A stretch of 64,000 nt of DNA. Origin: Odontesthes bonariensis. Lineage: Eukaryota > Chordata > Actinopteri > Atheriniformes > Atherinopsidae. Shown here one piece after another: positions 1 to 64,000 of the stretch; position 1 is the first letter of the stretch, and each line of letters begins with the position of its first letter. The translations under genes and the position numbers were made by a program. The stretch spans positions 2,850,501 through 2,914,500 of the forward strand of contig NC_134520.1 in the NCBI RefSeq assembly GCF_027942865.1, written 5' to 3'. A model generated the notes under the pieces. That model saw nothing but the letters and a program-made list of their open reading frames with translations. It was not told the DNA's origin and did no database searches.

Positions 1-2514
1 GTGACGCTGGCGACGCTAGCATGTATGTATTACGCGCAACCAAGCAGTGGTCAGTGCTGTGAGATTCGGACAATGCCTGGGTCGCCAGGAAAACGCTCCC
101 ACACACTTATTTATGTCTCGGGAATGCGGGGATACACTTAATTTGGCCTGGGGGTGGCATATCCCTAGCCTGGGCGAAAGCCGACTGTTGACTCCGTCAA
201 ACAGTCTGGGAAAACCCAAGAGGAATCCGTTTCCATGGAGGGTGGGACCTTACTCAGCAACTTAAATTCATTGGAGTTCCCTTAACCAATCAGTAATGTT
301 TAGAAAGGACGTAGGTTATGCGCCGAGGTTCATGCTTACTCTCGCGAGGCTCTAGCTCGCGAATCATGCTTCCCACATCCGCTTTCATTATACCAGTACC
401 ATTTGATAAATCAAACTTTTCCCAAAGCCAGTTGGAAGGAGAGCTACGACATCCTTGCCACTAACAAAATTGACGAGGCATTCCTCTTGCTCTTGTTTTA
501 ATTGTGTAATGCTCTCCAGAGTTGAGACAACTTCATGGATAGCTTCTAGCGTTCTTCCGTCGCCATGTTTATTTCCGCTGCGGTTGAACTACAATTATAT
601 GGACTACAATGGACTCCGCGTGTGAGTTCTGCGTCACCACTCGCAACTGTTTGCTGATTGGCAAAACACTGAGCGAACCGAGGTAAGGGGATTTGGCCAG
701 ACTATGTGTGGACCAAAAACTTTGGGCGGAAGTACGTAGGATGGCGTCGCCAGGCTAGCATATCCCTTTAAAACCCAAGAAAATGGAACTATTGTAAATG
801 TTTGGATGAAAAAAAAAAACATTTAAAGGAATGCATAAAATGGAAATACAGAAGTTGAAACTTTGTTGTTGCATTTTTGCTTCCTGTACGACTATCGTGG
901 AGCCATCTTCTCTGTAGCGACACCTACTGTTTAGGAGGAAAACTGCAGAGAGTCCAGAATGCCTAAAGTACAGGTGTAACAGCTGATGTTGATGTCACAC
1001 TTTGCTTATGCAATGACCAATGCCGGGATCATAAGCTTAAACCTAGTGCAAGCAAGTCATTAGTATAGTTTAGTAATGTATGCTGAGGACCCTCCACTCA
1101 AGGTTTCATTTAAAAAATATAAACCAAACAAAAAAAAGTCTTGCATTTCCCCTCAAAGAAATCCCACAGTCCTTTTATGTTACTGGAGTGAAAACATTCA
1201 GACATCAGAGACGTGGGGCACAAAGAGTGATGGTTTTATCTCCTGTAGTGTCTGGAACATATCTGCGCCACGTTCTTCAGACAAGAAGAATAGCCCCTGT
1301 CAGAATTTTATTTATTGATTCTTCTTTCTCACAACTTCTAACCTTCTTCCTCTAACTTGTTCTTTTTTAGGCTTTTCCTAACAAAACAACCAACATTTCT
1401 GCCAACCATTGTTTAAATGATTTTGTCCATCGGTGGGTCTTTGGCACCTCCTTCCTAATCACATTAGAGAAGTCAACGAAGGTTGCCACTGGGTAATGAT
1501 CCGCGTGCTTTCTCTCATGTCTTCACGCGTTAATATTTGACTACAAACTCTCAATCTGGCACAGTTTCCATCTTGCTGAACTTCTGATACAAGCCGTGTG
1601 GTTTCGGGTAGGGTGCGTTCGGGTGCGTCTTCAGTTGTGCTGAGGAGAACTGCCAGCATAGAGGTGGAGTGTAAAACGGCTTCGGTCGAGTCAGATGGGA
1701 GTAGCTCACAATGTGGCTGATCTTGCAAGAATAAATAATTTAATGATAACCGAAAGGCAAATGTACTTAACGTCTCTTTCTTGTCATCCATTATAGTCAA
1801 TAATATGATGCCATTATATTCCGCAGTGGGTAACTTGAGAATCTTTTTGCAATATCCAAACTAGGAAGGATTTCCAGAATGGTTTTATGAAGTTACGGCA
1901 AAGATGAAGACCTTAAATGCAACAATAATAAAACATTTCTTCTTGTATCCATCAAATGTACAACGAACCAAATGCCTCTCTCTTTCATGACTAAATAAAC
2001 CGGAGAGAAATAGTGTTTCTAAGTTAGTTTTTAGTATAGGAGAACCTGCTGATGAAATGAAAAGAAACTTAATGGAAAGTTAGACATAAATCCCACATAA
2101 GTAGAAAATCTATCCCACCACATCTTTTAGAAACGTTAAAAGGAAAATTGAAAGATTTTTATACCTTTAGTAACCATCCATTCATTTTCTATACTGCTGA
2201 ATCCGTCGGTCGGGTCGCGCGCGGGGGGGGTGGCGGGCTGGAGCCTATCCCAGCGGTCAATGGGCGAGAGGCGGGGTACACCCTGGACAGGCCGCCAGTC
2301 CATCACAGACCTTTAGTAACCACTTTATTTTTCTAAATAAATTTCTCATTCCTAAAGAGAGAGGGACTACATAGCTTTATATTTTCAAATAATTTGCATT
2401 ACAAGTATTTGTACAAATGACAGACACAAACAAGTGCTCCAAGGTTAAACCCAGAAGACAGATTCCACGCTCATCACCACGAAAAATGAGTGTTGTTTGT
2501 TTCTGAACACATAG
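1..2514. other. Intron of dhcr24 upstream of the first visible exon
   Basis: No coding exon was recognised. The first 800 bases are unusually CG-containing for an intron, and they hold an inverted match between about 155-177 (CATATCCCTAGCCTGGGCG) and about 744-765 (GTCGCCAGGCTAGCATATCCC), which hints at an old DNA transposon whose left end may lie outside the window. Open frames here (for example the 113-codon minus-strand frame at 1459-1800) resemble no family I know. A short LINE fragment sits at 2177-2308. The ag before 2515 is the 3' splice site. Confidence 0.6.
2163..2322 (-). mobile_element. Truncated LINE 3' end (L2/CR1-like teleost repeat) with 14-bp target duplication
   Basis: The 132-bp core (2177-2308), read on the minus strand, matches the very common teleost repeat that contains GGACTGGCGGCCTGTCCAGG, GGTGTACCCCGCCTCTCGCC and GGGATAGGCTCCAGC and ends in TATAGAAAATGAATGGA. 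It is flanked by the direct repeat ACCTTTAGTAACCA at 2163-2176 and 2309-2322. This is the expected product of target-primed insertion of a 5'-truncated non-LTR element. The assignment to the L2 or CR1 side of the LINE tree is from memory of the family. Confidence 0.75.
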
Positions 2515-5500
2515 GAGGAGAACTCCGATCTGTTCCATGCCGTCCCGTGGTCCTGTGGAACTCTGGGATTTCTGGTCGCAGCTGAGATCAAAATAGTACC
2601 GGCTAAACCCTGGGTGAAGCTGCGCTATGAGTCGGTCAGAGGACTGGAGAAGATCTGCAGAGCCTTCACTGAGGCGTCGGAGAACAAACAGAACACATTC
2701 GTCGAGGGCATCCAGTACGATCTTGACACTGCTGTGATTATGACAGGAACCATGACTGACCACGCAGAGCCTGACAAGGTAAGGCGTTGGTGAGTGTGTA
2801 TGCAGAGCTGTCAACACAAGTTTTATCACACTTAATGTTGCGTTTTCCTCTTGGACATCAGATCAACAGAATCGGCCTGCACTTTAAGCCCTGGTTCTTT
2901 AAACATGTGAAGGGATACCTGACAGGAGACTGCACCGGAGTGGAGTACATCCCTCTGAGGCAGTACTATCACAGACACACACGCAGCATCTTCTGGGAGC
3001 TCCAGGTACTCACAAACACACACCCCTGTCCTTCTATCTTTGTAAGGGTCCTGCCATTGACATAATACATTCCTTGACTCTATATCCTAAGATCAACCCT
3101 AGTCTAACCCCGTCCCTAGAACCAAATTGTGACATTTAGCATATGCAGTTGGCTTTTGCTTCTTAGGTACTGTAGGCCCTCACACACACACTCAAACAGA
3201 CATTATGTTTGCATGTGCTTGAGAATTACATCAAAGACACCATTGCTTGCTCGTTTCTCTTTACTGTAATGCTCCAGCTTCCTGTCAAATATTTACACAC
3301 ACACACACACACAAACCATTTGCCATTAGTAAGAAGAGTCTGGCATGCCTGATTTCCTTTAGCAGGAAAAAGTCCTTATGAATTATATATGGTTCTGGTT
3401 TGACAGATGCCTAAAGGAGCGTCCTCTGAGCTTTTGCCTGCTCTGTTTTTAAAAGGATCCTGTCTTCGTTCACACTGCAGGGGGAGAAAGACAGAAATAG
3501 GGCAGACAGTTTGTAATGTGTTGGACATTGTGGTGTGAGACGAGGTTCGATGGGTTGCCACTGCCCTCTGGTGGAATATCGGACAAGCTGGAGAGGACTG
3601 TTTCTACATGAAAGTTGAACACGTCATGACGGGTTCTGTATAGAAAGCCAGCATAACATGGAGAAGCCACAGAAAACTACATCAATTTGCCAAATGTAGT
3701 AAAAACTTGACACATATAATATTAATATTTAATGGTAATTAATTGGCGGAAATGGAAGTTCTTTTGGATAAAGAGATCAGATTTGCCATCGAATTGCATC
3801 AGACATTATGGTTTTGAATTTTTTTAAAGATTTTTTTATAATCTATGTATTTGGACAAATTAAAAACCTTATACACAAGTCTTCTCCACTAAAATGAAAG
3901 GTTTTATCCTCGTTAACATGTCCAGAAGGTGCTTTTTATGTGTTACAAGATATATCATGAGCAAATAGCACTGCTGTTGGTCGCAAAGCTCAGTTTTTAG
4001 CCTGCAGAGCACCACTTACATTCACAGAAAGGAAAGGTCAGACAGTCCAAATATTAAACATTGTAGGAACCAATCCTGACTTCTTGCTGGGTGGGGGCTG
4101 TTCGGTTCATTTGCACGTGCTGTGAGGAACTAATAAAGTGAGAAGCTTGCGAGCCACGAGGAGAAGTTGGTGCAAGCTAAGTGAAAAAGCTAATTGCCGT
4201 GTTTTGCTCGTGTTGCACATGTTCTGTTTCTGACTTTGACACTGTGCAGTCAGATTCTGTAAGTCTTTTTGTTGGACTCAAACATCTTAGATCACAACTG
4301 AAGTGGATTCAGTTTATTTGGAAGCGTTGCAACAAAATAGCACAGAGGGTATGGGTGTGCAGCTTCATTTTGTAATTGCTGAATTGCTCGCTCTGACTTC
4401 CTTGCTCCCAGGGCAGAGAGTCCCTGGGACACCAGCTGGGAGACCAGCTCGAGACCCCCACACTGACTGGCCAGCTCCCAGTGTCACTGACTCTTTACCT
4501 GGGGCAGAGGGCCAAGGCTGCAGCGGCCAGCCAAGGGCTTACTGCTCCAGTGGTTCAAGTGCAGAAGTTGCTAACAAGACAAAGAGATAACATATTAAAA
4601 AATTAACTTCCTGGTTGACCAACACACCTGTTTATGACAACCTTCATCGCTCAAGAGGCCTGCTCTTACTCTTTGCTCCTTATGGACAAGTGTTTCGATA
4701 AAAATGAAGCGACTACAAGCGGGTGCAGTTGTGAAAAGCACCTGAGTCCCGCTCTCAGTGAGTGAGAATTAGCAGCCTTGATCATTCTTTTGTTGCCGTT
4801 TGGTCTTTACAATACGAGCATAGCAGAACTAGTTTTGCACAGAACGAGGAGATTTCACAGAACTGTAGAACTGGTGGATGAGATGTGGATGGAGCAACAT
4901 CAGCACATTCATAGATCCAAATCCATTGAATGAGGAAGGAGTTGGAGAGTCGTATCACTTGGTATATTAAGGCCATGAGAGTTATTTTTGTGGCGAAACC
5001 TTCAAAATGTACAGTTTCTTAGGAACACTGAGTTTTTAGGAGCACTGGAAAAAATGCCCCTCCAAAAATAAGTAAGAAAAACAACAAATAAAAGACATTT
5101 TTGCTTGAAATAAGCAAAAAATCTGCCAATGGAACTAGTGAAAATCAGCTTGTCAAGATTTCTTGAAATAAGATGTTATATTTAGGACTTTTGAGATAAA
5201 AGTGATTTTGAAATTAGCTTAAAAACCTCTTCAAATGTAAAAAAAAAGCTTGTTTCATATGAAATCCGACTCAAAACAATTTGTTTTCAAGACTTTTTAT
5301 TTAACAAGATATTCCAGATGTATTGTCTTCAAACAAGTCCCTATATCTAGCTGAAATAGTACTTGTTAGGCAGTTGTGTCTTATATTAAGTGTAATGAGA
5401 TATTTTGACTAGAAATGAGACAAATATACTTGGTAAGACTTTGATTTTTTTCCAGTGAGTTTATAACTGCTGGAGTGGAACTTTAATCACTGCTAAATAT

Positions 5501-6652
5501 TTAGTACTGGGCGTTAAATGACATGTAAATGATCACAATGATGTTTTCTTTTATACTGTTTAAATTCACCATGTCAGTCACATGATTTTTTATTTAATCA
5601 ATCGCAGAGGTAAAACTCACAAAGAAAATAGATGGATTTTTAGAGTAAAATGGCTCAAAGCTCTGAATATGGAGGCCTGTAAGTCTTAAGCAACTCGTTT
5701 TCATGGTATAATTAACCTTTGGGCTCTTATTTGTATCTGTAGACACAATTCACTCTGTTTCAGTTATTACTATCCACTCTGAACGGCTCAGAGCAGCGCC
5801 TGAAACCAGACTTGACTGTTAATAACTAAAAAATTGTCATGAAATTTTCCGTTAGCTGTAATCGGGGGGCTGTCGTGTCTTTTAACCATTTTGAGCTTCA
5901 CTATTTACATTTGTGGCTTTTCTCCAGGATATCATTCCATTTGGCAACAATCCTGTTTTCCGCTGGCTCTTTGGGTGGATGGTGCCTCCCAAGATCTCTC
6001 TGCTGAAGCTCACCCAGGGAGAAACCATCAGACGTCTCTATGAACAGCACCATGTGGTCCAGGACATGCTGGTGCCCATGAAGCATCTGCAGGCCGCCAT
6101 CACACGCTTCCACCAAGACATCAATGTGAGACTTGAATATGGATTGACATGGAGCATGCTCTTTTTTTGGATATAAACTCGAATTTCTCAAAATGATTTG
6201 TGCTCTGTTAGGTTTATCCTCTGTGGCTGTGTCCATTCCTGTTGCCACCGGGAAGAGGGATGGTTCACCCGAAAGGTCAACAGGAGGAACTTTTTGTGGA
6301 TATTGGAGCTTACGGGGAGCCCAAAGTCAAACATTTTGAAGCGAAAGCATCAACACGGCAGCTGGAGAAGTTTGTCAGAGATGTGCATGGGTAAGTCTCG
6401 AATTAGACTACTTTAGCTATCAAAACTACAGTGACATACACCACAGGAGATCTGCGTCCGGTCTGATGGCACTGACATGTTCTTTCATTGAAATGTAGAT
6501 TCCAGATGCTGTACGCTGATGTGTACATGGATCGAGAGGAGTTCTGGGAGATGTTTGACGGACAGCTATACCACAAACTGAGAGACGAGTTAGGCTGTAA
6601 GGAAGCCTTCCCGGAGGTTTATGACAAAATCTGTAAATCTGCCCGCCACTGA
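2515..6652 (+). CDS. dhcr24: Delta(24)-sterol reductase, C-terminal part (5' exons lie left of the window)
   Basis: DHCR24 (seladin-1) is an FAD-dependent ER enzyme that reduces the C24 double bond of sterol intermediates, for example desmosterol to cholesterol. Five exons are seen: 2515-2778, 2862-3005, 5928-6125, 6212-6390 and 6499-6652 (TGA). They encode about 312 residues, roughly the last 60% of the 516-residue human protein. Diagnostic blocks are [74 protein letters not shown] and the end [14 protein letters not shown]. All junctions are GT-AG and the phases agree. The FAD-binding N-terminal part and the membrane segment must be encoded upstream; no matching exon is visible in 1-2514. 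Possible polyadenylation signals AATAAA lie at 7039-7044 and 7116-7121. tmem205 follows in the same direction. Confidence 0.97.
3006..5927 (+). other. dhcr24: Long intron of dhcr24
   Basis: This intron of about 2.9 kb holds a short CA run near 3293-3314, the MITE-like repeat at 5043-5458 and otherwise unremarkable AT-rich sequence. No exon-like conserved frame was seen. The open frames at 3376-3670 and 4303-4590 lack family resemblance. Confidence 0.7.
5043..5458. mobile_element. Non-autonomous DNA transposon (MITE-like) with CACTGG ends
   Basis: This is an AT-rich stretch inside dhcr24 intron 3006-5927. It begins CACTGGAAAAAATGCC and ends GATTTTTTTCCAGTG, giving imperfect inverted ends of about 12 bp. 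The interior, rich in AAATAAG and TTGTTTCAT motifs, is of a kind I have seen repeatedly in fish introns. It has no coding potential. The CACTG ends would fit CACTA/EnSpm, but I see no clear 3-bp target duplication, so the superfamily is open. Confidence 0.5.
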
Positions 6653-7259
6653 CCCTCTTCTTCTTTAGCTAGTAGTTACACTACACAGTAGTTACGGCTC
6701 TGTAGTTACACCAAGCTGCTGTGTAAAAACACCACAGCCACCACCTTGTGGTTGTCTCTACTGAAGCTCAAGGATACAATGCAACATTTTCAAACATGGA
6801 ATCCATATTCTCACACACAGATACTTATTTTTTAATCCTGTGGAGGCCGTGCGATAATTGTCTCCTCTATGTACGTTTTAACACTCATGTGCCTCTTGAC
6901 TCAAACCGAGTGTCTTATTTTTCCTTAAAAACGGTCTCTTGTGCAGCATTTCCATATTCAACCACTGTATCATTCCTCTTGTGCTTATAACATGACCTCC
7001 TCATCAGCCTAACACATGTATTTTTGAAATACTTTTGAAATAAAGCGAAGTGAAACTTTATGTACAAAAGCTAAATTGTACCTAAAATACTATGTTAATA
7101 TAAAAACAATTTTGTAATAAAGTTAATTCTCGTGCTTTTTGCAGACGACATAACCGAATGAATTGGTTTACGTAACAATGAGAATGAAAATTTCGCTTTG
7201 TTTTCCATTTTGAATTGTATAAATGTAATAAATTATAAACAAACTATGAATAACCAGTC

Positions 7260-7604
7260 TTTCCTCTCTGTCGGTTTATAGCTGGGCTTTAAGCACCCTA
7301 TTAGCCTATGAATGTGTCAATTTATCTCGAGGAGAGGCATTTTTCATCAAGCCAACACGAGTTTCCATTCGCACATGAGGCGTATGCTTCACCTGTACCT
7401 GTTGGGGGAACTAGTTTCTGCTGTTAGAAGCTCCGGGGTGAATTTCCAGGGCACATCCTGAGACTCGCGGTTCCGCCCTCTTTCTCGTTGCGACTTGCAG
7501 AGCGAGCTCTCGAGGTAGCTGCTTACTATCAGCCGGTTAAAAGTTTACAGTTGGAAGCTGAAGTCACCGCAAAAAAGCTGCTCGGACACGTTTGGCAAAT
7601 ACAG
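7260..7604 (+). promoter_or_regulatory. tmem205: Probable promoter and non-coding exon 1 of tmem205
   Basis: This lies 140-480 bp beyond the last dhcr24 polyadenylation signal. It becomes CG-richer around 7430-7520 and ends in a good 5' splice site, ACAG/GTAGGC, after 7604. The next acceptor is TTTACAG ending at 8206, just before the coding exon. The transcription start cannot be fixed from sequence alone. Confidence 0.5.
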
Positions 7605-8354
7605 GTAGGCTGCGCTAAGAACTGAACGCTGAAGTTAAAGTATTAATCCGTTTTTTTTTGTCTTCCCAATGTGGGTGCACGAGGACGTGAGTTACTGTTT
7701 AATGTGTCTTAACGCTGACTTGCGTCTAGTCACACGGTCAATTTTGAAGGAGCTCTTAGCAGCTAGTCAGTGTAGTTTCATTACTTCGTGTTCGGTCACT
7801 AACGTTAGCCTGTTCACAAAATGGCTCATTTTTGCAAAGGTGACTTTGAAGAGTCGTTGCACTAACACTCGTCTTTTCCTCTTTCTTAGCTATCGTTTTT
7901 TTGCTGTAGTCAACTTATTCACCGCCGCAGTTCGAGACCACACAGTTTATATATTTCCGTGTGTCGTCGTATTTTCCTGTTGGTCTGATATAGGTCTGTA
8001 TATCGGTTAAGGTCAGGTCATCAGCGCAGTTACCTTGACAACAATGCGGAAGTTTACCAAACCCTTTAGGGTACACAGAGTCCTGTCCTGGTGTCAACAC
8101 TGAGGGATAATAACGCAGTAACCTGTTGCTTCTGTCTTTACACGTGTAAACTGTGTAGCAGTCATTTTGGTGAATAAGATGGTAGCTTGTAATTTTATGT
8201 TTACAGAGACTTTACAGTGCAGCAACAGTGCCTTCCCAACAAAAAGACTCAACTAGGAGAGTGAGGCAAAAAGGGTTACCTACCTACCCGCCTGTCCAGA
8301 CGGACGGTGCTGTTTTGTCAGCTACAGTGGAGTCCAGACTGCAGAGGAAAAACC

Positions 8355-10099
8355 ATGTCCACTGACCAGGAGCCCACGTTCACCGTGAAGCTGCTGCAGC
8401 TGCTGCTGCTCTCTACCTACTGGGGAATGCAGATTTGGGTCACTTTCATTTCAAGTAGGTACCACACAGTTTTGTTTTTTTAATGAGCTTTTGGAAATGT
8501 GAATGTGCTGCAATGTTTTTTTTTTCAGGTCATGTTGGCGCGCCTTTGTATCGTCTGAAAAAAAATGTAAGGGCAGTCATTGCGGCAACATCTGTGCTTT
8601 GCCTTGCTGTTGTAGCTTGGTCACAAAGTTCCGACAGGTTGACATTGTGGGAATTAGGGTGTGTACATTGCTTGCTTGTAGAGTTTCACCATCCACATAC
8701 CTGAGGTAAGACAAAGCAGTTCAGATATCCAATAAGATGTTTGTTTTTGACACTTTGACTCTTGTTCTATTTGTTTAGTCACATACCTGTCTCAATGCTA
8801 TGCAGCAGTTAAAGTCAGACGTTTACATAAACCTGGGTAAAAATTAACTGTTTGGGCAGCTGCTTAATACATAACACGAGTTATTTTTACAAATTTTTTT
8901 TGTCCGTTATTTTAGTCAGTTTTCCTTCAACTTCTTGTGCTTCCATAACAGTTCAAAGCCCAATAAGCACTCCGTGTCTGTGTAAACATTCCGCCGATGG
9001 ATGGGATCACATCAGAATATGTTTTACTCGGCTTCTTACTCACGGGGATTTCTTGCAATTACAGTAACGTGCGCCATTGCCAGCTTGTAAGAAACGTTAT
9101 CTTGTGACTCTTAACCATGTGATACCATTTGTGCCGTCTTCTCTGTGCTCCACAACGTGTGTGTGAAAGGACAAGCTGCTGTGTCATCTGAAACAACACT
9201 CTGGCATGTTAAAAACATTCAGCAAATATGTAGTATGTATTAATAAGGGAAAGGAAAACCGTGGAGATGGGAAGTTGGATTGTACCATTACTTCCTTATT
9301 TAACAATGCAGGATTCCTCTAAAAATCAGGTTACTAATCTGGACTTGGCAAGCATCCCATGCAAATTGTTCTGGGAAAGTGTCGTGGTGCTCATTCAGAC
9401 ATGAGGCTGGGTTAATGGAAAGCAGTGGAAGGGCTCAAGTTGATTGTTCCTGTCTGTTTAGTCACTGCTAGTCCGTTATGAATCCATGTTTTCATGAAAC
9501 AGAAGTCCTGAGGTACGATTGTGTTCTGTTCTGTTTTCTGCACAGGCTTTGTGATGGACAACCACCTGAACAGACACACGTATGGGTTTATTCAGAGTCG
9601 CCTTGTTCCGTTTTACCTGCACCTGGGTTCGGCCTGTGCCTTCTTTAACCTCACTATCTACGCTGTGTATCACCCCAGGGACATGCTCGACGACAGAGAG
9701 GCCTTTCAGGTACTTGGTTTGTTCCCAGACATAAAATCGCACAAATTCCATTTTCTAACATTTCTTAAATCCCCCTCTCTTTGTTTTTGCCACTAGATCT
9801 TCATCTTCTTTGTGTCGGTCACAGTTGCGGCTGTCAACGCTCAGTGGTTTGGCCAAATGACATCGGAGATTATGGCAGACATGCATCTTATCGAGCAGGC
9901 GTGCGGACTGGGTCAGGATATCGGCCAGTCGTCTAACCGCGAAGCTTACGCCAAGCTGTGCGAGACGGATGTCAAATACAGACGCCTCAGCAGCCGCCTG
10001 TGGCTGTACAGACTGATGTCCTCTCTGTGTAACCTCTGCTGCATAGGCTGCAACTTCTACAGTCTCTGTTACATGGCCGAGAACCTCGTCGGGCTGTAA
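8355..10099 (+). CDS. tmem205: Transmembrane protein 205
   Basis: TMEM205 is a small multi-pass membrane protein with a DUF4149-type domain. In human cells it is linked to secretory-vesicle traffic and cisplatin tolerance. Coding exons are 8355-8454, 9546-9709 and 9797-10099, giving 188 residues (human 189). The start follows AAACC and the N-terminus reads MSTDQEPTFTVKLLQLLLLS, then YWGMQIWVTFIS, the first membrane helix. Further family blocks are HTYGFIQSRLVPFYLHLG, IFIFFVSVTVAAVNAQWF and SSLCNLCCIGCNFYSLCYMA, fitting four membrane segments. A serine codon spans the first coding junction. An alternative acceptor near 8529 gives no family match and was not used. The gene is co-directional with dhcr24 and converges on slc35d1. 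Confidence 0.95.
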
Positions 10100-12345
10100 A
10101 AGTGACACACAGCAGCCAGACTCTTGAATTCAAGCCAAACCCACATTACTCCACTGCAGATCCAGAACGCCTTTTTGTTTTGGTATGGAAGAGGTAACAT
10201 TGAATTCACACTGTCTTTTTTCTTATATATATTTGTGTATTAAGTATGAAGTGAAACGTCTTTGGGAGTAATGATAGGATACAGCCTCATTCAGCAGCAG
10301 AGATGAATCGGTGACCTTTCACCTAGATGACGGAGGTGGCTGCCTTGAAATTTCCTTCGATTATTACCTTTGCCTACAGTTTATGTAGGCTACAGAAATG
10401 GAACTTTTTCCCATCCCATGCTGTTCACTGCTGCCCTCCCTGTTTGGGTGGAGTGTTAATACTGGTCACGTTGCTGTGCCGCAGGTTTGTCTGGGTTACT
10501 TTGTTACCTTAAGAGCAGCACCTGTGTGCGCCTTACATTTCAGTGCGAAAGGTTGTACTATCTTTAGCTCTCTTGGCTGCGACCGATATGAAAAGGACGG
10601 GTACGGGTATGCCGTCGACACCGCTTTTAGGTCATCCAAAATAGATTTGCACGACATCAGGAGTAGAATTTATTATGGTTTTGGAAATGGTTCCAGTGGT
10701 CATCAGTTAATGAAAGTCGTAACACGGCAGGTTGGACTTGTTGTCAAAGTTGTCCAGCTGGTTGGTACACTCTGTGGTTCAGTGTTCCACTGAAGAAGAC
10801 ATTAGCTGGGTTTCCTTTCATTGCAAAGCAAACTTGAAACAAACTCTTAAAAAGATGTTTCATAGCAGATGTGTGTCAGGCTTGTTTCCATCACCTGCTT
10901 GTCAGCAGGTGGCGCTGTAGGCCATGTTGTTTATGGCTGTTATAAACGGCTAAATAGTTTCTACTTAAAAGCAGGAAGATGGCTCATGCATAACTAGTTG
11001 GCTTGGTAGTATCGAAGAGGAACATCCCAGAGCGGTCTTCAGGAATTCTTCTCAGCTGTGTATGATGACTTTATTCATTCGTGTCCAGTTGTACCATTTT
11101 CGCCACGTCAGAACTGGGTCACACTCGGTATTTCCACCCGCCCTGAAGTGCATCGACTTTTTCCAAAACGGGCTAAAAAAACAGTTTAAGCGAGAGTATA
11201 ACGCCTTTTGCCAACTTAAAGAAGTTTTTTTTTTTTTGTTTTGTTTTGTTTTTTGTCATTTGCATCCATTTAGTTTTCTTAATGTGCAACGTTTGAAATG
11301 CAGATCAAACAATGTTGATAGAAACCCGACTGCTGTTATTTGCAGTAGGAATCAAAATCAGATTGATCAAATCTGATGAGTCAAGTCTCGATGACACATA
11401 CTGAAGGTGGTACGGCAGCATTTATTTATTTTTTTGGATTGGCTGAAATGTAAGCAGAAGGGACAACCATTTAAGAGTAGGGGAAAAAAAACTTCCGTCA
11501 ACTTTCACGGGCATCAGGGGATGGTCTCTTTGAAGACCCAAATTAAGTATAACCACTAAACCCAGCCCTGAATATGTTTTCACCTTGCAGTGCTTCTAAG
11601 GGAAATCATGTCTTGTATAAACAAGAAGGATTTTAAAGATGCTAGAGGGTCTTTGTCTTGAATCCCTTCGTTTGGTTTTGATTTGTTTTATTCAATACTT
11701 CATATTGCTGTTATCATTGCATGAAATTATATCAGTGTACTTGTGTTGAAAGATTGGAATCGTGCTGTGGGGGAAAACATGCAGGCATTAACCGAAGCCA
11801 AATGATCTTTAAGCTGTACTCTCAACAGTGTCGTTTTCGCAGAGTCTCCGATTATGGAGCAGAGTGGATCTGTGGTCAATCATCCCTCAGTCTTTCCCCA
11901 GAACTTAGAATTATGCCAAATGCTCTGCAGCCTTGATCGTCTCCATTTGTTGAAACTGTGTTTGATCGGTGTGGGGTTCAGACTGGACTAGTGAAGGTGC
12001 TTTTTACGTGCCTGTTACCGGCAGAAAACAATGCAATATTATTCTGTGGTTGTTCAAAGTTCTTCACCTGTTTTCGTTGGTGCTGCCTGTAGATATGAAA
12101 AGTAAACCTTTTACATTATTTTCTGGATATTTATGTCAGTTTCCTAAAGATAAGTTTAAAATAATAAAGTTTAGATTTAATGGTTGTTTTTTTTTTTTTT
12201 TTATTGTTTGTTACCAAATGGACTTACTAAGATCAGTGAAGAAGTAGCAGGACATGTTATCATCCTGTGGGCTTGTATCAAATATGTTTTGTATTAAAGT
12301 AAGTTTTTCTATTATATTTCACTCCTTGTCCTTGGCTGATTTTTA
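10100..12345 (+). other. tmem205: Probable long 3' UTR of tmem205
   Basis: There is no further gene on either strand. Candidate polyadenylation signals are AATAAA at 12163-12168 and ATTAAA at 12293-12298, which would give a 3' UTR of about 2.1 kb. T-runs occur at 11226-11260 and 12187-12202. Whether the transcript runs this far or ends at an unrecognised earlier signal cannot be told. Confidence 0.5.
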
Positions 12346-13835
12346 AAAGAAAAAAAAAAAAAAAAAAAAAGTGGCTCCCCGAATACGCTGCAGGCCCCGG
12401 ACCTGGTGAACATCGAGCCCTCCTGCTCTGTGGCGGATCCCAGGAAACAGGGGTGCCTATTGCAGCCATTCCTTGGCTGCCCTCTCCGGGTGAGCCTTTC
12501 TCCCCCGGTCTTCTAGATCCCCATACCCCTCTCCCTTCTGGCTGCCCGGAGGGCCACGCTCCCAGTTCCACAAGGTTGCTTGCCCCTCAATTTTAAATGC
12601 TCACTATTAGAAAATATCAGAGCCAGAGGGGAGGGGTCTTCCCGCACCCCTGTTGCCTGGTTGCTGCCTGGGGCGGGGGGGCCAGGAGGAGGAGTTGTCC
12701 TGCTGGTTCGGGGTCTGTGGTGGTTGGGGGGTTGCTGGCCCCCGGATGTGCCCGCTACGCTACACTCCAGCGGAGTTGGGGGATGGATGCATGTGCTGTG
12801 CGAGTGTTTGTGGATGTGTTTTTTTTTTTGTCTTTATGTATGTATTTATTTCTTTTATTATTATTATTTATTTTATTTTTTCTTCCTTATATGATCTATG
12901 GGGTGACTTGGTCTGGGTCCTGCTGTCCTCTGGCCTGCTTGTGCTGTTCCTGATGGGGGGGGGGGGGGGCATTGCTTCTCCCCGCTGCGGGCGGCCTCAC
13001 CCACCTGTGGGCACGTCTTGACTCCCGGGGCGCTTGCCCAGGGGCACTGGGGCAGGCGCTGGCCCACTGCGGTTGGCTGTCTGGGGCGCCTGGCCCTCTC
13101 GGGTGTTGGGCGGGGCCCCTGCCGGGGGGTTTTGGTGGCGCTCGGGCTCGCGGGGGCCTGGCAGGGTTGGTAGGCTGCCGCCTCTGGTCGCCGGGGGGGC
13201 TCTGCCCGATGCTTGTGGGGGCTCTGTCTGGGGGCTTCCTCTGCTGTCTTCTGGGGGGATGCGTGGTCGTCCCTATGATGGGCTTCCCGGGTTCTGTGCT
13301 CCTTGGGGGCTGTTGGTGGCCTGGGTCTGGGGGCCCTCTCGGCCTGCTTCTGATTGCTGGGGGGGATTGTGCCACTATACACTGATATTTAAGCATGGTT
13401 ATTATGTGGGACCATCTACGTGTATTGCATGTTCATGCACACACACACACTCACACTCACATTCATTAGCCCAGTACCATGCTCACTAAGCAGTTGTTGT
13501 GCTGTCCTGTGGTTTAAGGTCACCTGTGTATCATATGAGATTGCTGCTGCTTGTGTTTTTTTTGTTTGTGTGTTTGTTCTCTGCTTGTCTGCTTACAGGT
13601 GCTCCTGGTGCTTCTAAGGTTGGATTCCCCACAAAAGCCGTGAATTGTCTTCAGTTTTGTTTTTACAGGTGGAGCAGCTGGTTGTCTGATTTTTCGTTGT
13701 TTTTTATGTTTGTCTCTTCATGTTTCTGTTCTTTTTTTCTCTTCTTCGCTCTCCCTCTCTCTGTGTCCCCCGGTCCGGTTCGGCACTATTATCATATCAT
13801 GTTAAATATTGTAACAAAAATAAAGGAGCACAAAT
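12346..13835 (+). mobile_element. Unclassified repeat, probably retroelement-derived, strongly G/T-rich on the plus strand
   Basis: The stretch starts after an A-run (12348-12370). It passes through a GC-rich block (12380-13380) with a ten-fold G run, a T-rich spacer at 12820-12885 and a short CA tract near 13438-13452, and ends with AACAAAAATAAAGGAG near 13811-13826. The G/C strand bias and abrupt composition edges set it apart from both neighbouring genes. Similar G-rich units recur in fish genomes in my memory, but I cannot name the family. All open frames in it are composition artefacts. Confidence 0.45.
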
Positions 13836-15201
13836 AATGAATAGGCTGGGAAACAGGGAAAATCCCTCAAATGTACTGTAAATAAAAGATATTACACTAG
13901 AGCTTTAAAGAGGATTTGTAAAAGCCAAGGGTCAAAGAGGCGGTACTTTCACCTGCAGTACAGATAGAGCTGAATGATCCAAGAAAAAGAAGAACACAAA
14001 CAAGTTATTCTTTAATGTAAAAATACATCGTTTTTAGCTACAAATGACTGTTTGAGATATTATCAGCATCAACAACATACATCACTCCACCTACCAAAAA
14101 ACCCCAACAAACAGTACGTCTAAAATAAGTAATAAATATAAAATGATGCAGATAAAAATGTAGAAAAAAAAGTCAGCTCTCCTACTCGATTATTAGTTGT
14201 TTAAATAACCAAGTACCACTCCTAATACTTAATCCTTTATTCTAATCCTTACCAATTAATGTACCGGTAAGGTGAGGATTCTTTTCCACTTCTTTGCAGG
14301 CGCTACCCATTAAAAAGTGCCAGTCCAAAGATTCCCTTGTACGAATGACAATTCAGAATTTTTTGTTAACTCCACATAGACGGAGCCAGTTGCAACCTTG
14401 AAGAGTTTGTGACCATCTATAATACCAGGGGAATAAAATGTAAACCCATTTCTCAAAAAAAAAAAAAAAAAGGAGGCGGCAACAGTCTTTAAAGCCACAA
14501 TCCTTCACGGGAAATGAACCCGCCTGGCCATTCACTTTGGTTGTTCGAAGGATGAAGTTCGACCGCTGTTGTCCGTTTGTAACAAGCTTACAACAGTATT
14601 TGCACGAAAAAGTCAGAGGCTAAAAGAATGAACGACAATAAGTGTCAGTGCATCTCACTGTGCTCAGAAGGCATCTAAAGTTACATTCCCTGTAAACGGC
14701 ACAACAGAAAAGGCCATAGAAGCGAGGATTGTACCTTTAAAAATAACATTTACTTTACATCTATGTAATGGTGTCAGTACACAGTTATGCTCGCAGCAGC
14801 TGGCCACTCCTGTCTTCTTGAGACTGAACCGCGAAATGATCGGTTTGTGTAAATACCAAGAAATCGTTTCATATAAATAGTACCGGTTCCATGTTCCCTT
14901 GTTCTCAGAACTCCCAAATACAGCATCAAAATGAAAAATACGTACAAAGAAAACAGCATCTAGAAATCCGCCTACAATCCCCGTGGAAAGTCTCGTAACC
15001 GTGGTAGCAGCAGGAGAGGCGCAGTGACATCGTGGCAGTGACATCGTGGCTCCATTTCCACAAAAAACACCCGATGGAAGTATTTGGAACGCAATTCCTG
15101 CCGACCCTGCTGCTAAAACGCTCCATAAATAAAGTAGTAAAAAGTCGTTATTTTTCTTCCTCTGTTCGTCGATATAGAAGCGTTCAAATCCAGTGTCTCT
15201 G
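13836..15201 (-). other. slc35d1: Probable 3' UTR of slc35d1
   Basis: This lies directly downstream of the slc35d1 stop on the minus strand. Minus-strand polyadenylation signals are AATAAA at 14236-14241 and ATTAAA at 14011-14016, so the 3' UTR may be 1.0-1.2 kb. An A-run sits at 14456-14471. No gene was recognised; the open frames at 14310-14535 and 14664-15126 have no family resemblance. Confidence 0.55.
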
Positions 15202-21779
<6,578 letters not shown>

Positions 21780-23564
21780 CCCCGAAAAGCTCTCATTCCT
21801 CTCCGAGTGTCGCCTCTTCCCCTGCCATCACTCCAGGGGCTCACCCACTGACACATGCACGCACGTGCGCGCGCACACAGCCCCGGGACATCGGCGTTTC
21901 ACAACTTCCTCTGCAAGTCTGAACATCACCGAGCACTCGCGTGATTTTGTTACTTGTATATTGCTGAAATCAAAGTCCCTCTGAGGTGTGTGAATGAAGC
22001 TCACGTGCAAAGCTGAAGCTACTAATCAGCTTCCTGCTTGGGAGCTAAATATGTGTTGGACTGTGAGAAACTTAAGCAGGAACTTGCTGGAGATGTTAGT
22101 GTGTCGGCGGCTTTACAACCTCCCCCAAACTCTCATCCATGAATGCGCTGGACTGACAGAGCAGCACTTCCTGGTTTCTGACTTGACACGTGATCCGTTT
22201 AATCCAATCACGATTCAAGAGGTACATTAACCCGTTGGTTGCATTCAATTGGATTTGTTGGAGACCTGGTGCCAGAGAACTGCTGTTGTCTTAACTAAGC
22301 TGCATGCCACAAGCTGTACACACCTGATTAAAGTTGCAGTTGTGCTAGTTTGCAACAACTTTACAAGCCCATCGACACCAAATAAATACGTGGGACCGTG
22401 GGAGATTGGAAGAAGCGATGCAACAGTCTGTTTCCAGTGTTTGGCTCTTTTTTTAAATTTATGTTGACACGTTGGATCTTTGGAACAGACAGAGTGATGG
22501 ACATTTAACATGAGAACCAGAATACAGATTGCTTTTTGAAGGATCTCAAAGGCTAAAAAAGTTATTTGAGAAATGCCTCATATGTAGGTGGAGGTTACAT
22601 TTTTATGTAGACGTGGGGTAATAGGCCAAATGTTCATTTCAATCTGATACTCAAGGTCAAAGTGAGATTCTTTAAATACCCCCCCTCCTCTTGTGCCATA
22701 TGACCACTATCCTGCGAATACCTGCCGTTAGAAGTGGGGTTGGGCATTCCAGCAGGGTGCAGATCTTAAACCGATCTCTAAAACTTCAAAACATTTCAGA
22801 TAAATAACGTGTGCAACTGACAAAATCCTTGGCTGGAAAAGATTCATGTAACATGACTGCATCGTCTCTTTACCGTACTCAACCGCTTTGATCCAAACTG
22901 TAATATCTCAACAGCCACTGAATGGAATTCATTAAAACAAATTCAAATAATTTTGGTCAGCTGCTAACATTTAAATGTAGCACCATGATCGATGGGCTCA
23001 TTTCCAGCTGCTTCAAACTGTTTTCTTCTGTCTTTTGTGATGCAGTCACTTTTCTCTGAGCACCACATTCTTCTGGCTTTCACTGAGGTTTTTCAAAAAT
23101 TATAAAATATGGTTACGGTTGTCATGTTCCTCAAATTACTAAGATGATCCCTTTTGTTTTTGTCCAGTGCAACCCCTGAATAATAATTAAAAAAAAAAAA
23201 AAGGATTTTCTTCAATTCCTTGATACCTTGAGAGCTGCCCAACAGTTCAAGGCCTGTTTCTTCGTATTTTTTTTCTGTAAATGTGTCTGTTTGGAGCAAA
23301 ACTTTTAGTTTACATTAGTTTTACAGTTTTAACCACAGCTCTGATAAAAACAACAAATGTCCAGTGAAAGAAGACCAGCTCCCTGACGCGACCTTGTAAA
23401 AGACCCGTGTGTATTTTGGCAGGTGGTACTGGGATTAAAACCTGACGTGTCTCTGATAAGAAATGTGTCTGTGCATGTGCCACGTTGTCAAGCAGAGAGC
23501 ACAGGTGTAGAGTCAACCCCTTCACCAATTTCTGTTTCTGGGAAAGAAACATCCGACCTAAACC
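21780..23564. other. Intergenic region between divergent slc35d1 and aqp12
   Basis: The 21780-21920 part is CG-rich and should hold the slc35d1 promoter and 5' UTR. From 22010 on, the sequence is ordinary, with an A-run at 23189-23201. No exon could be recognised in the open frames at 21994-22511 or 23310-23552. The aqp12 start is preceded by CTAAACC. Confidence 0.6.
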
Positions 23565-24645
23565 ATGTCTGGACTGAACGCTTCCCTCGGATACTTCCTC
23601 GCTGCCGTGATTTTTGCAGCCTTCGTTCGAAAACTCTTTAAGAAATGGCCACGGCTCGGCTTCGTTTCAGAGTTTGCCTCCTCGTTCATGCTGGTGGCGT
23701 GTTGGCTAGAGATTCAAACCATAGTGGAGGTGGGCGAGTGGGCCGGGGGCCTGGGTCCTGATGTGACCGTGACCATACTGTTTGTGGTGCTGCTGACTCA
23801 TGGTGTGATCTGTGGTGGAGCGTCAGGGAACCCCAGCCTGGCTGTGCAGAACTTCCTGCAGCTGGAGGCCTCCACCCTGCCCACTCTGCTCGCCGTTGCG
23901 GCTCAGTTCCTCGGGGCACACCTCGCCCTCCTTGCAGCTGGGTTCTTTTGGGGCCTGGAGCTGACGGACATGCACATAATCAAAGTCCTGATGAGCAGCG
24001 AGTGCAGTGCGTCCCTGCTGGTCCCTGTGCTTCAGGGCTTCTTTACAGAGAGCGCCTGTGCTTTCATCTTTCATCTCATCCACTTAAGCCTGCGACGCAG
24101 ATCCGCTCTGATCCGGGTGCCCCTGGTCGCTGTCCTCCTCACATTCCTGTCCCATACCGGTAAGTCTTGGCTGAACACATTTATCATCACTGCAATGAAG
24201 AGGGTTTAATTACTTTCCTACTTCTGCTTCTTAAGAATTGGTAGAAGGGTTCCCTTATTTTTCAGAATGAAAGAAAAAAAAAGGCGTTTTAGCATTTAAC
24301 ATCCACTCTCGTTTTCCAGCCAGACCCTACACCTCAGCGTACATAAACCCATCTTTGGCGTACGGACTCACCTTCCACTGTCCTGGATTTACCTTCAGAG
24401 AGTATGCAGTGGTCTACTGGCTGAGCTCTCTCACAGGTAAATCAAATCAAATTACAACTAAGTGCATTTGTGCAGTCAGTCCTTTGAAAGTGTGAACACT
24501 GAATGTCTGTTTTCTAGGCATGGCTTTGGCTCTACTCCTGTACATGGGCCATATTCCAAGGATTTTTGCCAAAAACCTCTTGTATTGCCGGAAGACACGC
24601 TTGAGAGTGCCAAAAGGAGACAAAGTAGAAAAGAAGAAAATGTGA
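23565..24645 (+). CDS. aqp12: Aquaporin-12 (superaquaporin)
   Basis: AQP12 is an intracellular aquaporin of the AQP11/12 subfamily, in mammals confined to pancreatic acinar cells. Three exons, 23565-24159, 24320-24436 and 24518-24645, give 279 residues. The start MSGLNASLGYF matches human MAGLNVSLSFF. Other shared blocks are WAGGLGPDVTVTILF, ELTDMHIIKVLMS, TESACAFIFHL, ARPYTSAYINPSL and VVYWLSSLTGMALALLLYMG. The first pore motif is NPS at residues 89-91 (NPT in human AQP12) and the second is NPS at 208-210, where NPA would be usual; no arginine follows it. The tail is basic (KKKM). The gene has AATAAA at 24986-24991 and converges on rpp21, with 380 bp between the two stop codons. Confidence 0.95.
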
Positions 24646-25025
24646 AACGTTACGTGCTGCTACTCCCAAAGGGGGGAAAAACTTTTTTATAACTGTGGTT
24701 AAAAAGGGTTTACTTCAACTGAACAAGCCTAACGGGAGAAGGTAAAATATTTGGGATGGGAAGAAAAGAAAAAAAAAAAAAAAAAAAAAAGCAAATATAT
24801 GAATATATAAAAAAAAAAAAAAAAGAAAAAAAAAAAGGACTTAACAGCTCAAATTGTGTCCCTCATTTTGTAATACCGCCTTGTTTTTCTTTGGCAACGG
24901 ATGTTCAACATCACAAAACAAGCACACACAATTTTCAAATCACTTTATGATACATGTAACCCAATTAAGTTACATATAGTTCTTAAATAAAAAAAAATCT
25001 GAACAAGGCGAGAAAGGAACTGCTG
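24646..25025. other. Shared 3' region of aqp12 and rpp21
   Basis: Low-complexity A-rich sequence covers 24765-24837. The aqp12 polyadenylation signal (24986-24991) lies only 35 bp from the rpp21 stop. The only minus-strand signal-like hexamer I see is CATAAA (about 24943-24948), so the two 3' UTRs probably overlap in antisense. Confidence 0.55.
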
Positions 25026-28000
25026 CTACGTGCTGGTAGAAGTCTGAGCTGCACTGGTTTTAGAGGACTGTGACCCATCAGGCTTTGGATTTTTTGGCTG
25101 ACTTTTAGCCGACGTGCCTGGATCTGTGGGCGAGAAAGAAAGCACTCTGTAACAGCTTAGTGGCATTCGTGTTGATTTTTGAAACTCTGCTTTAAAAACC
25201 AAGTCGACAAATTTTGCGGGTTTGTTTTTGAGAACCGTCCTCCTTTATTGAAGTTTTGCCACCTCACCTGGCTGCTTCTGCTTCTGCAGCTGTGCCTCGG
25301 GTCGGTCCACCCATAAACTGTGATCTGGATTATTAAGCAGGGCCTTGCTCTGGCCACAGCTGAGACACCTCACCACAGTAAAGCGGGTCTTGCCTTTCTT
25401 TCCTTAACAAATAAAAAAAAAAGAAAAAAGAAAGACGTTACCATCAAACTCTGAAACACAAACTCAGAAGTGGGCTGCATTCGGTACACAATGCAGAGTA
25501 ACTGTGGAAATGACAAACTGACTCACTTCGTTGTCTTGTTGTAGCTGTTACACCCGGAATGAGCAACGAGGAGCACTTCTTGCATAATGTTCTCTTCACT
25601 GATGGGTCTCTGGGGAGAAAAAAAAAAAAATAAAATAAAATAAAATAAAAAAAAAAAAAAATCAATGATTCACATGTTAGTCTGTCACCATCATCCCACT
25701 CCCTCCATAAAACCTCGGAAATAGACCATCTCTTGGTCTTCAACTTGTGAGTCGCATTCACTCCAAGTAAGTTGTAGTCAATAGAAAATGGACTCCTGGT
25801 GGTTTTATATAAAATGTTGCACACATTCCTTGTAACCGCACTGAGCAGCTGTAAACAAGGAGTCGATTGCTCAGTGGTCAGACCTCATTTTAAGAGAGCT
25901 GCATCCATCTGAAAAGTACTTATAAATATGGATTTATTTTTCTTTAAGTGTGGTTATGAAGCCGTCTGTGCACATCTTAAAATAAGACATCCACTGACTG
26001 TAATCCACACCCTCTCAGATATCTATGCATGAAGAGTGAATGCTAAATACATCATTTGAAAAGGTCACAATGGATTTAAATGCAAAAATGATTGAACTTT
26101 TTTTTTCTGTTCATGCTGATGATTTTATCTGTTGCATTTTAAATATATTTAGTAAACAGTTCAGCTTTATGGTTTCGCGGTACAAGAAAAACACAATTGC
26201 TTTTTTTTTTCTTAAAATATCACAAATATGATTGTTGACTTTGGTCTTTTTAGGCAATTGTTGATAGCCTATATATATATATATATATATATATATTCAC
26301 AACTAGTGTTTAAAGACACTTAATAAATCGTCCAAGTTACGAAATTGTAACTTGTAACAATCTACAAAACCTATACTGCTTGACAGTGCAAAGTGTAAAA
26401 AAAAAAAAAAACAAACAAAAAAAAAACCGTACTGTTCTTTAAAGCTGCAGTCTGCAACTCTTTTTCAAGCATAATGCCTGGAACTGTCCAGGGATTCTGA
26501 AAGTAGTACATTAAAAAAAAATGAGTTCTCTAGGTCCCCTATATGTCCTGCTAGGTCCCTCCAAAGCCAGCAGGTTTGTTTACAAAATTGCAGACCGGAC
26601 CGGTAAAAGTTAACCAATCAGGTTACAAGCTGGGCTCTGCTGCCTGTCAATCACCGATTGTGCACGCGCGATACAAGGTAGGCTCGTCCCCACGCTTATT
26701 TATCTAGACTATTGAACTTCATTATAGTCCAGGCAAAGTAGCATTTTACGACGGACTAATTGTAAAAGAAGTTTTTTCAGCTTATATCATTTCTATGAGG
26801 TGTCCAGAACAACATACTAAAAGTCCTAAGAAATCCTAGTTGGGGAAATATGTTATATTCTCATGAATCTGAGATGTATGCCAATACGGCCAGGCAACAA
26901 TACACCTCAATGGGGCTATTTTTTCCCCTTACTCCTATCAAAATGAAACTTTACACAATGAAAGTACCCATGAATAGTAAATTTTTTTGTATTACAAGTT
27001 TCTTTGAAAATAAATTGTAATATGCAAATGAGCTATACACTAATCAAATATGCCCAAAATACATCCAAATAGGCCTAATTTTTTCTTTTACTCCTACCAC
27101 AATAAAAGTTCACACAATGAAAGTGTACATGAAAAATAAAACATTTTGTATTAGAAGTTTCTTTGAAAATGAATTTGAATATGCACATGAGCTCCACCCT
27201 TATACTAATTTGCACAGGCAGAAACACCATTCATGTATGACAAATACATCGGCCCAATCTTCATCCAATCATCCTACTGCCAATGGGTGATGGCAATGCT
27301 GCTCTTAGACTGGCCTCTAACCTGAAAACTGCCTGGCTTGGTAGTACCTGCCAGGGGTATAACCCCCGCCGGTATAGTCTTCAGTGTCACGGAGGCACAC
27401 AAGCCTCCCCACCACAACAAGGTAGCAACAACAGGGGAGGGGTTTTTTTTTTTGCATCGGCTACATGAAGTTCATGGACAGATGATATTCTCCCCAAAAC
27501 TGTATCAGACCATTCATCGTTCCTTAAAGCTGCAGTCTGCAACTCTTTTTCAAGCATAATGCCTGGAACTGTCCGGGGATTCTGAAAGTAGTACATTAAA
27601 TACCCCAATACAAAAAAAAAAAAAAAAAGAGTTCTCTAGGTCCCCTATATGTCCCGCTAGGTCCCTCCAAAGCCAGCAGGTTTGTTTACAAAATTGCAGA
27701 CCGGACCGGTAAAAGGTAACCAATCAGGTTACGAGCTGGGCTCTGCTGCCTGTCAATCACAGATTGTGCACGCGCGATACAAGGTAGGCTCGTCCCCACG
27801 CTTATTTATCTGGACTATTGAACTTCATTACGGGCTAGTCTACTTACTGTGTCTTCCATGATCGCAAATGACAGGTGAGTTGATGAATGAGGAGTCGTGT
27901 ACGCGCATCTGGCGTGCACGTCTACGTGCACGAGTTCTCATGTGTTTTGATGGGGCGGGACAGGAAGTTGAATAACTTTTTATTTTTCGGTTAAAAAATA

Positions 28001-29980
28001 AGCATTTCTTGCATTTTGCGACTACGGAGGTCACCGTTTTCAACTTCAAGCGTTCTGATAGATCATGTAAACTCTTAAAATGCCAAAAATTAGGACTTTA
28101 CGTATGACAACAACAAATCCTGCAGACTGCAGCTTTAAGTGGCAAACCTGCACAATCCTTTCCTGGAAGTCTCCTGTTCTTACTGGGTAGATATCAATTT
28201 TCTCTCTCTGCTTTTTCTTATGATTTATTTCAGTTGGTTGTCCACAGAACAAGCAATGCTGTTGAAAATTGAAGGTCTGTTCTGAGCAGAGATTGTGTTT
28301 GATTTGTGGTTGTTGTAAAGATGGTATTACATTATCACGTACAATATTTTCTGCTTTACAATAGCTGCGGCGGCATTCGATGTGTACTCTGTCTCTAGGA
28401 ATTGTCACTAAGCTACTTCCACGTTGAGCACTGGCACTGTTCACACCATTGCTGCCTTTTGCTCGTAGAACAACCCATGTGTTTTCATCACTGAATGACT
28501 CATTACATATTTTACACTTCTCCATTTCTCCCTGTACATTTATTTTAAAGAGCTGGAATGTCTAGAAAGTGTGTCTATCTGGTTTTTCATCTGTCTTCTG
28601 TGTGAGTGAATTGTTTAGTTTGTAAGAATGACTTCTGCCCGTAGCAAATCTGGTCTGAAATACTTGCTTTTCTGTTCAATTGTCTGTAGTTTGATTTTCT
28701 GTTCAAATTAGATGCTGACTTGACTGACTGACACTATTCTGTTGTACACTGCTATGTTTTTTTTTCTGTTTTGTTCGCTTTTCTGAAGTTCGCTTTTCTG
28801 TTCTCTTCAAATGAGAAGAGTGTGTGTGAAATAAAGTCAAATGAAATGTCTTCTTGTACTCTGTCCAGAATTCTATCCCCTCCCCCACCCTGCCCTCAAA
28901 TGTTGCCATTTGTCAAAAGAGCGGGAAAGCTGAGTTCTCAGTGGGGTCCCACTCCCAAGTTGTATCATGTGCATACATGATACGGGCATATTCGATTAGT
29001 GTATAGCTCATTTGCATATTACAATTTATTTTCAAAGAATCTTGTAATACAAAAAATGTTACTGTTCATGGGTACTTTCTTTGTGTAAAGTTTCATTTTG
29101 ATAGGAGTAAAGGAAAAAAATAACCCCATTGGGATGTATTGTTGCTTGGCCCTACTGGCACACATCTCGGATTGATGAAAATTTAACATTTTAGTATGTT
29201 GTTCTGGACACCCCATAGAAATGATTTATGCTGAAAAAAATCTTTTACAATTAGTTCCATTTTTGGCTCAAAAATTAGTTACTTTGCCTGGACTATTACG
29301 GGCTAGTCTACTTACTGTGTCTTCCATGATCGCAAATGACAGGTGAGTTGATGAATGAGGAGTCGTGTACGCGCATCTGGCGTGCACGTAGACGTGCACG
29401 AGTTCTCATGTGTTTTGATGGGGCGGGACAGGAAGTTGAATAACTTTTTATTTTTCGGTTCAAAAATAAGCATTTCTTGCATTTTGCGACTACGGAGGTC
29501 ACCGTTTTCAACTTCAAGCGTTCTGATAGATCATGTAAACTCTGAAAATGCCAAAAATTAGGACTTTACGTATGACAACAACAAATCCTGCAGACTGCAG
29601 CTTTAAAGGAAGTTGCGCAACAAATTAACTTACCGTTCTGCCTTCAAAACAAAGCACATAACGCACACCAACAAAATAAAATAAAAATTTTCATTTGACC
29701 AACTCTACTTACTGTCTGAGAACCAAACGCCTTGCAATTGTCTTCTGTGTGAAACCGTAGAAACGAGCCAGCTCCACATTTTGTGGGTTTTGAGATAAAA
29801 CACAATGAGCAGCCTGTAGAAGGACAAAAAAAAAAAAAACACCATCACATATCCGCTTAGCACGGCAGCTAGCATGTTAGCCGCGTGAGTCCAGTCCACG
29901 TTTATACTTAAACTTTTTCCTACCTGGTAAAGATAGTTGAGTCTTTGGTAGGCTTCTTTGTCTTTCAAGTGGAGCGCCAT
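25026..29980 (-). CDS. rpp21: Ribonuclease P/MRP protein subunit p21
   Basis: RPP21 is a zinc-binding nuclear subunit of RNase P, which removes the 5' leader of precursor tRNAs. Five minus-strand exons (29980-29924, 29813-29713, 25609-25527, 25402-25268 and 25123-25026) give 157 residues (human 154). The N-terminus MALHLKDKEAYQRLNYLYQ and the blocks AAHCVLSQNPQNVELARFY, DPSVKRTLCKKCSSLLIPG, CLSCGQSKALLNNPDHSLW and VDRPEAQL match the family. The four zinc ligands are visible as two CxxC pairs (CKKC and CLSC). The C-terminal exon is low in conserved residues and rich in S, T and P. Intron 2 is about 4.1 kb because of nested transposable elements. The gene is co-directional with pak2, which ends about 1.3 kb upstream of its start. 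Confidence 0.95.
26271..26296. repeat. (AT)13 microsatellite
   Basis: An uninterrupted AT dinucleotide run in rpp21 intron 2. Confidence 0.95.
27270..27440 (-). repeat. Possible LINE-related fragment
   Basis: Read on the minus strand, the stretch runs CTACCTTGTTGTGGTGGGGA, then GGCTTGTGTGCCTCCGTGAC and CCCTGGCAGGTACC. This resembles a sequence found upstream of reading frames in some fish non-LTR elements, as far as I recall. No coding part follows here. The identification is weak. Confidence 0.3.
27524..28138. mobile_element. TTAA-flanked DNA element, copy 2 (innermost of the nest)
   Basis: This is a complete 607-bp copy (27528-28134) with 14-bp inverted ends AGCTGCAGTCTGCA and TTAA on both sides (27524-27527, 28135-28138). 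It is close to copy 1 in sequence, including a shared A-run region and the CG-containing core around GATTGTGCACGCGCGATAC. It sits inside the open frame of the long-repeat element and must therefore be the youngest of the three insertions. Confidence 0.88.
28139..28525 (-). pseudogene. Cysteine-rich protein frame of the long-repeat transposon, interrupted by copy 2
   Basis: An open frame starts at 28525 with MEKCKICNESFSDENTWVVL and continues with HIECRRSYC and a later CLFCGQ, a pattern of paired cysteines suggesting zinc binding. It reads toward lower coordinates until the TTAA junction of the nested copy at 28138. Sequence that looks like the same protein family reappears beyond the nested copy (about 27523 down to 27455) and then stops resembling it. 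I remember proteins of this type as repetitive, uncharacterised predicted proteins in fish and cnidarian genomes, with no named function. Confidence 0.55.
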
Positions 29981-31307
29981 TTTAAGCAGAGGTATCAGGT
30001 CACAGAGTTACTCAGGTCCAAACTGCAGTGAAAGCTTTTAAGCAGCGGCGCCCAGCGCTCTGCCTCGGAAATATCAATGGACTTCCGGGACGACCCTTCA
30101 GAATAAAAGAGCATTATTGGCTCCAACAAGATAAGACAAATATTACCATCAAATATCGATGAGCCTATGTGTAATTTAGCAAAGAAAATAGGACGCTACT
30201 GTACACTAATCACCTTAACAGCCAAATGATACAAGCAAAACAAGTACATTTATTTGAGCGCACAAACAACAAGGTTGTTAGTTGTCCAGACGAGACAAAA
30301 ACAAACAACAAAAAATAAAATAAAACCATTGTTAACTAATCATCTTTGCCCACCTTTGGCAGCTAATCAGTATGTTATGGTCACATCTCTTCAAACTAAT
30401 TATCACGTACACAATATACACATGGGATAAGTGCACTGTTGTCCGGAAGAACACAAAGGACAGAGTTCAACACACAATGCTCATTTTAATAACAATAGAA
30501 AAAAAAAAAAAAAAAAGTAAAAACCCTGTCAATCTAACATTTTAATAGCCTGTAAGGTGCACCTCTGGTATCGGGACACTAATGATACAGGGGAAGAACT
30601 GATACAGTAGATCTGTCAAGTGTGGCCGTTACAGAACAACACGATCACAGCACATGTTCACGATGATCGATGCACTGAAATGTTTCCTATCAGAGAAATG
30701 TCCGCAAACCATGGGTCAATGTGGAAATCGCGAGTGTTCATGGGATGAGACACATTACATACCAAGAGAAGGGGGGAGGGGGGGACAGACAAGAAATTCA
30801 AGTATCAAAATAACCAAGACACTGACGAGCTGAAACGGTCAATTACAAAGGTAGTAAAAATCACGGGAAAACAGACACCGACACAATCAACAATACATTA
30901 AGCAACATTTTGCATTTGTTTAAGGCAGTTGATTAAAAAACGACCCAAAAAAAAAGAACAACTAAATAGAACTAGGCATCTTCTTCATTCAAAGTTAAAA
31001 ACAGGCCAAGCCCAAACATGTCGCCGAGAGATTTGATGTACAAAATCATCTATGCCTGACTCTGAAACTAAGCACTTTAGTTTGACTTGTCTTTTGACAT
31101 CCGAGAGAAAATAAGAGTTCATGTGGACAGCGGTGGAGTTGTGCTCTCGATTTTTTTGGTCTTCTTCACAGTGAGGTTTGTCAGGGCTTATAAGGCTGGT
31201 GCATCAAGAGCGGCGAGTCACTCTCAGCCTATTGTCTGGCACGAAATCTAAACGGTTGGCACATATTTGTGCACAGCATGGGAAGGCAGGGTAGCCGGGT
31301 TCGTCAG
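29981..31307 (-). other. Rpp21 promoter side and pak2 3' UTR
   Basis: The pak2 3' UTR probably covers most of this stretch. Minus-strand signals ATTAAA (30485-30490) and AATAAA (30249-30254) give a 3' UTR of about 0.8-1.1 kb. The rpp21 promoter must lie in the remaining 250 bp or so next to its start at 29980. A long A-run lies at 30499-30516. No additional gene was recognised. Confidence 0.6.
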
Positions 31308-35835
<4,528 letters not shown>

Positions 35836-36837
35836 TGCTGGGAGGTTGTTGTGAGCCTCGCAGGGCTAATGAGGCAGGGGGAACTCAGCGGATGAGGATG
35901 GAGAGGGTGGTAAACAGCCAGGGAGGGAGGCAGCGCTCACATCAGCATGAGGCACTGGTGTACGCATACAGAAGAGAGGAAGCCCCAAGTGGTACCCGGA
36001 GAAAAATCAAACCACTGTAAGACCATAAAAGACTAATAATACATACGTTGTAAATGCAACATTGTGCGGTGACAAATAATCTGAGGGTGCTTTCAGAAAT
36101 TAAACGACTTATTGGTGTCTAAAGAGAACATATAGTCGAGTATTTCAGGGAGGCATTAGTGAAACTGGTACAGAAAGTTGGGGAAAAAAATCACCATGCT
36201 AAAACATAACGATAAGACAGTAGAAAAGGGTTTCAAACAATCTAACATGCCCTCAGTCTGTCTGTTTGTCACTGCTTTAATGATAAACCAGCAACAGAGT
36301 AAACAAAAGAGTAGGCCAACTAAAACACACACGACAGGTGACTGTCATAGAAATTTCAATTCAATCACACATTCATGTATGGGCAAAGATTTCATAGCCC
36401 ATCTGAAAGTTGCAAGACCTTGTGAGAGTAAAACAGTGGAAGTGGCTCAGTCTTCGAGCACAGGAACAAAGAGATGGCATCCAACTGCTTCTTATTAAAA
36501 TTCTTAGTGTCCTCGTATTGACATATCGTCTGTCCGTTCAAAATGCCCTTCAACAGGGGCGGCTACGAGGCTAACGCTAGCATACTCACTGCTTGGCCAA
36601 CAAGTGTGCTAGCTACAACTTACCGTTAGCATGAAATGCTAACCTTATACAGCGTTAAGCTTTCAGCCAACGTTATCAAGTGTCTGACAGCGAGACTTAA
36701 AGCTTTCCCTCCAGGAACTTCACACGAGTAAGTAAAAGTTTTTTAACACAGCAAAGGCTGCCAATAGGCTAACTTTGCCGTACCAATGTGCTTAGTATGC
36801 AAGCTAATGGGGGAGACACAGAAGTGGCGGAGCTCAC

Positions 36838-37060
36838 CGGAGATTCGACACCAGTTCAGTTTGAATAGAACTTGACTGCGGGACGTTCCTTGACGGTCTG
36901 AAAAACGATTATAAATCCGTTAGAAGCTCTTCCCCTAGGACACTGGAGCCTGAATGGTGCACAGCACATACGAACAGCTTAGCAAAAACGTACCTCCAAC
37001 TATTTACAGTGCAACTTTTCATCTGTCTTTACGGCCCCTGGATAATTCCACTATAGCGAA
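36838..37060 (-). promoter_or_regulatory. pak2: Pak2 promoter and non-coding first exon(s)
   Basis: Two plausible 5' splice sites occur on the minus strand: ATCTCCG/GTGAGC ending an exon at 36838, and GTTGGAG/GTACGT ending one near 36997. Either could join to the acceptor before 35865, so alternative first exons are possible. Upstream sequence 37000-37090 contains moderate CG. The intron 35866-36837 shows no further genes. Confidence 0.45.
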
Positions 37061-37745
37061 GGGGGAAGCGGAACTACGGACCCAGCCTTGGCCTCTTCAG
37101 TAAATGTTTCAAATGAAAGGACCAAGAAGACACAATATTACAATCCAAAAGTGACAGCACCGCTGACACAAAAATTTACAATCATTTCAGCAGACACTGA
37201 AGTATGGCACAATGGTAAGTTCTTCGCAGTATTATTTGACATTAATTGAACATATTTATGATCTAGATAAATATTCTATTGTTAAGTATAACGTTCATCA
37301 TATGCATGTTCTATTCTTATATATATATATATATATGTATGTTAAATGTGCTTCCACCTTACAGTTCTATTTACATCTGAAATTCTTTAACCTCCTATAA
37401 CAAAATAGTCATCATTAGCATGTTCCTTCCATGTTTTATTTATTCAAAATATTGTTTCATAAAGCAGGTTTTCTACATACATACAATGTTTTAGACTGAA
37501 AAAAAAAGAAGTAGGAAGAAACAAAGAAGCGTCATCTTCCCTTATCCTCTGGGCTGTGTTCCAAAGTCTGAGCCAATATCACACCAGGAAGAAAAACCTA
37601 AGACTAAAGTTACAGGACTCACCAAAACAAACATTTTTGTCAAACTAACTTCGAAGAGGGGATTTTCACGTGGCTATCTGGATTTCTTTCAAACATGGCA
37701 CAACTTCACGAGTTTGTTAGCACAAGTTCTGTTGACTGCTGCTGC
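37061..37745. other. Spacer between pak2 5' end and pigx stop
   Basis: The minus-strand AATAAA near 37436-37441 is the likely polyadenylation signal of pigx, giving a 3' UTR of about 320 bp. A short AT microsatellite lies at 37318-37336. No other gene is seen. Confidence 0.6.
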
Positions 37746-39259
37746 TTAAACAATCTGATGTTTCCACATGTGTTTGGACAGCGCCACACAGCAGATCATG
37801 GTGACCAGAATAGTTCCCCCACACACAGGCGCCACCGCTGACCCGTCACCAACTGGAAACTGGAGACTGAGCTCCTAAAGCACACGAGATGTTTTACTTG
37901 TTTTGTTTTTTTCTTTTAAAAGGAAGAAAGAAGAGTGAAAAATGCTATGAAAAGCTTAACTGAAAACAACCTGCTGATGGTGGATTTTAACCCACGAACA
38001 GGTGCTAGAATTGCTGACTGTACATGGGGCATCCAAAATATTATGAAGGTCCAATCTGTTCAGCTGTGTGCCTAGAAGGGGGGAATATTACATATGATAT
38101 TTACAAACTGTATCTAGAAGCGCATTACAACAGCATTTTGGGAAAATAAAAATTTTCTGGAAAACAACAGTGTCATCAGAATCTCTTCAATACACATAAT
38201 GTGAGTTCATCTTGGTTTGATTAAGTGAAAATTTTTAGCATGGCGCAGAATACATAAATATACATGGATATCCACTTACATTTTTCACTCCGCAGCAGCA
38301 GCTCAGGGGGCTCAATGCTAACGGATGTAAATGTTTTCCCAGAAAAAGAAGGCTCGTGATAGCGTCCATGGACTGGAATTGTTACTTTCAGGAAACCGGG
38401 AATTGGCTCAATATACGAGGGATACACATAGGTTAGAAATCCTGAAGTCTTGTGAGCAGGCAGCTCTAGGTCAACGGATGACTCTAGTAACACCTGAAGG
38501 GTATAAATGGCATAAATGATCATACGAATAATACATCAGTTTGTAAGGCTCTTTCAGCTAATAAACTGTGCAATGTTTCATCTGATTGTTTGGTAGGAAT
38601 GAAACACAGAAACAACAGATTTCTTCCAAACATTACCTGCCAGTCTCTTTGACTACTCAGGGATGCGAGTTCATATGGATCCACGTAGACACCACTAGGC
38701 CATCTGTAAAGCAGCAAAACTCTGATGCCCCCGAGCACATCAGGTCTGAGCTCAACAGTGGTTATCACCTCTCTAAAACACATTGGAAGTCACTTTGTCA
38801 TTCTTGTCACAAGAATCCTCAGGTCTCACTTCAGAACCTGTCTGGCCATATACCTGTGAAAACCCGTTTTGCCGAGCTCCACTGACACTGTTGAGGCTTC
38901 AAGGCACTGCCTCAGTAGGCCACAATGGTCCTGATTCTCATCTGTAAAAATGTTGAGGTAACATGAAAATACACATAGATCAAGTCCTTTAGAGAATGCT
39001 TGTATCGGTTAAAATGACCTTTCCATTTATTTTATTTTTTCTTGAAAAATACATAAACGAGCTAATGAATAACAAAGTTTCATAGTACACATGTTATATT
39101 TTTTGGAATCTAAAATCATTTGAGGTTTGAGCTACTAACTTCGTTGTGCTCAATAAGAGACAAAGTTATCATTGACGTTTGACAATTTTGCTTACCCTTT
39201 TTGACCAAACTATGGCATGTCGATAAACAGACCAACACAGATAACAGTGCAAAATACAT
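37746..39259 (-). CDS. pigx: GPI mannosyltransferase I stabilising subunit PIG-X
   Basis: PIG-X is a type I ER membrane glycoprotein that stabilises the mannosyltransferase PIG-M, which adds the first mannose to GPI precursors. Six minus-strand exons (39259-39196, 38941-38854, 38772-38637, 38493-38280, 38071-37971 and 37874-37746) give 243 residues (human 258). The start MYFALLSVLVCLSTCHS is a good signal peptide; an earlier in-frame ATG at 39424 would bury it. Family blocks are GLLRQCLEASTVSVELGKTGFHR, SGVYVDPYELASL, VHGRYHEPSFSG and the luminal cysteine region CTVSNSSTCSW. A C-terminal membrane helix is GGTILVTMICCVALS, followed by KHMWKHQIV. The gene is head-to-head with cep19 and just upstream of pak2, as in the human cluster. 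Confidence 0.93.
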
Positions 39260-39775
39260 CAAAACAATAATGATAAACTCTGATATGTGGTACCAGTCTA
39301 TTTCAACTGCAGTTTCGCTACAATACTTGGTAAGCTCCTTTAAACTGTTTACGGAAAAGAATGTTTGGAAGGACCTTTTTGTAGTTTTAGGGAAGCCGCA
39401 ATGGTGCCTGATTATAAACGGCAAACTTTGAAAGATTCACGGTTCCGTTAGGCAGCATTTGTACAGATAAAAAGCTATTTTAGAATATGAATTTGAATAT
39501 AGATTATTTTTCATCACTAATATTTTAAATTTAAAAAATGTCATATAGTTTTTGCCTCAATATATAAACAGGCTTAGGCGAATACTCTAGCATCTGACAG
39601 TGCCGAACGGAAGACACCCAAACGACTCTTCATTTCAAAAGCTGCTAATTACATCGTAGTTCTTGGTTCCCTTAGTTTATGTACCGCTAATTGTTATGGC
39701 CAAAATAATTCAGTTTATCCACTTCTAGTGGATTTCAGAATAAGCTAGGTTTGTTGCAGGACATAAACAAAAAAG
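39260..39775. promoter_or_regulatory. Shared divergent promoter region of pigx and cep19
   Basis: Only 516 bp separate the two start codons, and the genes are transcribed away from each other. The region is AT-rich rather than a CpG island, and I see no clear TATA box placed for either gene. Sharing of regulatory elements is inferred from distance alone. Confidence 0.55.
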
Positions 39776-40772
39776 ATGCGTTTTCAGGCAAAGCGTTGCG
39801 GGGTGCAGTTCAGCCCTCCATCTGTAGTTTTAATGTACGTCAACACGGAAACCAAACACAAGCGAAAAAGAGTAATACCTGTGCGGAACTTCTCGAAATA
39901 TTCTGGTAAGACATTAGTTATAATGTCATGCCCTCATACCTTTGAGTCTCATGTAATTAGCTTCATGGTAACCTTTGTTTATATGTATCCAACCCACTCC
40001 TGTTTACTGTATAGATACAATTATGTAATTGCGGAATGTTACTGGAATCCCAGCAACTTTTGAACACAAGTTGACCCCTATAAATAGTAATGGTTTCCAT
40101 GAGGAAGCAGATACAACTGCCACTATCAGACCATTTGCCCATTCTATTTCTGAGGGTCATACTATTTGGAACTTTTTGTCTGTTAATTCATGTAGAGCCC
40201 ACATCCCCAATATTGTAGAATTAATACCACGCGCATTTAAGCTGTCGCTGGAGGCCGTTTTTAAACTGACACGAAAAATAAAAACATACAGAACTCTGTG
40301 CGGCCTTTAAGAAAGTACTATGATATGCACGCAAAGCTGTTGGACATAGTGGCTGCTTATAATAAAGTTGACAGGATAATCAGAGTTTAAGAACATGGGT
40401 TGGGGGCCCTCTCTGTCATTTCCAGATTGCAGCATAGCTGCTGAAAGGCTGAAGAACCATCCGAGGCACAGGGAATACCTGGAAGGAGTGTCTCAGAGTC
40501 AGCTGGAGAAACTTCACATCGTCCTGCGAGATCACATGCAGGGCTTTAGTCTGGAGCACAGCCTCGCCTCGTTCCGCCTGGACCCCGATGAAGACCTGAA
40601 CAAGCTGGAGGACGAGGAATTGGCTCGCAAGAAGGGACAAATGGACAAACTGTTTGAGCGGAACAGAAGGTGCAAAGATGATCCAGACTTTATTTATGAC
40701 GTGGAAGTGGATTTCACCAAGACCACTCAAGAAAAGTGCAGCTGGGATGAGGAGTCGGATGATGGTTTTTGA
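39776..40772 (+). CDS. cep19: Centrosomal protein of 19 kDa
   Basis: CEP19 sits at the mother centriole. With CEP350 and FOP it recruits RABL2 and IFT-B to start ciliogenesis; loss in humans causes morbid obesity. Two coding exons, 39776-39905 and 40426-40772, give 158 residues, slightly shorter than the human protein. The start is MRFQAKRCGVQFSPPSVVLMY, matching human KKCGIRFQPPAIILIY. Then follow VIPVRNFSKYS, ERLKNHPRHREYLEGVS, DPDEDLNKLEDEELARKKG, FIYDVEVDF and a tryptophan in an acidic end (CSWDEESDDGF). The GAT codon spans the junction. No TATA box is evident. Confidence 0.95.
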
Positions 40773-42151
40773 AATCCTCAAGAACGCAGACTGTAAACTT
40801 ACTGTGAAGTAACAGCAGCATCTGACACAGTTCATGTTGACAACAAAATGCACGTTAATCAGAAGAAGAAGAACGCTGAGTGGCTTTTTCCATGACGGGG
40901 CTCGACACACAGCAAAAGACTGTCCAAACACTCTAACCTGCGGTCACTTCAAAACATTTTCTGTTAACATTTCAAACTACAATCAAAGAAATGGAGCACG
41001 ATTGATAGTGGAAATTTATTTGTTATAAAATACTGAATTTTACAAAACACATAGACTTTGGTTTTTGAATTGGTGGCTTATAAAATTTGAGAGTATTCAC
41101 AGTAAAATATGAAAGATCCTAAAATCCTATTAAATTAATTCCGAGTGTACGCCAGTAACTAAACAACACAACAAATATATCTTTGGAAAAATGTGTCTAC
41201 AAAATATTGTGTCATACAAAAGATATATTTTTCCATATATGGTTTGAAGTGAAGAACCAGTGTGTCCCCTAAAACTGCACCAAGCTGGTGGACCAGTCGC
41301 CAGTCAAAGCTGTCAGTGTGGGGCAAACACTGGATGTGCTGTGGCAAAGTTTTGAAAGAGAGACAACGTCTTCAAACTAAGCCTGCAGTATCAAACCTCT
41401 TCAGGGGAAAATTTTATTCAAAGTGCTTAAATACCTCATTTAGCTGAAAGGAGAGACACCGACTGACCTTTAGTACCACAATACATTCAAAAATGTCATA
41501 GGCCTTTGTTGAAATTTGATACAGGATGAGTTTACCTCTTGTTGCCAGTTTGGTTTAAGCAAATCAAAACACTTTTATTTTTTACACCAGTATGAACTGC
41601 AGTCTCTAAAGCAGTGCTGATGTAAGCTCCAAGGAGGTAGTAACGCATAAACAAACAAACTGACACATAATTCCTTTTATCATAACCATTTCAGTAAGGA
41701 TTTAGGTGTTTAAATTGTAAATTCTCAGCAGGCTGCGTTGATTTGATTAAAAAAATAGTCATTTATAAAATTGACATTTCAAGTGTGCTAAAACCACAAC
41801 CCGGGATTTCCGAGCTCATTAGTCATAACAATATATACAGCTTATTACTTGAGAGCAGGGACTTTCTCACCAGAGACAGGGCACATAAATAAGAGAAAGG
41901 GAAGAATTTGTCTTAAAGCTGCTGGACACAGATGGTTGTGCTAATATCCAAACGCAGACATAGCAAAGCCGGAACGGAAGATTAATGGTGCCACAGTTAT
42001 GATATTACACCAGATCTGGATTAGACCTTTAAAGAAAGCCTTATATGACCAGCCATTTCAGTGGAGAATTTTAAGAACAAATATATATACACTACACTAT
42101 TTAACAACACCAAAAATACAGACGTTAGTACAGCATTTCTGACTATAAATC
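40773..42151. other. Convergent 3' ends of cep19 and ing5
   Basis: Minus-strand AATAAA hexamers at 41015-41020 and about 41574-41579 are candidates for ing5, giving a 3' UTR of 0.6-1.1 kb. The nearest plus-strand signal for cep19 is ATTAAA near 41129-41134, inside the probable ing5 3' UTR. Antisense overlap is therefore likely. No gene was recognised in between. Confidence 0.5.
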
Positions 42152-44542
42152 TCACTTTTTCTTCTTGTCTTGAGTGCACCTCGGACAAAACCTGCCAAAT
42201 CAATGAGAAGAGGAGATAATATACGTTTAGTCACCGATGCCAACTGTTAGGTCTCTCGATCAATGTGATTAATGGTTGAATTTATTTTATATACAGAGCA
42301 GATAAAAAGTCTTACCATTTTCCTTTTGGCTTTGTGGCAAGATCAACACAAGCAAAGTGAAACCACTCAATGGGACACTGAAAGCAAGAACAGAAAGATA
42401 AACAAATGTCAAGACAATGGATCTTCAATCTTGGACCTGAGGAAGTTTGACAATTTAGCAAATAAATAAACAAATAATTATGATGGTAATAATAAATTTG
42501 AACCTACATCTGGGTTATCGCAGCCAATCATCTCTCCATATGACACCTGATGACACAGGCAGTACGTAGGTTCATTGGGATCGACTGGCATGTCCAAAAC
42601 GTCCGATGGTTGCATAGGCAGGAGAGCGTCACTCAAATCCGGACTAAAACATACACACAGAAGGAATAAGTGGGCTGACATCTGGTAAAAACCTCAGCCT
42701 GACTGAACCACCGGCTCAAAGTTACCTGTTCTTAATCTTTTTCTTCCGGGGAGAATCTTCATCGGAGCCTTTCCTTCCTCGTCCTCTGGATCCACGCTTC
42801 TCTTTCGGTCCCCGCGATTCGCTCTCTAGGGAAATGGTTTGCATCATTAACAATCAAAATGTATTACCCAGTGTCTCATGACAAAAGCCTTTCAATCCCT
42901 CAACTTACTTTTCACTCCTCTTCCATCCGTGCTTTCATAGCCGCTCAGTTCCAGTTTCTCCTTCAGCTCGTTCTCAAACCGAGCCAGATCTGCGTCCAGC
43001 CTGCGGATATGTTTGTCCACCTGCATCAAAGGGATGATACAACTTGAATAAACATGGTTCAAGTTGCAAGTTTTAGGAGTTTTCAATTCAGTTAAAAAAA
43101 ATTATATAAAAAAAAAAAAGACTTAAAATGGATTTGTAAATGTGACAATAAAACACTGAATGATACAGAAAACTTTTAAAAGTCACAGGAAAAAAATACT
43201 GACAAATGGCCATCTATTAGCAGGTCCGTTTCAGACTGACCATTTCATATGTCTGCATTGCAAGCTGGACCTTGTCGTCGCTGAACTCTTTGCACTTGCT
43301 GTAGGCATTTTGAATCTTCTGCAGGTGTTCCACTCTCTGTTCTGAGGCCAGGTTCTTCACATTCGCTATGTACTCCTCAGCCAGTTTGTCAATCTCTCCT
43401 TTCTTCTCTGCACAACAACACGATTATTGCAGCACCCAACAAACACGACTTATGTCTCAATAATTGTAAGGCTGTTTAGGCAGCTCCGAAAGTACTGACC
43501 TTTAATGACAGAAATCATAAATGTATCATAAAAAGCAGATCATAGATATAATTTCACAGTATACTGACACGTGTAAACATGGTAAACGCAGATCTAAAGT
43601 TGTGTGTTAAGAGGCTGTTAAATGACAAGGTTAAGGGATGGAAGAAACACCTTCAGTCCTATTGTCCAGGTCCCGCATCAAAGTGAAGTTCCTCTGTAGC
43701 TCACATGGTAGGTTTTCAATACCTACAGAAGAAATGAACACAAGAACACATTCATTCTTGAAACTTGACTTCATTTCTCAACCTGTTTTGGACCGAGCTG
43801 TCCCTGCTGGCTGTGATGTTCAGCCATGCTCATGTGGTAAGGTGATGAGTTTACAGACCCAATTTAAAAGCTCATAAATTGACTGGGGCTATTACTGTAC
43901 TGGACCCACATGTTCCAAAGGGTCACACACTGTGCACAACACGGGCCCACGTTAGTGCACCACAGTTTGAGCGCTCTCAGTAACATTAGCTATGACGCAC
44001 ATCCCCGCCCCGGCGCGAAACTGTTACGGGAAACGCGGTCTCGAACAAGTTGCACATGTTTTAATGCAATAACAAACTGTACAAAAAATGCTAATAATTA
44101 AAAAACAAACAAAAAAACAACTGTAATCAAAGCTTTTGCTTTCATTATTTTACTCCACTTGCTGGTTTCGTAGTTACGAGACGTATCAGAGACACCAGCA
44201 CACCACAAGTGGTTAACTCCGTGTACTGTATCAGACGAGACGTCCACTAACGCTTCAACCTATCAGTGAATACTGCGCCCAACCTGGAGACTTCACCTTT
44301 CTCTTACTTTATTCCATTAAAAAAAAAAATCTCACGATTCTAATCAGTTAGCTAGCAAGCTAGTGACCTAACACTTTGCTATTTGCTAACGTACCTGCAA
44401 ACAATCTCTAATGCGAAAAGTCTTTGATATATTCAAACTAAACACCAAACAAACTCAAGTTTTTCGTAATGGAAACACCAGCACAGCGTATTCACATATA
44501 CTCACTGTCTAGATAATGTTCCAAATATATTGCCGTCGCCAT
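42152..44542 (-). CDS. ing5: Inhibitor of growth protein 5
   Basis: ING5 is a nuclear reader of H3K4me3 in HBO1 and MOZ/MORF histone acetyltransferase complexes. Eight minus-strand exons (44542-44506, 43722-43651, 43407-43241, 43020-42909, 42825-42726, 42643-42508, 42377-42316 and 42191-42152) give 241 residues (human ING5 240). The N-terminal dimerisation helices begin [21 protein letters not shown] basic nuclear-localisation stretch contains [18 protein letters not shown] and RKKKIK. The PHD finger has all eight ligands: YCLC, CDNPDC, FHFAC and WFCPRC, followed by KKKK. ING5 is chosen over ING4 because of MATA, CELQRNF and RGSRGRGR. The gene is divergent from plekhb2. Confidence 0.95.
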
Positions 44543-45990
44543 TTCTGGGTTATCTCTTCAGCCTCTACTCTCGTTAGCTCAACGTTTAGCCGCACGGGGA
44601 GCCGTCGGTTTGTTTTGTATCACCGGGTCGCCCGTCGGTCTGTTGATTGAAGACGCTAGTTTCCAAGTACAGTCACGCGCACTACTGGTACGCTAAATTC
44701 AAATCCCATGCAACGGTTCAGCTTGCGCGAGCTCGGATTTGCGTGCGCTGCAGATGTTCTGGTGCTGCTTAATCGAATGTAACTTAACTTAGTTTCATTT
44801 AAAAAGCATTTGACCTAATTTATCGGAAAAGCATTTGTCTCAGAACTCCAATGCAACCAGCTAAATAATGTTTATACCACTCACAAATGGATATCTATCA
44901 GACAACTACGTGTACTCCCATCCCTGAAAATATGAAAGTCTCACGTGAAAGCACAGGAAAGAAGCGAGCATTAACAAGCGCGCCTTGGCTGCGTTTGCTA
45001 GCACTTTCCTGCACTGTCAGCTGATAGGTTACGTCATTCAAAACAAACCCGTCCCTCTCCACAGAGACTGAACGTTGGTGAGGATGCTCCCTTGGCGGGG
45101 CTAACGGGAACCATCGACCTCGGTCTACCAGCTGTGCTCCGGTCAACTGTCGGGTCTTTTTGGTCTGAGGAAGACATCCTGTTTTTGTGCAACTCACTTC
45201 TGCGTGTCCCGTATCTTAAGAAACAATTTGATATTGTTATTTCCATACCAGGAATCAAGTAAGTACCTAAACTACTAATCACCTTCGTACATTTACTCAC
45301 ATTATCCTCCATGATCCTGTTCGCTATAAGGCGAAGCGTTACTGTTGTGCCAACTATGAACATGGAAAACTCAGGCTAACAGGTCGGCTCGCTGGCGACA
45401 GCTAGCTATCTTTTATTAAACGTTAACGTGTCCACCAGGAAATAAGTAGCTGGAAAGATAAAGTTGTATTGTTTTGTTTATTCCAACTATTTCGAGGTTG
45501 TTGTGCTTCCATAACCACTTTCTCACATTACAGTCGAATTTAGTAAGACGTGCAGATGACCTGCTCCCCTGGCCTGCCGTTAGTTGAGACGAGTTATTTC
45601 ATTAATGCACAATGAGAATCGACATATCAGTGGAGTGCTTGGACATAATTAATAAAAAAGAACGGGACTGGAGCAATGCCATATAATCCTAGCAATCTTT
45701 TTTGTCTTTCTGTTAATGATCTTATCCGTGGGTATAACATTAAATGTTCTGATCAGCTATCTTACTGTCTCTACCTTTGTTTTAAGATATCCAATAAATT
45801 CAGCTATCATCAGCAAACAGGATTATTTCTGTTTGAAGACATCCTTGCGGTCATGCTAAATGTAACAGCAGTCACAAGGTTTTGGGTTGCATTTGCCACA
45901 CCCTGTATGTCACCAGCCGCTCAGTTATGACAGACAGTGTTTAAAACAAACATTTGTGTGTTCCTTTTTTTTTTAGGTGTTGCTTCCAAG
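44543..45990. promoter_or_regulatory. Divergent region of ing5 and plekhb2 with plekhb2 non-coding exon 1
   Basis: The 44543-44770 part is CG-containing and next to the ing5 start. A non-coding plekhb2 exon probably ends at 45258 (GGAATCAA/GTAAGT); its acceptor TTTTTAG lies before 45976, so intron 1 is about 0.7 kb. Open frames between 44898 and 45363 on the minus strand are not supported by family resemblance. Confidence 0.55.
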
Positions 45991-47765
45991 ATGGCTATGG
46001 TAAAGAGTGGCTGGCTCCACAGACAAAGTGAGTCGCTGCATCTTGTCTAATCACAAATCACCAATTAAGCATTGTCAATGATCCCAAATTGTTTAAAAAG
46101 TAACAACATCCTGTGACAATGAGGAGGAATTGACTGCAACATGTTTCCATGTAAGGCACCATACTGCGCCGCTGGAAAAGGAACTGGTTTGACTTGTGGG
46201 CTGACGGACGACTCGTGTTCTACAAGGACCAACAGCGGCGTGACATGGAGGACGACATCCACATGAGGGTCAACTGCATTAACATCCGCAGCTCTGCTGC
46301 ATGCCAGGGTACTGACAGGGTCACATGTTCGTGCTTATGTGGTGACATCGCATTTGGAGTGTGATTTTCCCCAACCTTTTTGCTTTTGTTTGAAATGTAT
46401 CGCCTCCCTTCTTGTCCTGCTGCGTTGCCTCTTAGAGCTGAACCCACCGGAGGGGAAGACACGTGATGCCTTGCTCCAGATAGTGTGCAGAGAAGGACGG
46501 GTCATCAGCCTGTGTGCAGACAGCGCAGATGATGCTCTGTAAGACGGGTCCTTATGTCAGATTGATTGATAAGTTCTGGTTTTTGTGGTGAAGATGAACA
46601 TTTAAAGTGTCGGTAGTCTGTGTTTATTTCATGACGTTGTAGCTTCCATTTTTCGTTGCAGCGCGTGGACCATGGCCCTTCAGGATGCCAGAATTAATGC
46701 GGTGAGCTACGTTTAGAACTTACCGTGCATAGGATTCTGCTTACAGTCCGTCGTTATTGTCTCACAAAATGAAAAATGTCAGACAAAAAGTAAACTCAGA
46801 CTTTTAAACATTTTATTTCCGACATGTTAGACAGGCTTCGCACACGAGGCTTTAAGTTAGACCTACTTCTCTTACATATATCTGGCTGTTTGAGACTTTC
46901 GTATTCTCTTCCTCAAACCTCTGTAACTTTGGCACAGTATAAGGAACTATCTGCTGTTTTCATTCGTTTCGATGTCACTCATTTTGGGTTTCTTATTATT
47001 TATAGGTGGTCGCTGCTCCTCAGATGAGCTTCGCACAGGAGGTCATGGCATCTGCTCCTCCCCCCTACTCAGAATATGCTCACCCACAGGTAAAAGGAGT
47101 AAACAACAAACTTGTATAACTAAAATAAATATCAATTTCATTAAGGTTTTAGCCATGCTTTTGTACTGAATGTCATGCTGATTTATATCTACAATTAGAC
47201 TCTAGTTTGACATGATGCTTCCTGTGAAAATTAGAGTGAGAAATAAACAGGAAAAAGTATTGGTGCCTCAGGAAGTATCATTTGGAAGTGGCGGGCATGC
47301 TGCTATCTAGTGGTGGTGTGATGGAAGTGTTCGAAAGCTCCTCCGTCTGATATTCAGGGAATGTAACTCTTAAGAGTTTCTTTCTGTATTTTTCACCAGG
47401 TTTATGTCCCAGACCCTTATGGAGACTACACTGCACCTCCCCCACATGCCACACAGGTTGTATACTCTGCTAATGGGCAGCCCTACGCTGTTGCTGATCC
47501 ATATCCGTACCAAGGTGAGTACCTGCATGTTACGCAGCGTACGTGCAGAAGCGTTCCTCTGCTGCTCGTGACTACAGCCTCACAGTGAGAGAATCCGCAG
47601 TAGCTCCGTTTCTCATTGTGTCGTGCAGGTGGATACGCCGCTCCTGGAGTGAACCACGTCATAATCCGGGAGCAGCACCGTGATGACGGAGGAGACGTGG
47701 CCTGGGGCATGCTCGCTGGAGCGGCGACCGGCTTGGCGCTCGGCTCTCTCTTCTCGGTCTTCTAG
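45991..47765 (+). CDS. plekhb2: Pleckstrin homology domain-containing family B member 2 (evectin-2)
   Basis: PLEKHB2 is a tail-anchored protein whose PH domain binds phosphatidylserine on recycling endosomes and supports retrograde traffic. Seven coding exons (45991-46027, 46156-46308, 46436-46538, 46662-46701, 47006-47089, 47400-47514 and 47629-47765) give 222 residues, the human length. The PH domain starts MAMVKSGWLHRQSTILRRWK and includes NWFDLWADGRLVFYKD, CINIRSSAACQ, LQIVCREGRVISLCA and AWTMALQDAR. A proline- and tyrosine-rich linker has APPPYSEYA, followed by VVYSANGQPYAV. The C-terminal anchor is GMLAGAATGLALGSLF. The AATAAA at 48797-48802 would give a 3' UTR of about 1.05 kb. Confidence 0.95.
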
Positions 47766-49668
47766 TGACGCGAGTTTTGCACATTCGTTAGGTCGCAGTT
47801 CCCGTGTATCCCCAGCACATGGCCTCTCCTCTGTGCAGTCACATGATTTTGGATGAAAAGTGTGGCTGTTGGGCTACATCGATGAAACATGATTGTGATT
47901 GGCAGTGAACTGCTCAGTAAATACTATTAGCACTTTTCTCACATCGTTGGTGGTTCCCAACCCCATTTGTGTTGTCTTGATATAAATATTCTTTACCAAA
48001 ATCACAACTATTACTCAATAATATTTATTAAACCTGAAAGGAAACACGCTACTTCATTGTTGTGCACACTCCAGGTCCTCCAAGTCAAGTTTGTTTCAGT
48101 TTCATGAAGCACAGTCGGCCTTTGTAGTTTCAAAATGATCTTTGTAATCGAGACTACTTGTTTTTGTCGTTTGCGTGTGTTTGTGTTATTTTCCTTTACT
48201 TTATCTTTCTGTTAACTTTTACTGTGTTTCGGTTTTGAACCTGCAGTGTCTCTGGCATGTTATTGGCGGTGGAGGCAGCTATAGACGAGTGTTGCTCAGG
48301 CACAGTCAACTCTCTCCTTGTAGCATTCTGAGGGAGCTGTGAGGTAGAATCAAGTTTTAATGTCGTCTTTAGCAAAAAATAAAACTGGCATTGACCTGCA
48401 GCAGAAAGGAAAGGAACGTCACTTTTTTTGCATGAATTTTGCCTTTTAATTCGTCTCCCATCGGCAGCTGTTACATTGTACCTTTAGTTTGAATCGATGT
48501 TAAATTTAAGGACATTTCAATCCGTGTGGATTATTTATTTTTTCTCTCTCTCTCAAAGCCTCGAGTATTAATGGCGGCTTTATTCCAAATTGTAACTTGA
48601 GCTCCAAGAAAAATAAGTTCAGTTTACATTTCAAACGGATACCTTAATTGTACCAAGTCATTAAACTTCAACAGATTTTAGACGCTCACACAGATTTATC
48701 CAGAAGTAATTTTCTATGTCTTAAATTTGTTCTTGCTTCTTGAATGTACTAATTAAATTATTTATCCTGCATTAAAAGCCAAAATGTATTTTAACAAATA
48801 AATATATTCCAAGTTGATAAGCACTGTCATTTTCTTCATGCATCGTTTTGTTTATTCGACCCTGAGACTTGTGCACAGAGCGAGACGAGAGGAAAAGTGC
48901 AAACGACTTTCAGTTTTATTGGTGTAACATCTGCAAACTCCAAAATTCTTAAACATACTTCAAACCCAAAGGCACACTGATTTATACATTTATAAGAGCA
49001 GCGCTGCAGTTAAGCCCGTTTCAGCTTTACAGCCTGCCTACAGCAATATGATGGCACACAGGGAGTGTAAATATTTAACTGGAAAGTGATCTGAATTTAG
49101 AGATGCTCCCAAAAGCATCGCGACACAGTTAAATGAATTTAATTTCAGCAACCTAACCGAAACCCCAGAAGACTTGCAGGTGTTAAAGCTCTATGTATTG
49201 AAATAAAATAACCAGGAAACAGCTGATTACATGTTTATAAAAGAGCAAAAATGCACTAAATTGACTGTATAAACTCCCATTCAAATAAAAAAAAGAAAGT
49301 TGACCATGAAACTAGCTATCTCAGGCCCCGTATCGTCCCCCTGACATTAGGTGGTGAGCATAGTGTTGGAAAGAAGGACAGATCAACCCAACTGTTCTAA
49401 CGGTGATGCGTTTCATTAAGAATCTACTCTCTGTACATGTAAATCGAACACTTTGGTTCCTGAGATGAAAGCAGAAAGTCCAAGGAAAAACCCTTAAAAA
49501 AAATAAGCCTCGGCGAATCGATAGATGAAAAAGTAAACAGAACTTTGAGCTCCAATAATCTCTCGTTAATGTCCGCCATTTAAAAAAAAGTCGGGGACCA
49601 AAACATCAGTCACGTGATGGAAATAATTGCTGATCGTAGTCCTGTGGATGAGTAGAGACTGAGGACTT
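47766..49668. other. Tail-to-tail 3' UTRs of plekhb2 and vps4b
   Basis: The plus-strand AATAAA at 48797-48802 and minus-strand AATAAA at 48915-48920 leave under about 100 bp between the two predicted cleavage sites. An earlier plus-strand AATAAA occurs near 48377. No gene was recognised here. Confidence 0.65.
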
Positions 49669-53782
<4,114 letters not shown>

Positions 53783-54600
53783 TAGTTGCTGTTATGTCGG
53801 ACAACCTTCGGTGGCAACGTTCAGATAAAACTAATAAACCCGATGACTGCCTTCCCCCCCACCTCCGTTAACCGCTACATAAGTTTTAATATCCAACAAC
53901 AACGCAAAACATCCCAAATTGTCTGTCTCTCTTCCGCATCAAAAACGCGAGTATCACTTCCGCGGTGGTCACGTGACGTGACTGTCATCGCTTCTGGCTG
54001 ATTTTGCTTTGGAAAAAAGATGCAGCCTGTTGGGGTTGTGACATAACACAGAGGCGAAGGAATACTCACAATTATGCAAATGAAACAGAGTAATTACATT
54101 GAATCACAGTCACAGCACAGGTGAGTTTCAAGTGTATATTTATATTGACCGCCAGCGAAACAATTTCATTTGACAAATAAATAATACTTTATCGAAAATA
54201 TGTCAAGTTAGGTTATTGTTTATTAATGTATCTTCACATGTTCCCCACTGCAAAAGTTATTAAAAACAATATTACATCTTCTTACCATAATAAACTTGTA
54301 CACTAACACTCCATTTATACACATTCATTAAAAAGGCAAATAAATAGTGCGCAAAATATCTAAATGCACGTAGTGGAGAACAACAGCGTGGAGAAGATGA
54401 TGGCAGGCAGATATACGTTGTGTTACACTATATTTAATCCAGGGTTGTTCGGAATATGACGTCTTCGTTTCAGCCACGATCGGAAGCATAATTTGTGTAC
54501 AGTATGTGTTGCAGTTGAGCCGTTTTGACACTGTGGTTGTATATTTATTTCTCTTCACTACGCCTGATCTATGTGGGACAGGCAGAAATGAAGGTGGTCA
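53783..54600. other. Vps4b promoter and ankrd29 3' UTR
   Basis: The vps4b promoter must lie directly above 53782; CG dinucleotides are clustered at 53850-53990. The ankrd29 3' UTR starts at 54600 and has AATAAA (minus strand) at 54544-54549, only about 50 bp after the stop, with further weak signals below. Nothing else was seen. Confidence 0.55.
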
Positions 54601-56445
54601 TCAACTGTCTCCGTTGACGATTTTCAGACGTAAAACGTTTAGGATGCGGTCGCTCTTTGTGAGATCTGCAGGGAGTTCATTGCTCTGCAAAATAAATCAG
54701 AAAAACCTTTATAAACGGAGACAATCTACTCAGACTCAAACTTTTGAGAAGAACTAAGTAACCTACCCTGTTGGGAAGTGCAGGATCCGCGTTGGCCCCG
54801 AGCAGCAGCAGAACAGCTCGAATATTTCCACTCATGACAGCAGCATGAAGGGCTGTAGAGCCATTCTGGAGGAAAATTACAACTTATATTAAGGATTTAG
54901 TATTTTAATGGTGTAAAAGAAGTGTTACTTTATGGTATAAAAAGTGTTATTGTTTAACAATGTAATAATCTAAAAAAAAAAGGTGGTTGGGTTCACATAT
55001 TAGCGAGAAGGGACAAAAATAACAGCAGCACGTCTTACCTTGAGAAGGCCAAGTGAAGGAGAAAATTTAAGGAGCTCCTCGATGACACCATTGTTTCCTT
55101 TCAAGGCTGCCTTGAATAACGCCGTCGTTCCATCCTTTAAAGACAGCAGACAAACCCCAGAATGACGTGTTAACCGCTTTCAGCTACATTTACGGCTCTC
55201 AACTACATCATGTGTCTCCTCAGCAAGTTGTAAATTTAGTCCACCCCCCAAAAAAAATAAAAAACATAATTTCACACCAAAAGTCTTCCTGTATTCACAG
55301 GAACTGAATTGAGGATTTGACTGAAGATGACAGCCTTTTAGTCTGGTAACACCAAGGCCGCTCAGCAAGACTGAATGGCATTAATCAATAATAAAATTGC
55401 CATTATTTACACTTTGATTAACTTTACTAGTTCAAAAAGATCGACGTACCTGTCTGTCAGCATCCCGATCTGCTCCACGTAAGAGTAGCACCTTCACCAC
55501 CTCACTGTGACCCATCTGAGCTGCCATCCACAGGGGCATAGTGCCATCCTGGAGAAAGCACGGATGAGAAGGGAGTTACAGAGACATAGGACACAAAGCT
55601 TGAGTTATACTTCCATTTTGTTCAAAAGCCTCAGTTTCCACTGCCCACCGTGCTCTGAGTTTTTTTCCCCCCACTCCATGTAAGGTCTCACTTGCACTCT
55701 TTACTTTAGCCGTCTCACTGTGACCTCGTCTTCTGGAGGTTTGGCAAGAGAATTAGAGCCAACAAGGACGTCACCTTGATAAACCTACTCTTCTCTTTTT
55801 TAAAGGGATGTCTTCTCTTTTTTTTAATTGGGGTTGTTTGTAGTATTTATGAGTAGTCAGTGTACTCAGTAGTGGGTGGGAACCCATACATTTGCATTAC
55901 ATTGTATTTTCCTGATTCTCGAAAAACTTTGCGATATATTTGAATTGAAACACAGCCAATGTAAAACAGGAGTAGCTTTTACTGAAGTCACGGCAATTCC
56001 TAAAGGAGGAGCGGGGGGGATCACATAGGCAGGCACAATTCACTGTATGACTGATGGTGATACAAATACAGTTTTCTACATTTTCCATTTTTGCTTCACA
56101 GAAGAATTATCTTTGAACAAAGCAAAATCTTCACACATGACCCAATCACAGTTACTAGAGTGTGTGCGGTTGTCGCGGACCTTTCGGCGTAGTTTGAATA
56201 ACTGGGCACTGTATTTATCTCACGTGGAAGCAAAAACAAGCTGAAAGTGATATCTGTTTCCTTTAGTGGAAATGTGTAAAGTACTTATGAGTATTCAGTG
56301 ACTCACGCTGACTTCTTCCCTGCAGTAGACAGCAGTCAGGGCGCTCCAAGTTTGGAGAATCCAGGAGGATTTCTGACCTGTGAGCTAAGCTAACAGCTTC
56401 TCAGTATAACTCAAGCCCAATATATATAGTGTGTATATATATATA

Positions 56446-56486
<41 letters not shown>

Positions 56487-59400
56487 CAATATACAGTAAA
56501 CTTCACATCGTGATTTTTTTTTTGCATTAGGCAGCTGTTTAATTTCTCACTAATTTCTCAACCAAAAAAGTTGCTGTTTCTGTCATTGGGAGTCATTGAA
56601 TACACAGCTAACGTATCCAGCCACTACTGCCCATGCGGCCAAATGTTTTCATCAAGTTCATCAAGAGTAGTGTCAACTTGTTGTTCAGCTTACTGATGGA
56701 AATTGCTATTGCAAAGATCTAAAAGACGATAAGTGTTTGGCTTTTCCAGATTTTACTTTAAAAAAAAGAAATACACAGAGGGAGCAGACGACAAGAGCGT
56801 ATAGGCATTTGAAGACCTGTGTCCTTTAAAGGACATTACCTCTCTGGCTTGGTTAACCTTGGCACCAGATGACAGCAGCTGACGAATCACAGTCACATGA
56901 CCCTCTTGGGCAGCGAGGAAAAGAGGGGTGGCCCCATCCTGAAAGAAATTAGTGTTGTTTGGCACTTAGACAGCTAAAAATAGTCAGAAAAGCCTCCAAC
57001 TAGGGGGAAATTGCATTAAAAACATACAATCTATTTATAAATGCACTAAGGTAGAGTCAGTTTGTTGTTAGAAGCCTAAAGAGACACTGCCAAAGGTGAT
57101 TCATGCCTGACTCAGCAGTCTGCAGAAACCTGAGAGGCTGGATTCCTGCTGCATTGTGAGCAACTAACCATTATGTTCCTGACAGGCAAGAAGGCCTAAC
57201 ACAGAGCCATGAGGGCGTATTGACAGTGAGGAGAGCGGCCTAACTGCAGGCTGCGGATGTGGAAGCAAAGGGTCTCACATTCAGCTGGTCATGAACATTG
57301 GCTCCATTCTTCAACAGGATGTCCACTACCTTGGACTGACCATACTGAGAGGCCACAGTGAGAGCTGTGCCGCCATCCTGTCACCAAAGATGAGAGGGCA
57401 CACAACAATGACAACTATTAGAAAGTATTCAGCTGGAGAACAGAAAGATAAATATCTGAAAGTCACCGCTGTTAGCTGTATAGATAATGCATTTAAAGAG
57501 ATGTATAGCTCAGCAGCATATTTTGTGCGTCATTGCCTCGATTTTTCCCCGCGTGGTGCATTCTGAGGTCTGAGCAGTATCTGAAAGCTGTGAAACACGT
57601 CACCGCAGCATACCTTTGTCTGGAATTCAGTGGAGGCACCGAACTCAAAAAGGAGCTTTATGACGTCATGGTGCCCCTGCTGGGAGGCGAAGAACAAAGC
57701 CGTAGAACCTGTCTGGAGAGGATGATAAAAAAAAGACACTCCCGTTTACCAGTGACTTCCATCCTGATGCTAAACGCAACCTTTTCGTGTTTCTACATAT
57801 CGAAAGCGAGCAATAGAAAAAATCATTTCTATCCAAGTTGATAGAAGCAAAACTGAATTTTTCAGTTTCTTTTTTAAAATCTGTACATGTTTTATTTAAT
57901 GCCATTGTTTAGCAAAAGAACATTAGCATTACAGACACTTTTATCTTAAAAGAACCATCTGACAGGCTATGTAGCTACATTGTTAGCTACAGCCTTGCCT
58001 ATTGACAGAAAATAAGCTTGTTTAGTAGTTGTAAAACAGTTATGCTGGGGATGGGTGACAGGCTATCTCTTGGACAGTAGAAAAGTTCTTCATGGGCAGC
58101 CATTAGCTTACCTTAGGCTAGAAAAAAAGGGGGAAAGCTAGCTTGCTGCTGCCTGTATGCAAGATAAATTCACTGGTCAACGATATGGGCTTACTTATTA
58201 CCAGATTCACATTTGTTTTATCCTGGCAAAAACCAAAGTGTAAAAATATTTTATATTTATATTTATTTTGTGGGTTTTAAGCGGTTATACCAGACAAACT
58301 GCCTGGGTTGCAGTGACCTCCTGGAGTCTCCAGATGCAGTTTGAAGAGATGGAATTTTCATCATGTTATTTTACCTCTCTCTGGTAGTTGATGTCTGCTC
58401 CTTGCATGATAAGCTCTTTGACACACTCATAATGGCCGGTATAAGATGCCACCATCAGCGCTGTTGTTCCAAACTGAAAAGAAACATGGAGATGATGAGC
58501 CAGAAGCCTGTTTTCTCCCTACTTTTAACTCAAAAGAGGTATAAATGTAGTCACAAATTAACTAAATTGTGCAGGTTTTACAGCATGACGTAAACCCACC
58601 CAACCTTACCACGATGGAGAAAAATAAAACATATGGATATAAAAGTGTGATGGCCATGGACATATCACTGAATGGGTCACCCAGACAGACACAGGCACAA
58701 CTACTATCAAGAGACAAAGAATAAATACCACAAGGAGACATACAATGGCTACAAAGAGATGAGAAATGTCCAATACGTCCCAAAGTAACTCAAATCAGAC
58801 ACAATTGACCTCAAGGAGCTAAAGAATGGTTACAAGGAAATGCAAATGAAAAAGAATGTGACAAAAGGTATGCATACCTGACAATATGAGACACTAAACA
58901 GCCATCACAAAATGCAAAATGGTCACAAAGAGATGCAGAAATGCACAAAAAGACACAAATTGAGCTGAGATGCAAAGCTATAAAAATTGTGATGGCTGAG
59001 AAGTAAATCCATACAAATGACTCACCGTGAGCAAAATAACAAAGATGTGGATAATGAGGCAGAGACTCAACAAAGTGTAGCAAAATTATACAAAATGTCA
59101 CACAGTTGGAGACGCAACAACCAGAATTTCTACCAGAATTTTGGTGGAGGTAACCCGTCCCAATTCCTCCTCTTGGTGCTATGTTTTTTCATTTTTGGGG
59201 GTGAGGCAGGTGTGCCTTTTCTTTTGGAGTTCAAAGAGTAATGGTCATTTTAGCCTTCCAAATGCCCCCTAGCAATCCAGCTGAAGAGCAAGATTAACAC
59301 GACTACTCCTTGATCTCTAAAAGAAACAGGGTGCTTTACTTCGGCAAAATGGAGGGGTGAGAACCAGTGCAGGACTTTTTCCTCTGTGGAAAGAATCAGG

Positions 59401-59880
59401 ACTTTTACATTTATGTGCCATGGGAGAGTTGTTCCATACTCTGTTCATGATGAGGACACACACACACAAACACATGCATCACAGAGGTAAGGTTGAGACT
59501 CTGTGTCCCTACCACAAGTGGGTTATGGTTAAAGCGTGCAGCTGAGCAGCCAGGACATGCAGCGTCCGTACACTGTCTCTGCAGTCCGCGTCCACCCGCC
59601 CGCTGTTGAGCAGCAGCTGAAGCAGAGCCAAGTTTCCCTTCCTCGCTGCCCAAAACACAGCATTAGCCAGGGGTGTTTCCTTCTGGGTAAATACACACAA
59701 CAAACACCGAAACCACCATTATAGCATTACACATGCAGCCAGCAGAAAGTAAGGGCAGCAGTGTGTGTCCAGGTGTACCCGCTAAGTGCAGGGGTTACAA
59801 GGAATGTTGTGTAGGAATGACAGGTGAGTCACCAATACAGAGTGCAAAATGATCAATAAGCAGGCTACCAACCCCCCTTA

Positions 59881-59922
<42 letters not shown>

Positions 59923-60375
59923 CACAGAGAAAATAACATTCACTCCAATATTCAGTAATAAGTTAATAATTCTTCATCCTAAAGTTTAACTATCTTTCTC
60001 CACAACATCAGGAATACATATCATTTAAGTAGATACACACACACACACAGAACAGACCAACTCCTGCACCCCACAAAGATCAATGTGTGAATGAACTGTA
60101 AGACACCTTATAATACCCACCCGTGCGCGCATGCAACCGCAAGCTAGACTGTACATTTGCATTAACGTCAGATAACAGACAGCCTAATGGCAGCTCTCCT
60201 CTTTCCTTTCGATGCTTAAAGCTAAACGCTTCACGTCATTATTGAAACTCTGACAATGAATTAGTCTAGACTTTAAGAGGAAGCAGGTGTGATGTTTCGC
60301 CTAATGGAGGCCCTCTCAGGCTGCGTGCCGTCAGGGATGGATGATAAAAGCTGGCTTTACCTTGAAAGACATCAT
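54601..60375 (-). CDS. ankrd29: Ankyrin repeat domain-containing protein 29
   Basis: ANKRD29 consists almost entirely of ankyrin repeats; its function is not established. Ten minus-strand exons (60375-60361, 59682-59572, 58473-58375, 57712-57614, 57377-57279, 56938-56840, 55548-55450, 55134-55039, 54865-54767 and 54684-54601) give 299 residues (human 301). The start MMSFK joins KETPLANAVFWAARKGNLAL. Repeats follow, such as GTTALMVASYTGHYECVKEL, DGGTALTVASQYGQ, DGATPLFLAAQEGHV and NGSTALHAAVMSGNI, and the end is SNELPADLTKSDRILNVLRL. All junctions are phase 0 and six of the internal exons are exactly 99 nt, one ankyrin repeat each. An in-frame TGA upstream of 60375 fixes the start. Confidence 0.95.
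56430..56482. repeat. TA-rich microsatellite
   Basis: TATATATATACACTATATATATA-type sequence in ankrd29 intron 55549-56839. It is palindromic and could extrude a hairpin. Confidence 0.9.
58690..59110. repeat. Degenerate tandem repeat (ACAAAGAGATGCAAAA-like)
   Basis: Variants of the motif CACAAAGAGATGCA recur about every 30 bases (for example CTACAAAGAGATGAGAAATG, GTCACAAAGAGATGCAGAAA and CACAAAAAGACACAAATTGA). This is a decayed minisatellite of a type often seen in fish introns. It lies in ankrd29 intron 58474-59571. Confidence 0.6.
59881..59920. repeat. (CT)n(CA)n microsatellite
   Basis: CT run passing into about 15 CA units in the first coding intron of ankrd29. Confidence 0.95.
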
Positions 60376-61933
60376 GCAGACCTCATTCGTGACTCATGAT
60401 TCTCGTTCCTGCGCACTCAGTCATTAGACGCGATGCTGAGCGCCACCTGCCCCTTTTGCCGCACTGTGTTTGGGTGTTGCCGGGGGCCCGTCCGCGGACA
60501 TAATAACAGACAGGACTTGTCAGCTCGGCGCATCCTCTGCAGCGACTCCTGCGCGGGGCCTCAGTCACGGCCGCCAGGGGGCGCTGCTGAACACAAATAC
60601 ACATCTCCTGTTGTTAAGCAGACAAACTGTGCCGAGAAAAAAAACAACAAAAAAACAAAAACATATTTTGTCAAAACAAGTAGCGGACAAAAATTTCGGA
60701 TCATGAACCAAAGGTGACAAAAATTAGAAAATGAATAAAACTACTATGGCTTTATGACATTTTCATGAATAAAAAACAACATTCTTCATCAACAAGGTTT
60801 GCTCGTTTCAGCAATTATTTGCATCCATAACTACTCTGAAGAATCACCGAACCTTTTTTCCAATGATAGAAGATAAAAGTACCCAAAGTTTCAAAGCACA
60901 CCTGTGGATTTATTGGAGGGGTAATGACTACCATCTGCCCTGGTGCCAGGGTAACAAGTGACTGGGGTCAACCAACATCTTTGGCCGTTTGTCTACATAC
61001 CTTTACATTTATCTGGTGGATAGCCAAAATTCAATTAGCAAATTACTTTTGCTCAACTGTAATTACGTATGATTTTGAGTTAATCATATTTGACCATTTA
61101 TACTGTGATAGAATAATAATGTACTAATACATTTATTTGACGGCAATAATTATTTCATAATTTTTATCTTAAAGCAAGGTTTTGCATCAAAACACATTAT
61201 TGGTCTGTTAAAGATAAAACAAGGTAGGTAAAGCTGATCCAATATTTTACAAATAAGCAAAGTCTGGAGAAATTAAAACAACTAAAGCTAACTAATAAGG
61301 AGGGTTACATTTAAGCAAAAGCAGTATTAAAGTATTAATCTATATTTACTGTGCATTTATTTTTTTATTTTTCTCTGCAAAGTTTCATCAGTTCCTCTCT
61401 AAATTAAAATTGCATTGTCTAACAGTGACATTCTACTAACTCTGATGCATCAGTATCAACAGTCTTGTACTGAACCGTGAGTAACCATCAGTTGTAGAGA
61501 GTCTGTGTGCAGCCAGTGTGCTTTTATTGATGTTTAACTATATCGTTCTTTGTAAACTGATTCCACTTGCAGCTTGAATGCAGAATTTTGTAGCTTTACA
61601 TAAATATATTGGCACATTTACTGATGTAAAGTTCTTCTTTCAGTGCTGGTTTTAGAAAGTTAGATGTCAGGTGTTGTGGTCAGTCATAAACCGGTGTTTG
61701 AAGGCTTTACAATATTGCAGCTTTAGCTGTTTCTAAATGATAAGTACAGGTTTGCAGAGTTAAAACAGGGAAAGCAACTTATTTTTGTTGTATAATGCCC
61801 CTCATGGGTGCTGGCGCAGGCATTGATTTAGGGATTAAGGAAAAGTAGAGTAGAAACATGTACTTACTGGAAAGCTATAAAAGTAAGGTCGATGGTCTGT
61901 GTCTGTGTGACGGGTCAGAGTCGCTCTCAGAAC
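60376..61933. other. Intergenic region between divergent ankrd29 and the cathepsin L-like gene
   Basis: The 60420-60600 part is CG-rich (CCGTCCGCGG, GCGCGGGGCC, CGGCCGCC) and is the likely ankrd29 promoter/5' UTR. From 60620 onward the sequence is AT-rich without recognised genes. The cathepsin promoter is expected just upstream of 61934; TATAAAAG occurs at about 61876-61883, which would suit a TATA box for a start near 61905. Confidence 0.6.
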
Positions 61934-63861
61934 ATGGGAACAAAACAGACTCACCTCTGCGCTGGTAAGCCTGCTATCTTTATTTTATTTTGGAAAACAA
62001 CTGCAACCATAACATATTTTGAGGGCATGAAATGGTATCAGTTCATTTAATGTGATGTGCTTTGACTGCAGTTGTAGTTTTACTGTCAATTTGGGAGAAA
62101 TTAACCTCAACTACAGCTAGGCCTACAGAAAACACTGGTGCATCTTTTGCTGTTGCCTGTTTTGATGCCGCAGTCTGGGTCACCTTTATAATATGACATG
62201 CAAAAACACATAAAATGAGCAGGTGTGACTCGATGGTGACGCTCTGGTTCTTGCAGCTCAGCAGATCAGCTTTCTAACGAGAGCCGTCCTGCTCTCCGTT
62301 CTGCTGTGCGGCCCACAGCGCGTGTTGGCAGACTCGGATGAGGTGGTCCTGACTGAGTGGGAGATCTGGAAAAGCAGCCATGGCATAAGCCACGATGAAC
62401 TAGTGAGACAGACATTTAAAAAACTTTAGAAAACCTCAATACAATAGGTGCGTGTTGGATCTGACTCACCAGAGTTTATTTTTCATGTGTTTTTTCCTCT
62501 CAGGAAGACATGCAAAGGATGACCATCTGGGTAGATAATAAGCAAAAGATTGAAGACCACAATCAAGGCTTTCTCATGGGGAGAAGGTCATTTTCTATGG
62601 CCATGAATAAATATGGAGACCTAGTAAGGAATATTATTTTTATTTTGACAGCAACACTGATCAGGTACAATCTATGACTAAATGGCTTCAGATGTAATGG
62701 TAGGTAGAATTAGTCTCCTTTGGACAGAACCAGACTGGATGCCTCTCTTTGTTTCAAGTCTTTGTACTCGGCCAAGCTAACTAGCTGGTGACTTTCACTG
62801 CTATTTATCAGTGAGATATGAGAGCAGAATTAATATTTTTCCTGAAAAATAAAAGTTTAAACAGGGCAATCGGTGGCGTAGTGGGTTAAGCAGCTGCCCA
62901 GTGTACAGAGGCTACAGTCCTCACTGCAGTGGGCCCTGGTTCGAGTCCTGCACCAGACAGCCCTTTGCTGCATGTCTTCCCCCTCTCTTTGCCCCCTGCT
63001 TCCTGTCTCTCTCCAACTGTTCTATCATTAAAGGCATAAAAAGCCAAAAAAAAAAATTAAAAATAAAAAGTTTAAACATCAGTGGGACTTTTTTTCCAGC
63101 ACCATCTTCCCTGTGTTTTCCGCATGTAGACAAGACAGGAATTCCAGGTTTTGCAAGGAGCCACGATGAACGCCCAGTTCGTAAAGAGAGGGAAGGACGT
63201 CTCTGCTCGCAGACTGCGTTACAATGCAAGGAAGTTAGATACTTGGTTTGTCGACTACAGAAGCATGGGTTATGTCACTGAGGTCAAAGATCAGGTAAGG
63301 CATCGTTTCTGTCACTTAAGTGGATCTTATCTGGACTATCACAATCAGATCTGTGCATTGAACTGTCTTTGCAGGGCTACTGTGGCTCATGCTGGGCTTT
63401 CAGCACTACAGGAGCGATAGAAGGACAGCTATACAAGAGAACAGGTCAGCTTGTCTCTTTGAGTGAGCAAAACCTGGTGGATTGCTCCAAACCGTACGGC
63501 ACCAATGGCTGCAGCGGTGCCTGGATGGCCAATGCGTACGACTACGTGGTCAGCAATGGGCTGCAGGCTACAGACACCTACCCATACACCTCAGTGGTGA
63601 GGCTCAACCTGCTGGCTTAGCCTCCATCATAACAATTAAGCTGTGATCGATTCTGAATCCAGCCTAGCAGTAACATTTATCTCTCTCACTAGGACACACA
63701 GCCTTGTTTCTATGACAGCAGACTGGCGGTTGCTCATATCAAAGACTATAGGTTCATACCTAAAGGAGATGAGCAGGCTCTGGCTGATGCTGTGGCAACT
63801 ATTGGCCCTATCACTGTAGCGATTGATGCTGACAATGCAAGTTTCCTGTTCTACAGCTCAG
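61934..63861 (+). CDS. Cathepsin L-like cysteine protease, N-terminal two thirds (runs off the right edge)
   Basis: A papain-family (C1A) preproprotease of the secretory/lysosomal route. Exons seen are 61934-61964, 62257-62402, 62504-62623, 63130-63294, 63375-63596 and 63693-63861. They give about 284 residues up to the window edge. A signal-peptide-like segment is [17 protein letters not shown]. The propeptide carries an ERFNIN-type series (E-x3-R-x3-W-x2-N-x3-I-x3-N) and [10 protein letters not shown]. The active-site cysteine is C160 in GYCGSCWAF, followed by [13 protein letters not shown]. The catalytic His and Asn lie beyond the edge. Departures from cathepsin L are VDYRSMG at the usual VDWRxxG site and GCSGA at the usual GCNGG site. 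The first exon ([10 protein letters not shown]) is less certain than the rest. I leave the symbol empty because fish have several ctsl-like paralogues. Confidence 0.9.
62845..63078 (+). mobile_element. tRNA-derived SINE with target-site duplication
   Basis: A 195-bp insertion (62864-63058) in intron 3 of the cathepsin gene. It has an A-box-like TGGCGTAGTGGG (about 62873-62884) and a B box GGTTCGAGTCC (62938-62948), a pyrimidine-rich middle (CCCCCTCTCTTTGCCCC) and an A-rich 3' end. It is flanked by a direct repeat of 19-20 bp, AAAAATAAAAGTTTAAACA at 62845-62863 and the same with one extra A at 63059-63078. The near-perfect duplication indicates a recent insertion. Confidence 0.92.
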
Positions 63862-64000
63862 GTTAACCGGCTTTAAACACTCCAACATTGCAATTATAAT
63901 GTCATTATTTTAAAAAGATTACATGATACATATTTTATTCCAAACAATATTTTAAATGACAGATTAAATAGATATCTGTTTGGTTATATGTTTACCCTGT

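Follow-up and report, generated by a model that had tools for sequence, protein, structure and literature searches.

In intron 2 of the rpp21 gene of Odontesthes bonariensis, a three-level nest of transposons occupies positions 26439-29606 of the window, the stretch of 64,000 nucleotides analysed here; its coordinates, read from the sequence, are exact to the base. A short element flanked by TTAA (copy 1) is split by a longer element with inverted arms and TTA flanks, here named the middle element, and this one is split by a second, complete copy of the short family (copy 2), again at TTAA. Three cut-and-paste insertions, of a MITE, of an element from a second family of DNA transposons and of a further MITE, almost certainly account for this arrangement. 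According to this model, a Kolobok-like MITE with AGCTGCAGTCTGCA ends would have entered the intron with a TTAA duplication. Next, an internally deleted, non-autonomous element of the second family, having TAGTCCAGGCAAAGTA ends and long inverted arms, would have entered copy 1 at a TTA. The second MITE copy, which now sits at a TTAA inside the middle element, would have entered there or been carried in. We infer that transposases supplied from elsewhere moved these elements, and the superfamily names given below are to be taken in the same way. The junctions, the target duplications, the unfilled states found in paralogues and the low divergence of the sampled copies are direct observations.

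Host intron and junctions of the nest

The joined translation of rpp21 exons 1-3 matches the Pfam family Rpr2/Rpp21 (1.8e-19) and, in the PDB, RNase P p21 (6ahr, 2.9e-35). Intron 2, which the preliminary description had put at about 4.1 kb including the nest, measures 4102 nt. The features are as follows (strand given where one applies):

25611-29712, minus strand: rpp21 intron 2, host of the nest, 4102 nt, GT donor at 29712, AG acceptor just before exon 3
26439-26442: outer TTAA, left, read from the sequence
26443-26724, plus strand: left arm of copy 1 (short TTAA family); equals copy 2 save for a 21-nt gap and substitutions
26722-26724: left TTA duplication flanking the middle element, read from the sequence
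26725-27527, plus strand: left part of the middle element; contains a long inverted arm and a block that is partly duplicated
27524-27527: left TTAA of copy 2; among the other copies of the middle family, C1 has this site empty, and C22 and C2 have a foldback element in it
27528-28134, plus strand: copy 2 (short TTAA family), complete, 607 nt
28135-28138: TTAA of copy 2, right
28139-29295, plus strand: middle element, right part, with a long inverted arm; relatives exist in the genome
28139-28525, minus strand: remnant of a reading frame that belongs to the middle element and is rich in cysteine (MEKCKICNESF...); the same stretch lies in L059:4465-5025
29296-29298: right TTA duplication flanking the middle element
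29299-29602, plus strand: right arm of copy 1 (short TTAA family); identity with copy 2, 99%
29603-29606: outer TTAA, right

The two arms of copy 1 are 282 and 304 nt long, and copies 1 and 2 have the same orientation; the direct repeats in the nest span 300 nt (99%), 212 nt (97%) and 82 nt (98%). The middle element (26725-29295) comprises 1960 nt without its insert, and the composite formed with copy 2 has 2571 nt. Its inverted arms are imperfect, with matching stretches of 209 nt (90%) and 58 nt (90%). The duplication flanking it can alternatively be read as ATTA; TTA is preferred, because the ends then match and other copies of the family carry 3-bp duplications. Three separate insertions (copy 1, the long-repeat element and copy 2), as had been proposed in the preliminary description, are supported.

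The two element families

The short family has AGCTGCAGTCTGCA ends and a TTAA duplication. The 945-Mb assembly contains 1638 exact copies of its 28-nt end, as opposed to 0 when the end is reversed as a control. Of the 39 further places listed, 27 loci were fetched, all of them best matches to the left arm of copy 1. At 26 of the 27, the copy is uninterrupted, measures about 586-602 nt and is flanked by TTAA on both sides; the remaining locus, L023, matched over 492 nt only. Aligned with copy 2 over 586 bases, the joined arms of copy 1 show 11 differences, in addition to the 21-nt gap, which lies in an A-rich run; the outer and the inner level belong to the same family, and the two copies are highly alike, as first described.

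Among 26 short copies, a set which includes both copies of the window and leaves out L014, L015 and L023, the mean difference is 1.5%, a lower bound because the sample was picked by similarity to copy 1. L014 and L015 were excluded from the divergence counts, as they repeat the changes and the 10-nt flanks of L013. In this set, 3 changes are private to copy 1 and 1 is private to copy 2, the mean being 2.1; from the majority sequence of the family, copy 1 differs at 7 positions and copy 2 at 4, two of which belong to a turned palindrome core. The sampled copies are young, and the family is a large one. A local origin of copy 2 as a daughter of copy 1 was considered and rejected: the nearest sampled relative of copy 2 is L026 (4 differences in 600 bases), as against 11 in 586 for copy 1.

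Elements of the piggyBac type combine a TTAA target with CC-type ends. The TTAA of the short family fits this type, but its ends are AG, and piggyBac was rejected.

The family is probably a non-autonomous, Kolobok-like MITE. The TTAA target duplication expected of Kolobok MITEs is present in both window copies and at 26 of the 27 fetched loci, and the AG / RR terminal dinucleotide, a Kolobok feature according to the accessible text of PMC6004289, is present as AGCTGCAG...CTGCAGCT in both window copies. That text gives a TTAA duplication for the Kolobok superfamily and the T2-MITEs of Xenopus, and AGGRR ends for these T2-MITEs. The short family resembles the T2-MITEs in its TTAA duplication, the AG start at both ends, the short length, the high copy number and the great similarity of its copies; it differs from them in that its ends read AGCTG.

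The middle family is small. Its ends are TAGTCCAGGCAAAGTA, and the 18-nt end pattern has 54 exact occurrences in the genome, compared with 0 occurrences of the control; pairing these ends by eye gave 23 two-ended and 8 one-ended places, 31 altogether. Over 680-727 nt, the left part of the window element has an identity of 97.8 to 99.3% with the better copies in the genome. Among the left arms of 12 copies (L058, L062, L063 and L065 were excluded, their arm being uncovered, broken or diverged) the mean difference is 1.4%; as in the case of the short family, the sample consists of near relatives, and the true divergence of both families is larger.

A 3-bp duplication flanks the window copy (TTA) and 13 of 15 other fetched copies, namely L057 (CAA), L059 (AGT), L060 (AAA), L061 (TAA), L062 (CAT), L063 (AAT), L065 (TAT), L066 (TAA), L067 (ATA), L068 (CAA), L069 (GTA), L070 (CCA) and L071 (TAA). 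L057 and L063 have one changed end base each. In L064 the right end is truncated and the duplication is absent, and for L058 only a single edge was covered; with these two set aside, all 14 of the 14 copies having both edges complete, the window copy included, show a duplication in the range of 3-4 bp that is expected of AcademX. The 3-bp target is free in sequence. PIF/Harbinger transposons make a 3-bp duplication of the TWA type; this superfamily was rejected for the middle element, as AGT, CAT, CAA, CCA, GTA, AAA and AAT occur beside TTA and TAA.

The C22 copy (L059) is 9574 nt long and has reading frames on its minus strand. Compared with it, the window element is an internally deleted, non-autonomous form, which keeps a frame remnant at 28139-28525. 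Two reading frames of the window were compared with Pfam and gave no match, the cysteine-rich remnant likewise. For L059, six frames were searched against Pfam: one is a LINE frame matching reverse transcriptase and endonuclease families, two gave no rows, and three gave weak rows under the curated cut-offs (DUF6589, 0.036; LysM2_NFP, 0.055; TPR_Trm732, 0.084; DUF6396, 0.09; zf-RING_UBOX, 0.023; FYVE_2, 0.39). A search of the phage collection gave no match.

Transposons of the AcademX group encode an XPG-type nuclease. The 467-aa frame L059:891-2291 (minus strand) is one which we, reading it by eye, take to be XPG-like. Neither Pfam nor the PDB provided an XPG nuclease match for this frame or for parts of it; its PDB rows are weak, the best one (E 0.08) being an RNA polymerase subunit, and contain no nuclease. 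We suspect from the likeness seen by eye, which Pfam and PDB do not support, that the middle family is a member of Academ (AcademX). The part of PMC10045372 available to us assigns duplications of 3 or 4 bp to AcademX DNA transposons and mentions the nuclease. The middle family is like these in having 3-bp duplications and long copies with reading frames, one of them XPG-like by eye; it is unlike them with respect to the missing nuclease match in both databases.

Insertion order, cargo and a reused TTAA

The nesting proves that copy 1 is older than the middle insertion; it also proves that copy 2 entered a middle element which was already in existence. The preliminary description went one step further and regarded the complete order as directly readable. 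Both of the above parts stand, whereas the entry of copy 2 inside this very intron cannot be read from the nesting. We consider it moderately probable that the insertions took place in the intron in the order copy 1, middle element, copy 2. Nested elements have been used for inferring order before, as in REANNOTATE (PMC2672092) and in a study of nested LTR elements (PMC6911290), to judge from the available portions of these papers. The present nest is like the general cases treated there in consisting of elements within elements; here, the movement of cargo by the middle family weakens the reading of the order.

This movement was deduced from the C22 and C2 copies of the middle family, which share a foldback element and a LINE. 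Their alignment has two main blocks, of 3598 and 5565 nt, with identities of 97.8 and 98.3%, and the shared LINE block, in which the C22 copy has a reverse transcriptase (Pfam, 2.2e-26), lies within the aligned part. The two copies differ in their duplications (AGT vs AAA), and blastn found no match between their right flanks (294 and 377 nt). Shared cargo, different duplications and unmatched right flanks together show that the middle family has moved with passengers, and copy 2 was therefore possibly aboard already when the middle element inserted into copy 1. In this case, copy 2 would have joined the middle element elsewhere, and the 2571-nt composite would then have moved into copy 1. We regard this course of events as a real possibility, albeit one that falls short of being probable. 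A search with the left flank of copy 2's TTAA led to at least four places, namely the window and the C1, C22 and C2 copies, and copy 2 is absent from the other three. The missing second composite is, however, weak evidence, because a cut-and-paste element need not leave a copy at the donor site. Likewise, the larger number of majority differences in copy 1 (7 vs 4) fits an older copy 1 and is silent on when copy 2 arrived. Given the cargo movement of the middle family, the claim that the short family was active both before and after the middle insertion is likely to be true and stops short of being proven.

The left-flank search also showed in what state the TTAA holding copy 2, at position 800 of the middle element, occurs elsewhere. 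The C1 copy has nothing inserted there; C22 and C2 carry, at precisely the same TTAA, a near-perfect foldback element, which starts with AGGGGAACTCC and comprises 918 nt in C22. A third element with TTAA flanks, starting with AGCGATACAATG, interrupts the foldback of C2. Since copy 2 and the foldback are different elements, the two fillings are separate events. An alignment of 473 nt around the site in the four copies contains 14 variable positions; 9 of these are private to one copy and 5 split the copies two versus two, and all 5 pair the window and C1 against C22 and C2. This split is unrooted, and the foldback may once have sat on the side of the window and C1 and have left without a trace.

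It is conceivable, though doubtful, that this TTAA is a hot site for elements which target TTAA. The filling by a different element and the consistent grouping at the five split positions, the other nine being private, would agree with such a preference. On the other hand, only 3 TTAA exist in the 1960-nt element and 14 in the 5020 nt of the long form outside its inserts; owing to these small numbers, the odds of a coincidence are 1 in 3 to 1 in 14, and the coincidence is not a strong one. Moreover, a single filling is known for each element, and the unrooted split does not discriminate between a site which was always empty and a traceless loss of the foldback. In a wider form, which we likewise hold to be improbable, one TTAA of the middle family would be a preferred site for landing and swapping: elements targeting TTAA would exit without a trace and be replaced by different ones, and a filled element would spread its cargo as a composite under its own ends. 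In a literature search on the reuse of a TTAA, the phrase 'same TTAA site' was not found among the matches listed, as far as their text was accessible.

Unfilled sites and chance expectation

For both inner levels of the nest the unfilled state exists elsewhere in the genome. Any uninterrupted copy of the short family (26 of the 27 fetched loci) represents the state prior to the middle insertion; for copy 2, this state is found in the C1 middle copy (L058), where the two flanks join at one TTAA. These paralogous states are not expected from a misjoin, nor are the exact target duplications found at each level. Although repeats with identities near 98-99% are open to misassembly, the paired duplications make it very improbable that the nest is an assembly artefact. 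The insertion of copy 1 is supported by its TTAA duplication and by the behaviour of the family elsewhere in the genome. The further concern of the preliminary description, that the short family might have a longer form of which the long element is an internal section, is practically eliminated and refuted within our sample: the 26 uninterrupted loci measure only about 586-602 nt, and elsewhere the middle family has its own ends and 3-bp duplications.

If 1638 short copies, each taken to be 600 nt long, and 31 middle elements, each taken to be 2.3 kb long, were spread evenly, one would expect genome-wide 0.03 middle insertions in a short copy and 0.12 short copies in middle elements, when these two families only are considered. 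With an expectation of 0.03, the nest is either a lucky catch or a result of clustering. Given many families and an uneven spread, such nests would be expected somewhere in the genome, which makes the case instructive rather than surprising. The elements and events are of ordinary, known kinds.

The nest is clean and datable, and it calls for caution: nesting is often taken as a calendar, yet elements that move by cut-and-paste are able to bring older inserts along. With its 31 places having at least one exact end, the small middle family offers one empty, two foldback-filled and one MITE-filled version of the same site. It is thus a tractable case for studying the reuse of sites and the movement of composites.

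Tandem blocks and extra sequence in the middle family

The middle element, the long-inverted-arm element which splits the outer copy of the TTAA-flanked MITE, carries in its left arm a 146-nt block in two tandem copies with 79% identity (window 26899-27203); the same arrangement occurs in other copies of this family, for example L057 and L059. A 130-nt block is single in the window's element and repeated in tandem, with more than one copy each, in the family members on C22, C2, and C1:
L059:5021-5643, tandem 130-nt block of the C22 copy

The C1 copy (L058) additionally contains about 1.3 kb, located between the segments that match L059:2710-3025 and L059:3021-3584. This stretch, whose edges overlap by 5 bases, looks like a further insertion.

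Another three-level nest is found in the C2 copy (L060:3071-4414), with the middle-family element as the outermost level:
second level: foldback TTAA element with AGGGGAACTCC ends, inside the middle-family element
innermost level: third TTAA-flanked element with a AGCGATACAATG end, inside the foldback

Probable duplication and palindrome core in the short family

Three copies of the short, TTAA-flanked family (L013, L014, L015; C19:1117971-1131818) have 10 changes as well as their 10-nt flanks in common, and therefore probably arose by local duplication of the surrounding DNA. At another locus, a second, cut-off stretch of the family, 494 nt long (98%; L018:1-494), directly precedes a full copy.

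The family contains a palindrome, CGTGCACGT-AG-ACGTGCACG, with a two-base core:
27913-27932, inner copy (copy 2), core CT
29381-29400, outer copy (copy 1), core AG

Among the full-length copies in the fetched loci, 10 of 26 have the CT core, three of these constituting one probable local duplication. The difference may be either the mark of a subfamily or the result of repeated flipping of the core.
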